Of a stretch of DNA of 64,000 nt, positions 1 through 64,000 are shown in pieces (within the stretch, counting starts at the first letter, position 1; each line of letters begins with the position of its first letter). Below the pieces are notes generated by a model. The model searched no databases. It was not told the DNA's origin and was given only the letters and a program-made list of their open reading frames with translations. The DNA lies in the NCBI RefSeq assembly GCF_030815485.1, contig NZ_JAUSWV010000002.1, forward strand, positions 1,240,001 to 1,304,000, given 5' to 3'. Made by a program: the position numbers and the translations under genes. The stretch comes from Streptomyces rishiriensis. Lineage in GTDB: Bacteria; Actinomycetota; Actinomycetes; Streptomycetales; Streptomycetaceae.

Positions 1-338
1 CCTACAGCTGGGCCGACGACGCCTCCCGCTGGGACTCCCTCGACGACGACGCGCGCTACCCGCACGCCCTGCGCGGACTCCAGCAGGTCTACGGCCGGCG
101 CGTCGAGGTCTTCTACACGGGCGCGGGCCGCACCCAGAGCTGGCTGCGCGATCCGTACGCCTACGGGGAGGCGTCCGTGCTGCTCCCCGGTCAGCACACG
201 GAGCTGCTGAGCGCCATCCGCGCCGCCGAGGGGCCGCTGCTCTTCGCGGGCGACCACACCTCGGTCAAGCCGTCGTGGATCGAGGGCGCGCTGGAGTCGG
301 GGGTCAGGGCCGCGCTGGAGGCGCACGCGGCACGCTGA
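1..338 (+). CDS. Flavin-containing amine oxidase, C-terminal part (5' end outside window)
   Basis: The frame is open from the first base and stops with TGA at 336-338, giving the last 111 or so residues. The end carries the conserved C-terminal FAD-contact segment of monoamine oxidase/phytoene-desaturase-type flavoproteins: LLFAGDHTS, then a WIEGALESG-type helix. In this family that segment closes the FAD site and the helix packs on the isoalloxazine ring. It probably oxidises an amine or amino acid; the substrate cannot be judged because the catalytic and N-terminal Rossmann parts are missing. The next gene starts 71 bp downstream behind its own palindrome, so it is probably a separate transcription unit. 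Confidence 0.85.
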
Positions 339-351
339 CACCACACCACAT

Positions 352-367
352 TTTGAACGCGTTCAAA
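352..367. promoter_or_regulatory. Perfect 16-bp palindrome, probable operator of the downstream epimerase gene
   Basis: TTTGAACGCGTTCAAA reads the same on both strands. It overlaps a plausible promoter: TTGAAC at 353-358 as -35 and TAGGGT at 375-380 as -10, with 16-bp spacing. Such an operator-over-minus-35 layout suits repression by a homodimer, for example of the TetR type. No obvious cognate regulator is adjacent. Confidence 0.6.
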
Positions 368-409
368 TAGCGGGTAGGGTCCCCTTCTGACACGGAGGGG
401 GCCTTACTC

Positions 410-1351
410 ATGAAGATCGTGCTACCGGGCGGGACCGGGCAGGTGGGGACTGTGCTGCGCCGCGCGCTGACCGCCGCCGGACATGAGGTCACGGTGCTGA
501 GCAGACAGCCCACGGGTCACGACGAGATCCTGTGGGACGGCCGTACGCTCGGCCCCTGGGCCGAGGCGATCGACGGCAGTGACGTCGTGGTCAACCTGGC
601 AGGCCGCAGCGTCAGCTGCCGCTACACGCCGGACAACCTGCGGGCGATGATGGACTCACGGGTGGACTCGGCCCGGGTCGTCGGCCAGGCGATCGCCGCC
701 GCCGCGCGGCCCCCACGGATCTGGCTCCAGATGAGCACCGCCACCGTCTACGCCCACCGGTTCGACGCCCCCAACGACGAGGCCACCGGCGTGATCGGCG
801 GAGCCGAGCCCGGCGTCCCGGACTACTGGGGCCACAGCGTGGACATCGCGACCGCCTGGGAGCGGGAGCAGGAGAACGCCGACACCCCGCACACCCGCAA
901 GGTGGCCCTGCGGGCCGCGATGGTGATGAGCCCGGACCGGGGCGGGGTCTTCGACGTCCTGTCGCGGCTCGCCCGGCTCGGCCTCGGCGGTCCGGTCGCG
1001 GGCGGCCGCCAGTACGTGTCCTGGATCCACGACCACGACTTCGTCCGCGCGGTCGAGTTCCTCGTCGCACGGGAGGACCTCGCCGGGCCGGTCAACCTGG
1101 CCGCCCCGGGCCCCCTCCCCCACCGCGCGTTCATGCGCGCGCTGCGCGGGGCGTGGCGGGTCCCGGCCGGCCTGCCCGCGACGAAGTGGATGGCGGAAAT
1201 CGGCGCCTTCGCCCTGCGCTCGGACACCGAACTGCTCCTGAAGAGCCGGCGCGTGGTCCCCGGCCGGCTGCTCGACGCCGGCTTCGCCTTCGACCATCCC
1301 GAGTGGCCGGGGGCCGCCGCCGACCTCGTACGACGGGTGCGGGGCCGCTGA
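410..1351 (+). CDS. TIGR01777-type NAD(P)-dependent epimerase (YfcH-like SDR)
   Basis: A 313-residue protein with an N-terminal Rossmann GGTGQVG motif directly after the first strand (residues about 7-13), as in extended short-chain dehydrogenases. The C-terminal third (about residues 235-305, with PHRAFMRALR and ELLLKSRRVVP) matches the DUF1731 tail that defines the TIGR01777 sugar-nucleotide epimerase family, and the length is normal. The physiological substrate of this family is unknown. The ATG is preceded by a GGAGGGGG ribosome site. The gene stands alone behind the palindrome at 352-367 and ends at a hairpin shared with the convergent hydrolase, so it is probably monocistronic and repressor-controlled. 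Confidence 0.85.
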   Translation: MKIVLPGGTGQVGTVLRRALTAAGHEVTVLSRQPTGHDEILWDGRTLGPWAEAIDGSDVVVNLAGRSVSCRYTPDNLRAMMDSRVDSARVVGQAIAAAARPPRIWLQMSTATVYAHRFDAPNDEATGVIGGAEPGVPDYWGHSVDIATAWEREQENADTPHTRKVALRAAMVMSPDRGGVFDVLSRLARLGLGGPVAGGRQYVSWIHDHDFVRAVEFLVAREDLAGPVNLAAPGPLPHRAFMRALRGAWRVPAGLPATKWMAEIGAFALRSDTELLLKSRRVVPGRLLDAGFAFDHPEWPGAAADLVRRVRGR

Positions 1352-1354
1352 CGG

Positions 1355-1391
1355 GCCGCGCGGACGTGCACAGGGGTCACGTCCGCGCGGC
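1355..1391. terminator. Bidirectional hairpin terminator
   Basis: A perfect 14-bp stem (1355-1368 with 1378-1391) and a 9-nt loop lie between the converging stop codons of the epimerase and the hydrolase. There is no T tract, as is usual in Streptomyces. Confidence 0.75.
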
Positions 1392-1406
1392 TGTCGTCGG
1401 TGGGCG

Positions 1407-2120
1407 TCAGCTCGTCGCGCGGACCGCCTCGAGGATCAGGTCCGCGACCGCCTTGGGCTGGGACACCGCGACGGCGTGCGAGGCGCCGTCGATCTCGACG
1501 ACCGTCGCCCCGGCCCGCTGGGCGCCGAAGCGCTCGACCTCGGGGTTGATGGCCTCGTCCGCACCGGCGATCAGCGCCCAGGACGGCTTGGTCTGCCAGG
1601 CGGCCGCGGCGGCGGTCTCCTCGAACGCGGCGGCGGCCAGCGGGCGCTGGGACGCGGCCAGGATCCTGGTGACGTCCGCGGGCAGGTCGGCGGCGAACAC
1701 CGACGGGAAGGCGTCCTCGGCGATGGTGACCTCGACGGCCGGGTCACCGCCCGGCACCGGATACGTCCACTGCTTGAGGTTGCTGACCAGCGTGGAGAGC
1801 GGGAAGCGGCCCTGGAGCTCGCCGAGGCTCTCGCCCTCCGCCAGCGCGTAGGCAGCGACGTAGACGAGGCCGACCACGTTCTGCGTGGTGCCGGCCACCG
1901 TGATGAGGGCGCCGCCGTAGGAGTGCCCGACGAGGATGACGGGGCCGTCGATCTGAGCGGCGAAGGAGGCGACGTACGCCGCGTCGGAGGCGAGGCCGCG
2001 CAGCGGGTTCGGCGGGGCGATCACGGGGACGCCGTGGCCCTGGAGCTCGGCGATGACGCCGGACCAGCTGGCCGCGTCCGCGAACGCTCCGTGGACCAGG
2101 ACGACAGTGGGAGTGGTCAT
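1407..2120 (-). CDS. Alpha/beta hydrolase
   Basis: A 237-residue single-domain hydrolase. It begins MTTPTVVLVHGAFADAASW, the HGxxxD-type oxyanion region, and has a nucleophile elbow GHSYGG near residue 80. The acid is probably in the ALIAGADEAINP segment and the catalytic His in DGASHAVAVSQP near the C-terminus. It belongs to the esterase/lactonase-like group common in Streptomyces; the substrate is unknown. The frame stays open far upstream, but the ATG at 2120 has AGGAGA in front and starts exactly where family homology begins. It lies 20 bp after the other hydrolase gene on the same strand, so the two probably form an operon. Confidence 0.85.
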   Translation of the reverse strand: MTTPTVVLVHGAFADAASWSGVIAELQGHGVPVIAPPNPLRGLASDAAYVASFAAQIDGPVILVGHSYGGALITVAGTTQNVVGLVYVAAYALAEGESLGELQGRFPLSTLVSNLKQWTYPVPGGDPAVEVTIAEDAFPSVFAADLPADVTRILAASQRPLAAAAFEETAAAAAWQTKPSWALIAGADEAINPEVERFGAQRAGATVVEIDGASHAVAVSQPKAVADLILEAVRATS

Positions 2121-2140
2121 GGGAAGGGGTCTCCTGGAGA

Positions 2141-3109
2141 TCAGACGTGCAGGGCGTCGCGCAGGGTGCCGACGGCGAGCGTGATGGCGGCCTCGGCGGC
2201 GTAGGTCGGGCGCAGCGCGTTCAGCATCACGAAGTCGTGGATGATGCCCTGGAAGCGCACCGCGGTGACCGGGACACCGGCCTCGCGCAGCTTGTTCGCG
2301 TACGCCTCGCCCTCGTCGCGCAGCACGTCGGCCTCGCCGGTGATGACCAGCGCCGGGGGCAGGTCCTTGAGCTGCTCGGTGGTGGCGCGCAGCGGGGACG
2401 CGGTGATCTGGGCGCGCTCGGCCTCGTCGGTCGTGTACTGGTCCCAGAACCACTGCATGCCGTCGCGGCGCAGGAAGTAGCCCTCCGCGAACTGGTGGTA
2501 CGAGCCGGTGTCGAAGCTCGCGTCGGTGACGGGGTAGAAGAGCACCTGCTGGACCAGCGGGACGCCGCCGCGTTCCTTGGCCATCAGGGTGAGCGCGGCG
2601 GTCATGTTCCCGCCGACGGAGTCACCGGCGACGGCGATGCGCGTGGCGTCGAGCCCCTTGGACGCGCCCTCCTCGACGATCCACCGGGCGACCGCGAAGT
2701 TCTGCTCGATGGCGACCGGGTAGCGAGCCTCGGGCGAGAGGTCGTACTCGGGGAAGACGACCGCGGCCTCGGCGCCGACGGCGAGTTCGCGCACCAGCCG
2801 GTCGTGGGTGTGCGCGTTGCCGAACACCCAGCCCGCGCCGTGGATGTAGAGGATCACCGGGAGGGTGCCCTCGGCGCCGGCCGGCTTGACCAACCGCGCA
2901 CGGACGCTGCCCGTGGGACCGCCGGAGACGGTGATCCACTCCTCGTCGACCGCGGGCTTGTGTATCTCACCGGACTGGACCTCGTCGACGGCCTTGCGCC
3001 CTTCGGCCGGCGGCAGGTCGAAGAGGTACGGCGGGTTGGCGGTCGCCTCGGCGAACGCCGCGGCCTCGGGTTCGAGCACCGGCGTGACCGGCTCGACGAC
3101 GTCGGACAT
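2141..3109 (-). CDS. Alpha/beta hydrolase fold-3 esterase (hormone-sensitive-lipase family)
   Basis: A 322-residue enzyme with an N-terminal cap, an oxyanion-hole motif HGAGWVFG (an HGGGW variant, about residue 90), the nucleophile motif GDSVGGN (about residue 165), the acid region TGEADVLRDEGEAY and the catalytic His in GIIHDFV. These are the marks of the HSL/GDXG esterase family, which hydrolyses short acyl esters. It is first in a two-gene operon with the hydrolase ending at 1407. The substrate and the reason for pairing two hydrolases cannot be read from the sequence. Confidence 0.88.
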   Translation of the reverse strand: MSDVVEPVTPVLEPEAAAFAEATANPPYLFDLPPAEGRKAVDEVQSGEIHKPAVDEEWITVSGGPTGSVRARLVKPAGAEGTLPVILYIHGAGWVFGNAHTHDRLVRELAVGAEAAVVFPEYDLSPEARYPVAIEQNFAVARWIVEEGASKGLDATRIAVAGDSVGGNMTAALTLMAKERGGVPLVQQVLFYPVTDASFDTGSYHQFAEGYFLRRDGMQWFWDQYTTDEAERAQITASPLRATTEQLKDLPPALVITGEADVLRDEGEAYANKLREAGVPVTAVRFQGIIHDFVMLNALRPTYAAEAAITLAVGTLRDALHV

Positions 3110-3280
3110 GGCATCTCCTGCTGTATTCGATGTGCGGTGTCTTGCTCCGCCACGCTAAATCCGCCGAGCGGACTGCATTTGTCCACCCGTGCACCGACGC
3201 TGTGCTCACAGTGCACCGAGGCCGCCGGCCGAGACCAGAAGACCAGGATGGCTTCACAGGGTTGACGGTATCGTCCGCGC

Positions 3281-3691
3281 ATGAAGCAGCTCCCCAACGC
3301 CTTGGAAGCACTCGTCGTGCGCACTGACTTCTCAGCAGACGGTGCCTGGGACGCTCTGCGGGCCGCGCTGTACTCGCCCGGCAGGGACGGTTTCCTGGCC
3401 GACGTCACACTTGTCGATGACCGGGGGTACGAGGGCTTGACACCCGACCGGGCCCTCGGCCTGATCCCTACGGAATATCAGCATCCGCTTCTCGTGCTGG
3501 CGGACTCGGTCACTCTTGCCTCGGCTGAACTGCCTCTTCTCATGGTGGACCTGCGGGGTGAGCGTGGGCGGAGTGTCCGCGTTGTGGCGACCGAATTGTG
3601 GAGCATCGAGAACAACCTCTCGGGGGCGAACATGGACTTCGAGGAGTTCGTCTGCGCCGTCGACGGCGACGGCGTCTACCGAGGCTTTTGA
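3281..3691 (+). CDS. Conserved actinobacterial protein, DUF6924-like
   Basis: 136 residues, soluble, with no signal peptide or membrane segment. The opening LVVRTDFSADGAWDAL and central VTLVDDRGYEGLT resemble the DUF6924 proteins of Streptomyces; I recognise the family by pattern but cannot confirm it. Its function is unknown. There is no good Shine-Dalgarno. A TATCGT box lies 6 bp upstream of the ATG, which would fit leaderless transcription (inference). The gene converges on the GNAT gene downstream. Confidence 0.7.
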   Translation: MKQLPNALEALVVRTDFSADGAWDALRAALYSPGRDGFLADVTLVDDRGYEGLTPDRALGLIPTEYQHPLLVLADSVTLASAELPLLMVDLRGERGRSVRVVATELWSIENNLSGANMDFEEFVCAVDGDGVYRGF

Positions 3692-3797
3692 GTCGCGGGC
3701 CACCGGGCGGTGTCGGGCTGTGGATGCGAGGGGGCGTCCGCCCCAGCGGATGGCCTCCTCGATGCGGATACGGGCACCTTCTCTGCGTCCTGCGGGT

Positions 3798-4349
3798 TCA
3801 GGAGCCGGAGAAGAACTCTCGCTCGAGGATCGCGTGGACGACGGAGTCCCTCCACTGCCCCGCCTTCAGCACATGCTCGCGAATCGTGCCCTCCTCGACC
3901 ATCCCAACGGCCCTCATGGTGTTGGCGGAGGCCTCATTGACAGGAGACCGGGCACCCCAAATGCGGTGCAACCGCAGGTCGTTGAAGCCAACGCTCAGCA
4001 GCAGCCGCACCGTCTCCACACCGTAGCCCCGCCCCCACACATCCGGGCGCAGCGCGAAACCCAGGGTGGCTCCGCGCTGCTGGTGAGGATCAAGGGCCAA
4101 GCGGCCGGACCCGATCAGCTCAGCCGTTTCCGACTCGACGACGCCCAGCGCATACTCCGTGCGAGGCGTCGCCGTGGCCGCTGAGACGGACCAGGTCACG
4201 ACCTGTTCGACCTGCTGGCGGTTTCGCGGCTCAAACGAGAGGTGCTCGGTGGCTTCCGGGCTGCCGTAGATGGCGAGCAACGCCTCCACGTCCGGGATGG
4301 CGAGTTCCCGCAAGCCCAGACGCGCTCCTGAACTTGTAACCGGATGCAT
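3798..4349 (-). CDS. GNAT N-acetyltransferase (RimJ/RimL type)
   Basis: 183 residues. It opens SGARLGLRELAIPDVEALLAIY, and the acetyl-CoA-binding region contains QRGATLGFALRPDVWGRGYGVE (about residues 90-112), where RGYGVE replaces the classical Q/RxxGxG/A loop. It ends with an IREHVLKAGQWRDSVVHAILE segment typical of the RimJ/RimL ribosomal-protein or small-molecule acetyltransferases. Targets are unknown. I chose the ATG at 4349 because homology begins there; an in-frame ATG at 4370 is an alternative. It is divergent from the DUF4259 gene. Confidence 0.8.
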   Translation of the reverse strand: MHPVTSSGARLGLRELAIPDVEALLAIYGSPEATEHLSFEPRNRQQVEQVVTWSVSAATATPRTEYALGVVESETAELIGSGRLALDPHQQRGATLGFALRPDVWGRGYGVETVRLLLSVGFNDLRLHRIWGARSPVNEASANTMRAVGMVEEGTIREHVLKAGQWRDSVVHAILEREFFSGS

Positions 4350-4419
4350 GCCCACGGACCCTACCCGCATGGCAACGCGGGCCGACGGGCAGACAGGTCT
4401 GAAAGTGGCACGAGACCCC

Positions 4420-4797
4420 GTGGGTGACTGGGGCACCGGCAACTTCGACAACGACACGGCCGCGGATCATCTGTCGATCCTCACGGACCGGCTCATCACC
4501 GAGGTCGCGGACGCGATGAGCGGCGATCCCGTCGGGATCGAACCCGACGAGTACTGGGGAGTCGCGGTACCGGCCAACCTGGAGCTCCTGGCCCTCATGG
4601 CCCGGCAGAGTTACGTGGGGGCGTCGCTGCCCGAGGCCGAGGTGGTCGAGGGGTGGAAGAAGACGTACCTGGCGGTGTGGGAGGGCTACATCGACGAGTT
4701 GGAGGTCTCACCGGATTACCAGGACGACAGACGCGCGGTCCTGATCCGTACCTTCGACGAGCTGGCCCGGCTCGGACGGGAGAGAGACTCGTACTGA
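4420..4797 (+). CDS. DUF4259 domain protein
   Basis: About 125 residues from a GTG start. The protein opens with GDWGTGNFDNDTAADHL and contains VGIEPDEYWG and AVWEGYIDEL, all hallmarks of DUF4259 proteins widespread in Streptomyces and of unknown function. The frame is open from 4270, but the upstream codons overlap the divergent acetyltransferase and do not look like family sequence. The GTG at 4420 is therefore preferred although its ribosome site is weak; ATG 4369 is an alternative. The stop lies 2 bp before the stop of the convergent small gene. Confidence 0.75.
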   Translation: MGDWGTGNFDNDTAADHLSILTDRLITEVADAMSGDPVGIEPDEYWGVAVPANLELLALMARQSYVGASLPEAEVVEGWKKTYLAVWEGYIDELEVSPDYQDDRRAVLIRTFDELARLGRERDSY

Positions 4798-4799
4798 GC

Positions 4800-5087
4800 T
4801 CAGCCGAGACCACGATGAGCGGCCCACAACGCCCCGGCCCGGCTGGCAGCGTCGTCGACCAGTGCCGCCAGTTCGGGTCTGTCCGGCACGGGAAACGAGA
4901 CGTATGCGCCCCGACCACCACCGCTTGGCCGGCCATAGGCCTTGACGGCGAGGTGACCGTCCGGGAGAAGCCGGACGTTGAGGGTGGCCAACGTGAACGC
5001 TTCACCGCGTCGAGTGTCCGTCCAGCGGAGCGACTCCGGGATCGTGACATTGATCGCCAGAGCGCTCACTTCCAGGTCGCTGCTCAT
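4800..5087 (-). CDS. Small hypothetical protein
   Basis: 95 residues, soluble and without a recognisable motif. The sequence alternates short strands (AINVTIPESLRW, LATLNVRLLPDGHLAVKAYG) and ends in a helix rich in Ala, so a compact alpha/beta fold is likely. Codon use follows the local high-GC third-position pattern, which supports real coding. It converges tail to tail with the DUF4259 gene with a 2-bp gap. Function unknown. Confidence 0.55.
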   Translation of the reverse strand: MSSDLEVSALAINVTIPESLRWTDTRRGEAFTLATLNVRLLPDGHLAVKAYGRPSGGGRGAYVSFPVPDRPELAALVDDAASRAGALWAAHRGLG

Positions 5088-5175
5088 GGACGGATGATCC
5101 CATGCGAGTCGCCGCGGGCATCCGCCACGAGAAGCCCCGGCATCTAGTGCCGCATCAGGCGACGTTCGCCTCTTT

Positions 5176-5205
5176 CCGCCCCGGCTCCGTTCGTAGCCGG
5201 GGCGG
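5176..5205 (-). terminator. Hairpin terminator after the VOC gene
   Basis: CCGCCCCGGCT at 5176-5186 pairs perfectly with AGCCGGGGCGG at 5195-5205 across an 8-nt loop. It lies 17 bp beyond the stop of the minus-strand VOC gene. Confidence 0.7.
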
Positions 5206-5222
5206 ATCCTCGTAAGGGGCGG

Positions 5223-5600
5223 TCAGGACTGGGGACGGTTGCGGCAGAGGCAGAACGGATGCCCGGCCGGGTCGGTGTAGACCTGCCAGCCGTAGCCGGA
5301 CTCGCCGACGAAGCTCTTCTGGAGGGTGGCGCCGAGCTTGATCACCCGGCGCTGCTCGGGCTCGAACTCGTCCACTTCGAAGTCGAGATGGAACTGCTGC
5401 GGGTGCTCCTGGCCCGGCCAGCTGGGCCGCTGGTAGTTCTCCACCCGCTGAAACGACAACTCGACGCCGTCGTTGCGCAGGTTGACCCAGTCCTTCTGGC
5501 TTATGTCGGTGTTGATCTCCCAACCCAGCAGCTCGGCATAGAACTCCGCCAGCTTCCACGGGTCGGGGCAGTCGAGAATGACATCGGTGAACGTCAGCAT
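5223..5600 (-). CDS. VOC-family (glyoxalase/bleomycin-resistance fold) protein
   Basis: 125 residues with the paired beta-alpha-beta-beta-beta layout of the vicinal-oxygen-chelate fold. The first half starts MLTFTDVILDCPDPWKLAEFY; the second contains FHLDFEV and ends YTDPAGHPFCLCR, a canonical VOC C-terminal strand. Members bind a divalent metal or small hydrophobic ligands; the role here is unknown. An upstream in-frame ATG exists at 5669, but homology starts at 5600. It is divergent from the next VOC gene, about 150 bp away. Confidence 0.82.
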   Translation of the reverse strand: MLTFTDVILDCPDPWKLAEFYAELLGWEINTDISQKDWVNLRNDGVELSFQRVENYQRPSWPGQEHPQQFHLDFEVDEFEPEQRRVIKLGATLQKSFVGESGYGWQVYTDPAGHPFCLCRNRPQS

Positions 5601-5752
5601 CCGATCATCGTAAGTCGCGGCGCCGGACACCCTCGGTGCAGCGCAGAGACCTGGGGGCCACATGGACACTTGACCTCAACCAGACTTGAGCTTCTAGGTT
5701 CCTACCGGAGCCGCAGGAACCGGCCGGCGGTGCCTTTTCGAGGAGGTTCGCC

Positions 5753-6238
5753 GTGACCGAGCGCACAGCCCGTATCGAGATCCCCGACCGCTACCGCTAT
5801 GCCGTGATCCCCCACATCATGGTCGAAGACGCCGCCGCGGCCATCGATTTCTACGAGCGGGCGTTCGGCGCCCGTGAGGACTTCAGGATCGACGCGCCGG
5901 GCGGCGGAATCCTGCACGCCGAGATCACCATCGGACGCTCTGCCCTGATGTTGGGCGACGCCGGCGTGGACGAGGCGGAGGCCGCCTCCTTCGCCGCGCC
6001 GACCTCGCTCGGCGGAGGTACGTCCGTCACGCTGCACGTCTTCGTGCCGGACGTCGACAGCCTGGCGGAACGCGCAGAAGCCGCCGGCGCTGAGATCCTC
6101 CAGCCGCCGAAGGACATGTTCCACGGTGACCGCACCGTCATCCTCAAGGACCCTTCAGGTCACCTGTGGGTATTTCTGACCCACGTGGAGGACGTCTCGC
6201 AGGAGGAGCTTCGGCGCCGCCTGGCCGCCGCCGGGTGA
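5753..6238 (+). CDS. VOC-family protein, PhnB/YbcJ-like
   Basis: 161 residues from a GTG start behind a strong AGGAGG. VIPHIMVEDAAAAIDFYERAFGA is the typical start of PhnB-type glyoxalase-fold proteins. HAEITIGRSALMLGDAG, VTLHVFVPDVDS and ILKDPSGHLWVFLTH follow in the expected order. These are one-domain VOC proteins, often annotated as bleomycin-resistance or glyoxalase homologues; true substrates are mostly unknown. It is divergent from, but not closely similar to, the VOC gene at 5223-5600, so this is not a recent duplication. Confidence 0.83.
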   Translation: MTERTARIEIPDRYRYAVIPHIMVEDAAAAIDFYERAFGAREDFRIDAPGGGILHAEITIGRSALMLGDAGVDEAEAASFAAPTSLGGGTSVTLHVFVPDVDSLAERAEAAGAEILQPPKDMFHGDRTVILKDPSGHLWVFLTHVEDVSQEELRRRLAAAG

Positions 6239-6618
6239 CCGGACTTCGCGCGGTGACCGGACCGAATGCCGAGCGCCGTGCCTGACGGATGCACCAGCTC
6301 AAGCGCTCGGGTCATGCCTGGGCGGCTGGCCGCCCCGTAGTGGGCCGCCTGCGATCGGGCCTGGTGACGGCGTCGCAGCGGGACCAAGGGCAGAGCGGCG
6401 GACCTGGTGCTCGTCCGGTCCGGTGAGTCCCTTGCCGGACCGGGAAGGACTCCTCCACCCGCCACCTCGCGCAACGCCTGCCGGACGGTGGTGTCGGAGG
6501 GCGGCGTGCGGGGATTACCGGCGCGGGTTCTGTGCGTCGCGGGTCGAGCCCGTACTGGTCACGGGAGCCGAGGTGGTCGCGCCGGATGACCACACACCGA
6601 CCTGGCGGCAGTCCGGTG
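6239..6618. other. Intergenic stretch without a supported gene
   Basis: Between the converging VOC and oxidoreductase genes the short open frames are shadow-like, with no ribosome sites and no family resemblance. I see no repeat or clear hairpin. Confidence 0.5.
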
Positions 6619-7353
6619 TCAGTGGTGGGCGGAGCGGTTCATCTCGACGACCTCCTCCAGGGTGGGCGCGGAGGTGAACGCGGCGAAGCGCTCCATCAGG
6701 TCGTCACGTGTACGCGGCGCCTTGGCGCGGTCGGCCGCGGCCAGGGCCGCCTCCAGCTCCTTGACGTTCAGCTCGGTGCAGTAGGCGGGCGTGCCCGGCT
6801 GCTGGCGCCAGGAGTCGGCCAGCCTGCCTGCGTCGAAGGGGTCGAATCCGGTGTCGTCCACAAGGCGCATGGCCACGCGCCGTGCCTCGTCGGAGTCGGC
6901 GGCGACCGGGACGGCGATGCGGCCCGGGGTCCCCGCCGGAACGCCCTTGGTCTGCTGGGTGGCGGCCAGGGCGGCGTTCCATGCCTTGACGAGGGGTCGT
7001 CCCAGTTGCTCGGCGTTGTACAGGCTTTCCACCTGCTCGTTGTCGAGTCCGTCGATGTGCCCGTTGAGGTGCGGGTAGTAGTTGGAGGTGTCGATGACCA
7101 TCGTCTCGGCGGGTACGGAGGCGAACAGCTCCGCAAGCTGCGGGACCCGGTCGAAGGGGATGGCCAGGATGACCACGTCCCTGTCCTGGACCGAGGTGTC
7201 CGGAGTCACCGCGCGGGCACCGGATTCGAGCACCTCGGCCGGCACGTTCTCGGGGCCCCGGGCGACCGCCACCTGAACGTCGTGCCCGGCCGTGCTGAGC
7301 TTGCGGGCAAGGTTGCCGCCGATCGCCCCTGCACCGATGACAGTGATTTTCAT
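6619..7353 (-). CDS. NADPH-dependent F420 reductase-like oxidoreductase
   Basis: 244 residues with an N-terminal Rossmann motif GAGAIGGNLARKL (residues 7-19), then DVVILAIPFDRVPQL and VIDTSNYYPHLNG. That order is typical of the F420H2:NADP oxidoreductase/NADP-binding family that also includes metalloreductase-like proteins. The C-terminal helical part (GFDPFDAGRLADSWRQQPG) matches the family. It presumably moves hydride between NADP(H) and a flavin-type cofactor; F420 use is an inference. The ATG at 7353 sits exactly at the Rossmann start. Together with the TetR gene upstream it forms a likely regulator-target pair. Confidence 0.82.
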   Translation of the reverse strand: MKITVIGAGAIGGNLARKLSTAGHDVQVAVARGPENVPAEVLESGARAVTPDTSVQDRDVVILAIPFDRVPQLAELFASVPAETMVIDTSNYYPHLNGHIDGLDNEQVESLYNAEQLGRPLVKAWNAALAATQQTKGVPAGTPGRIAVPVAADSDEARRVAMRLVDDTGFDPFDAGRLADSWRQQPGTPAYCTELNVKELEAALAAADRAKAPRTRDDLMERFAAFTSAPTLEEVVEMNRSAHH

Positions 7354-7498
7354 GATGTGTCCTTTCGAAGGGCGTGCTGCCCCAGGGCAGGGGCAGCACG
7401 ATGTGATGACTGTGCGGTGGACCGCGGGCTGACTCCGGCGGGGTTCGTCGCATGCCGGACACCCCGGCGGCCGACCGGGGAAGCGTGTCCGGGGGTCT

Positions 7499-8095
7499 CT
7501 ACGCCTGTTCGCCGCGCTCTCGGTAGCCGCTTTCGACGAGCGAGCGGAGGCGGTCCAGCGACTCCGCGTCGGTGGCGCGGGTGCCCTTGATCCAGGCAAC
7601 GGAGATCGCTGCGAGGAACAGGTCGTACCCCTTCACCGACGCACGCACGTGTCCGGCGAGCTGCGCGGCCCGCACGTAGGCGTCGGTGGCGGAGATGAGG
7701 GTGTCGCAGGGAAGGGTGAGCGGATTGCCCGGCTCCTGCGCTCTGGCCGCGGCCATGAGCGGCTCCGGCAGCCCGCTGAAGGCGCTGAAGTACTCCTCCA
7801 TCGCCCGCAGCCACTGCCCCAACGCCTGCTTGGCGTCACCGAGTTGCTCGATGTCCGCCCGGCGGGCCACCAGCTCCTCGGAACGCGTCTGCAGCACGGC
7901 CGCCAGCAGCGCCTCCCGGGTCGGGAAGTGCCGGTAGAGCGTGCCGGGCCCGACGCCCGCCTCCTTGGCCACCGCTTCCAGGGACGTGCCGACGCCGTAC
8001 TTCAGGAAATGGCGCTGCGCCGCTTCCAGGAGGGCCGTGCGGTTGCGCTGAACGTCCGCACGGGGCTTGCGCCCCTGCCGTTCATCGGTGCTCAC
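7499..8095 (-). CDS. TetR-family transcriptional regulator
   Basis: 198 residues from GTG behind GGAGGAG. The N-terminal helix-turn-helix is clear: NRTALLEAAQRHFLKYG, LEAVAKEAGVGPGTLYRHFPTREALLAAVL (residues about 15-65). The C-terminal ligand-binding domain is helical and resembles the SCO1712/AcrR-like group of Streptomyces. A palindrome lies 39 bp upstream of the start, so autoregulation is likely. The closest target is the oxidoreductase gene 145 bp downstream on the same strand. Confidence 0.88.
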   Translation of the reverse strand: MSTDERQGRKPRADVQRNRTALLEAAQRHFLKYGVGTSLEAVAKEAGVGPGTLYRHFPTREALLAAVLQTRSEELVARRADIEQLGDAKQALGQWLRAMEEYFSAFSGLPEPLMAAARAQEPGNPLTLPCDTLISATDAYVRAAQLAGHVRASVKGYDLFLAAISVAWIKGTRATDAESLDRLRSLVESGYRERGEQA

Positions 8096-8133
8096 ACGCA
8101 CTCCTCCCTCGCACGACCGGTGAATCGTCAATA

Positions 8134-8148
8134 CGGAGGCTACCTCCG
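8134..8148. promoter_or_regulatory. Inverted repeat, probable operator of the TetR gene
   Basis: CGGAGG-CTA-CCTCCG is a perfect 6+6 inverted repeat with a 3-bp centre. A further CGGAGG half-site follows at about 8167-8172. The position in the TetR 5' region fits self-repression. Confidence 0.5.
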
Positions 8149-8205
8149 CACTTATCCGAGAGTAAAACGGAGGCAGCATCCGGTCAAGTCGAGCCCGAGG
8201 TCGTC

Positions 8206-8249
8206 GACGCTTTGATGCTCGACGCTTTGATGCTCGACGCTCGATGCTC
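8206..8249. repeat. 15-bp tandem repeat, nearly three copies
   Basis: GACGCTTTGATGCTC occurs twice back to back (8206-8220, 8221-8235), followed by a shortened third unit GACGCTCGATGCTC (8236-8249). The array is noncoding, in the TetR-rppA gap. Slippage-prone; no role is apparent. Confidence 0.7.
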
Positions 8250-8937
8250 GATGTTCGTGGCGACCTCTTGCCCGGTGGACCTGCCTCACCAGCGCGGGGA
8301 CCGCACGCGGCCCACATGCCGGATCCGCCGACGGGTTCACATGGCGGAACCGTGGTGAGAACCCCGGGGCCTTCCCCGTACGGGGGACGCCAAGGCCGAA
8401 GGCGAGAGTCAGGGCGAGCGTCCGCTACGACTCGACTCCCGGACGTGCTACGACCGCGAGTGCGCCGAGGGAAGGCGTCACGCCCAAGCAGTGATCGTCC
8501 TCCCCGCGGACGCACCCTGCGTCCGACACCGTGGCAGCGCATGATCGCCGGGGAGCAACGCGGACGCCACCGGGGACGGGGTGGAGAACGCCTGCACATC
8601 CCGGGTTCACCCATTCGGCCTACCTCAGCTCACGTCCGCGGGCGGAGAGGTCTTCACTGGCGGTGAGGTCCGGTCCTTGCCATCGCTTCCTACGCCGGTG
8701 CACAGCGGGAGACAGCGTCTCCCTCCCCACAGGGTCCGGCCGGTGCCCGTCGGGCCGCGCGACGCGGCCGGTCCGGCGCAAGCGGTCACCCCAGCGCCAA
8801 CCGACCGAACGTCCTCGCCGTCGAGAGACGCCGCCCGTCACCGGCTCACATCACAGCGCTGCGGATCACCAGCAACCGCACGGACCGTGAACACCAGCGG
8901 CCGCGATCCCAACCAGCCCTACGTGAAGGGTCCAGCC
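8250..8937. other. Long intergenic region before rppA
   Basis: About 690 bp in which the open frames lack ribosome sites and family resemblance. The frame of rppA is open from 8581, but the extra N-terminal residues are Arg/Pro/Thr-rich and unlike any RppA, so they are treated as leader. I see no defined repeats or strong hairpins. Confidence 0.5.
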
Positions 8938-10113
8938 ATGCCCATCCTGTGTCACCCCGCCGTCGACGTCCCCGAGTACGTCATCACCGCTGAGGACACG
9001 CTCGCCCTGGCGGAGCATCAACACGCCGATCACCCTCAGCTCGCACTCGCGCTCAGGCTCATCCGCAACACCGGGGTGAGCAAGCGCCACCTTGTCCAGC
9101 CCATCGAGCAGACCCTGCGCCATCCCGGTTTCGAAGAGCGCAACCGCACCTACGAGGTGCAGGCCAAGGAGCGGGTGCCCGCCGTCGTACGGCGCGCCCT
9201 GGGCAACGCCGAGCTGGCGCCGCAGGAGATCGACGCCATCATCTATGTGTCCTGCACGGGCTTCATGATGCCGTCCCTCACCGCCTGGCTGATCAACCGG
9301 ATGGGCTTCCGGCCCGACACCCGGCAACTGCCCATAGCTCAACTGGGGTGCGCCGCGGGCGGCGCGGCTATCAACCGGGCTCATGACTTCTGCGTCGCCC
9401 ACCCCGGCAGCAACGTCCTCATCGTCTCGTGCGAGTTCTGCTCCCTGTGCTACCAGCCGAATGACCTGGACATCGGATCGCTGCTGTCCGACGGGCTGTT
9501 CGGCGACGCGGTCGCGGCTGCGGTCGTGCGGGGCCGAGGCGGCCACGGGGTGCGCCTGGAACGCAACGCCTCCTACCTCATCCCGCACACCGAGGAATGG
9601 ATCTCCTACGCCGTCAAGCCGACCGGATTCCACTTCCGGCTCGACAAGCGCGTACCGACCACCATGGAGCCGCTCGCCCCGGTCCTGCGCGACCTCGCCG
9701 CCGCACACGGCTGGGACGCCTCAGAGCTCGGTTTCTACATCATTCACGCCGGCGGTCCCCGGATCCTCGACGACCTGTGCTCCTTCCTGGGTGTCCACCC
9801 CCATGCCTTTCGCCACAGCAGGGCGACGCTCACCCAGCACGGCAACATCGCCAGTGCCGTGGTCCTGGACGCCCTGAGGCGCCTGTTCGACGAAGGTGAC
9901 ACCGCGAACGGCTCGTCCGGCATCATCGCCGGCTTCGGACCGGGCATCACCGCCGAGATGGCCGTGGGCAGCTGGGTCGCCGCACCGACGCGCCCCGCCC
10001 CGACCCGCTCCGCGACCAGGCAGCGAATCGCCACCGCACGGTCCCACAAGGCAGTCGGGACTCGGACGCCACAGGCCGTCGACCTCTGGTCTCTCTCCCC
10101 AGGCACGATGTGA
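8938..10113 (+). CDS. rppA: Type III polyketide synthase, 1,3,6,8-tetrahydroxynaphthalene synthase
   Basis: 391 residues. The whole length follows actinomycete RppA: ALRLIRNTGVSKRH near the N-terminus, YVSCTGFMMPSLTAWLIN, the catalytic Cys in QLGCAAGGAAINRAHDF, His in FYIIHAGGPRILDD and Asn in HGNIASAVV, with CEFCSLCYQ following the catalytic Cys. RppA condenses five malonyl-CoA into 1,3,6,8-tetrahydroxynaphthalene, which oxidises to flaviolin and melanin-like pigments. The ATG at 8938 is the family start. About 35 extra Arg/Thr/Ser-rich residues extend the C-terminus. The cytochrome P450 often found after rppA is absent; a decayed oxidoreductase gene lies there instead. Confidence 0.92.
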   Translation: MPILCHPAVDVPEYVITAEDTLALAEHQHADHPQLALALRLIRNTGVSKRHLVQPIEQTLRHPGFEERNRTYEVQAKERVPAVVRRALGNAELAPQEIDAIIYVSCTGFMMPSLTAWLINRMGFRPDTRQLPIAQLGCAAGGAAINRAHDFCVAHPGSNVLIVSCEFCSLCYQPNDLDIGSLLSDGLFGDAVAAAVVRGRGGHGVRLERNASYLIPHTEEWISYAVKPTGFHFRLDKRVPTTMEPLAPVLRDLAAAHGWDASELGFYIIHAGGPRILDDLCSFLGVHPHAFRHSRATLTQHGNIASAVVLDALRRLFDEGDTANGSSGIIAGFGPGITAEMAVGSWVAAPTRPAPTRSATRQRIATARSHKAVGTRTPQAVDLWSLSPGTM

Positions 10114-10193
10114 TCCGGGCCGTAGCCTCTCGGACGACCGCCGACACTCACAGCGGGCACAGGAACGGGCGCAAACGGTCGTATGCCACCGCA

Positions 10194-10893
10194 TCACGCA
10201 GACGCACTCCGGCAGACGCTCCCGGCGGCGGCCCCGGTGCAGGCGGCCCCCGTCTCCGTCACGGCGATCCGGCGCCGGGCCCCGGCCGCCGGGCGCTCTC
10301 ACCCCGCACCAGGGCTGCCGAATGCCCGCCGGGGGCAGGCTGACGCGGCGCATGGCGGTGTGCTGTGCCAGGGCCGCGGCCGGCAGCCGCAGACAGCGGA
10401 GCATCTCACCCGGCCGCAGATCCGTCCGGCCGGGCCCGGTGACGAAGTCGGCTACCGGTGACAGCCGTTCGTGGCCGTCCGGGGCGCGCAGTACGCACAC
10501 GCCGTGGAGGGAGGCCGCCATCGACACCATCGGCGCGGCCGGCAGCGCCAGACACACGTTGCCGCCCACCGTGGCGGTGTTCCATACCTTGAACGAGGAG
10601 GAGAACGCCTGGCAGCAGTCCGCCATGAGCCTGCGGGCATCGGGCCAGGGAGCGTCCGGCTGTTCGGCGAAGGCCAGCAGGTCCGCCACCGTGCACGTCG
10701 CCGCGATCTCCAGACCGTTCTCGGCGACCACCAGCGGCGGCCAGCCCGCCCGGGTCAGGTCCCACAGACGTCTCACCCCGGGCTGGGGTGTGGAGAACAG
10801 CCAGGTACCGCCTCCCAGCCAGGCGTCCCCCTCCGGGTGAAGACCTGTGGCCCGTCCGGGTCGGGGCGTCGGCGTCGGCCCCGCCCTGACCAT
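10194..10893 (-). pseudogene. Decayed FAD-binding subunit of a molybdopterin dehydrogenase (xanthine/CO dehydrogenase family)
   Basis: The first 190 codons read as the FAD-binding PCMH domain: GDAWLGGGTWLFSTPQP, LEIAATCTVADLLAFA, NTATVGGNVCLALPAAPM and LRPGEMLRCLRLP. Near 10323 the frame breaks. The expected continuation HSAALVRGE appears in another frame, and RIAVTETGAACTG returns in a further shift before a stop at 10194. At least two frameshifts therefore remove the C-terminal domain. No large molybdopterin or 2Fe-2S subunit gene is adjacent, so this is a solitary relic. The start is uncertain, since the N-terminal residues are not family-like. Confidence 0.75.
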
Positions 10894-10916
10894 GACGGCC
10901 CAGGGCCCGGACAGCG

Positions 10917-10954
10917 GTGAGGGTCCGACCGGCGCATTCCGGTCGGACCCTCAC
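10917..10954 (-). terminator. Strong hairpin terminator
   Basis: A perfect 16-bp stem (10917-10932 with 10939-10954) and a 6-nt loop lie 35 bp beyond the stop of the small conserved gene at 10989. It ends the cold-shock-island transcript. Confidence 0.8.
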
Positions 10955-10988
10955 TGCTGTGTCGACGACGACGCCGCGTGTCCGTCGG

Positions 10989-11300
10989 TCAGGCGGCCGC
11001 GGGGGTGCCGAGCATCGCGGATGCCTCCTGGAGCGGGCTGAGGATGTGCGTCGGTGCGGTCGCCCGGGAGACGTCGCGGCAGGTGAAGCCGAGCTGGGCC
11101 ATGGCCCGCAGGACCTCGTCGGCGCTGAAGTCACGGCGGTCCTGGCGGGTGACGACCTGCCCGACCTGCTTGACGGGGTAGGTGCGGCGGCCGACGATCA
11201 CGGACGCCCCGAGGACTTCCTCGGGTTTGACGCCCTTCATCGATGCCAGGACGCCGCTCTTGGTGAGGTCGAAGGGGAAGCGGGCGATGACACAGCGCAT
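10989..11300 (-). CDS. Small conserved Streptomyces protein of unknown function
   Basis: 103 residues beginning MRCVIARFPFDLTKSGVLASM, with GRRTYPVKQVGQVVTRQDRRDFSA and AMAQLGFTCRD in the body. I recognise the pattern as a conserved Streptomyces small protein seen near cold-shock genes, but no function is known to me. It is basic and without a signal peptide. It follows the CBS gene by 52 bp on the same strand and is probably cotranscribed with it and the helicase. Confidence 0.75.
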   Translation of the reverse strand: MRCVIARFPFDLTKSGVLASMKGVKPEEVLGASVIVGRRTYPVKQVGQVVTRQDRRDFSADEVLRAMAQLGFTCRDVSRATAPTHILSPLQEASAMLGTPAAA

Positions 11301-11352
11301 GATGCCTCACGGGGAGAAGGTAGAGGGATGGTTCTGCCGCGGTTGAGGCGGT

Positions 11353-11751
11353 TCAGCGGGCGAGGACGCCCAGGGCGTTGCCGTGTTCGTCGACCACGGG
11401 CAGGCTGTCGAGCCGGCGATAGCGCATCGTGTGCTCGGCTTCGGCCATCGTGGCCACGGGAGAGACGAAGGGCGCCGGGGTGACGAGGATGTCCCGCAGC
11501 TGCACCCGGTCCGTGTACACGGGGGTGTCGCGGACCGCGGTGAGCTGGGCGTGGGTCAGCAGGCCGGTGCACACGCCGTCGTTGTCGCAGACGAGCAGGT
11601 GCCCGGTGCGGGCGCTTGCCATGACGGACAGGGCCACCTCGACGGTCATGTCGTCACAGACCTGTGGTCCGGCGGTGTCCATGGCGTCGGCCGCCGTCCT
11701 GGGTACGGGGGTGGCGCCCGTCGAGCGGGGTTGCATCCGAACCGTCGTCAA
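11353..11751 (-). CDS. CBS-domain protein
   Basis: About 132 residues made almost wholly of a tandem CBS (Bateman) module. The first CBS repeat contains MTVEVALSVMASARTGHLLVCD and GLLTHAQL; the second contains FVSPVATMAEAEHTM and LDSLPVVDEHGNALGVLAR. Such stand-alone pairs bind adenine nucleotides and act as energy sensors. The preferred start is TTG at 11751, with AGGAGG six bases upstream; ATG at 11736 is the alternative. It lies 44 bp downstream of the DEAD-box helicase stop and is presumably in the same operon. Confidence 0.8.
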   Translation of the reverse strand: MTTVRMQPRSTGATPVPRTAADAMDTAGPQVCDDMTVEVALSVMASARTGHLLVCDNDGVCTGLLTHAQLTAVRDTPVYTDRVQLRDILVTPAPFVSPVATMAEAEHTMRYRRLDSLPVVDEHGNALGVLAR

Positions 11752-11795
11752 AGGGTGCCTCCTGCAGAGGTGGGACATGTCCTGGACACGGGTTC

Positions 11796-13310
11796 TCACG
11801 CGGCGGCGTCGAACGAGGACTGCTTCCGCCCGGTCATGCGCCGGGCGGCCGAAGCGGGGCTGCGTCGGCCGCGCGAGGAGGTACTGCGCTGACGCCGCTC
11901 GGCGACGGGCGCGGTGATCGTCACGGGGATGCCGGAGGGTGCCTGGGCGCCGGTGATCTGGGTGAGTGCCTCTTCGCCGGAGCGGACCTGGGTGGTCTGA
12001 GGCACGATGCGGGCGGCGCTCATGAGGCGGGTCATGTCGCGGCGCTGGTTGGGGGTGACCAGGGTGACGACCTTGCCGGACTCGCCGGCTCGCGCGGTGC
12101 GGCCGCCGCGGTGCAGGTAGTCCTTGGGGTCGGTCGGCGGGTCGACGTTGACGACGAGGTCGAGGTTGTCGACGTGGATGCCGCGGGCGGCGACGTTCGT
12201 GGCCACGAGCACGGTGACGTGCCCGGTCTTGAACTGGGCCAGGGTTCGGGTGCGCTGCGGCTGTGACTTGCCGCCGTGCAGGGCGGCGGCCCGGACACCG
12301 CTGTTCAGCAGGTCCTGCGTCAACCGGTCGACGGCGTGCTTGGTGTCCAGGAACATGATCACCCGGCCCTCGCGCGCTGCGATCTGCGTCGTCGTCCATT
12401 GCTTGTCCGCGCCGTGGACGTGCAGCACGTGATGCTCCATCGTGCTGACCGTGCCCGCGGTCGGGTCGACGGAGTGGACCACCGGGTCGGTGAGGTAGCG
12501 GCGTACCAGGCGGTCGACGTTACGGTCGAGGGTGGCGGAGAACAGCATCCGCTGCCCCTCGGGCCGGACCTGGTCCAGGAGCGCCGTGACCTGGGGCATG
12601 AAGCCCATGTCGGCCATCTGGTCCGCCTCGTCCAGGACGGTGATCGCGACCTGGTTCAGCCGGCAGTCGCCGCGGTCGATGAGGTCCTTGAGCCGGCCCG
12701 GCGTCGCGATGACGACCTCGGCGCCGCTGCGCAGTGCGTTGGCCTGCCTGCCGATCGACATTCCTCCGACGACCGTGGCGAGGCGCAGCTGCACCGAGCG
12801 GGCGTAGGGGGTGAGTGCGTCGGTCACCTGCTGGGCCAGCTCACGCGTCGGCACGAGGATCAGGGCCAGCGGCTGGCGCGGCTCGGCGCGCTGTCCGGCG
12901 GTGCGGGCCAGCAGGGCCAGGCCGAAGGCGAGGGTCTTGCCGGAGCCGGTGCGCCCGCGTCCCAGGGCGTCGCGGCCCGCGAGAGTGTTGGGCAGGGTCG
13001 CGCCCTGGATCGGGAACGGGACGCTCACGCCTTGCGCGGTCAGCGCGGCCAGCAGCTGCTTGGGCATGTCGAGGTCGGCGAACGCCTCGACCGCGGGCAG
13101 CGCGGGAGTGATCGTCTCCGGCAGAGCGAACTCGCCCTGGGGCGCTGCGGGCCGCCGGCCGTAGCCGCCCGAGAAGCTCGGACTCCCCGAACGGCTCGAG
13201 GCGGACGGGCCGGAACGGCCGCCCCGCCTCGAACCGGCGCCGCCGCCGAAGGCGCGGCCGTCGGTACGGCCGCGGCGGGAGGAGGGGTCATTCGTGCGTG
13301 TGGAGTTCAT
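11796..13310 (-). CDS. DEAD-box ATP-dependent RNA helicase (RhlE/DeaD-like)
   Basis: 504 residues: an Arg/Gly/Ser-rich N-terminal tail (to about residue 55), then a full helicase core. Motifs in order are FPIQGATLP (Q motif), GRTGSGKT (I), PTRELAQQ (Ia), TPGR (Ib), DEAD in VLDEADQM (II), SAT (III), VATNVAARGIHVDN (IV-V) and HRGGRTAR (VI). It ends in a basic tail that probably binds RNA. These enzymes unwind structured RNA and are often induced by cold. The cold-shock genes upstream on the same strand fit that role. The ATG at 13310 has AAGG upstream and starts the RG-rich tail. Confidence 0.92.
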   Translation of the reverse strand: MNSTRTNDPSSRRGRTDGRAFGGGAGSRRGGRSGPSASSRSGSPSFSGGYGRRPAAPQGEFALPETITPALPAVEAFADLDMPKQLLAALTAQGVSVPFPIQGATLPNTLAGRDALGRGRTGSGKTLAFGLALLARTAGQRAEPRQPLALILVPTRELAQQVTDALTPYARSVQLRLATVVGGMSIGRQANALRSGAEVVIATPGRLKDLIDRGDCRLNQVAITVLDEADQMADMGFMPQVTALLDQVRPEGQRMLFSATLDRNVDRLVRRYLTDPVVHSVDPTAGTVSTMEHHVLHVHGADKQWTTTQIAAREGRVIMFLDTKHAVDRLTQDLLNSGVRAAALHGGKSQPQRTRTLAQFKTGHVTVLVATNVAARGIHVDNLDLVVNVDPPTDPKDYLHRGGRTARAGESGKVVTLVTPNQRRDMTRLMSAARIVPQTTQVRSGEEALTQITGAQAPSGIPVTITAPVAERRQRSTSSRGRRSPASAARRMTGRKQSSFDAAA

Positions 13311-13590
13311 GGGGAACCTTCCTTGATACGGCGCGTACCAAGGAATTCCCGCGGCGGAAAGCAACGCAGGGAATCACAAGAACGGGCCGAATGGAATGCG
13401 AAATAAAATCTGAGGTGCAGCTGGACTGCGGTAAGTCTGGCGCGGGTTGCATCGACGGAATTCTCTGACGTCATGTGGACGTGAAATCCCGGACGCCTAC
13501 CGCTTGCGCCTGCGGTGCGCCGCGCGTTCCTCGGGCGAGGTTCGCGGGCATTGCCCTTCCCCCAGGTGACACCACTGCGGGAAGAAGCCC

Positions 13591-13632
13591 GCAGCTGGGG
13601 CCCGCACCCCGAGGGATGCGGGCCCCAGCTGC
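13591..13632 (-). terminator. Perfect 16-bp hairpin after the first cold-shock gene
   Basis: Positions 13591-13606 pair exactly with 13617-13632, with a 10-nt loop. It lies 17 bp after the csp stop, separating the csp transcript from the helicase operon. Confidence 0.85.
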
Positions 13633-13648
13633 GAAGTGCGCGTCGACG

Positions 13649-13852
13649 TCAGGCGAGAACGATGTTCTCGGCCGTCGGGCCCTTTTGGCCCGACGCGATG
13701 TCGAAGGTGACCTTCTGGCCTTCGAGCAGTTCACGGAAGCCCTGGGCGGCGATGTTCGAGAAGTGGGCGAACACGTCAGCGCCCCCGCCGTCCTGCTCGA
13801 TGAAGCCGAAACCCTTGGCTGCGTTGAACCACTTCACAGTACCTGATGCCAC
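13649..13852 (-). CDS. csp: Cold-shock protein (CspA family)
   Basis: 67 residues, the standard family length. [12 protein letters not shown] contains RNP1 and DVFAHFS is RNP2, the two nucleic-acid-binding strands of the five-stranded OB fold; it ends [12 protein letters not shown]. It acts as an RNA chaperone for single-stranded RNA/DNA. The start is GTG at 13852, preceded by GAGGAGA. The upstream region is less GC-rich than its surroundings and free of genes, as expected for a long csp leader. It is closely related to the protein at 14583-14786. Confidence 0.95.
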
Positions 13853-14120
13853 GTCATTCTCCTCTTGGGCAGTACGCCGAAACCCGCGATGCACGGATAC
13901 CGGGTCGCCGCGATGATGCCCCGTCCGGAGAATTACCGGCCATACGAAAACGCCGCCGACGTCCGAAAACACCGGCGAAGGCGCTTGAAGTTTTGGGAAC
14001 CATAACTGCAACTGAGATCGACAGTAGCATGATGTAGCGGCCCAGGTACGGTAAATGACTCCGCCCTGCCGATTAAGGTAAAAACACTCTCCGTGCGGCG
14101 CGTCAAACTCTCACCTCACG
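13853..14120 (-). promoter_or_regulatory. Probable long leader and promoter region of the first cold-shock gene
   Basis: About 270 bp of noticeably lower G+C (runs such as AAAACG, TTTTGGGAACC, AATGACTCC) with no gene. Long structured 5' leaders are usual for csp genes and give temperature-dependent translation; here that role is inferred from position and composition only. Confidence 0.4.
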
Positions 14121-14430
14121 GCCATAGATATTGACCCACCCGGGGTGCAGCGTTCCGCCGGAAAGCGGTCGTGTTCACGGCTCGAAAGGGCACGGATATT
14201 TCGGTGGCGGCATCCCGCCCGGGCACGGGTCCCGGCACCCCCGGGCCGTCCGGGTCACCGAGGCGATGCGGTGCGCGGTGAACGCCGCCACGGTCAGCTT
14301 GACCTGGTACACCTCGCAGGCCGGAAGCCGGAAGCCGAACCGACGGGGCGAGGGGTACGGGCCGGGTCGCTGGAGGGCACTGAGGGCCGCGCCCGCGCTA
14401 GGCAAGAGGAGGCGCCGCCCCGTCTGCACC

Positions 14431-14480
14431 GCACAGGATCGGGATCGCGCGGTCATGGCTGCGCGATCCCGATCCTGTGC
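14431..14480. terminator. Perfect 20-bp hairpin
   Basis: Positions 14431-14450 pair without mismatch with 14461-14480 around a 10-nt loop. It is about 100 bp downstream of the second csp stop on the minus strand and is the longest mismatch-free stem in the cold-shock island. It is probably a terminator, possibly also a 3' stabiliser. Confidence 0.75.
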
Positions 14481-14582
14481 ATCCCAGAAGAGGGGTCCCG
14501 CGTCCGGCTGACAGCGTCGGCCGTATGGCCTATGCGTGCTGCCGGACGCGGTGAGCCCCGACCTCTCGGGCGGGCCGACGGG

Positions 14583-14786
14583 TCAGGCCAGGCTGATGTT
14601 CTCGGCCTGGGGACCCTTCTGGCCCTGGGTGACGTCGAACGTCACCAGCTGGCCCTCCTGGAGCTCACGGAAGCCCGAGGAGTTGATCGCCGAGTAGTGG
14701 GCGAAGACGTCCGGGCCGCCGCCGTCCTGGGCGATGAAGCCGAAGCCCTTCTCCGCGTTGAACCACTTCACAGTTCCCGTTGCCAT
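14583..14786 (-). CDS. csp: Cold-shock protein (CspA family), second copy
   Basis: 67 residues with KGFGFI (RNP1) and VFAHYS (RNP2) in the same places as the first copy. The two proteins share most residues but differ at scattered positions ([17 protein letters not shown] against [17 protein letters not shown]), so the duplication is old. It starts with ATG at 14786 and is an OB-fold RNA chaperone. Its own upstream region (14787-14980) reaches the stop of the MerR-like gene, giving it room for a separate promoter and leader. Confidence 0.95.
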
Positions 14787-14983
14787 GTCTGATGCCTTCC
14801 GGTCGATGACGCCTCCCACTCCATGTGGCAGGCGGAGGTGATCGCCCTGGTTCCTGCGGCACAGCACAGCAGAACGCCCACGCCGAAGACGTGGGCGAAG
14901 GGAAACTTCCGAACCATGACAGCTGACGCAGACGCTACACGCTCCACACACGCTGTCACCAGAGGCAACGGCCACGTGCCGCC

Positions 14984-15319
14984 TCAGGCCGCGGGCGTTC
15001 CGAACGCCTCGGCGGTGCGGCGGTGTTCGGCGTTGCGCCGGCGGGCCTCTTCGAGCTGGTCCTCGAGGACGACGATGCGGCAGGCGGCTTCGACGGGGAT
15101 GCCGTCGTCGACGAGTTCACGCGCGCGGGCGGCGATGCGCAGCTGGTAGCGGGAGTAGCGGCGGTGCCCGCCCGCGGAACGCAGCGGGGTGATGAGGCGG
15201 GCCTCTCCGATGGCCCGCAGGAAGCCCTGCGTGGTGCCGAGCATCTCGGCGGCCCGGCCCATCGTGTAGGCGGGGTAGTCGTCGTCATCGAGACGGCCGT
15301 AGGAATCGTCTGCTGTCAT
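14984..15319 (-). CDS. MerR-family helix-turn-helix regulator
   Basis: 111 residues. [43 protein letters not shown] is the MerR winged HTH (about residues 18-60) with the family-typical GGHRRY wing. A short helical C-terminus ([15 protein letters not shown]) serves as a dimer coil. No effector-binding domain follows, so it is a short MerR/HspR-like or BldC-like protein. An in-frame ATG 21 bp upstream exists, but MTADDSYG is the more usual start. It lies directly upstream of the second csp gene and may regulate the island. Confidence 0.85.
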
Positions 15320-15612
15320 CGCACCTCTTTGCCGGAACACGTCGAGGGGCCCTGGTGCCGTACCGCCACCAGGGCCCCGAAGGAACTGCTACACCATCTG
15401 CCGGCCCCAGTCCTGCGCCGGCCTTCTGTTTCCGCCGACCCGGCCTGACCACTGCCGGAACTGCGGGGATCGCGGATACGTGACCGGAGACCACCTCACT
15501 GTCGATGTCCTGCGGTACCCGGACCCACCACTCGTCCGGGCGATCCCGATGGCGCCAGACTCCTCCGTTCTTCCCTCTGGCCAAACACTTGCCAAACCGG
15601 TACTGCGAACTA

Positions 15613-15646
15613 CTGATACTGCGGTACTGCTGATACTGCGGTACTG
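15613..15646. repeat. 17-bp tandem repeat, array A
   Basis: Two exact copies of a 17-bp unit built from TACTGC and GATACTGCGG words lie at 15613-15629 and 15630-15646, flanked by partial copies (15601-15612 and 15647-15655). It sits in a noncoding gap and is related to array B. Confidence 0.75.
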
Positions 15647-15795
15647 CGAACTGCTGTGGCCTGGAACAGCGCCACTCTTCGGCAGCCAGCCCCGTCGCCC
15701 GTCCTGCATCTGCTCTGGCTTGGAACCCCACTGCCGAACCTCCCGGTACGCGCGCCCGCAGCCAGACGCCTTTACCGGGGAACCACTCGAAATCT

Positions 15796-15846
15796 CACTG
15801 CGGATACTGCGGCACTGCGGATACTGCGGCACTGCGGATACTGCGG
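15796..15846. repeat. 17-bp tandem repeat, array B
   Basis: Three exact head-to-tail copies of CACTGCGGATACTGCGG (15796-15812, 15813-15829, 15830-15846), then a partial unit ending about 15853. The unit is a variant of the array A unit: GG(T/C)ACTGC(T/G)GATACTGC describes both. The roughly 60 bp after each array (15680-15737 and 15888-15945) also resemble each other, so the whole module is duplicated. Confidence 0.8.
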
Positions 15847-15977
15847 TACTGCTCATGGCGGCCCCTGATCACTGCGGGCCGCCCGGTCCGGCCGTCAGTC
15901 CCGTCACCGTCCTGCAACCGCTCTGGCTCCGGAACTCCACCGCCGCACCGTCCTGCGCACTGCAACTGCGTACTGCT

Positions 15978-16002
15978 GCCCGGCAGTTCATCTCTGCCGG
16001 GC
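15978..16002. terminator. Hairpin, probable terminator of the symporter gene
   Basis: GCCCGGCAG (15978-15986) pairs with CTGCCGGGC (15994-16002) across 7 nt. On the plus strand it is followed by CCTTCTT. It lies about 100 bp past the minus-strand symporter stop. Confidence 0.5.
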
Positions 16003-16103
16003 CCTTCTTGATCTCGGCTACGAAGAAACCATAACCGGCCCGCCACCCAATGTCTACTCCAGCCACCACAGATTTCCGAGTGTCGGGCTGCGAGGTAACC
16101 GCG

Positions 16104-17714
16104 TCAGGGGCGGCCGGCGGCGTCGGGGCTGCGTGCGTCACGGCGCCTGGTCGCCGTCCCGTGATGCCAGGTCTCCTGCCGCGTCTCGGGGCGGGTGCGG
16201 CCGATGAGACCGAGCAGGAAGCCCGCGGGGATCGTGATCAGCCCCGGGGTCTGGAGCGGGAACCAGTGGAAGTCTTGGTCGGGGAAGAGCGCGATGGGCG
16301 TGCCCGAGACGGCGGGGGACCCCGCCAGGAGCAGTGCGATCAGCGGCAGGGTCCCGTAGACGGTCCAGCGGGCCCCCGTGGCGGTGTGGCCGGGCAGGAA
16401 CAGCGCGTACAGCAGGACCGGAGCGAGCACGGAGGCCGCGACGGTGAACGACAGCGAGATCAGGGTCAGCCGGCCGCGGTCCTGGACGATCACGGCCAGG
16501 ACGACGGCGGCGGCTCCGACCAGGACGATGCCGATCCGGGCGCGGCGGATCTCGCCGCCGGGCGAGCGGCGGCCGGTGGTGTGGGCGGGCCGGCTGCCGA
16601 AGTCGCGGACGAGGCTGGAGGCGGCCGCCAGGGTGATACCGGCGACGGCGGCGAGGGTGGTGACGAAGACGGCGCAGGCGACGGCGGCGAACACCATGCT
16701 GTGCCGGACTCCGCCGGCGACCGGGTCCAGCGCGCCGGTCAGCATCAGCAGGGCGGTCGCTCCCCCGGGGTCGGCGGCCCGCAGCAGGTCCCGGCCGATC
16801 AGCGCGCAGGCGCCGAGTCCGGCCACCACCACCGCGGCGCACACCACCGTGACGGGGCCCACGGCCCAGCCGACGGCGCGGCGGGCGGTACGGGCGTCGC
16901 GCAGCGGGTGCAGCCGCATGGTGAGGTGCGGCAGGCAGGCGGCGCCGAGCAGGAGGGTGGTCTCGAAGCTGATCAAATCGAGGCGTCCGGCGAGGGAGTG
17001 GCCGAAGTGGAGTCCGGGGCGCGCGTAGTCGGCGCCCGCCTCGGAGCGGTGCCGGGCGGCGTGGAAGAGGCCTGCCGGTGACCATCCGTAGCGGGCCAGC
17101 ACGAGCCCGGCCACCAGCAGCATCGCGGTCAGTACGACACCGACCTTGAGGACCTGTACGTAGCCGATGCCGCGCATCCCGCCGAAGGCGGCGTAGCAGA
17201 CCATCAGCGTTCCGGCGGCGACGGTGCAGCCGGTGAGCGCGGCGCCGGGGAGGCCGAACATGGCCACCATGATGTGACCTGCGGTGGAGAGCTGCACCAG
17301 GAGCAGCGGGGTGAGGACGACGAGGGTGGCGACGCCGAGGGCGCGGCGTACGGAGAGGTCGCCGAGCCGGTCGGCGAAGAAGTCGCCCAGGGTGAACACG
17401 CCGCCGCGGCGCAGGGGTTCGGCCACGATCCGCATGACCAGGTAGAGCGAGACGACCGTGGCGCAGGCGAAGAGGATGCCGTCGGCGCCGTCGAGGGCGA
17501 CCGCGCCGGTGGTGCTGAGCAGGGTGGCCGCGGAGATGTAGTCGCCGGCGATGGCCAGTCCGCTGCCGGCCGGGCCGAAGGCGGCGCTGCCGCCCGCGTA
17601 GAAGTGCTCGGGGTCGTCCAGATCGGCCGCCGCGAGCCCGCACATCAGCAGGGACACCGTGACGAAGACGAGGAAGACCACGACGGCGAGAGAGTGTCCG
17701 TCGCCGTTGCTCAT
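16104..17714 (-). CDS. Sodium:solute symporter (SSS family, ActP/acetate-permease-like)
   Basis: 536 residues with about 13 hydrophobic segments. The first (LAVVVFLVFVTVSLLMCGLAA) is followed by DPEHFYAGG and by GDYISAATLLSTTGAVAL, the substrate/sodium-site region of cation:acetate symporters, and then GGMRGIGYVQVLKVGVVL, typical of SSS members. Small monocarboxylates such as acetate are the likely substrate by family. GTG at 17765 would extend it but has no ribosome site; ATG at 17714 has GGAG nine bases upstream. The short DUF485-like partner often preceding ActP is not present. Upstream is a small acidic protein gene on the same strand. Confidence 0.85.
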   Translation of the reverse strand: MSNGDGHSLAVVVFLVFVTVSLLMCGLAAADLDDPEHFYAGGSAAFGPAGSGLAIAGDYISAATLLSTTGAVALDGADGILFACATVVSLYLVMRIVAEPLRRGGVFTLGDFFADRLGDLSVRRALGVATLVVLTPLLLVQLSTAGHIMVAMFGLPGAALTGCTVAAGTLMVCYAAFGGMRGIGYVQVLKVGVVLTAMLLVAGLVLARYGWSPAGLFHAARHRSEAGADYARPGLHFGHSLAGRLDLISFETTLLLGAACLPHLTMRLHPLRDARTARRAVGWAVGPVTVVCAAVVVAGLGACALIGRDLLRAADPGGATALLMLTGALDPVAGGVRHSMVFAAVACAVFVTTLAAVAGITLAAASSLVRDFGSRPAHTTGRRSPGGEIRRARIGIVLVGAAAVVLAVIVQDRGRLTLISLSFTVAASVLAPVLLYALFLPGHTATGARWTVYGTLPLIALLLAGSPAVSGTPIALFPDQDFHWFPLQTPGLITIPAGFLLGLIGRTRPETRQETWHHGTATRRRDARSPDAAGRP

Positions 17715-18065
17715 GCCCGGCGCTCCGGTGCCCGTGCCGTTGCCGCGCAGGAGGTCGCCGGACACGAAGTCGTCGAAGCGGGCGGGGATTTCGGCGCGTA
17801 GGGGTCTGGCGGTGCGTGCGGCCCTGGCGGTGCGTGCGGGCCCGGCGGTGGAGGGGGTGCGGAAGACATGCCGGTCATGCCATCAGCCGGCCGGAGCCGC
17901 GTACAGCGGACCGGACGCGCCGGAGGCGGTGGCACAGCGGTGCCGCGGCGGGCCTGTGCGAGGGCACAGCGGTGCCGCGGCGGCTCTCGCGTGTCCGCGT
18001 GCGGCCGCGTTCACGGCCGGTTTCCGTGCGGGGGGCAGCAGTTCACGGACGGCATGCCGACCCGG

Positions 18066-18287
18066 TCAGAACAGCTCGGCCTGCTCCACGGGGCCGGAGC
18101 GGGCCTCGGCGCGCCGGACCGGTTGCCGGGCGGGCGGCTCCGTGCCGAAGAGCGGGACCGTGCCGTACTCGTCGGGTTCGGCCGGCACAGGGGTGGGTCC
18201 CGTGCCGACGTTCAGACGCAGCGGGACGTCCCGGTCGAAGTCCGCCGGCGTCATCGCCAGCCATTCACCGTCCTGCGGTCCACTCAT
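18066..18287 (-). CDS. Small acidic hypothetical protein
   Basis: 73 residues behind a good GGAGGAG ribosome site. MSGPQDGEWLAMTPADFDRDVPLRLNV is followed by a Pro/Glu-rich, probably disordered tail ending EQAELF. The W-L-AMTPADFD motif is familiar from short Streptomyces proteins without known function. It lies upstream of the symporter gene, with a gap of about 350 bp that holds no gene. Confidence 0.6.
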   Translation of the reverse strand: MSGPQDGEWLAMTPADFDRDVPLRLNVGTGPTPVPAEPDEYGTVPLFGTEPPARQPVRRAEARSGPVEQAELF

Positions 18288-18569
18288 CGACGCTCCTCCG
18301 CCCTCGCACCTTCTCCTACCCCCGCTCCTGCCCCTGCCTCTCGGCCGGCACGCCCGGGTGATGATCAAGGAACCGTACGGCCGGAGGTCCTGCGATGTCA
18401 CCCGGTCATGTCTCCGGCTCTCACCTTCAGCGCCGAGCCGACGCCCGCACAGGCCGTCTCGGGGGCGAGGCGGCGGCGGTCCGGCTCGGCTCGGCGCTGC
18501 GTCATGAACCGCAAGGCGCGGCGGTCGAAGGAGCGCCGCGCCTTGCGCCGGACGGCGGTCGACGGGGTG

Positions 18570-20099
18570 TCAGCCGCCGATGCCTGACTCCTGGGCGGTG
18601 GTGACGAGCGTGGTGGCGTCCTCCGGCAGGAGGTGTCCGGCGCTCACGGAGGCCTGTGCGGCCGCCCGCACCTTGCCCACGTACTCCGCGTGTGTCGGGT
18701 ACAGCCGGCTGAGCACCGGTTCCGCGCGGGGCGGGAAGGACGGGTCGGAGGGGTCGGCCGCGTCGTGCCGGTCCCACGGGTCGGTGTCGGCGTTCCACGG
18801 GTCCCGGGCGCCGTAGAGACCGCAGAAGACTCCGCTGCCGCCGGTGTCACGGGCGCCGGTGAGCGTACGCGTAGGCACCGCCACGTCGGGGAGCCGGATG
18901 CCGCCGACGGCCAGGCCGGTGGCGGGGTCGCGCAGGTCGGCGCTGAGCAGTGCCCCGCTCGCGGGCCGGGGGCCGCCCCGCGCCCAGCCGGCCAGGTGGC
19001 TGAGGGCCGCGTTCATGGCGTAGTGGCCGGGGCCGTCGTTGTAGGGGGCCGATCCGGCCGCGCAGTCGGGCTGCGGTGCGGCCGTGCCCGCCGACTTGGT
19101 CACCGTCGGCTGACCGAGGTCGTAGGCCCACTGGTCGCCGTGGGCGGTGCCGGCCACCTCCCAGCGCACGACGCGGTCGGTGTCGGGCTGCCGCGCCGCG
19201 GACGCCCCTGGCACATCGGTCTCGGTGAGCACGACGAACGTCGGTACGGACAGGTCCGTACGGATCCGCGACGGGTACGGCATCAGCAGGATGTCGGCCA
19301 GTTCACCGCTGAGGGGTGCGGCGACGGCGCTGTTGCTGTGCACCATGAAGCCGTCGTAGACGCCGGAGACGGGCTGGACGGCGTTGGCGTACGTCGTCAT
19401 GAGACCGGCCGACTGCGACTCGCCGTCGGCGAGCAGCGTCTTGATCGTGAGGCCGCCGAGCGGATCGGGCCCGTCGGGGGTGCGCAGCGCCTGCCCGGCC
19501 TGGCTGAAGATGTCGTAGGCGAAGGCGTCACCGGGGTGGACCAGCCCGCCGTACCGGGCGGGATCCCAGCCCTTGAGGCCCTTGATCTCGCCGAGACCGC
19601 CGTTGATGCCGACTGCCTGAGCCGAGACACCGACCCAGGCGTATCCCTTGCGCAGCAGCTCGTCCCGTTCGAACCAGTAGTCCGGGGAGAGTTCGAGCTG
19701 CCCGCTGACGTTGAGCCACTCCACGACGACGGTGCCGTTGAACTTCGTCGCGTCGACGGGCCGGCGGACGAGAAGGCGGCTCTTGTAGGCGGCACTGCCG
19801 GACGCGCGTACGTTCCAGCGGCCGTCGGAGCCCCACAGGCCCGACTTGGCGTACGACGTGGCGGTGCCCGCGAAGAAGTATTCGCTCTCGGTGTAGCCGA
19901 ACGAGCCGAGGTCCTCCGCCGCGGCGAGGAAGGGGAAGCCGTGGCTCCCGGCCGGCGGGAGGCTGACGGTGGGGTTCGCGGCCTTGGCAGGGGCGGGATC
20001 GGCCTGGGCGGGTGACGTGCCGAGGAGCGTGGTGACCAGCAGCGCTCCGAGAGCGCTGGCGGTGGCCCATCGCCGGGGTAACCGGACGGACATGCGCAC
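18570..20099 (-). CDS. Secreted alpha/beta hydrolase-domain protein (Abhydrolase_10 type)
   Basis: About 509 residues. The N-terminus is a typical Sec signal: RRW, a hydrophobic ASALGALLVTTLLG stretch, then an AQA cleavage site near residue 35. The mature part matches actinobacterial 'alpha/beta hydrolase domain-containing' proteins: FNGTVVVEWLNVSGQLELSPDYWF, a nucleophile region LADGESQSAG, and EVAGTAHGDQW near the probable catalytic His. The substrate is unknown. GTG at 20099 is preferred because GGAGG lies 6 bp upstream; ATG at 20093 is possible. It is preceded by an AraC regulator on the same strand. Confidence 0.8.
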   Translation of the reverse strand: MRMSVRLPRRWATASALGALLVTTLLGTSPAQADPAPAKAANPTVSLPPAGSHGFPFLAAAEDLGSFGYTESEYFFAGTATSYAKSGLWGSDGRWNVRASGSAAYKSRLLVRRPVDATKFNGTVVVEWLNVSGQLELSPDYWFERDELLRKGYAWVGVSAQAVGINGGLGEIKGLKGWDPARYGGLVHPGDAFAYDIFSQAGQALRTPDGPDPLGGLTIKTLLADGESQSAGLMTTYANAVQPVSGVYDGFMVHSNSAVAAPLSGELADILLMPYPSRIRTDLSVPTFVVLTETDVPGASAARQPDTDRVVRWEVAGTAHGDQWAYDLGQPTVTKSAGTAAPQPDCAAGSAPYNDGPGHYAMNAALSHLAGWARGGPRPASGALLSADLRDPATGLAVGGIRLPDVAVPTRTLTGARDTGGSGVFCGLYGARDPWNADTDPWDRHDAADPSDPSFPPRAEPVLSRLYPTHAEYVGKVRAAAQASVSAGHLLPEDATTLVTTAQESGIGG

Positions 20100-20180
20100 G
20101 GGTTGCCTCCGTGAATAGCGTGTCGAATGGTCGGGGCGATGCAGTCTCGTCCTGCCGTGCCGGGCGGCCAACCGGCGAAT

Positions 20181-21188
20181 TCACCGGTGTCGCGCGACGG
20201 CGGCCCCTGCCACATCACCGCGCGTACCGCGCCCCGCGGTGTCCCGCCATTCACGCGGGGACATTCCGTAGGCGGACCGGAAGACCCGGCTGAAGTGCGT
20301 GGCGCTCGGGAATCCCCACCGGGCGGCCACGGCCGCGATGGTCCGGCCGCCACGGCCGTAACGCATCAGATCGCGCCGGCACTCCTCCAGACGGCGGCGC
20401 AGAATCCAGCGGCCGACGGTGGTGCCCTCGTCCTTGAACAGTTTGTGCAGATAGCGCACGGAGATGTGGTGGGCCCGCGCGATGACTTCCGGTGACAGAT
20501 CCGGGTCGGTCAGGTGTATTTCGACGTACTCCAGCACGCGCCCCAGCACCGGCGGGTGCGTGCCGGGAGTGCCCGGCGCACCGCGTGTCCCGGGCGTGCC
20601 GGGCGTACCGGGTGTCGCTGTGGCCAGCTGCTCGGCGGCCAGGGTAGCCAGGAGGTTCACCGCGTTCCAGGCGAGCATCTCGCCGACCGGAGGGCGGGCC
20701 TCGGCCGTGGCGCGGGCCAGGTCCGACAGCAGCGGCGACAGCAGGGTGCCGAGCCGGGAGGCGCGGGCGACCGGTGTCCGCGCGATCCGCCGTACGTCGG
20801 AGTCCGCCAAGCCGAGCAACTCGGCCGGGACGAGGAAGGTCGTCGCCCGGAACGGCTCGCGGAAGTCGAGGGCGGGCGCGCGGTGGACGTCGTAGAAGCA
20901 CACGTCCCCGGGCGCCAGCCGCAGGCCGAGGGCATCGATCGGCTCGTCGGCGGCGGGAGCGGGAGCGGGGGCGGCGCTGCCGGGCCGGGCGCCGCCGCGC
21001 AGGCCGACGAAGAGGTATTCGCCGCCGTCACGGGCGAGCAGCCGGTGCGCCGGGTGCGGCGACGTCCGGCCCGGCAGCCGGGCGGGCGTCTGCTCACCGG
21101 TCGTGATCTCGACGCCCAGGGGTGTCCGGTACGCCGGTGGGTCAAGGGTGCGGGCGCTGTCACAGGTACTGGTGCTGGTAGTGGGCAT
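20181..21188 (-). CDS. AraC-family transcriptional regulator
   Basis: About 335 residues. The N-terminal cupin-like AraC ligand domain (TTGEQTPARLPG to about residue 150) matches the group that binds as 'AraC-binding-like'. A linker has short PGT repeats (about residues 205-222). The C-terminal double HTH follows: LSPEVIARAHHISVRYLHKLFKDEG and TIAAVAARWGFPSATHFSRVFRSAYGMSPREWR. ATG at 21188 (MPTTSTST) is preferred over 21221. It lies 81 bp upstream of the secreted hydrolase gene and 93 bp after the SARP gene, all on the minus strand, so it probably controls the hydrolase. Confidence 0.88.
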   Translation of the reverse strand: MPTTSTSTCDSARTLDPPAYRTPLGVEITTGEQTPARLPGRTSPHPAHRLLARDGGEYLFVGLRGGARPGSAAPAPAPAADEPIDALGLRLAPGDVCFYDVHRAPALDFREPFRATTFLVPAELLGLADSDVRRIARTPVARASRLGTLLSPLLSDLARATAEARPPVGEMLAWNAVNLLATLAAEQLATATPGTPGTPGTRGAPGTPGTHPPVLGRVLEYVEIHLTDPDLSPEVIARAHHISVRYLHKLFKDEGTTVGRWILRRRLEECRRDLMRYGRGGRTIAAVAARWGFPSATHFSRVFRSAYGMSPREWRDTAGRGTRGDVAGAAVARHR

Positions 21189-21281
21189 CTTCCGCCATAG
21201 CCTCCGGGGACCGTCCATCACGTCGTTCGGACGGTAGTTCGGTGGATGTGCAAAAAGAGTGACAACGACGTGACAACGCCT

Positions 21282-23540
21282 TCACCGGTCGCGTGGCGGG
21301 CCCTCGGCCGCAGCACGTTCCCTGGCGAAGGCGCGCAGCAGGTCATGGAGGGCGTAGCGGCCCGGCGCGGGTTCGCCGAGGAGGTGCGCGTCGGCGAGCA
21401 CCCCGAGCAGCAGCCGGGCCCGGCGGACCGGCAGCCCGGCGAGGACGGCGGCCCCGGCCGGGGTGATGCCGGATCCTTCGTGCCGGGGCAGAAGCCGGAA
21501 CAGCCGTGCGCAGTCCGGCGCCAGAAGGCGGTAGGAGACCAGGAAGGCCTCGCGGGCGGCGGCGAGGGCGTCGAGACCGCCGTCGGCCTCACGCAGACCG
21601 GCGGCCACCGCGCCGAGGGGGAGGTCCCGTCGGCTGGTGACGCGCGCGGCGACGGTGGCCAGCGCCAGGGGCAGCCTGCCGCACCGGGCGACGATCTCTT
21701 CGGCGGCCCGGTGTTCGGCGGCCGTCCGTTCCGCGCCGACCCGCCCGGCCAGCAACGCGTACGCGTCCTCGGCGGACGGCGGTGCGAGGCGGAGCGGCCG
21801 CGCTCCCGAGGCGACGAGGCCGGGCAGGGCGTGGCGGCTCGTGACCAGCGCGAGACAGCCCGGCCCGGTGGGCAGCAGCGGGCCCAGTTGTCCGGTGCCG
21901 GCGGCGTCGTCGAGCAGTACGAGGACGCGCCGACGGGCGAGGAGCGTGCGGTACATGCCGGTCAGCGCCTCCACCCCGGCGGGCATGCGGGACGCGGGCA
22001 CGCCGAGCGCGGTGAGCATCACGCGCAGCGCGTCGGCCGGCTCCACGGCCGGACGGACCGGATCGGAGCCGCCCAGCGCCACGTACAACTGCCCGTCCGG
22101 GAAACGGCCCACGGCCCGGTGCGCCCAGTGCAGCGCGAGGGTGGTCTTGCCGACCCCGGCCATCCCGCTGACCACCACGACACCCGCCGCCGAGCGGGCC
22201 GCCGTCTCCAGCCACTCCGACTCGGCGGCCCGCCCCACGAAAGCGGGCGGAGCCGACGGCAGCTGGGCCGGCCGCACATGCTCGACGCCGCCCGGCCCGG
22301 CGGGGGCGTCGTGAGCGCGGCCGGCGCCGCCCGTCTCGACGCGACCGGCAAGCCCGGCGCCGGCAGGCCCGTCGTCGACGGAATCGCGGACGGCAGGCCC
22401 CGGACGGACGGGCCCCAAGGCGATGAGCCCCAGCGCGGTGCTTCCGGTGGTGACAGGGTCAGGGGTGGCCCGATGAGAGATGCCGAGGTCGAGCGCGGCG
22501 GGGGCAGGCGTGGCGGGGCGGGGCGTGGCGGGGCCAGGGGTGCCGACGTCGGGCGCGGCAACGGCAGGGGCGCCGAAGTCGAGCGGGGCGGGGCCAGGGG
22601 TGGTGGGGGCGGCAGTGGCCGGTTGCGGGAAGAGGGGCTGGGCCGGGGCCGGGAGGTCCGGGGTGGTGGTCGGTTTCGTCGTCGCGATCGGTCGGCCCAG
22701 GTGTACGACGGGTCCGCGTCTCAGCCGGTGTCCGACGTCCTGACGCAGTACGCGTGTGTGCGCCCCCGACAGTTCGGCGCCCGGCATGAGGCCCAGTTCG
22801 CGGGCGAGGCGCCGGCGGACGTCCTCGTACGCCCGCAGTGCCTCCGCCTGGAGTCCGCAGGCGGCCAGGAGCAGCACGAGCCTGGCGTGCAGCGGCTCGT
22901 CGAGGGGCTCCTGCGCGGTGGCCCGGCGCAGGGCGGGCAGGGCCTGCTCGGCCTGGCCGCACAGCAGCGCCGCGTCGGCCGCCAGCCGGGCCGTCTCGAG
23001 GAGTTCCCGTTGCACCGCCGTGAACTGGACGTGGGCGCGCACGGACGCCGGGATCCCCATCGCCACCGGGCCTCGCCACTCCTCCAGCGCCCGGAGGAAC
23101 TGCCGGGCCGCCGTCTCGGGCCGTCCGGTGACCGCCGCCCGCTTGCCCTGCCGGGTCAGTTCGCGGAAGCGCAGCAGATCGACCTCGTCCGTCGCCGCCT
23201 CGAGGAGGTAGCCGCCGGTACGGCGGGGCAGACGCCGGCCCGGGGCGCGCGGCGGCAACCCCGGTTCGAGCAACCGCCGCAACGTGCCGGCGTAGCGCCG
23301 CACCACGTTCAGGGCGCTGGCGGGCGGCCGCTCGGGCCACAGCACGTCGACGATCCCGCTCGTCGGCACGGCTCGGCCCGCGTGCGCCAGGAGCAGGGCC
23401 AGCAGGGCGCGTTGCTGGGGGAAGCCGGGGTCGAGCTCCCCTTCCGCCCGCCACACCCGTACCGGCCCCAGCACCTCGAACCGCAACACCTCGTCCTCGG
23501 TGCCGTCGGGCGGCGTGCCCGGGCCCGGGCCGGGTGTCAT
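21282..23540 (-). CDS. AfsR/SARP-family regulator with NB-ARC ATPase domain (second of a tandem pair)
   Basis: 752 residues. The N-terminal winged HTH (FEVLGPVRVWRAEGELDPG to about residue 100) is followed by a bacterial transcriptional activator domain (LDLLRFRELTR to QAEALRAYEDVRRRLARELG). A long Pro/Ala/Thr linker (about residues 270-420) leads to an NB-ARC ATPase with P-loop GMAGVGKTTLALHWAHR and Walker B LVLLDDAAG. It ends in the winged-helix part HDLLRAFARERA and lacks the TPR region of its partner. The ATG overlaps the upstream gene's stop as ATGA, so it is translationally coupled. SARPs activate secondary-metabolite genes; the target here is unclear. Confidence 0.88.
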   Translation of the reverse strand: MTPGPGPGTPPDGTEDEVLRFEVLGPVRVWRAEGELDPGFPQQRALLALLLAHAGRAVPTSGIVDVLWPERPPASALNVVRRYAGTLRRLLEPGLPPRAPGRRLPRRTGGYLLEAATDEVDLLRFRELTRQGKRAAVTGRPETAARQFLRALEEWRGPVAMGIPASVRAHVQFTAVQRELLETARLAADAALLCGQAEQALPALRRATAQEPLDEPLHARLVLLLAACGLQAEALRAYEDVRRRLARELGLMPGAELSGAHTRVLRQDVGHRLRRGPVVHLGRPIATTKPTTTPDLPAPAQPLFPQPATAAPTTPGPAPLDFGAPAVAAPDVGTPGPATPRPATPAPAALDLGISHRATPDPVTTGSTALGLIALGPVRPGPAVRDSVDDGPAGAGLAGRVETGGAGRAHDAPAGPGGVEHVRPAQLPSAPPAFVGRAAESEWLETAARSAAGVVVVSGMAGVGKTTLALHWAHRAVGRFPDGQLYVALGGSDPVRPAVEPADALRVMLTALGVPASRMPAGVEALTGMYRTLLARRRVLVLLDDAAGTGQLGPLLPTGPGCLALVTSRHALPGLVASGARPLRLAPPSAEDAYALLAGRVGAERTAAEHRAAEEIVARCGRLPLALATVAARVTSRRDLPLGAVAAGLREADGGLDALAAAREAFLVSYRLLAPDCARLFRLLPRHEGSGITPAGAAVLAGLPVRRARLLLGVLADAHLLGEPAPGRYALHDLLRAFARERAAAEGPPRDR

Positions 23541-26473
23541 ACGGCACCGGCGTGGTCGTCGCGTGCGTTCAGCAGCGCCTCGACCCGCTCGGCGTCGGGG
23601 TGGTTCAGGCCGCGGAGGAGGACCAGGGCCTGCCTCCACGCGGTGCGGGCGCCCTCGTGGTCGCCGGTGGCCAGGTGGGTGTCGCCGACCCGGACGAGGA
23701 TGTCGGCCTCGATGTACGGCACACCCAGGTCCCGCAGCAGAGCGAGGGCGTTGCGGTAGCCGAGGAGCGCGTGCGGGTGGCGGCCGAGGTGGTGGTGGGC
23801 GTAGGCGATGCTGTCCCAGGTGGCGGCCTGGCCGTAGCGGTCGCCGAGTTGCTGGAGCATGGTGAGGGCCTCGAAGCAGTGCGTCAGGGCCTGCCGGTAC
23901 TCACCGAGCAGAGCGTGGTACCAGCCGACCGAGTTCAGCACGCTGGCCTGCGCCGCGCGGTCGCCGAGCGTACGGAACAGGCCGAGGGCGAACCGGTTGT
24001 GGCGCAGGGCGCCGGGCAGGTCGCCCCGCTGGTCGCACTCCCAGCCGAGACTGCGGTGGGTGTGGGCGCGGCCCGCGTCGTCGCCCAGCTCGGTGAAGAG
24101 CTCCAGGGCCCGTTCCAGTCGGGGAACGGACCGGGAGTGCAGACCGAGCCGGCCCTCCACGCGGGCCAGTCCCCGCAGACCGCGGGCCTCCAGCGCGGGC
24201 TCGGCGAGCCGCCGGGCGGCGTCGAGGGCGGTGCGCTGCACGGTGAACCCGTCGTGCCAGTGACCGCGCCGGTCGAAGAACGGTTCCAGGGACCAGGCCA
24301 GCTGGCAGGAGAGACGTTCCTGCACGGGCTCCCCGGACGCGGCGGCCGCCTCGACCACGGCGAGCAGCACCGCGTGCTCGGCACTGAGCCAGGCCAGGGC
24401 ACGGTCGTCGTCGGCGAGGGGTTCGGGGTGGACGCCCTCGGGCGCGGGCGGCGGGGGCAGCGGGTCGGCGTTGGGCGCCAGCAGCCGGTCCGCGGCGTGG
24501 GCGGTGTGCAGGTAGTGGTGGTACAGCCGGTCGAGGGCCGCCGAGCGGTCGGCCGAGGTGTGCCGTTCGTGGACGAGTTCGCCGGCGTGGGCGCGCAGCA
24601 GATCGTGGAAGGCGTAGCGGCCCGGCGCGGGTTCGCCGAGGAGGTGCAGCCCGGTCAGCTCGGCCAGCAGCAACCTGGTCCGGCGTACGGGCAGGCCCGC
24701 CAGGGCGGCCGCGGCCGGCAGGGAGAAGTGGGGGCCGGGGTGCAGCGCGAGCAACCGGAACAGCCGGGCGGCCTCGGCCGAGACCGCGCGCGAGGACCAG
24801 GAGAAGACCGTGCCGACGTCCACGGAGGCGTCGGAGCGGGCGAAGGCGTCGAGGCTGCCGTGCGCCTCGCGCAGTTCGGCGGCGACGGCGGCGAGCGGGA
24901 AGTGGGGGTGACCGGCGGCGCGGGCGGCGACACAGGCGAGGGCGAGGGGCAGTCCCGCGCACAGTTCGGTGATCTCGTCGGCCGCCCGGGGCTCGGCCGC
25001 GACCCGCGCCGCGCCCAGCCGCCGGACCAGGAAGGCCCTCGCCTGGACGGCGTCGAACGGGCGCAGGACCAGGGAGTGGGCGCCGTGGGCGGCGACCAGC
25101 CCCGGCAGTTCGTCGCGGCTGGTGACGATGGTGAGGCAGCCGGCCGTGCCGGGCAGCAGCGGCAGCACCTGCTCCGTGTCACGCGCGTTGTCGAGCACGA
25201 CGAGGACCCGGCGGCCGGCGAGCACGCTGCGGTAGAGCGCGGCCTGCGCGTCGATACCACGCGGGATGCGTTCCGGCGGCACGCCGAGCGCCGCGAGGAA
25301 CCCCCGGACGGCCTCCCCCGGGTCCAGGACGGCGCCGGACGGGTCGAAGCCGCGCAGATTGACGTAGAGCTGTCCGTCGGGGAACCGGTCGGCGACCCGG
25401 TGGGCCCAGTGCACCGCGAGTGCGGTCTTGCCCACGCCCGCCATACCGCGGATGGCGCTGATCACCACGGCCCCGGGCCGCGACCCGTCCGCGCCGGACA
25501 GCGCGAACGCCTCGTCGAGCTCGGCGTCCCGCCCGGTGAACATCGTTGTTCCGTGGGGAAGTTGGGCAGGCAGGGGAAGAGAGGTGGGAGGACGCGAGGG
25601 AGAGGAGGAGGGCGTGGGAGCCGACGGGGGCGCGGGCGCGGCGGGACCGTCCGGGGCGGGCCCCTCGCAGACGCCCGCCGGCCGGGCGGACGATCCCGTC
25701 GCCGCCTCCCGCACGCCGTGCAGCACCGCGTCGCGCGCGTCGCGCAGTTCCGCTCCGGGGTCGATCCCCAGTTCCTCCGCCAGCCTCGCCCGTACGGAGT
25801 CGTAGGCGGCCAGCGCCTGCGCGCGGTGGCCGGCCGCCGCCAGCGCGAGGAGCAGGCCCGCTTGGAGGGGTTCGTCCAACGGGTCCCGCGCGACGGCCTG
25901 TCGCAGCTCGGGCAGGACCGCGTCCGGCCTCCCGGCGCGCAGCGCGGCGTCCACCGCCTGCCGCACGGCGGCCGTCCGCTCACGTTCCACGGCGCCGAAC
26001 GCCGGGTGCGCACGGGCCTGCGCGGGAACACCGGCGGCGAGCGGCCCGCGCCACAGGGACAGTGCCTCGGTGAGCAGTTCGAGCGCCCGCGCGGGTGACC
26101 GGTGCGCGATCCGCCGCCCTTCCTCGCACAGGCCGCGAAACCTCGGCAGGTCACTGGAGTGACCGTCGGTCACCAGCCGGTATCCACCGGCGTCCCGGAG
26201 CAGCCAGCGCCCTTCCGCGCGGGCGGCGAGGCCGGGCTCCAGCAGCCGGCGCAGCGAACCCACGTGGCGCCGGACGACATTGACCGCGCTGCGCGGCGGA
26301 GCCGCCCCCCAGAGCACGTCGACGATCTCCCCCACGGCGACCGGCCGCCCCGCTCCGACCAGCAGCAGGGCCAGGAAGGCATGTTCCTGCGGTCCTCCGA
26401 GCTCCAGCTCCACGTCCCCCCGGAACACCCGAACGGCTCCCAGGACCGCGAACCGCACCGGCTCCAGCGGCAC
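23537..26473 (-). CDS. AfsR/SARP-family regulator with NB-ARC and TPR domains
   Basis: 978 residues from GTG. Domain order: winged HTH (FAVLGAVRVFRGDVELELGGPQ), BTAD (to RLAEELGIDPGAELRDAR), a short variable linker, NB-ARC (P-loop GMAGVGKTALAVHWAHR, Walker B VLVVLDNARD, HDLLRAHAGELV), and about eight TPR-like helical repeats (GLRGLARVEGRLGLHS to the end). This is the full AfsR architecture. Its HTH and NB-ARC parts are clearly homologous to the next gene, so the pair arose by tandem duplication with loss of TPRs in one copy. It opens the two-gene operon, divergent from the hydrolase at 26700. Confidence 0.9.
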   Translation of the reverse strand: MPLEPVRFAVLGAVRVFRGDVELELGGPQEHAFLALLLVGAGRPVAVGEIVDVLWGAAPPRSAVNVVRRHVGSLRRLLEPGLAARAEGRWLLRDAGGYRLVTDGHSSDLPRFRGLCEEGRRIAHRSPARALELLTEALSLWRGPLAAGVPAQARAHPAFGAVERERTAAVRQAVDAALRAGRPDAVLPELRQAVARDPLDEPLQAGLLLALAAAGHRAQALAAYDSVRARLAEELGIDPGAELRDARDAVLHGVREAATGSSARPAGVCEGPAPDGPAAPAPPSAPTPSSSPSRPPTSLPLPAQLPHGTTMFTGRDAELDEAFALSGADGSRPGAVVISAIRGMAGVGKTALAVHWAHRVADRFPDGQLYVNLRGFDPSGAVLDPGEAVRGFLAALGVPPERIPRGIDAQAALYRSVLAGRRVLVVLDNARDTEQVLPLLPGTAGCLTIVTSRDELPGLVAAHGAHSLVLRPFDAVQARAFLVRRLGAARVAAEPRAADEITELCAGLPLALACVAARAAGHPHFPLAAVAAELREAHGSLDAFARSDASVDVGTVFSWSSRAVSAEAARLFRLLALHPGPHFSLPAAAALAGLPVRRTRLLLAELTGLHLLGEPAPGRYAFHDLLRAHAGELVHERHTSADRSAALDRLYHHYLHTAHAADRLLAPNADPLPPPPAPEGVHPEPLADDDRALAWLSAEHAVLLAVVEAAAASGEPVQERLSCQLAWSLEPFFDRRGHWHDGFTVQRTALDAARRLAEPALEARGLRGLARVEGRLGLHSRSVPRLERALELFTELGDDAGRAHTHRSLGWECDQRGDLPGALRHNRFALGLFRTLGDRAAQASVLNSVGWYHALLGEYRQALTHCFEALTMLQQLGDRYGQAATWDSIAYAHHHLGRHPHALLGYRNALALLRDLGVPYIEADILVRVGDTHLATGDHEGARTAWRQALVLLRGLNHPDAERVEALLNARDDHAGAV

Positions 26474-26583
26474 GCCGTCCCCCTCTCGCCGATCTTCCTC
26501 TCCGGCTTCGACTGTACGACAGCAGCGAAGTTACCCAGAGTTACGTGCGGCGTCGTTCCGGCTGTTCAGGGCCGAAGATAAAA

Positions 26584-26619
26584 CCTAGTTGCACTAGCTG
26601 AAAACCTAGGGATACTAGG
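26584..26619. promoter_or_regulatory. Twin CTAG palindromes in the SARP-hydrolase intergenic region
   Basis: CCTAGTTGCACTAGC (26584-26598) contains CTAGT-TGC-ACTAG, and CCTAGGGATACTAGG (26605-26619) is CCTAG-N5-CTAGG. The starts are 21 bp apart, two helical turns, and CTAG is rare in this genome type. This looks like a two-site operator for a dimeric regulator of the hydrolase, the SARP operon, or both. Confidence 0.55.
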
Positions 26620-26699
26620 CAACGGGCTGCGCGAGTGCCCCGGCCGCACGGACGACCCCTGCGGACGGCCCCCTTACGGACATCTCACTGGAGCAAGCC

Positions 26700-27605
26700 A
26701 TGAAACCGCCCCGGACCGGCACCCTGGCAGTGCCCGGCGCCACCCTCCACTACGAGACGCTCGGCAGCGGACCGGTCCTGCTGCTCATCCCCGGCGGCGC
26801 CGGTGACGCCGGCGTGTACGCGGGGATGGCGCCGGAACTGGCCACCCGCTACACGGTGGTCTCGTACGACCCCCGCGGCCTGTCCCGCAGCCCCCTCGAC
26901 GGCCCGGTGGACGCGCCACGCGCCGACGAAGAGGTACCGGTCTGGAGCGACGACGCCCGCCGGTTGCTCGATCTGCTCTCCCCCGGCGAGGAGGCGGTCG
27001 TCCTCGGGTGCAGCTCCGGCGCGGTCGTCGCGGTGGAGCTGCTCGCCCGGTACCCGGACCGGCTGCGCCGGGTGGTCGCGCACGAACCGCCGCTGCTGGA
27101 GCTCCTGGAGGATCCCGCCCCGCATCGAGCGCTGTTCGCCGAGGTCCGCGAGATCTTCCTCGCCGAGGGCGCCGACGCCGCCATGACCCGGCTCGGCGAG
27201 GGGCTGGCGGACGGATCTGCCGGGCAGGCGCCCGCCCGGCCGACGGAACTGCCGCCCGAAATCCGGGAGATGGCCGCCCGGATGCACACCAATCTGCCGG
27301 TCTTCCTGGGCCGCGTCCTGCGCCCGTTCTCCTCGGCCGTGCCCGATCTCGCCGCGCTCCGGCCGGTGGCCCACAAACTGGTGCCGGCCGCCGGACGCGA
27401 CTCCCGCCGCCAACTCCCCCTGTACGGGCCGGCCGAGCGCCTCGCGGAGCTTGTGGGATCCGGGCTCGTCGAGTTCCCGGGTGGCCACCTCGCAGCCGTC
27501 GAGTCCCCGAAGGAGTTCGCCGATCACCTGCTGACGGTGCTGGACCGACCGGCCGCGGGGTCCGGGGCGACGTCGCCCCGGACCCCGCGGCCGTGGACCG
27601 GGTGA
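26700..27605 (+). CDS. Alpha/beta hydrolase
   Basis: 301 residues. HYETLGSGPVLLLIPGGAGDAGVY is the oxyanion region, YDPRGLSRS follows strand 4, and LGCSSGAVVAVELLARYP holds the nucleophile elbow (G-C-S-S-G, about residue 105). The C-terminal FPGGHLAAVESPKEFADHL holds the probable catalytic His. It resembles small-molecule hydrolases/haloperoxidase-like enzymes of Streptomyces; the substrate is unknown. It starts with ATG and has GGAG upstream. The twin CTAG operator lies just upstream, and the last codons are formed by a 44-bp palindrome. Confidence 0.85.
   Translation: MKPPRTGTLAVPGATLHYETLGSGPVLLLIPGGAGDAGVYAGMAPELATRYTVVSYDPRGLSRSPLDGPVDAPRADEEVPVWSDDARRLLDLLSPGEEAVVLGCSSGAVVAVELLARYPDRLRRVVAHEPPLLELLEDPAPHRALFAEVREIFLAEGADAAMTRLGEGLADGSAGQAPARPTELPPEIREMAARMHTNLPVFLGRVLRPFSSAVPDLAALRPVAHKLVPAAGRDSRRQLPLYGPAERLAELVGSGLVEFPGGHLAAVESPKEFADHLLTVLDRPAAGSGATSPRTPRPWTG
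27550..27593. terminator. 44-bp perfect palindrome at the 3' end of the hydrolase gene
   Basis: The sequence from 27550 to 27593 is an uninterrupted perfect palindrome (22+22 bp, almost all G/C, centre GACGTC). It lies inside the last codons of the hydrolase gene, before the convergent DUF6355 gene. It most simply works as a bidirectional terminator overlapping coding sequence. Confidence 0.7.
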
Positions 27606-27612
27606 CCGCCGG

Positions 27613-27906
27613 TCAGCAGGTGCGGCCGGTGTAGTGCGCGCCCTGGATCTTGGCGGCGGATCCCAGCCAGGACGTGCCGGGACCGACGCAGCGCTCGTAG
27701 TCGGCCGCCCAGGCCACGTCGACCTTGATGACCACGCGTGAGCCGTCCGAGGTGCAGTGGTTGTAGAAGGCGTCGGAACCGGTCTCGTAGAAGCCGCACG
27801 GGTCCGCGGCCGCGGGACCGGCGGTGGCGGCGGTCAGCGCCCCCGAAAAGGTGAGGACGAGAGCGACGGAACCGAGGGTGCTGAGCACCGTACGACGAAC
27901 ACGCAC
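27613..27906 (-). CDS. Small secreted DUF6355-like protein
   Basis: 97 residues from GTG behind AAGGAG. A Sec signal (VRVRRTVLSTLG, hydrophobic core, AAA cleavage site near residue 33) precedes a mature domain with DPCGFYETGSDAFYNHC, VDVAWAADYERCVGPG and a terminal Cys. The four cysteines could form two disulfides. This pattern matches the DUF6355 'natural product biosynthesis' family; the function is uncertain. It converges with the hydrolase gene over the palindrome. Confidence 0.78.
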   Translation of the reverse strand: MRVRRTVLSTLGSVALVLTFSGALTAATAGPAAADPCGFYETGSDAFYNHCTSDGSRVVIKVDVAWAADYERCVGPGTSWLGSAAKIQGAHYTGRTC

Positions 27907-28244
27907 AGCGGAACTCCTTGCCGACAAATGACGGGCGGTAGCGGGAAAAGCCCAGGTCCGACGAGGGACGTGAGGCCTGCACCAGGATCGTGGCGGACGC
28001 CTCGCGGGTGATCGAACGACGGGCCCGTTCACCCTGCGAATCGTTTCGCCGCTACTCCGTTGGAGTGGTCGGCCCCGCACAAGCGACTAGGCGGTGCCGG
28101 ATCCCTGGGATGGCGGGCCGCTTCACCCGGGTGAGCGCCTTGAGTGGTGGAGCGGCGCTTACTGACTGACGGTGGATCACGTCAGGCCGGGTCGTGTCAG
28201 CTGACGAAGTGTCGGCTGCCCGGTCGTGACGGAAGGACCATCAG

Positions 28245-28928
28245 ATGCGTTCTGCTCGCATGATCCTGGCCACCGCGGCGGCTTCGGCCGCCCTCGCCAT
28301 CGGCGCCCCCGGTGCCTACGCCGCCGGTGACACGGACCACGACGACTCCTCCTGGAGCAAGGAGGACAGCTCCTCGTACAGCGACGAGCACGGCAAGGAG
28401 GACGGCTCGTCGTCCGCCAAGGAGGAGGACTCGTCGTCCGCCAAGGAGGAGGACTCGTCGTCCGCCAAGGAGGAGGACTCGTCGTCCGCCAAGGAGGAGG
28501 ACTCCTCCTACGGCAAGGAGCACGGCAAGGAAGAGCACGGCAAGGAGGAGAGCGGCAAGGAAGAGAGCGGCAAGGAGGAGCACGACTCCCCGCACGGTGG
28601 CATGCACACCGGCGGCGGCGCGCTCGCCTCGGTCAACGACAGCAGCGACCGCGGCGCGGCCAAGGACCCCAGGTTCGACCCCGAGACGTACAAGGACAAG
28701 GACGCCGAGAGCGGCGGTGAGCACGGCAAGGACTCCTGGAACGGCGGCAAGGAAGAGGAGTCCGGCGGCTGGAGCAAGGAGCACGACAAGCCCAGCGGCG
28801 GCATGCACACCGGCGGCGGCGCCCTCGCCGGCCCGTCGGCGACCGCGGCCGGACTCGGCGTCCTCGCCGTCGCCGGCACCGGCATCTACGCCCTGCGCCG
28901 CAAGAAGACGGTGGGGGGTGTGGCCTGA
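28245..28928 (+). CDS. Secreted low-complexity surface protein with HTGGGAL motif and C-terminal membrane anchor (copy 1)
   Basis: 227 residues. Signal peptide MRSARMILATAAASAALAIG with an AYA site near residue 26. A Ser/Lys/Glu/Asp/His-rich, probably disordered stalk has four SSSAKEED repeats and several HGKE/SGKEE repeats. PHGGMHTGGGALASV lies in the middle. The C-terminus is PSGGMHTGGGALAG, a hydrophobic stretch of about 20 residues and RRKK plus a few residues. That tail has the layout of a sortase cell-wall sorting signal, with TG in the right place but no LPXTG or LAXTG. A close paralogue (54982-55575) sits beside a sortase gene. It is probably wall-anchored; the function is unknown. 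Confidence 0.8.
   Translation: MRSARMILATAAASAALAIGAPGAYAAGDTDHDDSSWSKEDSSSYSDEHGKEDGSSSAKEEDSSSAKEEDSSSAKEEDSSSAKEEDSSYGKEHGKEEHGKEESGKEESGKEEHDSPHGGMHTGGGALASVNDSSDRGAAKDPRFDPETYKDKDAESGGEHGKDSWNGGKEEESGGWSKEHDKPSGGMHTGGGALAGPSATAAGLGVLAVAGTGIYALRRKKTVGGVA
28407..28502 (+). repeat. 24-bp in-frame tandem repeat (SSSAKEED x4)
   Basis: Four consecutive 24-bp units encode SSSAKEED in the stalk of copy 1. They are absent from the paralogue at 55 kb, so repeat number has changed since the duplication. Confidence 0.85.
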
Positions 28929-28956
28929 CCCATGCCTGACGCGATAGCGAAGCCGC

Positions 28957-28989
28957 GGCCGCCACACATGCCCCCCCCCTGTGGCGGCC
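28957..28989 (+). terminator. Hairpin terminator of surface-protein copy 1
   Basis: GGCCGCCACA (28957-28966) pairs with TGTGGCGGCC (28980-28989) around a loop holding a run of nine C. The same hairpin, slightly altered, follows the second copy. Confidence 0.75.
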
Positions 28990-29141
28990 CGGCCTGCTGT
29001 CCGCAGACCCCGTCCTCGTCGGCCGGGCCGCCACCGGCCGGATCGCGGGCGGGAACCACTACTCCCCTGTCGGCCCGTCCCCTTCGCCCCTACACTGACA
29101 AATTGTAGACGTGCGGGCGCAGTTGACCGGGGGGAGCCGCC

Positions 29142-30725
29142 ATGTCGGGGGACCAGTACGGCAGATACAACGACACCGACCACAACACCTTCCACTACGT
29201 GCCGCCCATGCCGGCGGCCCCGCCGCCGGCGCCGGCGGACGGAGCTCGGGCCGTCGCGGTGGCCGTGCTCAACCTCAGTGGTCTGGGCCTCGGTTACGCG
29301 CTGGTGCGCCGCTGGGCCCTGATGGCGCTGTGCTGGACCGCCACCGCCGTCCTGCTGTTCGTGGCGCTGCCGGCCGACCCGGACGGTGTCCCGGGCTTCG
29401 CCCTCGTCCTGTACGTCCTCTTCCTCCTCGCGGTGACGGCGGACGGCGCGCGCGTGGGACTGCGCACCCGGCTGGCGGGGCTGCGGCAGGCGCCGCTCGC
29501 GCTCGGGCTCGGACTGCTGCTCCTCGTCGTGCCGGCCGGGGGCGTCGTGCTGTACGACGGCGCGCGCGACGAAGCGACCCAGCAGATGCTCCTCGACCGG
29601 CTCGACGAGGCCGACCGGCTCGTGCAGACCGCCGGCGACAAGACCTTCGCGTCGGCCCGGGCCGACTACCGCAAGGCGCTCGGCGTCTACGCGGACCTCC
29701 GCTCCGACCACCCCGGCTCCAAGGCGGCCGAGCGGGTGCCCGCACGGATGAAGACCTACTACACGACGGTCGGAGCCGCGTACGCGCAGGGCGAGTACTG
29801 CGAGGCGGTGGAGCCGCTGAAGTATCTGCGCACGGTCCCCGAGAGCCTGCCCGGGACGGACCTCGGGGCGCTGAAGACCTGGCCCGACGACCGCCTGGCC
29901 ACCTCGCTGTACGAATGCGCGTCGACGGCGCTCACGGCGGGCGAGGCCGACTGGTCGTCGCAGTACGGCGAACTGCTCACCACCTTCCCCGACTCGGAGC
30001 AGGCCGCGAAGGTCGAACCGGCGGTCGCCGCCGCCGTCGTCCGCACGGAGAAGGACCTGCACGGGGCCGAACCCTGCTCCGCGGTCCAGCGGCTGCGCAC
30101 GCTCGGCTCCCAGATCGACGGTCTCGAGGCCGGGCAGGCGGACATCGGCGCCGCTCTCGACAAGGACAGCCGACGGGCCACGGGCAGCGCCGACACCGGC
30201 ACGTACACGTGTGGCGTGGACCAGTACCGGGACGGCGATTTCGAGTCGGCGCAGACGACGATGACCGAGTACGCCTCCGCCCACAAGACCGCCAGGAACG
30301 CCGGCCTGGCGAAGAAGATCGCCATAGCGGCGGAGATCGCGCAGACCGTGCCGGCCGCGGGCAAGAAGCTGCCGACGACCCGTACCGGCGGCAGCATCTC
30401 GGTCACCGTGCAGAACGACAGTCCCGACGCTGTCACGGTCCTCTTCACGGGTCCGGTCACCGGCAGCTTCACCCTCAAGGCCTGCGGCAGCTGCAAGGCG
30501 TACTCCCTCGGCAGCACCCTCAGCCCGTCGTTCGAGCCGTGCAGCGACAGCGGCAGGAACTATCCGCAGCGCACGATCAGCCTGCCGGTCGGCACGACGT
30601 ACTTCCTGCACAAGCCGAACGGCGACAGCCTCGCCACGCCCGCCTCGGACACGGCCAAGCTCGAGTCGGGTTATGTCTACACGGAGTGCGCCTACACGAC
30701 GCAGAGCCTGGGAACGGGCCTCTGA
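29142..30725 (+). CDS. Membrane protein with extracytoplasmic helical domain, unknown function
   Basis: 527 residues. A Tyr/Pro-rich cytoplasmic start (to about residue 33) precedes four hydrophobic segments (about 36-55, 60-78, 84-101, 118-138). A long polar region follows (about 140-400) of helical pairs that look TPR-like, with DEADRLVQTAGDKTFASARADY, YCEAVEPLKYLR and FPDSEQAAK. The last 110 residues (GGSISVTVQNDSPDAVTVLFTGP to the end) are strand-rich with a CGSC motif. I know similar Streptomyces membrane proteins but no function. ATG follows GGGGGGAG. Transcription is presumably independent of the surface-protein gene because of the hairpin between them. Confidence 0.75.
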   Translation: MSGDQYGRYNDTDHNTFHYVPPMPAAPPPAPADGARAVAVAVLNLSGLGLGYALVRRWALMALCWTATAVLLFVALPADPDGVPGFALVLYVLFLLAVTADGARVGLRTRLAGLRQAPLALGLGLLLLVVPAGGVVLYDGARDEATQQMLLDRLDEADRLVQTAGDKTFASARADYRKALGVYADLRSDHPGSKAAERVPARMKTYYTTVGAAYAQGEYCEAVEPLKYLRTVPESLPGTDLGALKTWPDDRLATSLYECASTALTAGEADWSSQYGELLTTFPDSEQAAKVEPAVAAAVVRTEKDLHGAEPCSAVQRLRTLGSQIDGLEAGQADIGAALDKDSRRATGSADTGTYTCGVDQYRDGDFESAQTTMTEYASAHKTARNAGLAKKIAIAAEIAQTVPAAGKKLPTTRTGGSISVTVQNDSPDAVTVLFTGPVTGSFTLKACGSCKAYSLGSTLSPSFEPCSDSGRNYPQRTISLPVGTTYFLHKPNGDSLATPASDTAKLESGYVYTECAYTTQSLGTGL

Positions 30726-30871
30726 ATTCCTTGTGAAAACACGGAGGATTTCCGTCCGTTGAATGTGCGTCAGCCCCGCGTCGTGTTACCTGTGGGTCTC
30801 ATGTGACGGGTGATAAGGTGCGCCGGAATTCTCTCGCGCAGCGCCCCCACACGAAAGCCTTGAGATCCTCC

Positions 30872-32243
30872 ATGAACGACATAACGGCGGAAACACCCGT
30901 GCATTCCCTTGCCCCGGGCGGACGACGCCGGCACCGCAAGGCCAAGCAGAGCAGTGCCGGCGTCCGGCGGGCGATCGTGCTCGCGCTGGCCCTGCCCGTC
31001 ACCTCCGCGGCTCTGGCCGGCCCCTCGGCGTTCGCCGCCGAGAAGGGCATCGGCACCACGGCCGAGGACACCGCGGCGGGCCCGACGCTCGGCGCCGACG
31101 ACCGGCAGATGGTCGCCAACCTCGAGAGCCGGGTCCTCGATCAGCGACTGGGGTCCGAGGTCAGCGGTGTGGTCCTCGACTCCGCGTCCGACACCACCCT
31201 GTGGGACCACAACGGGGCGACCGCGCTGATGCCCGCGTCCAACACCAAGCTCGCCACGGCGACCGCCGCCCTGACCGTGCTCGGCCCGGACCACAGGTTC
31301 ACCACGAAGGTCGTCTACGGCAACGGCACCCTGACCGTGGTCGGGGGCGGCGACCGCACGCTGACCGGCGCCGACCTCGCCGAACTGGCGAAGACCGCGG
31401 TCGCCGGCCTCAAGGCGGCGGGGCTGACGTCGGTGAAGGTCGCCGTGGACGACAGTCTCTTCGCCGAACCGAGCCTGGCCGACGGCTGGAACACCGGCTA
31501 CTACCCCGACTCCGTCGCCCCGGTGCGCGCACTGGTCGTCGACGGGCACGGAGTGCAGGACACCTCGATCGACGCCGGGCAGGCCTTCGCCCAGCAGCTG
31601 ACGGCGGCCGGCGTCACCGTCGACGGAGCGGTCACCCGGGCCGGGGCGAGTCCGCGCGACGCCCCGGTGGCACGGCACCGGGGCGTCGCTGTCGGAGATC
31701 GTCCACAAGATGATCAAGGTGAGCGACAACAACATCGCCGAGACCCTGCTGCGGATGACCGCGCTCGGCGCGGGCCGCCCGGCCACCTTCGAGGGCGGCA
31801 CGGAAGTCGTCCGCCAGGTGCTCAGCCTCCGGTACGGCGTCTCCCTCGACCATTTCGAGATCCACGACGGAAGCGGCCTTTCGCGGGCCAATCGCATTCC
31901 GGCGGCCACGTTGGCGGAAATCCTCGAACTGCTGACGGAATCCCGTTACTCCTCCACTCTGGGCTCCATTCTCGACGGATTGCCCGTCTCCGGCGAGGCC
32001 GGCAGCACGCTCGGACCGGAATGGGGCCGCTTCGACGACGTGAACTCCTCGTGCGCGGTCGGCAAGGTGCACGCGAAGACCGGCACCCTGACCGGAGCCA
32101 TCGCCCTGAGCGGTCTGACGCAGGGCAAGGACGGCAAGTGGAAGGTCTTCTCCTTCGTGGAGAACAACTCCACGGCCAACCCGAACGACATCAAGGACGC
32201 CATGGACGGCCTCGCGGCCACCGTGAACGGCTGCTGGGCGTAG
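30872..32243 (+). pseudogene. D-alanyl-D-alanine carboxypeptidase/endopeptidase (PBP4/DacB, S13 family) with a frameshift
   Basis: Two frames together give one S13 penicillin-binding protein. The first (30872 to about 31680) has a signal/anchor segment and the SxxK motif in PASNTKLATATAALTVLG. The second (from about 31680 to 32243) has SDN in KMIKVSDNNIAETLLR and KTG in KVHAKTGTLTG. The join lies near 31670-31685, where one missing base would explain the shift: PVARHRG in frame 1, ASLSEIVHKM in frame 2. As written, a product from the first frame loses the SDN and KTG active-site motifs. It could be a real null mutation, an assembly error at a G/C run, or, less likely, programmed frameshifting. 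Confidence 0.8.
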
Positions 32244-32263
32244 CGAAGACGTCCGCTCGGAGC

Positions 32264-32292
32264 GAGGGCCGGCACCTCCGGGGCCGGCCCTC
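32264..32292 (+). terminator. Hairpin terminator after the carboxypeptidase gene
   Basis: GAGGGCCGGC (32264-32273) pairs with GCCGGCCCTC (32283-32292), loop 9 nt, 21 bp after the stop. Confidence 0.75.
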
Positions 32293-32383
32293 TGGCGTCA
32301 CGGCCAGCCCTGTCCGGATGTGGCCCACACCACAAGAAAACGCTACCGTTTCGATGATGTCGAGGGCTAGTGTGTCCATCAAG

Positions 32384-32404
32384 TGAACGAAACGGTTTCG
32401 TTCA
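32384..32404. promoter_or_regulatory. 21-bp palindrome upstream of the response-regulator gene
   Basis: TGAACGAAAC at 32384-32393 and its exact reverse complement at 32395-32404 flank a single G. A further CCGTTTCG half-site lies at 32347-32354. A possible -10 box TAGTGT (32368-32373) lies just upstream, so a protein bound here would block elongation or initiation. It is probably an operator. Confidence 0.6.
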
Positions 32405-32442
32405 TGCGAGGCGTACTCCCCCACCCGCCTGGAGACACAGCC

Positions 32443-33141
32443 ATGGCCTCCGTACTCGTCGTCAACGACCAGTCCCTCCAACGCGTCGGCCTGCGCATGC
32501 TGCTCACCGCCGAGCCCGACCTGACCGTCGTGGGCGACACGGCGAGCGGGGCCGAAGCCGTCCGGATGAGCACGGCACTCCGTCCCGACGTCGTCCTGCT
32601 CGGCGGCGTCCGTCCCGGGACGGACGTGATCGGGACCATCCGGCGCATCGCCCACCCGCCGCGCCTCACCGCGCTCCCCGGTCCCGGCGGACCGTACGGG
32701 CAGCCGCCGCGGATCCTGGTGCTGACCTCCACCGGTCACGACGGACACGCCTACGCCGCCCTGCGCGCGGGTGCCGGGGGATTCCTCCTGAAGGACGCCA
32801 CCCCCCACGAACTGACCGCGGCCGTCCGGGTCGTGGCCGCCGGAGACGCCGTCATCACCCCCGAGCTGACCCGCGCGCTCATCGACACCGTCCGCCATGA
32901 GCGCGTCCCGCGTGCCGGCGAGCGGGCGGTCGGCCTCGACAGCTTCACCGAGCGCGAACGCGACGTCCTCGTCGCCGTCGCCTCCGGCTGGTCCAACGCG
33001 GAGATAGCCGCACGGCTGTCCATCGCCCCGACCACGGTGAAATCCCACGTCAGCCATATCCTGGCCAAGATCGGCGCCCGCGCCCGTGTCCAGGCGGTCG
33101 CCTTCGCCTACGAGTACGGCCTGGTGCGCCCGGCCGCCTGA
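32443..33141 (+). CDS. NarL/FixJ-type response regulator lacking the usual phospho-acceptor Asp
   Basis: 232 residues from ATG 32443 (GGAG upstream); in-frame GTG 32383 lies within the palindrome and is not favoured. The receiver domain begins ASVLVVNDQSLQRVGLRMLL and the C-terminal LuxR HTH is complete: LDSFTERERDVLVAVASGWSNAEIAARL, VKSHVSHILAKIG. In the receiver the segment normally reading PDVVLMDxRMPG is PDVVLLGGVRPG, so Gly replaces the phosphorylated Asp. The K of the signalling site is kept (FLLKDA). It is therefore likely controlled by something other than phosphorylation. No histidine kinase gene is adjacent. Confidence 0.85.
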   Translation: MASVLVVNDQSLQRVGLRMLLTAEPDLTVVGDTASGAEAVRMSTALRPDVVLLGGVRPGTDVIGTIRRIAHPPRLTALPGPGGPYGQPPRILVLTSTGHDGHAYAALRAGAGGFLLKDATPHELTAAVRVVAAGDAVITPELTRALIDTVRHERVPRAGERAVGLDSFTERERDVLVAVASGWSNAEIAARLSIAPTTVKSHVSHILAKIGARARVQAVAFAYEYGLVRPAA

Positions 33142-33192
33142 CCGCACCGCCGGCCCCGTGACCTCCTGTCCCGGTCCGGGGCCGCCGGGCGG

Positions 33193-34173
33193 TCAGCCGC
33201 GGTCGCGCTGGTGCACACGCGCCAGAAGCAGGTTGGCGTCCTTCCGGGTGAAGTACGCCGCGCTGGGGACGTAGACGGTCCGGCCGCGTACGGCCACCGA
33301 GGTGGGGTTGGACAGTCCGTCCTGCCGGGTGAGGACGACCCGGTGGGTGCCGTCCGCGCGGACCTGGGTGAGCTCGCTGCCGCCGGTCATGGCGACGAGA
33401 GCCGTGTCGCGGTGCCGGTCGACGAAGGCGAAGTCGTCGATCGCGGCAAGGCCCTTCGCCCGGGTCTCGATCGTGCCGGCGCAGCCGGTCTCGAGCACGG
33501 GGATGCGCAGGAGCGTCCCGGCGTTGGTGTTGGACACCCACACGGCGTCGCGGTGGATCCGCAGGCCGTTGACTCCGACGCGGGCCGCGGGCGGTGCGTT
33601 GCGCGGCTCGAGCGCTGCTCCCGTGGCCCACGCCGTGGGCTTGCCGCCCGAGGCCGGGACGCGCCAGACGGTGCCCAGCGCCGAGTCCGCGGTGTAGAGC
33701 ACGCCCCGGCGCTCGTCGAGGGCGAGTCCGTTGGGGAACCCCTTCGGCGGCAGCTGTGCGATCTGCCGGGGTTTGCCGCCGCCGGACGGGATGCGCCAGA
33801 TGCCGGTCGCGGGGGTGCCGGTGGCGTAGCTGACGTACAGGGTGCCGTCCTGTGCGCGGGTGATGCCGAGGACGACCGCCCTGCCGACGACGGGTGTCGC
33901 CGGTTTCGCCACGGCGGGCAGGGTCGCGAGAAGTCGCCTCCGGCCCTGCGGGGTGACGTTGACGACCTGCCGGGCGGTGGAGAACGTCAGGTCGGCGGAG
34001 CCGTCGGGTTCGAGGGCGATGTTCTCCGGCGTCTCGCCCTTGGCGAGGTCGAAGTGGGCGACGACGCGCGGGGCCGAGACGGCCGGCTCGTCTCCGGTCG
34101 CGGGAGCCGTGGCGAGCAGGCCCAGGGCGAGGGCGGCGGCGGTGACGCCCGCCGAACGGGGGACTCGGGGCAT
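33193..34173 (-). CDS. Secreted SMP-30/gluconolactonase-like beta-propeller protein
   Basis: 326 residues. Sec signal MPRVPRSAGVTAAALALGLLATA precedes a mature propeller with repeated blades (GIWRIPSGGGKPRQIAQLP, NGLALDERRGVLYTAD, GTVWRVPASGGKPTAWATG, VSNTNAGTLLRIPV). The blade pattern matches SMP-30/Lre-like or NHL-type six-bladed propellers. Enzymatic activity such as a lactonase is possible but the metal ligands cannot be assigned with confidence. The ATG has AAGGAAGG upstream. It converges with the response-regulator gene over an imperfect hairpin (33151-33184). Confidence 0.78.
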   Translation of the reverse strand: MPRVPRSAGVTAAALALGLLATAPATGDEPAVSAPRVVAHFDLAKGETPENIALEPDGSADLTFSTARQVVNVTPQGRRRLLATLPAVAKPATPVVGRAVVLGITRAQDGTLYVSYATGTPATGIWRIPSGGGKPRQIAQLPPKGFPNGLALDERRGVLYTADSALGTVWRVPASGGKPTAWATGAALEPRNAPPAARVGVNGLRIHRDAVWVSNTNAGTLLRIPVLETGCAGTIETRAKGLAAIDDFAFVDRHRDTALVAMTGGSELTQVRADGTHRVVLTRQDGLSNPTSVAVRGRTVYVPSAAYFTRKDANLLLARVHQRDRG

Positions 34174-34418
34174 GGGACCTTCCTTGCGGGGAAGTCGAGA
34201 GGACCGCCGTGCGGCGGCCAGACGACCATGGCGGTGGGTCGGCGGCGGCGGTCGCAGTCGTGGCCGGGGGGTCGCCCGCGTGGCCCAGGGCAAGGACCCG
34301 CCTGCCACTCACCCGGGTGACAGGACGATGCAGCAGACTGTGCGGTGCGCACACCGGTACGACAGCCGTCCCGACGGCAGCCCACCCTGGCGGACACTCA
34401 CCCAGAAGGAAGCACAGC

Positions 34419-34709
34419 GTGATCATCTTCGGCACCAAGGGATACCTCTACCAGCTGGCGATACTGACGCTCGTGTGCGGCCGCTGCGGCAATCCCGCCG
34501 CGCACACGCTGCGCAAGCGGGTCACGAAGTTCACCCTGTTCTTCGTGCCGCTGTTCCCGGTCTCGACGAGCTACGCGACGCAGTGCACCTTCTGCGGCGC
34601 GGAGCAGAAGCTGACCAAGGAGCAGGCGGAGCAGTTGACGGCGCAGGCCGCGGGCGGCGCGGGCGGCCAGGCGTACGGACAGCCGCACCAGCAGCCGTAC
34701 CAGCGCTGA
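34419..34709 (+). CDS. Zinc-ribbon protein
   Basis: 96 residues from GTG with AAGGA upstream. The N-terminal part IIFGTKGYLYQLAILTLVCGRCGNPAAHTL leads to two Cys pairs (CGRC and CTFC, about 45 residues apart) that can bind one zinc, with a hydrophobic TKFTLFFVPLFPVSTSYATQ between them. The C-terminal tail is Gln/Gly/Pro/Tyr-rich. This arrangement is the 'zinc-ribbon domain-containing' family common in Streptomyces. It may associate with the membrane through the hydrophobic loop. The stop lies 15 bp before the convergent binding-protein gene. Confidence 0.8.
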   Translation: MIIFGTKGYLYQLAILTLVCGRCGNPAAHTLRKRVTKFTLFFVPLFPVSTSYATQCTFCGAEQKLTKEQAEQLTAQAAGGAGGQAYGQPHQQPYQR

Positions 34710-34724
34710 CGGGATCCCGGCGGC

Positions 34725-35807
34725 TCACCGGGTGAGTCCGGCCCGCTTGCAGGCGGCCAGGAGCTCACGGGTGCAGATCTGGCCCTCGGTGTACAGGCCG
34801 CCCCTGACCAGGGTCCGTTCGACGTCCCCGGCCGTCACCGCGTACGGCTGGAGCAGGACGGACGGGATGCGTCGCGTGGTGGGGCTGTCGACGGTCGTGG
34901 TGGCGATGTCACGCGGGTCCCCGCCGCGTCCGACGGCGACGGCCATGGCGGCGACCGCGGCGGCCTCCTTCGCGAACGGCTTGTACACCGTCATGTACTG
35001 CTCGCCCTTGACGACCCGGCGCACGGCGTCGAGGTCGGCGTCCTGGCCGGTGACGGGCGGCAACTCGCTGACCCCGGCCCTCTTGAGAGCGGCGACGACG
35101 CCCGCGGCGATGTTGTCGTTGGCCGCGAGCACTCCGTCGATCCGGTTCGGGCCGAGGGCCGCGATGGCGGCGGACATGTTGGCGTGGGCGTTCTGGGTGC
35201 TCCAGTCCGGGGTGTCGTAGGACCGCGCGATCCGCACCCGACCGGTGAGGACGTCCAGCGCGCCCTTCCGGAACGACTCCGCGTTGGGGCTGGTCGGATC
35301 GCCGTTCATCATGACGACGCGGGCGCTCCCGGCTCGCCGCCCCAGGGCCGTCAGGAGCGCCTCGCCCTGGAGCCTGCCGACCTGGAGGCCGTCGAAGCCG
35401 ACGTAGCCGGTGATCGGGCCCTCGGCGAGGCGGTCGTAGGCGATCACCGGGACACCCGCCCGGTCCGCTTCCTGGATCGAGGAGCGCAGCGCCCGGGTGT
35501 CCGCGGCGTCGAGGATCAGGACCCTGGCGCCCTTGGTGACCATGGAGATCATCTGCTGCCGCTGCCGGGTGACGTCGTTCTCGGCGTTGGCGTACTCCGT
35601 CCGGCAGCCGGGGCACAGCTTCTTCACCTGCGCCTGGATCAGCGGCCGGTCCGCGTGTTCCCAGCGCGGGACCGTTCGGCTCGGCAGCAGCAGGCCGACG
35701 GTGAAGCCCTCGCCGGCCGCCTTCTGGTCTCCCGCGCAGGCGGCCAGGGGCATCGTCAGGAGCGCCACGGCGAGCATCGCGACGGCAGCCCCGCGACGCG
35801 TCCTCAC
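34725..35807 (-). CDS. Sugar-binding lipoprotein (ABC-type periplasmic binding protein, XylF/RbsB-like) coupled to a phosphatase gene
   Basis: 360 residues from GTG. The signal ends in a lipobox (LAAC, Cys about residue 24). The mature protein is a type I periplasmic-binding fold: FTVGLLLPSRTVPRWEHADRP, GARVLILDAADTRAL, GVPVIAYDRLAEGPITGYVGFDG, RVVMMNGDPTSPNAESF, VLAANDNIAAGVVAALK and PPVTGQDADLDAVRRVVKGEQYMTVYKPF. The sequence resembles D-xylose-binding XylF. The GTG overlaps the stop of the upstream phosphatase gene as GTGA (35804-35807), so the two are translationally coupled. It is homologous to the lipoprotein at 38278 but diverged. A role as a sensor for the phosphatase, rather than in uptake, is inferred. 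Confidence 0.88.
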   Translation of the reverse strand: MRTRRGAAVAMLAVALLTMPLAACAGDQKAAGEGFTVGLLLPSRTVPRWEHADRPLIQAQVKKLCPGCRTEYANAENDVTRQRQQMISMVTKGARVLILDAADTRALRSSIQEADRAGVPVIAYDRLAEGPITGYVGFDGLQVGRLQGEALLTALGRRAGSARVVMMNGDPTSPNAESFRKGALDVLTGRVRIARSYDTPDWSTQNAHANMSAAIAALGPNRIDGVLAANDNIAAGVVAALKRAGVSELPPVTGQDADLDAVRRVVKGEQYMTVYKPFAKEAAAVAAMAVAVGRGGDPRDIATTTVDSPTTRRIPSVLLQPYAVTAGDVERTLVRGGLYTEGQICTRELLAACKRAGLTR

Positions 35808-38146
35808 GGCGCTCCTCCCGGCACGGTGATCTCGCTCCACACCTGTTTGCCGCCGGCCACCGGGACCGAGCCGAAGGCGTCCGACATCGCCTCGACCAGC
35901 AGCAGGCCCCGGCCGCCGGTCGCCTCCCAGTCGACGATCACCGGTTTGGCGGGCGCGCGCGGCGAGGAGTCGCTCACGCAGACGCGTACCCGGTCCCCGC
36001 GCAGCACCAGGTCGAGACGGACCGGCCCCTGGGTGTGCACCAGGGCGTTGGTGACGAGTTCGGAGACGACCAGCAGCACGGCGTCCGCGGCCTCCCGGAC
36101 CTTCCAGCGGCGCAGGGTGCGCGCGGTGAAGCGGCGGGCGTGCATGACGGCGTCGGGCAGCCGCCACACCATCCAGCCGGCCCGGATCGGCCGGGTCTTC
36201 ATGGCGTCGTAGCGCAGCAGCAGCACCGCCACGTCGTCCTCCCGGCGGCCGGCGTCCCCGAGGAGTTCGTCGGCCATCCTGCCGGGGTCGGCGGGGTCGG
36301 CGGCGGCGAGCGCGGCGCGCGTCCGGCGCATGCCCTCGTCCAGGGGCAGGTCGGCGGCCTCGACCAGACCGTCGGTGACCAGCGCGAGGACCGTGCCGGG
36401 GGCCAGCTCGACCGAGGTCATGGGGAAGTCCGCCTCCGCCAGGATGCCGAGCGGGGGCCCGCCCGCCACCTCGACCTCCTCGGTGGTGCCGTCGGGAAGG
36501 CGCAGCAGGGGTGCGAGGTGGCCCGCCCGGACGAAGAGGACGTTGCCCTCCTCCATGTCGAGTTCGGCGTAGCAGCAGGTGGCGAAGAGATCGGTCTCCA
36601 TGCCGACGAGGAGCCGGTTGGCGTGCGAGACGACCACGTCGGGCGGGTGGCCCTCGATGGCGTAGGCCCGGACGGCCGTCCGCATCTGGCCCATGATCGT
36701 CGCGGCTCCGGCGCTGTGCCCCTGGACATCTCCGATGACCAGCGCCACCCGGTCCTCGGAGAGGGCGATGACGTCGTACCAGTCGCCGCCCACCTGCAGC
36801 CCGCGCCGGGCGGGCAGATAGCGGGCGACGGCGGTCCCGCCGGGCAGTTCGGGCAGACGACGGGGCAGCAGGCTGCGCTGGAGCATCGTCGCGAGTTCCT
36901 GCTCGGCGTCGTGCGCGTGGGCACGCTTGAGTGCCTGGCCGACGAGGGCGGCGGTGGCGGTGAGCAGGGACCGTTCCTCGGGCACGAACTCGTGCGGCCG
37001 GTCCCAGCCGACCAGGCAGACCCCGGCGACCCGGCCCTTGGCGGGGAGCGGCAGGACGGCCAGTCCCCCGGTGCCGATGCCGGCCAGACCGGCCTCGAGG
37101 GCCGAGCCGGCGGGCCACAGGTCCATCCGGCCGTCCCGCAGGGCCGCCTGGAGGGTGGGCAGGGCGCGCAGCGGCGCGTCGGGCCATTCGGTGCGCCACT
37201 CGGTACGCCACACGTCCGGCCAGGCGTCGGGCTGGGGTGGGTCGAGGACGGTGACCAGGACCCGGTCGTCCTGGAGCGCGGCGAGGGCCACGTGGTCGGC
37301 GGCCAGCGGCTCGCGCAGGGCGGCGACCACCACACGGCCGACGTCGCGGACCGTCGCGGCGTCGTCGAGGGCGGCCGTGAGCCACTGGATCCTGGAGACG
37401 TCGTCGTCGCCACGGCGCAGCACCGGGGTCGCCGTCACCACGCCCAGAACCTGTGACGTCCCGTCCCCCGCGCCCGGTTCCGCCCGGCAGCTCAGGCTCA
37501 GCCAGCGCATCTCGCCGGTGGGTCCGCGGACCCGGAACTCCAGATCCCGCCGGCCGAAGGCGTCGGTGGTCGGCTCCAGGACCGACATCAGGGCGTGCAT
37601 GTCCTCCGGGAGGGCGTGCGCGAGCAGGGTGTCGACCTTGCCGTCGAAGTCGGACGGTGCGATGCCGACGAGTTCGAGCAGGGTGTCGTCGGCCTCGATC
37701 AGGCCGGTGTCCGGGCAGAGGACGAAGGAGCCCACGCGCAGGCTCCGCAGAGCGGGGGCCAGCAGCGGTGTCGGCGGGTCCGCGCCCGGCCGCAGGAGCG
37801 CGGCGACCGCGTCGGCGTAGCGCTCCAGGAAGCGGCGCTGCTCGGCCTCGAAGCCGTCCGCCGAGTCCCCCATGACGAGGAGGCAGCCCAGTCGGCTGCC
37901 CTGCGTGCCGAGGGGCAGCGCGCCGAGCGCTGTCTCGGCGGTCAGCCACAGGGGGTGGTCGGTGCGGAAGGCACGTACCGCGGGCGAGTCACCGGACAGC
38001 GGCAGGCGCTCCGGCGGGGCCGGTCCGGAAGAGACGCTTCCGGACGTGTCCACCAGCCGGAGCTCGTGTGTGCCGGCCCTGGGCGCGTAGACCGCTGCCA
38101 GTGTCGCTCCGGCGAAGGTCAGAGCCCGGTCGAGGCATGTCCGCAA
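35804..38146 (-). CDS. Multidomain SpoIIE-type PP2C phosphatase with GAF/PAS sensors and HATPase domain
   Basis: 780 residues from TTG behind GGGAGGT. Order: N-terminal GAF-like domain (to about 120), PAS-like domain (VGSFVLCPDTGLIEADDTLLELVG, about 135-245), second GAF domain (about 255-415), PP2C/SpoIIE phosphatase (ATMLQRSLLPRRLPELPG to REDDVAVLLLRYD, about 425-645) and a C-terminal HATPase_c kinase-like domain (SELVTNALVHTQGPVRLDL, GGRGLLLVEAMSD). Phosphatase metal ligands are kept in GGDWYDV, GDVQGHS, VTDGL and REDDVAV. Such proteins dephosphorylate STAS anti-anti-sigma factors and can also act as anti-sigma kinases. No membrane segment is seen. It is coupled to a binding-lipoprotein gene and divergent from a second one. 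Confidence 0.9.
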   Translation of the reverse strand: MRTCLDRALTFAGATLAAVYAPRAGTHELRLVDTSGSVSSGPAPPERLPLSGDSPAVRAFRTDHPLWLTAETALGALPLGTQGSRLGCLLVMGDSADGFEAEQRRFLERYADAVAALLRPGADPPTPLLAPALRSLRVGSFVLCPDTGLIEADDTLLELVGIAPSDFDGKVDTLLAHALPEDMHALMSVLEPTTDAFGRRDLEFRVRGPTGEMRWLSLSCRAEPGAGDGTSQVLGVVTATPVLRRGDDDVSRIQWLTAALDDAATVRDVGRVVVAALREPLAADHVALAALQDDRVLVTVLDPPQPDAWPDVWRTEWRTEWPDAPLRALPTLQAALRDGRMDLWPAGSALEAGLAGIGTGGLAVLPLPAKGRVAGVCLVGWDRPHEFVPEERSLLTATAALVGQALKRAHAHDAEQELATMLQRSLLPRRLPELPGGTAVARYLPARRGLQVGGDWYDVIALSEDRVALVIGDVQGHSAGAATIMGQMRTAVRAYAIEGHPPDVVVSHANRLLVGMETDLFATCCYAELDMEEGNVLFVRAGHLAPLLRLPDGTTEEVEVAGGPPLGILAEADFPMTSVELAPGTVLALVTDGLVEAADLPLDEGMRRTRAALAAADPADPGRMADELLGDAGRREDDVAVLLLRYDAMKTRPIRAGWMVWRLPDAVMHARRFTARTLRRWKVREAADAVLLVVSELVTNALVHTQGPVRLDLVLRGDRVRVCVSDSSPRAPAKPVIVDWEATGGRGLLLVEAMSDAFGSVPVAGGKQVWSEITVPGGAP

Positions 38147-38277
38147 CGTACCTCCCGTCCTGCCGCAGGTGCCGACAGGTTGAGATCAGGGCACCCACCC
38201 ACCAGAATCGCATATGAGGATCAACCGAACATATCCACCGCTACTCACCTTATTGTCGTCTACGGCAGGTATCACTC

Positions 38278-39366
38278 ATGAAGGCCTGCATCAGGGACAC
38301 GGCCGCCGCGCTGACCGCGGTCTGCACCGCGGTCGTGCTGGCGGCCTGCGGAGCGAGCGCCGACGGGAGCTCCGGCGGAGCGGACGGGCCGCGCATCGGA
38401 CTGCTGCTGCCGGACGTCACCACACCCCGCTGGGAGGCCCAGGACAGGCCGCTGCTGGAGAAGAAGATCGACGAGGTGTGCGCCGAGTGCACGGTCGAGC
38501 ACGCCAACGCCAAGGGTGATGTGGCCCTGCAGCAGGAACAGATGGACTCGATGATCACCAAGGGGGCCGATGCCATCGTGCTCGTGGCCGTGGACGCCCG
38601 CTCGCTCGGCCCGGCGGTCACGAAGGCCCGCGAGGCGGGCATCCCGGTCATCGCCTACGACCGGCTCGCGGAGGGCCCCATCTCGGGCTACGTCTCCTTC
38701 GACGGTGAGGAGGTCGGCAGGCTCCAGGGCCGGGCGCTGCTGACGGCGATGGGCGACAAGGTTCCCGGCGCCCAGATCGTCATGATGAACGGCGACCCCA
38801 GCGATCCGAACACGAAGCTGTTCGAGGACGGCGCCCGGTCCGTGCTCGACGGACAGGTGAGGATCGGCAAGGCCTACGACACCCTCCAGTGGCGCAGGGA
38901 GACCGCGCACATGAACATGTCCGGGGCCATCGCGGCCCTCGGCGTCGAGTCCATCGACGGGGTCTACGCGGCCAACGACGGACTCGCCGCCGGAAGCATC
39001 TCCGCGCTCAAGGCGAACAAGGTCGATCCGCTGCCCCCGGTCACCGGACAGGACGCCGAGCTCTCCGCGCTGCGGCGCATCGTCGCCGGCGACCAGTACA
39101 TGACCGTCTTCAAGCCGTTCGGGCCCGAGGCGGCCGCGGGAGGCGCCATGGCCGTCGCGGCGGCCCGCGGGGAGAACCTCGAGCAGCTGGCCGAGGACGA
39201 GGTGTCGACGCGCGACGGGGACGCGGTCGCCGCCGTGCTGCTGTCACCGGTGTCGGTGACCGCCGGCAACATCAGGACCACGGTGGTGAAGGACGGCCTG
39301 CACACCGTCCGGCAGATCTGCACGCCCGAGCTCACGGCCGCCTGCGAACAAGCCGGACTGACCTGA
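38278..39366 (+). CDS. Sugar-binding lipoprotein (XylF-like)
   Basis: 362 residues with a lipoprotein signal (VLAAC, Cys about residue 24). It follows the XylF pattern: PRIGLLLPDVTTPRWEAQDRP, IPVIAYDRLAEGPISGYVSFDG, QIVMMNGDPSDPNTKLFEDGA, DGVYAANDGLAAGSI, PPVTGQDAELSALRRIVAGDQYMTVFKPF. It is alignable end to end with the lipoprotein at 34725-35807, but the DNA has diverged. It starts a plus-strand unit: lipoprotein, strong hairpin, small ORF, permease. The ATPase gene usual in such xyl/rbs operons is missing. The divergent neighbour, 131 bp away, is the SpoIIE-type phosphatase. Confidence 0.9.
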   Translation: MKACIRDTAAALTAVCTAVVLAACGASADGSSGGADGPRIGLLLPDVTTPRWEAQDRPLLEKKIDEVCAECTVEHANAKGDVALQQEQMDSMITKGADAIVLVAVDARSLGPAVTKAREAGIPVIAYDRLAEGPISGYVSFDGEEVGRLQGRALLTAMGDKVPGAQIVMMNGDPSDPNTKLFEDGARSVLDGQVRIGKAYDTLQWRRETAHMNMSGAIAALGVESIDGVYAANDGLAAGSISALKANKVDPLPPVTGQDAELSALRRIVAGDQYMTVFKPFGPEAAAGGAMAVAAARGENLEQLAEDEVSTRDGDAVAAVLLSPVSVTAGNIRTTVVKDGLHTVRQICTPELTAACEQAGLT

Positions 39367-39369
39367 CCC

Positions 39370-39416
39370 GCGTCGGTTCGACGGCGTGTCGACAGGACAC
39401 GCCGTCGAACCGACGC
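39370..39416 (+). terminator. Perfect 21-bp hairpin after the lipoprotein gene
   Basis: Positions 39370-39390 pair exactly with 39396-39416 around a 5-nt loop, 3 bp after the stop. As a partial terminator or 3' stabiliser it would raise the ratio of binding protein to permease, as in many ABC operons. Confidence 0.85.
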
Positions 39417-39454
39417 CGCCGGACCCGACACTCCTCGGGAAGGAGGTGGTTTCC

Positions 39455-39610
39455 GTGCCGGATATCCGCTTCGGGCGGGCGGCCGCCCATCTCGGGGGTG
39501 ACGGGCCCCGGGCCGTCCCCCGCGCGGTCCCCCGCGCCGTCTGCCGGGCCGTCTGCCGGGCCGCGCAGGACGTGCACCGGCGGCCGGCCGCGCGGGAGGC
39601 GAGGTGGTGA
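39455..39610 (+). CDS. Small Arg/Ala-rich ORF coupled to the permease gene
   Basis: 51 codons from GTG, 7 bp behind a strong AAGGAGG (39442-39448). The peptide begins VPDIRFGRAAAHLGG and has the repeat AVPRAVPRAVCRAVCRAAQ, reflecting short tandem repeats in the DNA. Its TGA overlaps the permease GTG codon at 39607, so it could act as a leader for coupled permease translation. It contains no Walker motif and so is not a remnant of the missing ATPase that I can recognise. It could be a true small protein or only a translational leader. Confidence 0.45.
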   Translation: MPDIRFGRAAAHLGGDGPRAVPRAVPRAVCRAVCRAAQDVHRRPAAREARW

Positions 39611-40815
39611 CCCGCGTGCGGGCCGCCGCCGGGGCCGTGCGCGGGGGGCCGGCCGTCGTCCGGCGCAAGCTGAGCGCCGGTGAACTGGGCTCGCTGCCCG
39701 TCGTAGTCGTCCTCGCCGTCGTCTGGATCACCTTCCAGTCCCTCAACGCGAACTTCCTCTCGCCCCGGAACCTGTCCAATCTCAGCGTGGACATCGTGGG
39801 CACCGGGATGATCGCGGTCGGCATCGTCTTCGTGCTGCTGCTCGGAGAGCTCGATCTGTCCGTCGGCTCGATCAGCGGGCTCGCGGCGGCCGTCTTCGCC
39901 GTGCTGAACGTGAACAACGGGGCGCCGGAATGGCTCGCGCTCATCGCCGCGGTGCTGGCGGGCACCGCGGCGGGAACCGTCCAGGGCTACTCCATCGCCA
40001 GGACCCGGGTGCCCGCCTTCGTGATCACGCTCGCCGGGCTGCTCACCTGGAACGGCCTGATGCTGTCCGTCCTCGGCGACAGCGGCACCGTCAACCTCGA
40101 CGAGAACGGTCTGGTCGCCAAGCTGACCAGCTACTACTTCACCGACGACGCCGTCGCCTACGGCCTGGCGGCGGTCGCCGCGGGCGCGTTCTTCCTCGTC
40201 TCCGACCGCGACCGGCGCCGCCGCCGGGCCATCGGCATGCCGCACCGGTCACTGCGCGGCATCGCGCTGCGCACCGCGGCGCTTGCCGCGGTCGCCTTCG
40301 CCGTCGCCTACCTGCTCAACCGGTTCCAGGGGCTGCCCCTCGCCCTGTTGATCTTCCTCGTGGTGGTGGCCGGCCTCGACGTCGTGCTCCGCCGCACGCG
40401 TCACGGACGGCAGGTCTACGCGCTCGGCGGCAGCCTGGAGGCGGCCCGCCGCGCCAGCATCGGCGTGACGTGGGTGCAGACCGCGGTGCTCGCGGCCTCC
40501 GGCACGATGGCCGCCGTCGGGGGCCTGTTCCTGGCATCGCGGATCACCTCGGTGAGCCAGAGTTCCGGGTCGGGCGTGCTGCTGGTCAACGCCATCGCGG
40601 CGGCCGTCATCGGCGGCACCAGCCTGTTCGGCGGCCGCGGTTCCACCTGGTCGGCGGTGCTCGGCATGCTGGTCATCCAGTCGATCGCCTCGGGCATGGC
40701 GATCACGGACACTCCCCCGGCCGTGCAGTTCGTCATCACGGGCGGGGTGCTCTTCGCCGCGGTGGTCATCGACTCGTTGTCGCGACCGGCTCAGGTGGCA
40801 CGCAGACGCGGGTGA
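39604..40815 (+). CDS. Sugar ABC-transporter permease (XylH/RbsC-like)
   Basis: 403 residues with about 9-10 membrane segments. The family signature is clear: SVDIVGTGMIAVGIVFVLLLGELDLSVGSISGL near the N-terminus, PAFVITLAGLLTWNGLML, and the C-terminal FVVDS-type ending VIDSLSRPAQVARRR. The EAA-like coupling region lies around RRTRHGRQVYALGGSLEAARRASIGV. It would import a pentose-like sugar together with a binding protein and an ATPase, but no ATPase gene is nearby, so it must borrow one or is not used for uptake. The start is GTG 39604 or 39607; both overlap the small ORF. Confidence 0.9.
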   Translation: MVTRVRAAAGAVRGGPAVVRRKLSAGELGSLPVVVVLAVVWITFQSLNANFLSPRNLSNLSVDIVGTGMIAVGIVFVLLLGELDLSVGSISGLAAAVFAVLNVNNGAPEWLALIAAVLAGTAAGTVQGYSIARTRVPAFVITLAGLLTWNGLMLSVLGDSGTVNLDENGLVAKLTSYYFTDDAVAYGLAAVAAGAFFLVSDRDRRRRRAIGMPHRSLRGIALRTAALAAVAFAVAYLLNRFQGLPLALLIFLVVVAGLDVVLRRTRHGRQVYALGGSLEAARRASIGVTWVQTAVLAASGTMAAVGGLFLASRITSVSQSSGSGVLLVNAIAAAVIGGTSLFGGRGSTWSAVLGMLVIQSIASGMAITDTPPAVQFVITGGVLFAAVVIDSLSRPAQVARRRG

Positions 40816-40950
40816 GCCGCCGTGGCGCGCGCCATCCCCGGCTTCCCGATCTCGGACGCGGTCGAACCCCGCGCGGCCGGACTGCCGGGCCGGGTCGCTC
40901 AGCGGCCGGGCGAGGCCCCTGAGGACCGCAGGACCGCAGCACCGGTGGGG

Positions 40951-40989
40951 GCGTTCGTGGAACGGCCGTGGGGACCGTTCCACGAACGC
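40951..40989. terminator. Bidirectional hairpin terminator
   Basis: A 15-bp stem (40951-40965 with 40975-40989) and a 9-nt loop lie between the permease and the convergent monooxygenase gene. Confidence 0.8.
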
Positions 40990-40993
40990 GGGG

Positions 40994-42127
40994 TCACGGG
41001 GTCCGGTCGTCCTCGGCGAAGGCCGTGATCAGGCCGTGGGGCGCGTGGTCGCCGAACATGAGCTCGTGCAGCCGGGTGCCGTCGCCGGCGGCCGCCGCAC
41101 TGCGGGGGAACATGGCCTGCTCGTACTCGGTGAGCGCCGCCTCGACGTCGTCGGGGTGTGCGGCGAGGGCCTTGCCGAGTTCGGCGCCGTCGTACATGGC
41201 CAGGTTGGCGCCCTCACCGTTCGGGACCGAGAGGTGGGCGGCGTCGCCGAGCAGGGTCACCCCCGGCACCCGGTCCCACCGGTGCCCGGTCGGCAGGGCG
41301 TGGAGCGGGCGCAGGACGGGCGCGGCGTCGGCGTCGGTGATCAGCGCGGTGAGCTCCGGGGACCAGTCGTCGAACTCCCGCGCGATCCGCGCGCGGGCTC
41401 CGGCGGCGTCGGTGAGATCGACGGAGGCGAACCAGTCCCGGGACCGGGCGAGCATCACGTAGGTGTGCAGGGTGTCGCCCTTCTCCCGGTGCGCCAGGAT
41501 TCCCCGGCCCGGGGCGAGCGCGAGCAGGGACCCGCCGCCGACCGTCTTGGCGCTGGCCGGGTGCCGGGTGTCGCCGTCGAACAGATAGGTCTCGACGACC
41601 GACATACCGGTGTACTCGGGCGAGGTGAGGGAGAGCAGCGGCCGGACCCTCGACCACGCGCCGTCCGCGCCGACCAGCAGCTTCGTGACGGCCGTGCCGC
41701 CGTCGGCGAAGCTCACCTCGTGCCGTCCCCCGCCCAGGGCGCGGACACCGGCGGCCTTGTGGCCCCAGCGGACGGTGCCGGCCGGGAGCGAGTCGAGCAG
41801 CATCCGGCGCAGCTCGGCGCGCTGTACCTCGGGGCGGCCGCCGGTACCGTCGTCGGGTTCGTCGAACAGGACGGTCCCGTCCCGGTCGAGGATCCGCAGC
41901 GCCTGGCGGCCCTCCAGGACGAGGCCGCGGAACTCGTCCAGCAGGCCCGCCGCCCGAATGGCCGGCCGGCCGGTGTCCTCGTGGATGTCGAGCATCCCGC
42001 CCTGGGCACGAGCCGTCGGTGAGACCTCGGCCTCGTAGACCGTGGCCGCTATGCCGTGAAGGTGGAGGACCCGGGCGAGAGTCAGTCCGCCGAGCCCGGC
42101 GCCGATGATCGTGACGTCAGTGGTCAT
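40994..42127 (-). CDS. FAD-dependent monooxygenase (TetX/PHBH-like)
   Basis: 377 residues. The N-terminal FAD Rossmann motif is VTIIGAGLGGLTLARVLHLHG, the ribose-binding region is around RAELRRMLLDSLP, LLVGADGAWSRVRPLL is the DG motif and VTLLGDAAHLSVPNGEGANLAMYDGAELGKAL is the GD motif. These three define class A flavoprotein hydroxylases; the sequence resembles the TetX-like group that oxidises tetracyclines and other aromatics. ATG at 42127 is the family start although the frame is open further upstream. There is no obvious substrate gene nearby; the pigment cluster has its own hydroxylase. Confidence 0.88.
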   Translation of the reverse strand: MTTDVTIIGAGLGGLTLARVLHLHGIAATVYEAEVSPTARAQGGMLDIHEDTGRPAIRAAGLLDEFRGLVLEGRQALRILDRDGTVLFDEPDDGTGGRPEVQRAELRRMLLDSLPAGTVRWGHKAAGVRALGGGRHEVSFADGGTAVTKLLVGADGAWSRVRPLLSLTSPEYTGMSVVETYLFDGDTRHPASAKTVGGGSLLALAPGRGILAHREKGDTLHTYVMLARSRDWFASVDLTDAAGARARIAREFDDWSPELTALITDADAAPVLRPLHALPTGHRWDRVPGVTLLGDAAHLSVPNGEGANLAMYDGAELGKALAAHPDDVEAALTEYEQAMFPRSAAAAGDGTRLHELMFGDHAPHGLITAFAEDDRTP

Positions 42128-42597
42128 GGTGCTTCCTTGCGTGTCGCACGGCTGCCGGACGGGCGCCCGGCAGGATCTCCCGAAAGGCTCGGGTCCCGGG
42201 CCGACAAGCCACCGACACCGCACCGACAGCCCCGACAGGTGACCGACACCGCCGCCCCGCCTCCCCGGTCGCTCCGGGTCGCCGACCCGGCCCGTGCGCG
42301 CCCCGACGAGCGCGCCGCCCGACGGACGAGTTCCGGACACATCGCTGTCTCTTCCCGTGACCGTCCCGGGACGCCGTACGCCGCCCTCCGTCCGGGTCCG
42401 ACCAGCCGCCCCGTACCGCAGTGGACCCGCCCCGGTGCGACCCTCGTGAAGACCCTCGGCCGGCACGGTTCGGCCACTGACGCGGACGCCGGCCGCAGGG
42501 CCCGCCCTTAATCCGGTTGACCCGGCCACGGGTCGACGCTGCACTTGGCGGGGCGCCACACGTCGTGGCGCCGGTGCACCGGGAGGCAGCGGCAGCG
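42128..42597. other. Intergenic region without a supported gene
   Basis: About 470 bp between divergent genes. Open frames lack ribosome sites and show no domain resemblance. It must hold the two divergent promoters, but I cannot place them. Confidence 0.5.
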
Positions 42598-43833
42598 ATG
42601 GAGATCCGTCACACGACCGACGACGAGCTCGACCTCTTCGTCGACACACTGCATGCCGCGTTCGGGCGTTTCCCGGAGACCCCGTCCGAGGACGGCGGCG
42701 GGGTGTGGTGGTCGGCGCTGGAGACGGAACGCAACCTGCTCGCCGTGACGGCGGACGGGCGCCCCGTCGGCACCGCCGGTGCGTACTCCTTCGAGCTCAC
42801 CCTGCCCGGCGGGGTCCCCGTCCCGGCCGCCGGGGTGACGGCCGTCGGCGTCCTGCCCTCGCACCGGCGCCGGGGCGTGCTCGGCGCGATGATGCGGCAT
42901 CAGCTCGCAGGGCTGCGGGACGGGGGAGAGTTCCTCTCGGTCCTGCTGGCCTCCGAGGCCCTGATCTACCGCAGGTTCGGCTACGGGCCGGCGACCTACA
43001 CCCGCCGGCTGACGGTGCCGCGCCACAGGGCCGACCTCGCGCTCCCCCGCGCCCGCGGCACGGCCGGCGCCCCGGAGAAGGGCCCGGACACCGGCACGAT
43101 CGAGTTGCTGCGGCGTGCCGAGTGCGGCGAGATCCTGGAAGAGGTCTACGACCGGTACCGCCGCGCACAGCCCGGCGCGCTGTCCCGGCCGCACCGCTGG
43201 TGGGCCCGGGGCGCGGGGCAGCCCCCGATCGCGACGACGCCGCGCTACGTCGCCGTCCACCGGGACGCGGACGGGGTACCGGACGGGTACGCCTGCTACT
43301 CCCTCGGCGAGGGCGACACCCTGACGGTCGACGAGACCGTCGCCGGCGACGACGCCGTCTTCACGGCCCTGGCCGGGTTCGTGCTCGGGCACGACCTGGT
43401 CACCCAGGTCGAGTTCAAGCACTTCCCACCCGAGCACCCGCTGCGCTGGCAGTTCGCCGACTTCCGGGCCGGCCGGGTCAGCGACGACACCGACTGGCTC
43501 TGGGTCCGGCTGCTGGACGTCCCGCGTGCGCTGACCGCGCGCGGCTGGTTCACGGACGGCGAGCTCGTCCTCGACGTCGAGGATCCGTTCCTCGGCGAGC
43601 ACGGCCGCTACCTGCTGACCGTCCGGGACGGCGTAGCCGACTGCGTCCCGACGGACCGGGAGCCCGACCTGTCCCTGGACGTGAGCGACCTGGGTTCGGT
43701 CTACCTCGGCGGCACCGCCCCGAGCACGCTCGTGCGTGCCGGGCACGTCCGGGCCCACCGGCCGGGCGCGGCCGCCCTCGCCGACGCCCTCTTCCGTGCC
43801 GAACGCCCCCCGCACTGCCTGCACTGGTTCTGA
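42598..43833 (+). CDS. Eis-type GNAT N-acetyltransferase
   Basis: 411 residues, the normal Eis length. The first GNAT domain (MEIRHTTDDELDLFVDTLHAAFGRFP) has the acetyl-CoA loop VLPSHRRRGVLGAMMRHQL with VTAVGVLPS before it. A second, degenerate GNAT domain follows (LEEVYDRYRRAQPGALSR, WWAR). It ends in the SCP2-like third domain and the conserved aromatic C-terminus CLHWF, whose carboxylate serves as catalytic base in Eis. Eis enzymes acetylate amines, including aminoglycosides, at several positions. ATG 42598 with GGGAGG upstream is chosen over an in-frame ATG at 42517. Confidence 0.88.
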   Translation: MEIRHTTDDELDLFVDTLHAAFGRFPETPSEDGGGVWWSALETERNLLAVTADGRPVGTAGAYSFELTLPGGVPVPAAGVTAVGVLPSHRRRGVLGAMMRHQLAGLRDGGEFLSVLLASEALIYRRFGYGPATYTRRLTVPRHRADLALPRARGTAGAPEKGPDTGTIELLRRAECGEILEEVYDRYRRAQPGALSRPHRWWARGAGQPPIATTPRYVAVHRDADGVPDGYACYSLGEGDTLTVDETVAGDDAVFTALAGFVLGHDLVTQVEFKHFPPEHPLRWQFADFRAGRVSDDTDWLWVRLLDVPRALTARGWFTDGELVLDVEDPFLGEHGRYLLTVRDGVADCVPTDREPDLSLDVSDLGSVYLGGTAPSTLVRAGHVRAHRPGAAALADALFRAERPPHCLHWF

Positions 43834-43989
43834 CCACGCGCCGGCCGAACCTGATCACGTCTCGTCGAAGCACGCGCGCGACGCCTTAGGTGAATGTTGC
43901 ACTACTTTGAACGCAGGGGCGTCGACGCGTCGTAGTGAGGGGTATCCGGCGCGTCATGCGCGAGGCGCTCCAGAGGCGATAGGTCGATC

Positions 43990-46266
43990 GTGCCGAAGAA
44001 CTCACCCGCGGCCGAGGGACGAAGAAAGCCCCTCACCCGCAACTGGCCCGTGGCCCGACGGCTCCGGGCCGTCCTGCTGATCCCCGTGCTCGTCGCCCTC
44101 GTGCTCGGGGGCCTGCGGGCGAAACGTTCGGTCGACATCTGGCAGGCCGCCGACGACGCGGTCCGCGTGGCGGAACTGATCCGAGCGGCGAGCACATACG
44201 CGAGCGACGCGATCGACGAGCGCGATCTGTCGGTCATCCCCCTGCTGACGGGTGCCAGGACGTCCGACACGGTCGTACAGGCCCGCAGGACCACCGACGC
44301 GGACGCGCGGGCGTTCGACGCGGCGGTCGCCCGGATGCCGAGGACCGGCGGACTCGTCCGGCGCGTGCAGCTGGTCCGCGCCGGCGAGGCACAGCTCGCC
44401 GCGGTGCGGGCCGACGCCTTCACCTCCCGGATGTCCGGGGTGCGGACCGAGGAGAGCTACCACACCGTCCAGCACCCGTTGATGGAGATCTCGAACGAAC
44501 TGGGCTTCGGCAGCAGCAGCCAGGCGAGCATCGGCCGGACGCTCTACGCCGTGTCGCTGACCCAGGCGGCCGAGTCCCTGATCCGGTCCATCGGCACGCA
44601 TCTGCTGGTGGAGGACCGCGAGCGGCTCGCCCCCGGTGAACTCGCTTCGCAGCTCGCCTCGTTCCGCTCGTACGCCTACCTCGAACAGGTGGGGCTCCAG
44701 GAGTACGTGGGCGCCGGCACCACCGAGGACGTGACAAAGCTCCAGCAGGCGCTGGCCGCCGCCGGGGAGCGGGGCAGGCAGCGGACCGCCGAGGCGGCCG
44801 CACAGGCCGCGGCGGCGGGCCGGACGTTCGTCACCCCGCCCGGCATCGACGTGATGATCGCCGAGATCGCCAGCGGCAAGCCGGCCGAGGAACTGGCCGC
44901 GCGGGGCATCACGCCCGAGTCGTTCTTCGCCGCGGCCACGCTGGGTTTCGACGCCTACCGGGGCATCCAGGTGAACCTCACCGACGCCGCGCTCGCGAGC
45001 GCCCACGACATCGCCGACGACGCGCGCCGGGACGCCGTCACCAACGCGGCGCTCGTGCTGGCCTCGGTGCTCGTGGCCTTTCTGCTCGCGTCCTGGGTGG
45101 CCCGCACGATGAGCACCGGCATGCGCCGTCTCAGCGCCTTCGCCATGGAGATCGCCGGCCGGCGGCTGCCCGCCCTCATCGACCAGATGTCCGGACCCGA
45201 CGCCGGCGAAGCGGACACCCGGGTCGTCCCGATCCCGATCCACACCACCGACGAGATCGGCGAAGTCGCCCGGGCCTTCGACCTGGTCCATCGTGAGGCC
45301 GTCCGGCTCGCCGCCGAGCAGGCCCGGCTGCGGGGCAACATCAACGCCGTCTTCACCAACCTCTCGCACCGGGGACAGTCCCTGATCGAACGTCAACTGG
45401 CGCTCATCACCAGCCTGGAGGACCTCGAGACCGACCCGGAGCAACTGGAGAACCTCTTCCGGCTGGACCATCTCGCCACCCGGGTCCGCCGCAACGGCGA
45501 GAACCTCCTGGTGCTCGGCGGCGAGCGGCCCGCCCAGCAGTGGGACCGGCCGCTGCCGCTGGTGGACGTCGTCCGCGCGGCCTGCTCGGAGGTGGAGCAG
45601 TACGAACGCATCCGGCTCTCCGGACTGCCGGAGGCCCAGATCGACGGCCGGACCGTGCCCGACCTCGTCCATCTGCTCGCCGAACTGCTGGAGAACGCCA
45701 CGGTGTTCTCCTCCCCGCAATCGGAGGTGCGGGTGACCGGGGTGCGCCTCCCCGACGGCCGGATCACGGTCGAGATCCACGACGAGGGCATCGGGTTGGC
45801 GGCGGACGACTTCGCGGTGATCAACCGCAAGTTGGCCGACCCGCCGACCGTCGACGTCGGCGTGTCCCGGCAGATGGGGTTGTTCGTGGTCGGCAGGCTC
45901 GCCGAACGGCACGGCATCCGCGTCCGGTTGCGTCCCTCCGGCGAGAAGTCCGGCACGGCGTCCCTCGTGATGCTGCCCGACACGGTCACCCAGCCCCTGC
46001 CGGGCGTCCTGCCCGACTCCGACACCCTGACGTTGGCCCTGCTCGAGAACGTCCCGCGGCCCTCGCTCGCGGGCGCCGCGATCTCTTCCGGCGGCCAGGA
46101 CCGCGGTGACGCCTTCACGGACTACGAGTCGTGGCAGGACGAGCCGGCCGGGACGCGGCCCGCCGACGAGCCGCCCTCCGACCGACCGCCGACGAAGGCC
46201 GGCGCCCGACCGCGGCGGCTCTCCCGGCGCGCGCCGCGGAGCGGCCGCCGTCCGCGCACCGACTGA
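43990..46266 (+). CDS. Sensor histidine kinase with nitrate/nitrite-sensing (NIT) domain, CvnA-like
   Basis: 758 residues from GTG. A membrane segment (LLIPVLVALVLGG) precedes a large extracytoplasmic four-helix NIT domain (about 50-345), a second membrane segment (ALVLASVLVAFLLAS), HAMP-like sequence and the dimerisation region INAVFTNLSHRGQSLIERQLALI. The HATPase domain has LLAELLENATVFSS (N box), EIHDEGIGLAADD (G1) and a G2-like GEKSGTASLVML. The C-terminus is a disordered Arg/Pro tail. These kinases normally head conservons (cvnA-B-C-D with a roadblock protein and a small GTPase), but none of those partners follows, so it is an orphan. Confidence 0.88.
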   Translation: MPKNSPAAEGRRKPLTRNWPVARRLRAVLLIPVLVALVLGGLRAKRSVDIWQAADDAVRVAELIRAASTYASDAIDERDLSVIPLLTGARTSDTVVQARRTTDADARAFDAAVARMPRTGGLVRRVQLVRAGEAQLAAVRADAFTSRMSGVRTEESYHTVQHPLMEISNELGFGSSSQASIGRTLYAVSLTQAAESLIRSIGTHLLVEDRERLAPGELASQLASFRSYAYLEQVGLQEYVGAGTTEDVTKLQQALAAAGERGRQRTAEAAAQAAAAGRTFVTPPGIDVMIAEIASGKPAEELAARGITPESFFAAATLGFDAYRGIQVNLTDAALASAHDIADDARRDAVTNAALVLASVLVAFLLASWVARTMSTGMRRLSAFAMEIAGRRLPALIDQMSGPDAGEADTRVVPIPIHTTDEIGEVARAFDLVHREAVRLAAEQARLRGNINAVFTNLSHRGQSLIERQLALITSLEDLETDPEQLENLFRLDHLATRVRRNGENLLVLGGERPAQQWDRPLPLVDVVRAACSEVEQYERIRLSGLPEAQIDGRTVPDLVHLLAELLENATVFSSPQSEVRVTGVRLPDGRITVEIHDEGIGLAADDFAVINRKLADPPTVDVGVSRQMGLFVVGRLAERHGIRVRLRPSGEKSGTASLVMLPDTVTQPLPGVLPDSDTLTLALLENVPRPSLAGAAISSGGQDRGDAFTDYESWQDEPAGTRPADEPPSDRPPTKAGARPRRLSRRAPRSGRRPRTD

Positions 46267-46299
46267 CGCCCCACCACCGAGGCGGCCGCGGGCATGCGC

Positions 46300-46334
46300 G
46301 TGCGGCGTGCGGCGTGCGGCGTGCGGCGTGCGGC
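46300..46334. repeat. Heptamer tandem repeat GTGCGGC x5
   Basis: Five exact, adjoining 7-bp units lie between the kinase stop and the beta-helix gene. Seven is not a multiple of three and the array is noncoding in my gene model. It is prone to slippage and could change promoter spacing for the downstream gene. Confidence 0.85.
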
Positions 46335-46401
46335 CGACGGGACACGCCGCTGGATGGCCGATCGCACCGCTTTCGAGCCATCGGGTCATAACGTGCACAA
46401 T

Positions 46402-47502
46402 ATGAAGAAATGCCATATCGCATACTTGGCGTGCACGGCGGCACTGATCGGAGCGGGGCTCGGTGCCGCTCCGCCGGTCGCCGCCCACACAGTCCATGTG
46501 GTCCACCCAGGGGAATCGATCCAGAAGGCGGTGGACGCCTCGCAGCCGGGCGACACCGTTCTGCTGACCCACGGCATCTACCACGAGAGCGTCGACGTGA
46601 GCACGCCCGGGCTCACCCTGCGCGGCGTGGGCCGCGGCACGGTGCTCCAGCCGGAGACGGCCGCGAGCACCGGCAGCACCGCCCCGAGCACCGCATCGGG
46701 CGCCACGAAGGCCGCGAACAGCTGTGCCGCGGCCGGCAACGGCATCTGCGTCGTGGGCACGAAGGACCACAACGTCGACGGCGTCACGGTCGCCTCCCTC
46801 ACGGTGAGCGGCTTCGCCAAGACCGGCGTCTACGCCACGGAGGCCGACGGGCTGACCGTGCGACACGTCACCGCGGTGAAGAACGGCGTGTGGGGCATCG
46901 CCACGGAGCACTCGGTCCACGGCGTGTTCCGCGGCAACTCCGCCCGGGACAACGGCGACGCGGGTCTGTTCCTCGCCAACACCATCAAGGAGGAGCAGGG
47001 CGCCACGGACACCGAGGGAACCGTGGTCGAGCACAACCGGCTGGAGGGCAACCGGATCGGCGTCACCGTCCGCCGCCTGCGCAACCTGACCGTCGCGGAC
47101 AACCACCTCACGGGCAACTGCGCGGGCGTGTTCGTTGTCGGCGACGAGAACAAGCCGAAGGCCGGCTTCGTGACGGTGCGCGACAACCGCATCGAGCGCA
47201 ACAACAAGTCCTGCCCGAAGACCGCCCGGCTGGACGCCCTCCAGGGCTCGGGCATCGTCCTCACCGGCGCCGAGGACAGCCTGGTCACCCACAACGTGAT
47301 CAAGGACAACGTCGGCAAGTCCCCGCTGTCCGGCGGCATCGTGCTGTTCAAGAGTTTCGTGGGCACGACCAGCGACCGGAACCGGATCAGCGACAACCTG
47401 CTGCGCGGCAACTCGCCGGACCTCGTCAACACGGACACCGGCAAGGGCAACACCTTCGAAGGCAACTCCTGCCGCTCGTCGAAGCCCGCCGGTCTGTGCT
47501 GA
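46402..47502 (+). CDS. Secreted right-handed parallel beta-helix protein (NosD-like)
   Basis: 366 residues. Signal MKKCHIAYLACTAALIGAGLG with AAPPVAA at the cleavage region near residue 28. The mature start VHPGESIQKAVDASQPGDTVLLTHGIYHESV is the classic pectate-lyase-like opening. Rungs follow: NVDGVTVASLTVSGFAKTGVY, VRHVTAVKNGVWGIAT, NRLEGNRIGVTV, DNHLTGNCAGVF, NVIKDNVGKSPLSGGIV. Two cysteine pairs may be disulfides. Family members bind or cleave polysaccharides; catalytic residues cannot be assigned. Upstream frame-open codons run through the heptamer array and are not used. The methyltransferase gene follows after 35 bp, so the two are probably cotranscribed. Confidence 0.82.
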   Translation: MKKCHIAYLACTAALIGAGLGAAPPVAAHTVHVVHPGESIQKAVDASQPGDTVLLTHGIYHESVDVSTPGLTLRGVGRGTVLQPETAASTGSTAPSTASGATKAANSCAAAGNGICVVGTKDHNVDGVTVASLTVSGFAKTGVYATEADGLTVRHVTAVKNGVWGIATEHSVHGVFRGNSARDNGDAGLFLANTIKEEQGATDTEGTVVEHNRLEGNRIGVTVRRLRNLTVADNHLTGNCAGVFVVGDENKPKAGFVTVRDNRIERNNKSCPKTARLDALQGSGIVLTGAEDSLVTHNVIKDNVGKSPLSGGIVLFKSFVGTTSDRNRISDNLLRGNSPDLVNTDTGKGNTFEGNSCRSSKPAGLC

Positions 47503-47537
47503 CCCCCACGAACTCCCAGAAGGAAGGAAGGCGGCAC

Positions 47538-48566
47538 ATGACGACCGCTCAGTCTGCCCCTCCACCGTCGATGCGGCTGCGGGAACTCGCCTTCGGGGCG
47601 GCCTGTGCCGCCGCCCTCCGCGCGGCCGCCCGGCTGGGCGTCGCCGACGCCCTCGGCGACAGCCCCACGGCCGTGGAGGACCTCGCGGCCGCGGTGAAGA
47701 CCGAACCCCGCCCGCTGCGACGGCTCCTGCGGGCCCTGTCCTGCTACGGCGTCTTCGCCGAGGGGCCGGACGGCTCGTTCGCGCACACCGACGTCTCCCG
47801 GCTGCTGCGCGAGGACGACCCCAACAGCCTGCGCGCCATCACGCTGTGGTGCACCGAGCCGTGGACCTGGGACGCCTGGCCGATGCTCGACGAGGCGGTG
47901 CGCACCGGCCGCAACGTGGTGGAGGACCTGTACGGCAAGGAGTTCTTCCCCTACCTCAACGAGGACGCCCCGGAGTCGGCCGACGTCTTCAACCGCGCCA
48001 TGACGACCTCCAGCGTGCAGTCGGCGCGGGACGTCGCGCAGTTCCTCGACCTGACGGGGAGTTCGTCCGTCGCCGACATCGGCGGCGGCCAGGGGCACGT
48101 GGTGGCGAGCCTGCTGGACAAGTACCCCTCGATGCAGGGGTCGCTGCTCGACCTCCCCCGGGTGGTGGAGAACGCGGTGCCGCGCCTGCTCGCGGGCGGC
48201 GACCTCGCGGACCGTGCGCGCGTGGTGCCCGGCGACGTCCGTACGGCCGTCCCGGTGAAGGCCGACGTCTACGTCATCAAGAACATCCTGGAGTGGGACG
48301 ACGAGAGCACGGCCCGCACGCTGCGCAACGTCCGTGAGGCGGGCGGCCCCGGGACCCGGGTCGTGGTCATCGAGAACCTCGTCGACGACTCGCCCTCGAT
48401 GCGGTTCAGCACCGCCATGGACCTGCTGCTGCTCCTCAACGTCGGCGGGGCGAAGCACACCACTCAGAGCATGGTGGACCGGCTGACCGAGGCGGGCCTC
48501 GTCATCGACGACATCAGCCCGGTCAACCCCTACCTCCACGCGTTCGACTGCCACGTCCCCGCGTGA
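47538..48566 (+). CDS. SAM-dependent O-methyltransferase (aromatic polyketide type)
   Basis: 342 residues with an N-terminal winged-helix dimerisation domain (MRLRELAFGAACAAALRAAARLGVADAL, VKTEPRPLRRLLRALSCYGVF) and a Rossmann methyltransferase domain with SSSVADIGGGQGHVVASLL (motif I, about residue 178) and VIKNILEWDDE. This is the class that methylates hydroxyls of aromatic polyketides. The ATG follows AAGGAAGGAAGG. It converges on the spore-pigment cluster over a 19-bp hairpin and may tailor that pigment, though cotranscription with the beta-helix gene is also possible. A methyltransferase is not part of the classical eight-gene whiE set. Confidence 0.86.
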   Translation: MTTAQSAPPPSMRLRELAFGAACAAALRAAARLGVADALGDSPTAVEDLAAAVKTEPRPLRRLLRALSCYGVFAEGPDGSFAHTDVSRLLREDDPNSLRAITLWCTEPWTWDAWPMLDEAVRTGRNVVEDLYGKEFFPYLNEDAPESADVFNRAMTTSSVQSARDVAQFLDLTGSSSVADIGGGQGHVVASLLDKYPSMQGSLLDLPRVVENAVPRLLAGGDLADRARVVPGDVRTAVPVKADVYVIKNILEWDDESTARTLRNVREAGGPGTRVVVIENLVDDSPSMRFSTAMDLLLLLNVGGAKHTTQSMVDRLTEAGLVIDDISPVNPYLHAFDCHVPA

Positions 48567-48612
48567 TCCGACGCGTGACCCGGATCCCCGGATCCGCGTA
48601 GCCCGCGCAGAC

Positions 48613-48656
48613 CACCGGTCGCCGGGCCCGCAGCGTCGCGGGCCCGGCGACCGGTG
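48613..48656. terminator. Perfect 19-bp bidirectional terminator hairpin
   Basis: Positions 48613-48631 pair exactly with 48638-48656 around a 6-nt loop, between the stops of the methyltransferase and the pigment cyclase. Confidence 0.85.
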
Positions 48657-48670
48657 ATGGTCGGCGGAGG

Positions 48671-49003
48671 TCAGCCGGCCGGCTCACGCTCCCAGAGGTA
48701 GAAGCGCTGCGCCATGGCGTCCTTCGGGGAACGCCAGGTCTCGGGGTCGTACGCGCTGACGTACGCCGCCAGCCGCTCGCTGACGTCCCGGAACTCCGGA
48801 TGTCCGGTGATCTTGGCGATGGCGGGTCCGGGCTCGCGCTCGGACTCGATCAGGTGCATGTACACGTCGCCGAACTGGAACAGGCTGCGCCGGTTCACGC
48901 CGACGAGCCGCGGCAGTTCTCCCCGGTCCGACTCCTCGAACACCTTGGCGATGTCGGGCGCCGATCCCGGGGCCATCCGGGCGACGATCAGGGCTTGGTG
49001 CAT
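48671..49003 (-). CDS. whiE-ORFVII: TcmI-family polyketide cyclase (spore pigment)
   Basis: 110 residues, the standard TcmI length. MHQALIVARMAPGSAPDIAKVFEESDRGELPRLVGV is the family start, followed by FQFGDVYMHLIE and TGHPEFRDVSERLAAYVSAYDPETWRSPKDAMA. This ferredoxin-like dimeric cyclase closes later rings of the poly-beta-ketone. It is the last gene of the minus-strand pigment operon, 20 bp after the aromatase/cyclase gene, in the position of whiE ORFVII. Confidence 0.92.
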   Translation of the reverse strand: MHQALIVARMAPGSAPDIAKVFEESDRGELPRLVGVNRRSLFQFGDVYMHLIESEREPGPAIAKITGHPEFRDVSERLAAYVSAYDPETWRSPKDAMAQRFYLWEREPAG

Positions 49004-49023
49004 GGTGCTGCTCTCCGTCCGGC

Positions 49024-49759
<736 letters not shown>

Positions 49760-49794
49760 GCCATTCCCTTCCTCTACTGCTCCGCGGCGCCTCG

Positions 49795-51045
49795 CTACGA
49801 GGCGTCGGTGGCGCCGTGCCGCAGCACCAGCGCCGAGTTCGACCCCATGAGTCCCCGGCTCAGCACCAGAGCCGTGCGTACCTCGGCGGTACGGGCCCGG
49901 CCGGTCACCAGATCGAGGTCGTGGCAGATGTCGAAGACGTTGGGGGTGGGTGGGATCAGGCCGTGCTCCATCGCGAGCACCGCCGCCGCGACGTCCATCA
50001 GGGGCGCCGCGCAGTAGCCCCGGCCGATCCCGGTCTTGGGAGCCGTGACGGGCACGCGGGCGCCGTGTGCCCCGAGGGCGTCGGCGATCGCCAGTGCCTC
50101 GGCGCGGTCGGCCTCCGGTACGCCGAGGGCGTCGGCGAAGACCACGTCGATCTCCTCGGGAGCGCAGTCGGCCTCCTCCAGGGCCTGCCGGACGGCCTGG
50201 GCGAGCCCTTCCCGGGAGTCCTCCCAGCGGGAGGCGCCGGTGAAGGTCGCCGCGTGCCCGGCCAGGTAGGCCTGCACCCGCGCGCCCCGTTCCCGGGCCG
50301 TGGCCTCCGCCTCCACCACGAGCATGGCACCGCCCTCGGCGGGCACGAACCCGCAGGCCGCGGAGGTGAACGGGCGGTAGGCGCGGGTCGGGTCGTCGAC
50401 CGTGCTGAGTTCCTCGTAGCCAAGCTGGCAGACCATCGAGTAGGGCGCGATCGGCGCCTCGGTCGCCCCGGCCACGATCACATCGGTGCCGCGGCGCACG
50501 GCACGCGCCGCGTGGGCGAGGGCGTCCAGGCCGCCGGCCTCGTCGGCGGCGACGACCGAGCAGGGGCCCTTGAAGCCGCGGCGGATGGAGATCTGGCCGG
50601 TGCTGGCGGCGTAGAACCAGGCGATGGACTGGTACGGGCCGACGAAGCGACTGCCCTTGCCCCACAGCTGCTGGAGCTCCCGCTGCCCGAACTCGCCGCC
50701 GCCGGAGCCGGCCGCGGTGACCACGCCCACGGAGAAGGGGGCGGCGTCGGTCTCCGGCCGGCCGAGCTGGGCGTCGTCCAGCGCGAAGTCGGCCGCGGCC
50801 ATCGCGAAGTGCGTGAACCGGTCGGTCTGGACCAGGAAGCGCTCCTCGATCGCGGCCGACGGGTCGAAGTCGCGGACCTGGCCCGCCACCCGCAGCGGCA
50901 GATCCTCACAGCCTTCGCGGGTCACCCGGTCCAGGACGCTGATGCCCTCCCGGGTGGACTTCCAGAAGGTCTCGGTACTGGCTCCGTTGGGCGCGATCAC
51001 GCCGATTCCCGTGACGGCCGCGCGCCGTGGAAGGGGTTCGCTCAT
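49795..51045 (-). CDS. whiE-ORFIV: Chain-length factor (KS-beta) of type II PKS (spore pigment)
   Basis: 416 residues, thiolase fold, homologous to the KS-alpha next to it ([15 protein letters not shown] at the start, [31 protein letters not shown] near the end). As expected for KS-beta the catalytic Cys is missing. Unusually the position holds Glu: the segment reads [13 protein letters not shown] where most chain-length factors have Gln (DQAGG or EQAGG). The ATG overlaps the KS-alpha stop as ATGA (51042-51045), giving equal production of the two subunits of the heterodimer. Confidence 0.93.
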
Positions 51046-52310
51046 CGTGTCTTCTCCCTCGGCCGGTTCATGACCACCGCGGACTGGAAGCCGCCGAACC
51101 CGCTGCCCACCGAGAGCACACTGGCGAGCTTGCGCTCACGGGCCACGCGCGGGACGTAGTCCAGGTCGCACTCGGGGTCGGGTGTCTCGTAGTTCGCGGT
51201 CGGCGGTACGACCTGGTGCGCCAGGGCCAGCACACAGGCGACGAGTTCGATCGCCCCGATCGCGCCGAGCGAGTGCCCCACCATCGACTTGATGGAGCTC
51301 ATCGGCGTGTCGTAGGCGTGCGTGCCCAGGACCCGCTTCACCGCGGCGGTCTCGTGGCGGTCGTTCTGCTTGGTGCCCGACCCGTGCGCGTTGACGTAGT
51401 CGATCGCGGTGGGGTCGAGCCGGGCGTGGCCGAGGGCGTCCTCGATGGCCCGGGCCATCTCCAGGCCGTCGCTGGTCAGTCCGGTCATGTGGTAGGCGTT
51501 GCCGAACGTGGCGTACCCGCCGAGCTCGCAGTAGACGTGCGCGCCGCGGGCCCTGGCGTGCTCCAGCTCCTCCAGGACGAGTACGGCGCCGCCCTCGCCC
51601 ATGACGAACCCGTCACGGTCGGCGTCGAAGGGACGCGAGGCGTGGGCCGGGTCGTCGTTGTTCGAGGAGGTGGCCTTGATCGCGTCGAAGCACGCCATGG
51701 TGATCGGCGAGATCGGCGAGTCCGAGGCGCCGGCTATGCATATGTCGGCCCGGCCCTCCTCCACGGTGTGGAAGGCGTACCCGACCGCGTCGAGCCCGGA
51801 GGTGCAGCCCGTGGAGACGGTCTGCACCGGACCGCGTGCCCCGAACCGCTCCGCGACCGTCGAGGCGAGCGTGCTGGGCGTGAACGCGCGGTGCAGGTGC
51901 GGGGCCGCCTCCCGGTGATCCACGTCCCAGCGCTGTCCGCCGTGGCTGACCAGGACGTAGTCGCTCTCGAGCCGGGTGGTGCCGCCGACCGCGGTGCCCA
52001 GCGAGACGCCGACCCGCCAGGGGTTCTCCGCGGCGAGGTCGAGACCCGCGTCGCGTACCGCTTCGTCCCCGGCGACCAGGGCGAACTGTATGTAGCGGTC
52101 GCACCGCTCGACGTCGGTCGCGTCCAGACCGTGGGCCGCCGGGTCGAAGTCGCACTCGGCGGCGATCCGCGACCGCAGACCGGCCGGGTCGAAGAACGTG
52201 ATGGCCCGCGTCGCCGTGCGTCCGTCCGCCAGGAGGTTCCAGAACGCCGGGACGCCTATGCCGCCCGGGGCGACGATGCCTATGCCGGTGACCGCCACTC
52301 GTCTCGTCAT
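51042..52310 (-). CDS. whiE-ORFIII: Ketosynthase alpha of type II PKS (spore pigment)
   Basis: 422 residues. Catalytic Cys in [16 protein letters not shown], His in [11 protein letters not shown] and [14 protein letters not shown], plus the [19 protein letters not shown] segment. All marks of an active KS-alpha are present. With the chain-length factor it condenses malonyl units on the ACP into a long poly-beta-ketone. The start overlaps the cupin gene stop (ATGA, 52307-52310) and the stop overlaps the CLF start, so cupin, KS-alpha and CLF are translationally coupled. Confidence 0.95.
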
Positions 52311-52750
52311 GAGCGCACCTGACGTCGCTCGGCCGACTCCGCCCCGACCACCGCGGGCTCGGCTTCGGTTCCCTCGGTGTCGACGTGGCCGAGCGGCGGG
52401 CTCGGGGCCAGCGGGCCGAGGTGGAAGACCATCCGGGCCTCCACCTTGCCGACGTTGCGGAAGCGGTGGCGCACGTTGAGGGGGATCAGGAGCCCCTGCT
52501 CGGGCTGGAGCGGGTGCGGCTCGCCGTCCAGGTCCACTTCCAGCTGTCCGCACACGACGTACACGAACTCCTCGGAGTACGGGTGGTAGTGCTCACCGAT
52601 GCGGTCGCCGGGCTGGATGAGGGCCACGCCCATGAAACCGCTGGTGGCGCCCACCGTTGCCGGGGTGAGCATGGCGCGCAGGTCGCCGCCTCGCCGGGTG
52701 TTGGGCTCGACCTCGCTGAGATCCATGATTCTGTGACGAGAAGTGATCAC
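52307..52750 (-). CDS. whiE-ORFII: Cupin protein of the spore-pigment cluster
   Basis: 147 residues from GTG behind GGAGGAA; an internal ATG at 52726 is less likely because the family begins with the ITSRHRI-type segment. [27 protein letters not shown] is cupin motif 1 with metal-ligand His and Glu, and [15 protein letters not shown] is motif 2. It corresponds to WhiE ORFII, found directly before KS-alpha in spore-pigment clusters. The exact reaction is not established; a cyclase or oxygenase-like step on the polyketide is usually supposed. Confidence 0.92.
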
Positions 52751-52821
52751 GACGTTCCTCCGATGGTGTACTGCACCGACGTGGCAGGGGCGGGGCACCG
52801 CCCCCGCCACGTGATGACGAA

Positions 52822-53967
52822 TCAGGCGTCGGGCGACCGGCGGTCGGTGACGAGATCCATGCGCGCCAGTTCGAGGAAGCGCGCGAGGCGGCCGTCCTTC
52901 GACGCGGACGCGCCGCCGGCGTCGAGCGTCGTCAGCTCGGCCACCTGCGCCGGGTCGGACAGACCGAGGGCCTGCACGGGGTCGGCGGCCTCGAGTCCGC
53001 CGCGCACGTCGATCAGCCGGACGACGACGTCGTCGCGCTGGAAGATCGTGCTGCGCAGGACCGGGCTGCGCGGGTCGTCCGCCGCCGCCTCGTCCTGCCG
53101 GGCGAGCAGCTCGGCCAGCTTCATGCCGCGGTCGGGGCGGGTCGGGTAGTACAGGGCGTACCGCTCGGCCTGCGCGTCCTGCCGCTCCGCCGTCACGTGG
53201 TGCACGGCCGGCAGCGCGGCCCGGGTGAAGAAGACCCGGGCGGACTCGGGGTCGTTGAGGTCCCGGTCCTGCTCCAGATGGGGGTTGATGGCCTCCTCGA
53301 CGGCCCGCACCTCGGGCTGCCGGGAGACGTGACGCAGCGCGGAGAGCAGGTCGCCGCGCACCTCGATGGCCCGCACCACCCGGTTGCCGTGCATGAACAG
53401 CGAGGTGCGGCACAGCCGGGTGGTGTCGTCGACCTGCGGCTCGGGCGAGGCGTAGTCGGCCAGGATCTTGGCGACGATCTCCTCGCTGCCCGGCTTGACG
53501 GTGAAGGTGAGCGCGTGCCGGATCACGCCGTCGCCGATCCTGGGCGCCGTCTGGAGCCGGCGCTTCGCCTGGTCGGCGGCCGCCGCCGGGCCACCCGTCT
53601 CGCGGACGACGTGGAAGCGCAGCGAGCGGGTGTCGCGCACGCAGCTGTGCAGCGGCTCCACCATCGCCACGTGTTCCTCGCTGTTGACCCAGGCGAGGAA
53701 CGGCGGGGCGCTCTCCCACTCGCTGGTGATCAGCCACTGGGAGGGGTTCTCGATGGACTGGCACAGCTGGTCGCTGACGTGCCCGGGGACGGACGCGACC
53801 TGGTTGCAGAGCTGCTCGTACGCCTCGAGGAACTGCTGCTGGGCTCCGTCGTAGACGTCGACCAGAAGGACGACGCGGAGCCGGGAACCGTCGAACACGG
53901 ACTGGGAGACACGTTGCGACGCCTGTCGCGCCCGCGAACCTGCAACACGTTCGGACGTGGTGGTCAT
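52822..53967 (-). CDS. whiE-ORFI: SchA/CurD-like protein, first gene of the spore-pigment operon
   Basis: 381 residues. It has repeated ABM/ferredoxin-like units: [39 protein letters not shown] and [26 protein letters not shown], with [19 protein letters not shown] and [20 protein letters not shown] as matching strands. This is the SchA/CurD family (WhiE ORFI). The role is not firmly known; it is needed for, or associated with, pigment deposition. ATG has AAGGAG upstream. A 137-bp gap separates it from the sortase gene, which must hold the operon promoter. Confidence 0.9.
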
Positions 53968-54104
53968 CCTGCGCACATCTCCTTCGCGGAGGGGATAGGT
54001 GAACGTCGGCCGCGGTGATGCGACGTCAGCGTTCCTCGATCCTGTGCCCGTCCCCGCAAGCGCGCGACTCGGATGAACTACGTGGGTGACTGGGCGGCCG
54101 GCCG

Positions 54105-54866
54105 TCAGACGAGATGGGCGAAGACGACCAGGTTGTCGGTGTAGTCCTTGACCCGGCGGTCGTAGGCCCCCGCACAGGTGATGAGCCGCACCTGCGCCTC
54201 GGCGGTGTCGCTGTACACCCGCTCGTTGGGGAAGTCGGCCTTGTCGAAGGTCTCCACGCTGTCGACCCGGAAGGACGCCTTGCCGCCGTCGGCCCGCAGG
54301 ACCTGGAAGCCGTCGCCCTTCGCCAGTGCGCTGAGCCCCGCGAAGACGGCCGGGGAGGTCTTGGTGTCGACGTGTCCGGCGATGATCGCGGTGCCCGTCT
54401 CCCCGGGGGAGGCTCCCTTGGCGTGCCAGCCGACGAGGTTGACGTCGTTCGCCGGGGGCGGCTCCAGCCGGCCGTCGGCGCCGATGGCGAGGTCGACGAA
54501 GGGGGCGTCGACCCCGATCTTCGGGATGCGCAGCCGTACCGGCCGCGAGCGCGGCAGATGCTTGCCGACCGGTTCCCCGCTGTCCGGTTCCGCGGCGTCC
54601 GCCGCTCCGGCGGGCGTGGTCGGCGTGACCGGTCCGGTGGGCGCGGGGACCGACCCGGCGGCGGGCGGAGCGTGCGGTGGGCCGGCGATGCCGTTCGACG
54701 TGTCGTTTCCGCCGCCGAACAGGTTCAGCGCCAGGAGCACCGCGAGCGCGGCGCAGACCATCATCACGCCGGCGCGGGACGTTCCCTCTTCGGTGGGCGC
54801 CGGCTCGGTGCCGGAGGGGTCGGCGGGGTCGGAGGGAGAAGGGGAGGACGAAGGGGGAACTGCCAT
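54105..54866 (-). CDS. Class F-like sortase
   Basis: 253 residues. A short Pro/Ser-rich cytoplasmic start, one membrane segment (GVMMVCAALAVLLALNLFGGG), a Pro/Ala linker (to about 115), then the sortase domain. The catalytic His is in IIAGHVDT, Cys in RLITCAGAY and the probable Arg in YDRRVKDYTDN. The LITC-to-DNLVVFAHLV ending fits class F sortases of actinobacteria. It would anchor surface proteins to the cell wall from outside the membrane. Directly upstream on the same strand, 115 bp away, is the surface-protein gene with a sorting-signal-like C-terminus, so the two are probably enzyme and substrate. ATG at 54866 has GAGGTGG upstream. Confidence 0.88.
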   Translation of the reverse strand: MAVPPSSSPSPSDPADPSGTEPAPTEEGTSRAGVMMVCAALAVLLALNLFGGGNDTSNGIAGPPHAPPAAGSVPAPTGPVTPTTPAGAADAAEPDSGEPVGKHLPRSRPVRLRIPKIGVDAPFVDLAIGADGRLEPPPANDVNLVGWHAKGASPGETGTAIIAGHVDTKTSPAVFAGLSALAKGDGFQVLRADGGKASFRVDSVETFDKADFPNERVYSDTAEAQVRLITCAGAYDRRVKDYTDNLVVFAHLV

Positions 54867-54924
54867 CGGGGACCACCTCATTCGGGCGCGGCAGCGGGGC
54901 GGACAGAGCACGGGGAGCGAGCCG

Positions 54925-54953
54925 GGCCGCCACACGGGGCATGTGCGGCGGCC
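54925..54953 (-). terminator. Hairpin after surface-protein copy 2
   Basis: GGCCGCCACAC (54925-54935) pairs with GTGCGGCGGCC (54943-54953) with one mismatch. It matches the hairpin at 28957-28989 and would limit read-through into the sortase gene. Confidence 0.65.
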
Positions 54954-54981
54954 GCGGCTGCGCTATCGCGTCCGGCACAGG

Positions 54982-55575
54982 TCAGGCCACGCTTCCGGCG
55001 GTCTTCCTGCGGCGCAGGGCGTAGACGCCGGTGCCGGCGACGGCGAGGACGCCGAGTCCGGCCGCGGTCGCCGACGGGCCGGCGAGGGCGCCGCCGCCGG
55101 TGTGCATGCCGCCGCTGGGCTTGTCGTGCTCCTTGCTCCAGCCGCCGGACTCCTCTTCCTTGCCGCCGTTCCAGGAGTCGTCGCCGTGCTCACCGCCGGT
55201 GGAGCTGCCGAACCCGGCGTCCTTGTCCTTGTACGTCTCGGGGTCGAACCTGGGGTCCACGGCCGCGCCCCGGTCGCCGCTGTCGTTGACCGAGGCGAGC
55301 GCGCCGCCGCCGGTGTGCATGCCACCGTGCGGGGAGTCGTGCTCCTCCTTGCCGCTCTCTTCCTTGCCGCTCTCCTCCTTGCCGTGGTCCTCCTTGCCCT
55401 GGTCCTCCTTGCCGTGGTCCTCCTTGCCGTGCTCGTCGCTGTACGAGGAGCTGTCCTCCTTGCTCCAGGAGGAGTCGTCGTGGTCCGTGTCACCGGCGGC
55501 GTAGGCACCGGGGGCGCCGATGGCGAGGGCGGCCGAAGCCGCCGCGGTGGCCAGGATCATGCGAGCAGAACGCAT
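54982..55575 (-). CDS. Secreted low-complexity surface protein with HTGGGAL motif and C-terminal membrane anchor (copy 2)
   Basis: 197 residues. The first 45 or so residues, including signal peptide and AYA site, are identical to copy 1. The stalk has HGKED/QGKED/SGKEE repeats instead of SSSAKEED. PHGGMHTGGGALASVND and the C-terminal PSGGMHTGGGALAG plus hydrophobic segment and RRRK tail are kept. The tail looks like a sortase sorting signal without the L-P/A. A class F-like sortase gene follows on the same strand. It probably forms a flexible, charged wall-anchored layer; function unknown. It is inserted between the hydroxylase and SchA/CurD-like genes of the pigment cluster. Confidence 0.82.
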   Translation of the reverse strand: MRSARMILATAAASAALAIGAPGAYAAGDTDHDDSSWSKEDSSSYSDEHGKEDHGKEDQGKEDHGKEESGKEESGKEEHDSPHGGMHTGGGALASVNDSGDRGAAVDPRFDPETYKDKDAGFGSSTGGEHGDDSWNGGKEEESGGWSKEHDKPSGGMHTGGGALAGPSATAAGLGVLAVAGTGVYALRRRKTAGSVA

Positions 55576-55709
55576 CTGATGGTCCTTCCGTCACGACCGG
55601 GCAGCCGACACCTCGTCAGCTCAGGTGACCCGACCGGGACGTGATCCACCGTCAGCCGCCCGTCGCCGCGGCACCACTCGGGGCGTTCACACGGGTGAAG
55701 CCCGTTGGG

Positions 55710-57371
55710 TCAGGCGAGGCCCAGCCCGGTCTTCAGGACCCGGCGCAGCGTCGCCTCCGCGTCCGCGTCCGGACCCGGCGACCGCCATACGACGAACCCG
55801 TCGGGCCGCACGAGTACGGCGCCCCCGGGTGCCGTGCCGTGGCGCTCCGCCCAGTCGGCGTCGCCCTCCGGCACCAGGTCCGCGTCGGCCCCTGTGCCCA
55901 CCCGGTACGACCTGAGGGGGAGGACCAGTTCCTCGGCGAGGCGGGTGGCGGCCCGGTGCCATCCGCTCTGCTCACCGGCATCGCTGAGCAGGACCAGCGA
56001 CCGCTCGTAGAGGTCGAGGGTCGACAGCCGTTCGTTCCCGCGGCGGACCCACAGGTGAGGCGCCCTGCTGCCGGGCCCGCCGGTCAGGTCGAGACTCTCC
56101 GGCACGACCGGGACGGCGGGGTCGGCGCCGACGACGGCGCCCTGCGGGTAGCGGTAGCCGAGGGCCACGTTGAGGATGCCCCGCTGGGGACCACCGCCGC
56201 CCGCTCCGGGCGGCGGGGCGAAACCGGGGTGGCTGTGCTCGGCGGACCGGGCGGCGGCCCGGGCGCTGGTGGCCTCGGCCACCGGGCGGCGTTCGGCGTC
56301 GTAGGTGTCCAGCAGCGCCTCCCCCGCCCAGCCGTCGATCACCGCGGCCAGCTTCCAGGCGAGGTTGTGCGCGTCCTGGATGCCGGTGTTGGAACCGAAG
56401 GCGCCGGTGGGGGACATCTCGTGGGCCGAGTCGCCGGCCAGGAACACCCGTCCCGACCGGTAGCTGCGGGCGACCCGCTGGGCGGCGTGCCAGGGCGCCT
56501 TGCCGGTGATCTCCACGTCGAGGTCGGCGACCCCGACCGCCCGGCGGATGTGCTCGACACACCGCTCGTCGGTGAACTCCTCGAGGGTTTCGCCGCGTTC
56601 GGGGTGCCAGGGGGCGTGGAACACCCAGTTCTCTCGGTTGTCCACCGGCAGCAGGGCGCCGTCGGCCTCGGGGTCGGTCAGGTAGCAGACGATGAAGTGG
56701 CGGTCGCCCACGACGTCGGCGAGACGGCGGGAGCGGAAGGTCAGGCTGACGTTGTGGAACAGGTCGCCGGGCCCGCTCTGACCGATGCCGAGCTGCTCCC
56801 GGACGGGGCTGCGGGGACCGTCGGCGGCGACCAGGTAGTCGGCACGGATGGTGGTGTGCTCACCCGTCTCGCGGCTCTTGACCACCGCGGTGACGCCGGT
56901 GCGGTCGCTGTCGAACGACATCATCTCGGTGGAGAAGCGCAGGTCGCCGCCGAGCTGCCGGGCGTGCTCGAGCAGGACCGGCTCGAGGTCGTTCTGGCTG
57001 CACAGGCACCAGGAGCTGGGGCTGAAGCGGGCCAGGCCGCCCCCCGGGTCGATGTCCCGGAACAGCCACTCGCCCGCGTCGCCGACCAGGGTGGGCGCCT
57101 GGAGGATGCCGTGGTTGTCGGCCAGGGTGGCGGCGGCCTCCTGGATCGCCTGCTCGACACCGGCCACCCGGAACAGCTCCATCGTGCGGACGTTGTTGCC
57201 GCGGCCGCGCGGATGGATGGAGGTGCCGGCGTGGCGCTCCACCAGTACGTGCGGTACTCCCAGGCGTCCCAGGAACAACGAGGTCGCCAGTCCGACCAGG
57301 GAACCTCCGACGATGAGGACCGGGACCCTGATGGTGCGGGGCCCGGTCTCCTCGGCTCGTTCTTTCGTCAC
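55710..57371 (-). CDS. whiE-ORFVIII: FAD-dependent aromatic polyketide hydroxylase (spore pigment)
   Basis: 553 residues from GTG behind GGAGGCGAGA. The FAD motif is VPVLIVGGSLVGLATSLFLGRLGV, the DG motif YLVAADGPRSPVREQLGI and the GD motif VFLAGDSAHEMSPTGAFGSNTGIQDAHNLAWKL. A thioredoxin-like C-terminal domain completes a TcmG/SchC/WhiE ORFVIII-type hydroxylase, which hydroxylates the cyclised pigment. In the classical whiE locus ORFVIII is divergent from ORFI; here it runs in the same direction and is separated from ORFI by the surface-protein and sortase genes. Confidence 0.88.
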   Translation of the reverse strand: MTKERAEETGPRTIRVPVLIVGGSLVGLATSLFLGRLGVPHVLVERHAGTSIHPRGRGNNVRTMELFRVAGVEQAIQEAAATLADNHGILQAPTLVGDAGEWLFRDIDPGGGLARFSPSSWCLCSQNDLEPVLLEHARQLGGDLRFSTEMMSFDSDRTGVTAVVKSRETGEHTTIRADYLVAADGPRSPVREQLGIGQSGPGDLFHNVSLTFRSRRLADVVGDRHFIVCYLTDPEADGALLPVDNRENWVFHAPWHPERGETLEEFTDERCVEHIRRAVGVADLDVEITGKAPWHAAQRVARSYRSGRVFLAGDSAHEMSPTGAFGSNTGIQDAHNLAWKLAAVIDGWAGEALLDTYDAERRPVAEATSARAAARSAEHSHPGFAPPPGAGGGGPQRGILNVALGYRYPQGAVVGADPAVPVVPESLDLTGGPGSRAPHLWVRRGNERLSTLDLYERSLVLLSDAGEQSGWHRAATRLAEELVLPLRSYRVGTGADADLVPEGDADWAERHGTAPGGAVLVRPDGFVVWRSPGPDADAEATLRRVLKTGLGLA

Positions 57372-57636
57372 TCTCGCCTCCAGCGCGTCGATTCCGCCGA
57401 CCCGGCCGGGATACGGCGGAGATCCTCATGCATGCCCCGTGGAGGTGACGGCGGCTCAGGCTTCACCCGCCTGCGTCGCGGCGCCGGACGGGTCCGCCCG
57501 GCGCCCCTGAACCGTCGGACCCCGCACACCCTCGGGTGTACGGGGAACGGTGCGGACCGGACGGGCTCCCGGACGAACCCTCAGCGGGCCCTCGCCGGAC
57601 TGCCGGTGGGATGCCGGCCTCGCTCTCGGCGAGCTC

Positions 57637-58566
57637 TCAGCGGCTCACGTAGAAGCGGACGGTCGTGCCTTCGTCGGAGGTGTGCAGACGGACCAGGTCG
57701 GCCACGTAGTGGACCAGCATCAGGCCGCGTCCGCCGATCTGACCGCGCGCGGGCGGTCTGCGGCCGGCCAGCGGATCGGACAGCCGGCCCGCGTCCCGGA
57801 CCTCGCACACGACCTGTCCCGCGTGGGCCCAGACGGCGAGCGTGCCCCGTCCGGCGCCGTGCACCACGCTGTTGGTGGTCAGCTCCGCCACCGCCAGCTC
57901 GGTGTCGCCCAGCCGCTGCCCGGCAAGGCCCAGCCGTTCGGCCTCCCGGACCGCAAAGGCGCGCGCCGCGTACAGCTCGTCGGAGCCGAAGGGGAAGACG
58001 GCCGCGTCCGGCACCGGTACCAGCGCCTCGTTGTAACGGGCGACGACGGAACGCCAGTCGTAGGAGTCACTGGCCGCCTGCCGCTCGCTGGTCACGATCG
58101 TCGGATGGGTGATCCTCGCGTCGGCCAGGACCTCCTCGTCCAGGCGTGCCTCGTCGTACGGACAGAGGATGGTCACCGCACGGCCCTCGAAGGCCGCGTT
58201 GATCAACGCCTCGTGCTGCGCGCACGCCGGGTACTCGACCGCGCTGCGGCCCGCCCAGATCGGCTCGCCGATGATCCGCACCCGTCCTTGCCGGTGGGCG
58301 TCGGCGAACGCGCGTAGCACTCCGGGAATGATCCGGCCCGGGTTGCGGCCCGCCACCGTCATGTCCAGCAGGCGAACGGCCTGGGCGTCCTGGCCGAGGC
58401 CGGCCCTGATCAGCTCCAGGTTGGGACCCGGCACCGCCACCGCCACCGGTTCGCCGAGGTCCAGGCCCTCCTGCACGAAGGACACCGTCTGTTCCACGTA
58501 CTCCTGTTCGGTGCGGTAGAACAGCGCGGGGTGCTCGAAGGCCTCGTGGGTCGCCACCGTGTTCAT
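57637..58566 (-). CDS. RsbA-like regulator: MEDS sensor domain plus HATPase anti-sigma kinase domain
   Basis: 309 residues. The N-terminal MEDS domain (HPALFYRTEQEYVEQTVSFVQEGLDLGEPVAVAVPG to about residue 165, with ALINAAFEGRAVTILCPYD) is followed by a HATPase_c_2 domain: GDTELAVAELTTNSVVHGAGRGTLAVW (N box), EVRDAGRLSDPL (G1), GGRGLMLVHYVADLVRL (G2). Such proteins bind or phosphorylate STAS anti-anti-sigma factors or bind sigma-B-type factors, and the MEDS domain senses small ligands. Its ATG overlaps the stop of the upstream STAS gene as ATGA, which points to a working pair. Confidence 0.9.
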   Translation of the reverse strand: MNTVATHEAFEHPALFYRTEQEYVEQTVSFVQEGLDLGEPVAVAVPGPNLELIRAGLGQDAQAVRLLDMTVAGRNPGRIIPGVLRAFADAHRQGRVRIIGEPIWAGRSAVEYPACAQHEALINAAFEGRAVTILCPYDEARLDEEVLADARITHPTIVTSERQAASDSYDWRSVVARYNEALVPVPDAAVFPFGSDELYAARAFAVREAERLGLAGQRLGDTELAVAELTTNSVVHGAGRGTLAVWAHAGQVVCEVRDAGRLSDPLAGRRPPARGQIGGRGLMLVHYVADLVRLHTSDEGTTVRFYVSR

Positions 58567-58919
58567 CGCGGCGCCACCTCGATCCTGCCGAGGCCCGGCC
58601 AGAACAGGCTCAGTACGCGGGGCACCTGCGGTGGCGGATGCTCGACCACCACCCGGCCCCCGGACAGGCCCAGCGCCGTGACGGCGAGCGCCGCGACCCC
58701 TGCCACATCGACGAACGCCACTTCCGACAACTCCACATACGACACGTCGGCGTGCTGCCGAGCCAGGTCCGCCAAGGCCTCTTCCCAGGGCGAGCGAGTG
58801 ATCTCGCTGATCTCGCCCCGGGCACGAATGCCGGGCCGACCGGACAACGGACCCACCTCCAGCACGGCCACACCGCACACCGGCCCGAGGCCGCCCTCTC
58901 CCTGCGAGGCGTCCACCAC
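58563..58919 (-). CDS. STAS-domain anti-anti-sigma factor
   Basis: 118 residues from GTG 58919, chosen because AAGGAGG (58926-58932) lies 6 bp upstream; GTG 58946 has a weaker site. VAVLEVGPLSGRPGIRARGEISEITRSPWEEALADLA and HADVSYVELSEVAFVDVAGVAALAVTAL show the STAS fold. The place of the phosphorylatable Ser in SpoIIAA-type proteins (D-S-S/T-G) is here D-V-A-G, so phospho-control at that site is doubtful. It is coupled by ATGA to the RsbA-like gene. Confidence 0.85.
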   Translation of the reverse strand: MVDASQGEGGLGPVCGVAVLEVGPLSGRPGIRARGEISEITRSPWEEALADLARQHADVSYVELSEVAFVDVAGVAALAVTALGLSGGRVVVEHPPPQVPRVLSLFWPGLGRIEVAPR

Positions 58920-59118
58920 CCGTGGCCTCCTTCGTCTGCCGGTCACTTCGACCAGCGTAGCGCGGCCCCTCACACCGCCGGGTCGCTGCTCCGACGGAGG
59001 CCGGTCGGCGACGCGGCGGCCCGGCGGCCGGTGGAACGCGGGAGCGGGCCCTAACCTGACCCGCACCGCACCGCACGACGAGGCGGCAGAAGACGACGGT
59101 CGAACCCATGGTGACGTG

Positions 59119-59778
59119 ATGTGCTGGAGTGCGACGGCCGACCTGGTGGCGGGCGCCGGTGTGGCGGCCGTCGGGCTGGCCTGTGTGACGAGTGTGCGCG
59201 ACCGCCGGGATCTTCCGCTGGCCGCGCTGCCGCTGCTGCTCGGGGCCCATCAGGTCGTGGAGGCGGTGGTCTGGGACGCGGGCGGGGGCGGCGGGCCCGC
59301 CACCGTCGTCTGGGCCGTGATCGCCCTGCCGCTGCTGGCCGTGTGGGTGCCGGCGGCGGTGTGGTGCGCCGCCCCGCCGGCCGCCCGGCGCAGGCTGACG
59401 TCGCTCCTCGCGCTCGGCGTCGCGACCGCCGCGGGGCTCACCGCCGGTATCGCCACCGGGCCGGTGACGGCCTCCGTCCGTGGCCACACGGTGGGCTACT
59501 CGGTCCCGCTCGCCCACCCGGCCGTACTCGTCGCGGGCTATCTCCTGGCCACCGTCGGATCCCTGCTGCTCTCCGGCGACCGGCGGCTGTCGGCCCTGGG
59601 GGTGGTGGTCGGCGTCGGCGCGGCGGCCTGCTTCGCGCTGTGGCGGCTGGAGTTCGTCTCGACCTGGTGCGCGTTCGCGGCGCTGTGGTCGGTGCTGCTG
59701 CTCGGCTGGGTACGCCGACGGCCGGACTCCGCGCGGCTGCCGCCGGACCGGACACGGAACTCCGGCGTCACCCGGTGA
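59119..59778 (+). CDS. DUF6629-like membrane protein
   Basis: 219 residues with seven hydrophobic segments. MCWSATADLVAGAGVAAVGLACV and LPLAALPLLLGAHQVVEAVVWDAG match the DUF6629 family, whose start MCWSA is diagnostic. Conserved HQ and E residues in the second and third helices hint at a ligand or metal site. Function unknown. GTG codons lie just upstream in frame, but ATG 59119 starts the family motif. It converges with the VanW gene. Confidence 0.82.
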   Translation: MCWSATADLVAGAGVAAVGLACVTSVRDRRDLPLAALPLLLGAHQVVEAVVWDAGGGGGPATVVWAVIALPLLAVWVPAAVWCAAPPAARRRLTSLLALGVATAAGLTAGIATGPVTASVRGHTVGYSVPLAHPAVLVAGYLLATVGSLLLSGDRRLSALGVVVGVGAAACFALWRLEFVSTWCAFAALWSVLLLGWVRRRPDSARLPPDRTRNSGVTR

Positions 59779-59882
59779 GGTGACGGTGCCCGCGGGACGG
59801 GACCACGGCACGGGACCACCGGCACGGGCGAAGGTTCCCGACGTACGAAGGTCACCCCGCGTTCTCCCGGTCCCCGCGGGAC

Positions 59883-61607
59883 CTACTGCGGGTCTTCGCC
59901 GGCGACTTCGCAGGTGATCTCGTCCCGGGGGGTGTAGTGGGTGCGGAACGGCTCGCGCCGTACTTCCCTGCCGTCGGCGTAGAAGACCCGGTCGACGGTG
60001 ACGTCGAAGCCCTCGAGCGGGGTCTGCGGTACGCACTTGTCGTCCGTGCTCACCTTCCGCTCCGGCTGCCGGACGTGCGTGCGGGGGCCGGTGACCGACG
60101 TGACCTCGTCGTACTTCCTGGTGCCGAGGAAGGTGACGGTCACCGAGGTGTCGGTGGCCTCGGCCCGGATGTACAGGGCGTGGCCCGAGTCGTTGGCGAA
60201 CTTCAGATCGAGACTGCCCCAGGCGACCGTCGCCTCGCGGCCCTCCGGATAGCGCTCGATGTAGAAGGAGTGGGCCCCGTACTCCACCGGCTTGACGCCG
60301 GCGAAGAACATCGCGTTGAACATGGTCGTGGCCATGGTGGAGACGCCGCCACCGGGCGCCTTGGTGAACCCGCCGTCGAGGATCATGATGCCCTCGCCGA
60401 AGCCGTTGGCCTCGGTGCGCTGACCCACGGTCCGGTTGAAGCTCCAGGTCCTGCCCGGCATGACGACGGAGCCGTTGATGAGCTGTGCGGCCCGGCCGAT
60501 GTTCTTCGTGCGGTACGCGGCCGGTTCGAAATGGACGGTGAAGGAGGACATCTTCTCCGTCAGCCCCAGCCGCGCGGCGCTCTCGCGCGTCACCTGTGGC
60601 GGGGTCCGTCGCGCGGCCACTTCGCCGGTGCGGGCCGCTGCGCCGGACCGGGTGAGCAGCGGCAGCACGGCCTTGCTCAGCGCCTTGTCGGTGATCTGTA
60701 CGCCGGTCCGGGCGTCGTCGGCCACCACGACCCGGTCACCGTCCAGTCGCACGGCGGCGTTCGCGGCGGTGGTGGTGATGCCCGCCAGCGGGCGGGCCAC
60801 CGAGGGGGCCGCGCGCAGTCCCTTGACGTCCAGCTCCGGCACCAGCCGGCCGGCGTCGTCCGGCCGCATCGTCAGATGCTCGCCCAGCACGGTCTGGCCG
60901 ATGGTGAACCGCTTGCCGCCCGTGGTGAGGGTGACGGGCGCCGACACGGCAGGCCGCGCGAACTCGCGCACGGCGCGCCCGACCTCGTCCGCCGTGACCT
61001 TCGGCTGCGTCTCGCGGGCGGGCAGGACCGTGACCGCGCCGGCCTCGCCGCGCAGGAAGGAGGCCCGCAGGGTGCCGACGGCGGCATCCACGTCCAGTGC
61101 GTAGCCGGCGTGCGGGGCGACCTGCTCGACCCGGCCGCCGGCGAAGCCGACCGCACCCTCGCGGACCTTCTGGTCGAGGCTCTTCGCCAGCTTCCCCAGA
61201 GCGGTGCGGGCCTTGTCCTCGTCGACGCGGACGACCGGCTCCTGGTCGCCCCCGGAGCCGAAGAGGGCGGCGATCATGCCGACCGGGTCGGAGCCGACGC
61301 GGGCCGCCCGGTCGACCGTGCGCTCGGCGTCGAAGGTGAGTCCGGCCTGCCGCGGGTCGACGGTCGCTCCGCGGTCCCCGACCCGCACGGCCAGCTCCCG
61401 CGAGCCGTCCGCCGTCAGGTGTTCGTCCAGCTTCCGGACGGCCTCCGCACGGCTGAGGCCGCCGATGTCCACGCCGCGGACCGTCGTGCCCGACTCGATC
61501 TGACCGCCGGTGAGCAGCAGTCCGGCCAGGTACAGCGCGCCGACGCCGACGGTCAGCGCACCGCCCGCCAGGGCGAGGGGCGGTACGGAGGCTGTTCGGG
61601 GGCGCAT
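59883..61607 (-). CDS. VanW-family protein with YoaR-like peptidoglycan-binding domains
   Basis: 574 residues. A membrane anchor (LALAGGALTVGVGALYLAGLLLTGG) precedes two YoaR/PG_binding_4-type repeats (VRGVDIGGLSRAEAVRKLDEHL and PKVTADEVGRAVREFARPAVSAPVTLTTGGKRFTI), and the VanW domain lies at about 395-525: GRAAQLINGSVVMPGRTWSFN, GFGEGIMILDGGFTKAPGGGVSTMATTMFNAMFF, ERYPEGREATVAWGSLDLKF. It is a surface protein of unknown catalytic role linked to the cell wall. ATG at 61607 has AGGAGA upstream; the frame is open further but not homologous. Confidence 0.9.
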   Translation of the reverse strand: MRPRTASVPPLALAGGALTVGVGALYLAGLLLTGGQIESGTTVRGVDIGGLSRAEAVRKLDEHLTADGSRELAVRVGDRGATVDPRQAGLTFDAERTVDRAARVGSDPVGMIAALFGSGGDQEPVVRVDEDKARTALGKLAKSLDQKVREGAVGFAGGRVEQVAPHAGYALDVDAAVGTLRASFLRGEAGAVTVLPARETQPKVTADEVGRAVREFARPAVSAPVTLTTGGKRFTIGQTVLGEHLTMRPDDAGRLVPELDVKGLRAAPSVARPLAGITTTAANAAVRLDGDRVVVADDARTGVQITDKALSKAVLPLLTRSGAAARTGEVAARRTPPQVTRESAARLGLTEKMSSFTVHFEPAAYRTKNIGRAAQLINGSVVMPGRTWSFNRTVGQRTEANGFGEGIMILDGGFTKAPGGGVSTMATTMFNAMFFAGVKPVEYGAHSFYIERYPEGREATVAWGSLDLKFANDSGHALYIRAEATDTSVTVTFLGTRKYDEVTSVTGPRTHVRQPERKVSTDDKCVPQTPLEGFDVTVDRVFYADGREVRREPFRTHYTPRDEITCEVAGEDPQ

Positions 61608-61899
61608 GGGTCTCCTGGACGGACGAGCGGCGGGTGATCCGCCCCGCTGCGCGACGCCGTGCACGAGACGGCGCCGACGGCAGGGGCAAGCACCCCAAGC
61701 TACCCAAAAGGTCCGATGAAGCCATATGTCACAGAACACCTATGTTCCGCATCACGTCCGCCGCCGGGGCCGGCGGGCCCCGGCGGCCGGCGGCCCGCGC
61801 GGAGCAGCGCCTGCGGTGGCCTCCGCGACCGGCGGCCCCCCGCCGCGCGTGGGCGGCGGCATCCGCGACGCCGCCGGGCCGCACCCCGTCCCGGGACGG

Positions 61900-62343
61900 T
61901 CAGGTGCCGAGGGGGTCGCCGTCCGGGTCGGTCGCCGGGGTGGCCACCTCTGCGGCGATCCGGCGGTAGGCGGCGCGGGCCTGGACGATCCGGGCGAGCA
62001 CGGTGCCGCCGAGAGCGGCGGCGCACAGGCAGGTGAGCCAGAAGGTGTCACGGTGGCCGGCCCAGCTGAGCGTGCCCACGGGCGGGACGGCGAAGCCGTT
62101 CAGGATCAGCCAGCACAGGACGGCCGTGCCCGGGGCCGCGGTGAAGCGGGCGCAGAGACCCAGCAGGGCCGCCAGGAAAGAGAGCGCGGCCAGCGCGAAC
62201 CCCGGGCGGTCCGCGCCGACCAGCAGGTTGTGCACCGCCACCAGGACCAGCGCGCTGCCGAAGGCCGTGGCCCACACCAGGGGGGTCGCGACGGGCTGGG
62301 GCACGGGCCGGGCGCCGGCTCTGAGGGACACCCACTCGATCAT
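61900..62343 (-). CDS. Small membrane protein of unknown function
   Basis: 147 residues with four hydrophobic segments (about 20-40, 50-66, 74-92, 105-125) and a short acidic tail DPDGDPLGT. MIEWVSLRAGARPVPQPVATPLVWATAF precedes the first helix. ATG at 62343 has GGAAGG upstream; the longer upstream frame is Arg/Pro-rich and not credible. Family unknown to me. It lies 292 bp before the VanW gene on the same strand; that gap holds no gene. Confidence 0.65.
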   Translation of the reverse strand: MIEWVSLRAGARPVPQPVATPLVWATAFGSALVLVAVHNLLVGADRPGFALAALSFLAALLGLCARFTAAPGTAVLCWLILNGFAVPPVGTLSWAGHRDTFWLTCLCAAALGGTVLARIVQARAAYRRIAAEVATPATDPDGDPLGT

Positions 62344-62667
62344 GCTGCACGCTTCCTTCCGGCCCCCGCCCCCGGAACGCCGGCCGCCACGGCGGCGTGG
62401 ACCTCGGGACGAATTCTCCCACCGGTCGTCGAGCGCACCCCTGTCGCCCTGTTCCCGCGTCGGCGGCCTGCGCGCGGGCCTCGGCGGCTCGCGCGGACGG
62501 CTTCGGCGCGAGATGCGGGATCGCGGTCGCCGTCTGCCGGACGTGCGGGTCGACGACGTCACCGATGGCGGCGGTCGTAGGGTCACGGCATTTCGTCGAG
62601 GCAGCCGGAGGCCGCCGTGCGCCGGGGGTGAGCCGTCGTCCGCCGTCTCCGCGCCCCGCATCGGCGC

Positions 62668-62697
62668 TTGTCAGCGCCTGTGTGTGCGCACTACTGT
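62668..62697 (+). promoter_or_regulatory. Likely promoter of the cbiMN transcript
   Basis: TTGTCA (62668-62673) and TACTGT (62692-62697) are separated by 18 bp, close to the vegetative consensus. They sit directly upstream of the riboswitch. The remaining sequence back to 62344 shows no gene. Confidence 0.45.
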
Positions 62698-62699
62698 CA

Positions 62700-62865
62700 C
62701 CACGCCTTGGTGAACGGGAAATCCGGTGTGATGCCGGTGCGGCCCTCGCCACTGTGATCGGGAAGTCCGGCTCCGGCCCTCGCGGGCAGCCACTGGGTCC
62801 TCGGGACCCGGGAAGGCGGAGTACGGGCGGTGGTACCCGTGAGCCAGGAGACCGGCCAAGGCACG
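62700..62865 (+). ncRNA. Cobalamin riboswitch
   Basis: The conserved cobalamin-aptamer blocks occur in order: TTGGTGAACGGGAAATCCGG, then GCGGCCCTCGCCACTGTGA, then a CCACTGGG/CCCGGGAAGGCGG region, and the B12 box GAGCCAGGAGACCGGCC at 62841-62857. The cbiM start lies 48 bp beyond the B12 box, so adenosylcobalamin binding could block translation or cause termination. This would shut off cobalt import when B12 is plentiful. Confidence 0.92.
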
Positions 62866-62904
62866 TCAACCATCCACGAGGTGCTGGAGAGGGTCTGCTC
62901 AGCC

Positions 62905-63624
62905 ATGCACATAGCCGAGGGTTTTCTGCCTCCGGCGCACGCGATCGCCTGGAGCGTCGCATCCGCGCCATTCGTCGTCCACGGAGTACGGTCACTCACC
63001 CGTGAGGTCAAGGAGCATCCCGAGAGCACCCTGCTCCTCGGCGCCTCCGGTGCCTTCACCTTCGTCCTGTCCGCGCTGAAGCTCCCCTCGGTCACCGGGA
63101 GTTGTTCCCACCCCACCGGCACGGGGCTCGGCGCCATCCTGTTCCGGCCGCCGGTCATGGCGGTGCTGGGCACCATCACCCTGCTCTTCCAGGCGCTGTT
63201 GCTCGCCCACGGCGGCCTGACCACGCTCGGCGCCAACGTCTTCTCCATGGCCGTCGTCGGACCCTGGGCCGGTTACGCGGTCTACCGGCTGCTGCGACGG
63301 TTCGACGTGCCGCTGATGGTCACGGTGTTCTTCGGCGCGTTCGTGGCCGACCTGTCCACGTACTGCGTCACCAGCGTGCAGCTGGCGCTCGCCTTCCCGG
63401 ACCCGAGCAGCGGATTCCTGGGCGCGCTGGGCAAGTTCGGCTCCATCTTCGCCGTCACCCAACTCCCGCTGGCGGTCAGCGAGGGGCTCCTGACGGTGTT
63501 CGTGATGCGCCTGCTGACGCAGTCCAGCAAGGGTGAACTGACAAGGCTGGGCGTGCTCGTGACGGGCGGCCGGAAGAGGGCCGGTGCGGGCGCCGACGCC
63601 GAGACCGAGGCGGTGGCCCGGTGA
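62905..63624 (+). CDS. cbiM: CbiM, membrane substrate-binding component of a cobalt ECF transporter
   Basis: 239 residues. [13 protein letters not shown] is the invariant CbiM/NikM N-terminus, whose first residues and His2 bind the metal ion. [35 protein letters not shown] contains the SCSHPTG metal motif, and about seven membrane helices follow. ATG 62905 is certain because the free N-terminus starts with MH; the longer frame from 62830 overlaps the riboswitch. The stop overlaps the cbiN start (GTGA, 63621-63624). Confidence 0.95.
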
Positions 63625-64000
63625 GCCGTAACGCGAAGATCAACGCGCTGCTCCTGTTCGTGGTGGCCGCGCTCGCCGTCCTGCCGCTGGCCCTCGGGCT
63701 CGGCGACCACAAGGAGGAGCCGTTCTCGGGCGCCGACGCGGAGGCGGAGACGGCGATCACCGAGATCGAGCCGGACTACGAGCCCTGGTTCTCGCCCCTG
63801 TACGAGCCGCCGTCCGGCGAGATCGAGTCGGCGCTGTTCGCCCTCCAGGCCGCCCTCGGCGCGGGGGTCCTCGCCTACTACTTCGGTCTGCACCGGGGAC
63901 GGCGGCAGGGCGAACTCCGGGCTCTGGCGCAGCAGGACACGGCGGCTTCGACGACCTCGGTCCCCTCGTCGAAGGCCTCGACGTCCTCGCGGAGTACCGA
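63621..64000 (+). CDS. cbiN: CbiN, cobalt ECF transporter small subunit (3' end outside window)
   Basis: The frame is open to the end of the window, giving 126 residues. [24 protein letters not shown] is the first membrane helix. [55 protein letters not shown] is the diagnostic CbiN pattern with the second helix. A Ser/Thr/Ala-rich tail follows, longer than in most CbiN proteins. CbiN with CbiM stimulates metal uptake. The expected cbiQ and cbiO genes should lie just outside the window. Confidence 0.92.

Follow-up and report, generated by a model that had tools for sequence, protein, structure and literature searches.

HTGGG-tailed proteins encoded with a class F sortase in Streptomyces, and a broader class F sorting signal predicted from sequence

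Results

Two HTGGG proteins and a class F sortase

The DNA analysed (the window) is a 64-kb stretch of a 9.07-Mb genome. It encodes two related putative sortase substrates, copies A and B, and a class F sortase, which is the next gene 3' of copy B on the same strand. The features are as follows.

28120..28244, + strand: conserved region upstream of copy A, common to copy B and orthologues
28245..28928, + strand: copy A, putative substrate, 227 aa; no sortase adjoining; held-out tail profile score 35.4 bits
28596..28631, + strand: copy A internal motif GGMHTGGGALAS, from a six-frame pattern scan
28797..28832, + strand: copy A C-terminal motif GGMHTGGGALAG, from the same type of scan
54105..54866, - strand: class F sortase, 253 aa; N-terminal membrane segment, then a catalytic domain with His165, Cys231 and Asn245
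54982..55575, - strand: copy B, putative substrate, 197 aa; signal peptide, acidic and lysine-rich body, C-terminal sorting signal; held-out tail profile score 39.9 bits
55078..55113, - strand: copy B C-terminal motif GGMHTGGGALAG, followed by a membrane segment and RRRK to 54985
55291..55326, - strand: copy B internal motif GGMHTGGGALAS, from a six-frame pattern scan
55576..55701, - strand: conserved region upstream of copy B, common to copy A and orthologues

Each protein opens with a signal-peptide-like segment, which leads into a body rich in Asp, Glu, Lys and Ser and then into GGMHTGGGALAG, a hydrophobic stretch and a short basic tail (RRKK in copy A, RRRK in copy B). In both, signal peptide, motif, membrane helix and basic tail follow one another as expected of a cell-wall sorting signal, with signal peptides and helices called by a simple hydrophobicity rule, and neither sequence contains an LPXTG or LAXTG pentapeptide. 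HTGGG was found by the six-frame scan at only four sites in the window (28605 and 28806 on the + strand, 55317 and 55104 on the - strand), two per protein. The first-pass annotation had described these C-termini as sorting signals lacking LPXTG and LAXTG, had noted one internal repeat of the motif per protein, and had placed a class F-like sortase directly after the second copy; each of these descriptions is confirmed here. Its interval, 54105-55575, covers copy B and the sortase but misses copy A, which lies 25 kb away. No Pfam family matched copy B.

Copies A and B arose by duplication: they agree at 176 of 192 aligned codons and also have some 125 upstream bases in common. Copy A is on the opposite strand from copy B and has no neighbouring sortase. 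The arrangement is seen in four more genomes: in G023, G182, G452 and G493, too, an HTGGG gene lies at a distance from the sortase (20-36 kb) and is encoded on the other strand. In G182 and G023 the sortase-adjacent copy appears decayed (lost helix; out of frame) and the distant copy fits the tail model, so that the distant copy looks like a working substrate and adjacency does not appear to be required.

The conserved upstream region includes a perfect palindrome, TCACCCGGGTGA, at 28123-28134 in copy A; its counterpart in copy B is TCACACGGGTGA at 55687-55698 (+ strand letters). This element is possibly a regulator site. WhiA-like GACAC sites were also considered and not retained, as they were found in 21 of 48 regions upstream of substrates compared with 37% of random stretches, without clear enrichment. 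A small DUF6355 protein, possibly an envelope gene, adjoins copy A (27613-27894, - strand).

The sortase scores 206.6 bits against the NCBIfam class F model NF033748 (cut-off 166). An alignment of 38 sequences shows no variation at His165, Arg227, Cys231 or Asn245. According to the available portion of an earlier report (PMC6998099), actinobacterial class F sortases have Asn in place of the catalytic Arg; Asn245 is the putative replacement residue, an equivalence made without a structural check. AlphaFold returned a sortase fold of moderate confidence (mean pLDDT 72, pTM 0.57), for which the best Foldseek match was Corynebacterium diphtheriae SrtA (E 4.5e-9), and a sequence search of solved structures found no class F relative (best sortase match E=0.32). 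Class F sortases are widespread among actinobacteria: they were detected in 98 of 396 sampled genomes (E<=1e-20), in 60 of them above the curated cut-off, and 19 of the 20 sampled genomes of the window's genus gave 4 to 9 class F matches each.

The sortase and the HTGGG tail are inherited together

A scan for relatives of the sortase gave 66 loci, all titled Streptomyces apart from one Actinobacteria bacterium. Fifty-nine of these have a match to the tail profile described below (>=12 bits) 5' of the sortase gene and in the same orientation. The sortase start is within about 530 bases of a contig end at six of the seven loci without a tail, and the seventh (L019) lacks the neighbouring gene. 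H[T/A]GGG is present at 57 of the 59 loci with a tail, and the other two have ANAGLGG and AHAGLGG (L079 and L080). The association of copy B with its sortase is thus more than chance.

Co-occurrence was evaluated in 151 genomes of the window's genus, inferred from the related loci to be Streptomyces. Sortases of at least 56% identity were assigned to the window clade (81 rows), a limit set after the list had been seen; some relative of the sortase is present in 124 of the 151 genomes at E<=1e-40. Four of 91 tail matches, which spanned fewer than 140 bases, were excluded (three are internal copies in G433 and one is a partial match in G483). Of the 151 genomes, 77 have both the sortase clade and the HTGGG tail and 69 have neither; four have only the sortase and one has only the tail (p=7e-37). 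In each of the four sortase-only genomes the gene lies no more than 441 bases from a contig start, and the single tail-only genome is an assembly of about 1010 contigs. The tail is directly upstream of the sortase, within 1.5 kb and on the same strand, for 74 of 87 strong tails. The first-pass annotation had proposed co-occurrence of HTGGGAL C-termini with class F sortases as its own test, to be failed if no statistical link was found; with the sortase clade in 77 of 78 tail genomes and the tail in 77 of 81 sortase genomes, the proposal was not refuted.

Related tails accompany class F sortases outside the window clade

All six class F sortases above the cut-off in the window's genome have a tail-bearing neighbour, some of which (e.g., L013 and L091) are also training rows of the profile. 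The five sortases other than that of the window adjoin secreted, tail-anchored proteins with PRGGADTGVG, PRGSVKTGVGG, GGVHAGGGG, PVAPVRAGGGG and, as a pair, PRGVHAGEGG and GGVRGGLGG. At the locus with the pair (L015), two putative substrates of differing dialect, at 8825-9502 (+ strand, GGVRGGLGG) and 9608-10144 (- strand, PRGVHAGEGG), are found with one class F sortase; such pairs recur at L120, L122, L125 and L137.

The tail profile was built from 52 proteins encoded beside class F sortases, with the window clade left out, and has the consensus P-x-G-G-V-x-T-G-G-G-G, helix, RRR. Copies B and A, held out of training, score 39.9 and 35.4 bits. Control scores reached at most 11.5 bits for 2063 ORFs from 20 arbitrarily chosen 20-kb stretches of four genomes (8.0 bits for the 21 of these ORFs that have both a signal peptide and a tail). 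At 30 class E search loci, 10 of them above the class E cut-off, the maximum for 571 ORFs was 8.9 bits. The 12-bit threshold is imperfect, since a 13.9-bit match at L013 (15804-15995), far from the sortase, looks spurious. In an alignment of 42 of the 52 training rows, from which ten near-duplicate or doubtful rows were removed by hand, every tail has Gly directly past the presumed cleavage position, and one Pro and one Arg are almost as constant. One training row, L113, is itself unconvincing.

A phylum-wide sample comprised 110 class F loci, of which 84 have a profile match nearby. In 81 cases the match precedes the sortase on its own strand, and the median gap, taken over all upstream pairs, is 46.5 bases. 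Above the class F cut-off, 63 of 73 loci have a match, including one (L144) judged spurious. Because the training rows come from this survey, its tail counts are not independent of the profile: 51 of the 84 loci with a tail supplied training rows, and a tail is present at 33 of the remaining 58 loci (L144 again among them). No profile tail was found at 10 of the 73 loci above the cut-off. One of these (L134) has PGPHTGFGGTAGG, recognised by eye, and two (L130 and L135) have decayed neighbours. At L099, L106, L113, L115, L154, L156 and L160 an over-cut-off sortase has no recognisable tail nearby, in some cases close to a contig end. Those away from contig ends may use distant substrates or another signal.

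Independent of training are the window-clade scores, the 151-genome test and a set of 199 unseen genomes (G197-G395). Class F sortases were matched in 55 of the unseen genomes at E<=1e-20 and tails in 34 at E<=1e-5, and the tail occurs in 32 of the 55 class F genomes compared with 2 of the 144 others ([[32,23],[2,142]], p=8e-20). The association remains when the window's genus is excluded ([[20,23],[2,142]], p=4e-13). In both tail-only genomes the match is confined to the membrane part of the model. In the remaining 23 class F genomes no tail was detected at E<=1e-5, with 16 tail candidates scored per genome. Among the matches listed, 46 of 54 tails lie within 2.5 kb of a class F sortase (44 precede it in the same orientation), and 45 of 82 sortases have such a nearby tail; the eight non-adjacent tails may lie beside unlisted sortases. 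A further 14 of 68 tails are outside this count, as no sortase of their genome was among the matches listed. These data indicate that the tail predicts class F sortases well and that many class F sortases are without a tail detected by this search. In the training sample, no class F sortase reached E<=1e-20 in 4 of 32 tail genomes (G059, G092, G120 and G162).

Motif dialects largely follow the sortase tree

Residues of the motif were mapped on a tree of 94 class F sortases and compared with 200 shuffles. P1 requires 19 changes (shuffle minimum 27, mean 34.8), P2 37 changes (minimum 57, mean 63.2) and P3 21 changes (minimum 29, mean 31.7). The motif window was chosen by an ad hoc scoring rule. 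Left out of the tree were L144 (spurious tail), L009, L013 and L014, together with L129, L133 and L159 (tail not upstream on the same strand) and L079 and L080 (no parsed motif); 11 of the 59 window-clade loci with a tail were entered. HTGGG is the dialect of the window clade and neighbours GVHAGGGG on the tree, and other clades have SVKTGVGG, GAPDTGV, APVxAGGGG, GVETGGGST, RVDAGSAG or AVNTG. Since dialects largely follow sortase clades, HTGGG appears to be one dialect of a broad G-V-x-[T/A]-G-x-G-G signal.

Clustering of 92 substrate bodies gave 23 groups without a BLAST link at E<=1e-4, so that many seemingly unrelated proteins have the tail in common. Joint inheritance of the two genes adds to the agreement with the tree, but it leaves unexplained the occurrence of the same motif on unlinked bodies.

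On a deep branch of 19 sortases from other genera (among L167-L193), the signal is one residue shorter between Pro and Val, as in PTRVDAGSAG and PTAVNTGG; in most of the other clade it is longer by one residue.

Internal copies of the motif were found only in the window clade

At least one internal copy of the motif is present in 50 of 57 window-clade substrates, and GGG-[A/G/S]-L-[A/S/T] is kept in 71 of 72 internal copies. By a criterion of 8 of 11 identities, none of 83 class F neighbours outside the window clade was found to have an internal copy, and such copies were rejected as a general class F feature. No hydrophobic helix follows the internal copies listed, and they are therefore not ordinary sorting signals. 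The L055 substrate has six motif copies in all, indicating growth by repeated modules. A separate HTGGG protein (G433:C218:28745-29269) has several copies, some spaced 105 bases apart, consistent with expansion of a repeat module.

An N-terminal GGG is the classic sortase nucleophile. Cleavage of an internal site at H-T/G-G-G would give an acyl donor ending in HT and a fragment with an N-terminal GGG, making head-to-tail shuffling or linking possible in principle, and repeated-module growth together with the built-in GGG makes a linking of segments conceivable; this has not been tested. The first-pass annotation had raised a second site or cross-link point. That the internal GGMHTGGGAL copies are working sortase sites, linking substrate segments into a wall-bound spore polymer, is a speculation that we regard as improbable. 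If true, the sortase would polymerise substrate segments on spores and not just anchor single proteins.

The pair lies in a spore-pigment-type gene cluster

The neighbouring genes are as follows.

46294..47502, + strand: right-handed beta-helix protein in an SCO7453-like position (PF13229, 70.8 bits; order as in L036)
47538..48566, + strand: O-methyltransferase in an SCO7452-like position (PF00891, 118.8 bits; order as in L036)
49505..52726, - strand: cupin, ketosynthase, second ketosynthase-like (chain-length-factor position) and ACP genes of a spore-pigment-type PKS
52822..53967, - strand: SchA/CurD and ABM protein in the whiE ORFI / SCO7451 position, next gene 3' of the sortase (PF04486, 176 bits; PF03992, 67.7 bits)
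55710..57371, - strand: FAD hydroxylase upstream of copy B

SchA/CurD, cupin, ketosynthase, ACP and cyclase genes are found here together. We take the whiE, sch and cur clusters to be defined by such gene content, and on that assumption the locus is a spore-pigment-type cluster. About 20 of the 66 relatives of the pair are likewise near cluster genes, within 4 kb (FAD hydroxylase at 18, ketosynthase at 17, SchA/CurD at 20 and cupin at 20). A VanW/peptidoglycan-binding protein, possibly an envelope gene, is encoded near the cluster (59883-61739, - strand).

In Streptomyces galbus (L036) an HTGGG protein gene is followed in turn by genes for the sortase, SchA/CurD, an O-methyltransferase and a beta-helix protein. 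The same order is given for SCO7449-SCO7453 of Streptomyces coelicolor (membrane protein, sortase, whiE ORFI-like, O-methyltransferase, secreted protein) in the available part of the published description (PMC3878966). There SCO7450 is termed a subgroup E sortase, with no sorting signal given in the text available. According to the same source, SCO7449 is expressed in sporulating hyphae in dependence on whiA and whiH, and deletion of SCO7449-7451 made colonies brownish, the only change detected; growth, sporulation, spore shape and stress tolerance were not detectably affected. From the position in a spore-pigment-type cluster and the SCO7449-7453 gene order we infer a role in the spore or aerial-hypha wall. 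Anchoring of these disordered, charged substrates there is plausible, with the case for and against it evenly balanced. The recognition rule proposed below also suggests why a sortase sits in spore-pigment clusters.

Discussion

The architecture of the tails, their genetic pairing with the sortase, the generalisation of the tail model to unseen genomes and the dialects that largely track sortase clades are computational observations. From these we consider it very probable that the HTGGG proteins are substrates of the adjacent sortase, that their tail is a complete sorting signal and that HTGGG is the window clade's dialect of a class F signal; biochemical evidence for this is lacking. The complete signal would consist of P-x-G-G-[M/V]-H-[T/A]-G-G-G-[A/G]-L, a membrane helix and a basic tail, with G-[M/V]-x-[T/A]-G standing in for L-P-x-T-G. 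The signal peptide would export the protein and the tail would hold it at the membrane, where the sortase Cys is predicted to cut between T (or A) and G, a cleavage site that is inferred. The acyl chain would then be handed to a cell-wall precursor, a step that is likewise an inference, transpeptidase activity and covalent wall attachment included. The general class F signal would be P-x-(x)-G-V-x-[T/A]-G-x-G-G, and HTGGG the dialect of one Streptomyces sortase clade.

The tails could instead be plain anchors, the HTGGG proteins remaining in the membrane while the neighbouring sortase works on something else. Cleavage data are lacking, and the charged, low-complexity bodies could function in a membrane-bound form. 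A membrane anchor by itself does not account for conservation of the motif, beyond the helix alone, across bodies without a BLAST link, for its variation with sortase clade, or for the rarity of motif-bearing tails where class F sortases are absent, and we give this possibility little weight. We give slightly less to processing of the HTGGG signal by the class E housekeeping sortases, the LAXTG enzymes. These do occur in the same genome, and the available portions of two reports describe anchoring of proteins by class E enzymes in Streptomyces and Actinoplanes (PMC5148588, PMC13251363). However, no such tail was found in the 1.5-kb flanks of the 30 class E search loci (10 above cut-off; maximum 8.9 bits), and it is the window-clade class F sortase that is present and absent together with the tail within one genus.

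Least likely in our estimation is an old operon whose genes merely travel together, with the tail cut by another protease, as for a rhombosortase-like GlyGly signal. The motif preceding the helix is indeed Gly-rich, and a few tails match other C-terminal sorting models, weakly. Yet the gene next door encodes a sortase whose His and Cys are conserved, and each of the 23 body clusters would need a separate linkage to that sortase; no systematic search for another neighbouring enzyme was made. A rule of G-V-x-[T/A]-G-x-G-G with clade dialects makes many class F substrates predictable and provides many possibly orthogonal sortase/tag pairs for protein ligation.

Comparison with known systems

In the literature up to 2026, as far as the accessible text of the sources goes, the role of class F sortases is still called unknown. 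No published statement of a class F recognition rule was found, in a search that lacked most subscription journals. Recognition of LPXTG is reported for Cutibacterium acnes SrtF in the available part of one paper (PMC13257024), and class F is therefore not uniform. In Streptomyces yeochonensis, too, a class F sortase is encoded in a type 2 PKS cluster whose closest resemblance is to spore pigment; the available text of that report (PMC6998099) gives Asn in place of Arg, and no class F substrate or motif.

Counterparts of the HTGGG proteins are AMIS_11010 and AMIS_36440 of Actinoplanes missouriensis, encoded beside srtF1 and srtF4, which likewise have a signal peptide, helix and basic tail and are without an LPXTG-type pentapeptide (mBio 2026, PMC13251363). 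In the portion of that paper available they are proposed as possible SrtF substrates and set aside by the authors for lack of a pentapeptide, with no motif named; a quadruple srtF deletion there formed normal sporangia, and no phenotypic change was reported. The rule given above may explain such orphan neighbours of class F sortases.

The tripartite architecture and the x-T-G core of the LPXTG and LAXTG signals, which are paired with class A and class E sortases, are also found in HTGGG tails. Class F tails differ in having no Leu-Pro or Leu-Ala, with mostly Gly at P4 and Val or Met at P3, often Ala for Thr at P1, and a Gly-rich stretch past the presumed cleavage position. Pfam Gram_pos_anchor matched only 1 of 42 tails. 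The nearest curated relative found is the NCBIfam model GVDTG_CTERM (NF058571), which similarly places G-V-x-T-G before a membrane helix and basic tail; its name and description are silent on class F sortases. It matches 25 of the 42 class F-linked tails at E<0.01, and of six substrates in the window's own genome one passes (L013, 30.1 bits). The two window proteins score 18.8 and 17.8 bits against a cut-off of 29 and are not formal members. The suggestion in the first-pass annotation that the pairing could reveal a new recognition motif is supported as to the pairing and broadened as to the motif, since HTGGGAL does not stand alone and is a clade dialect of a wider signal already modelled in part as GVDTG_CTERM.
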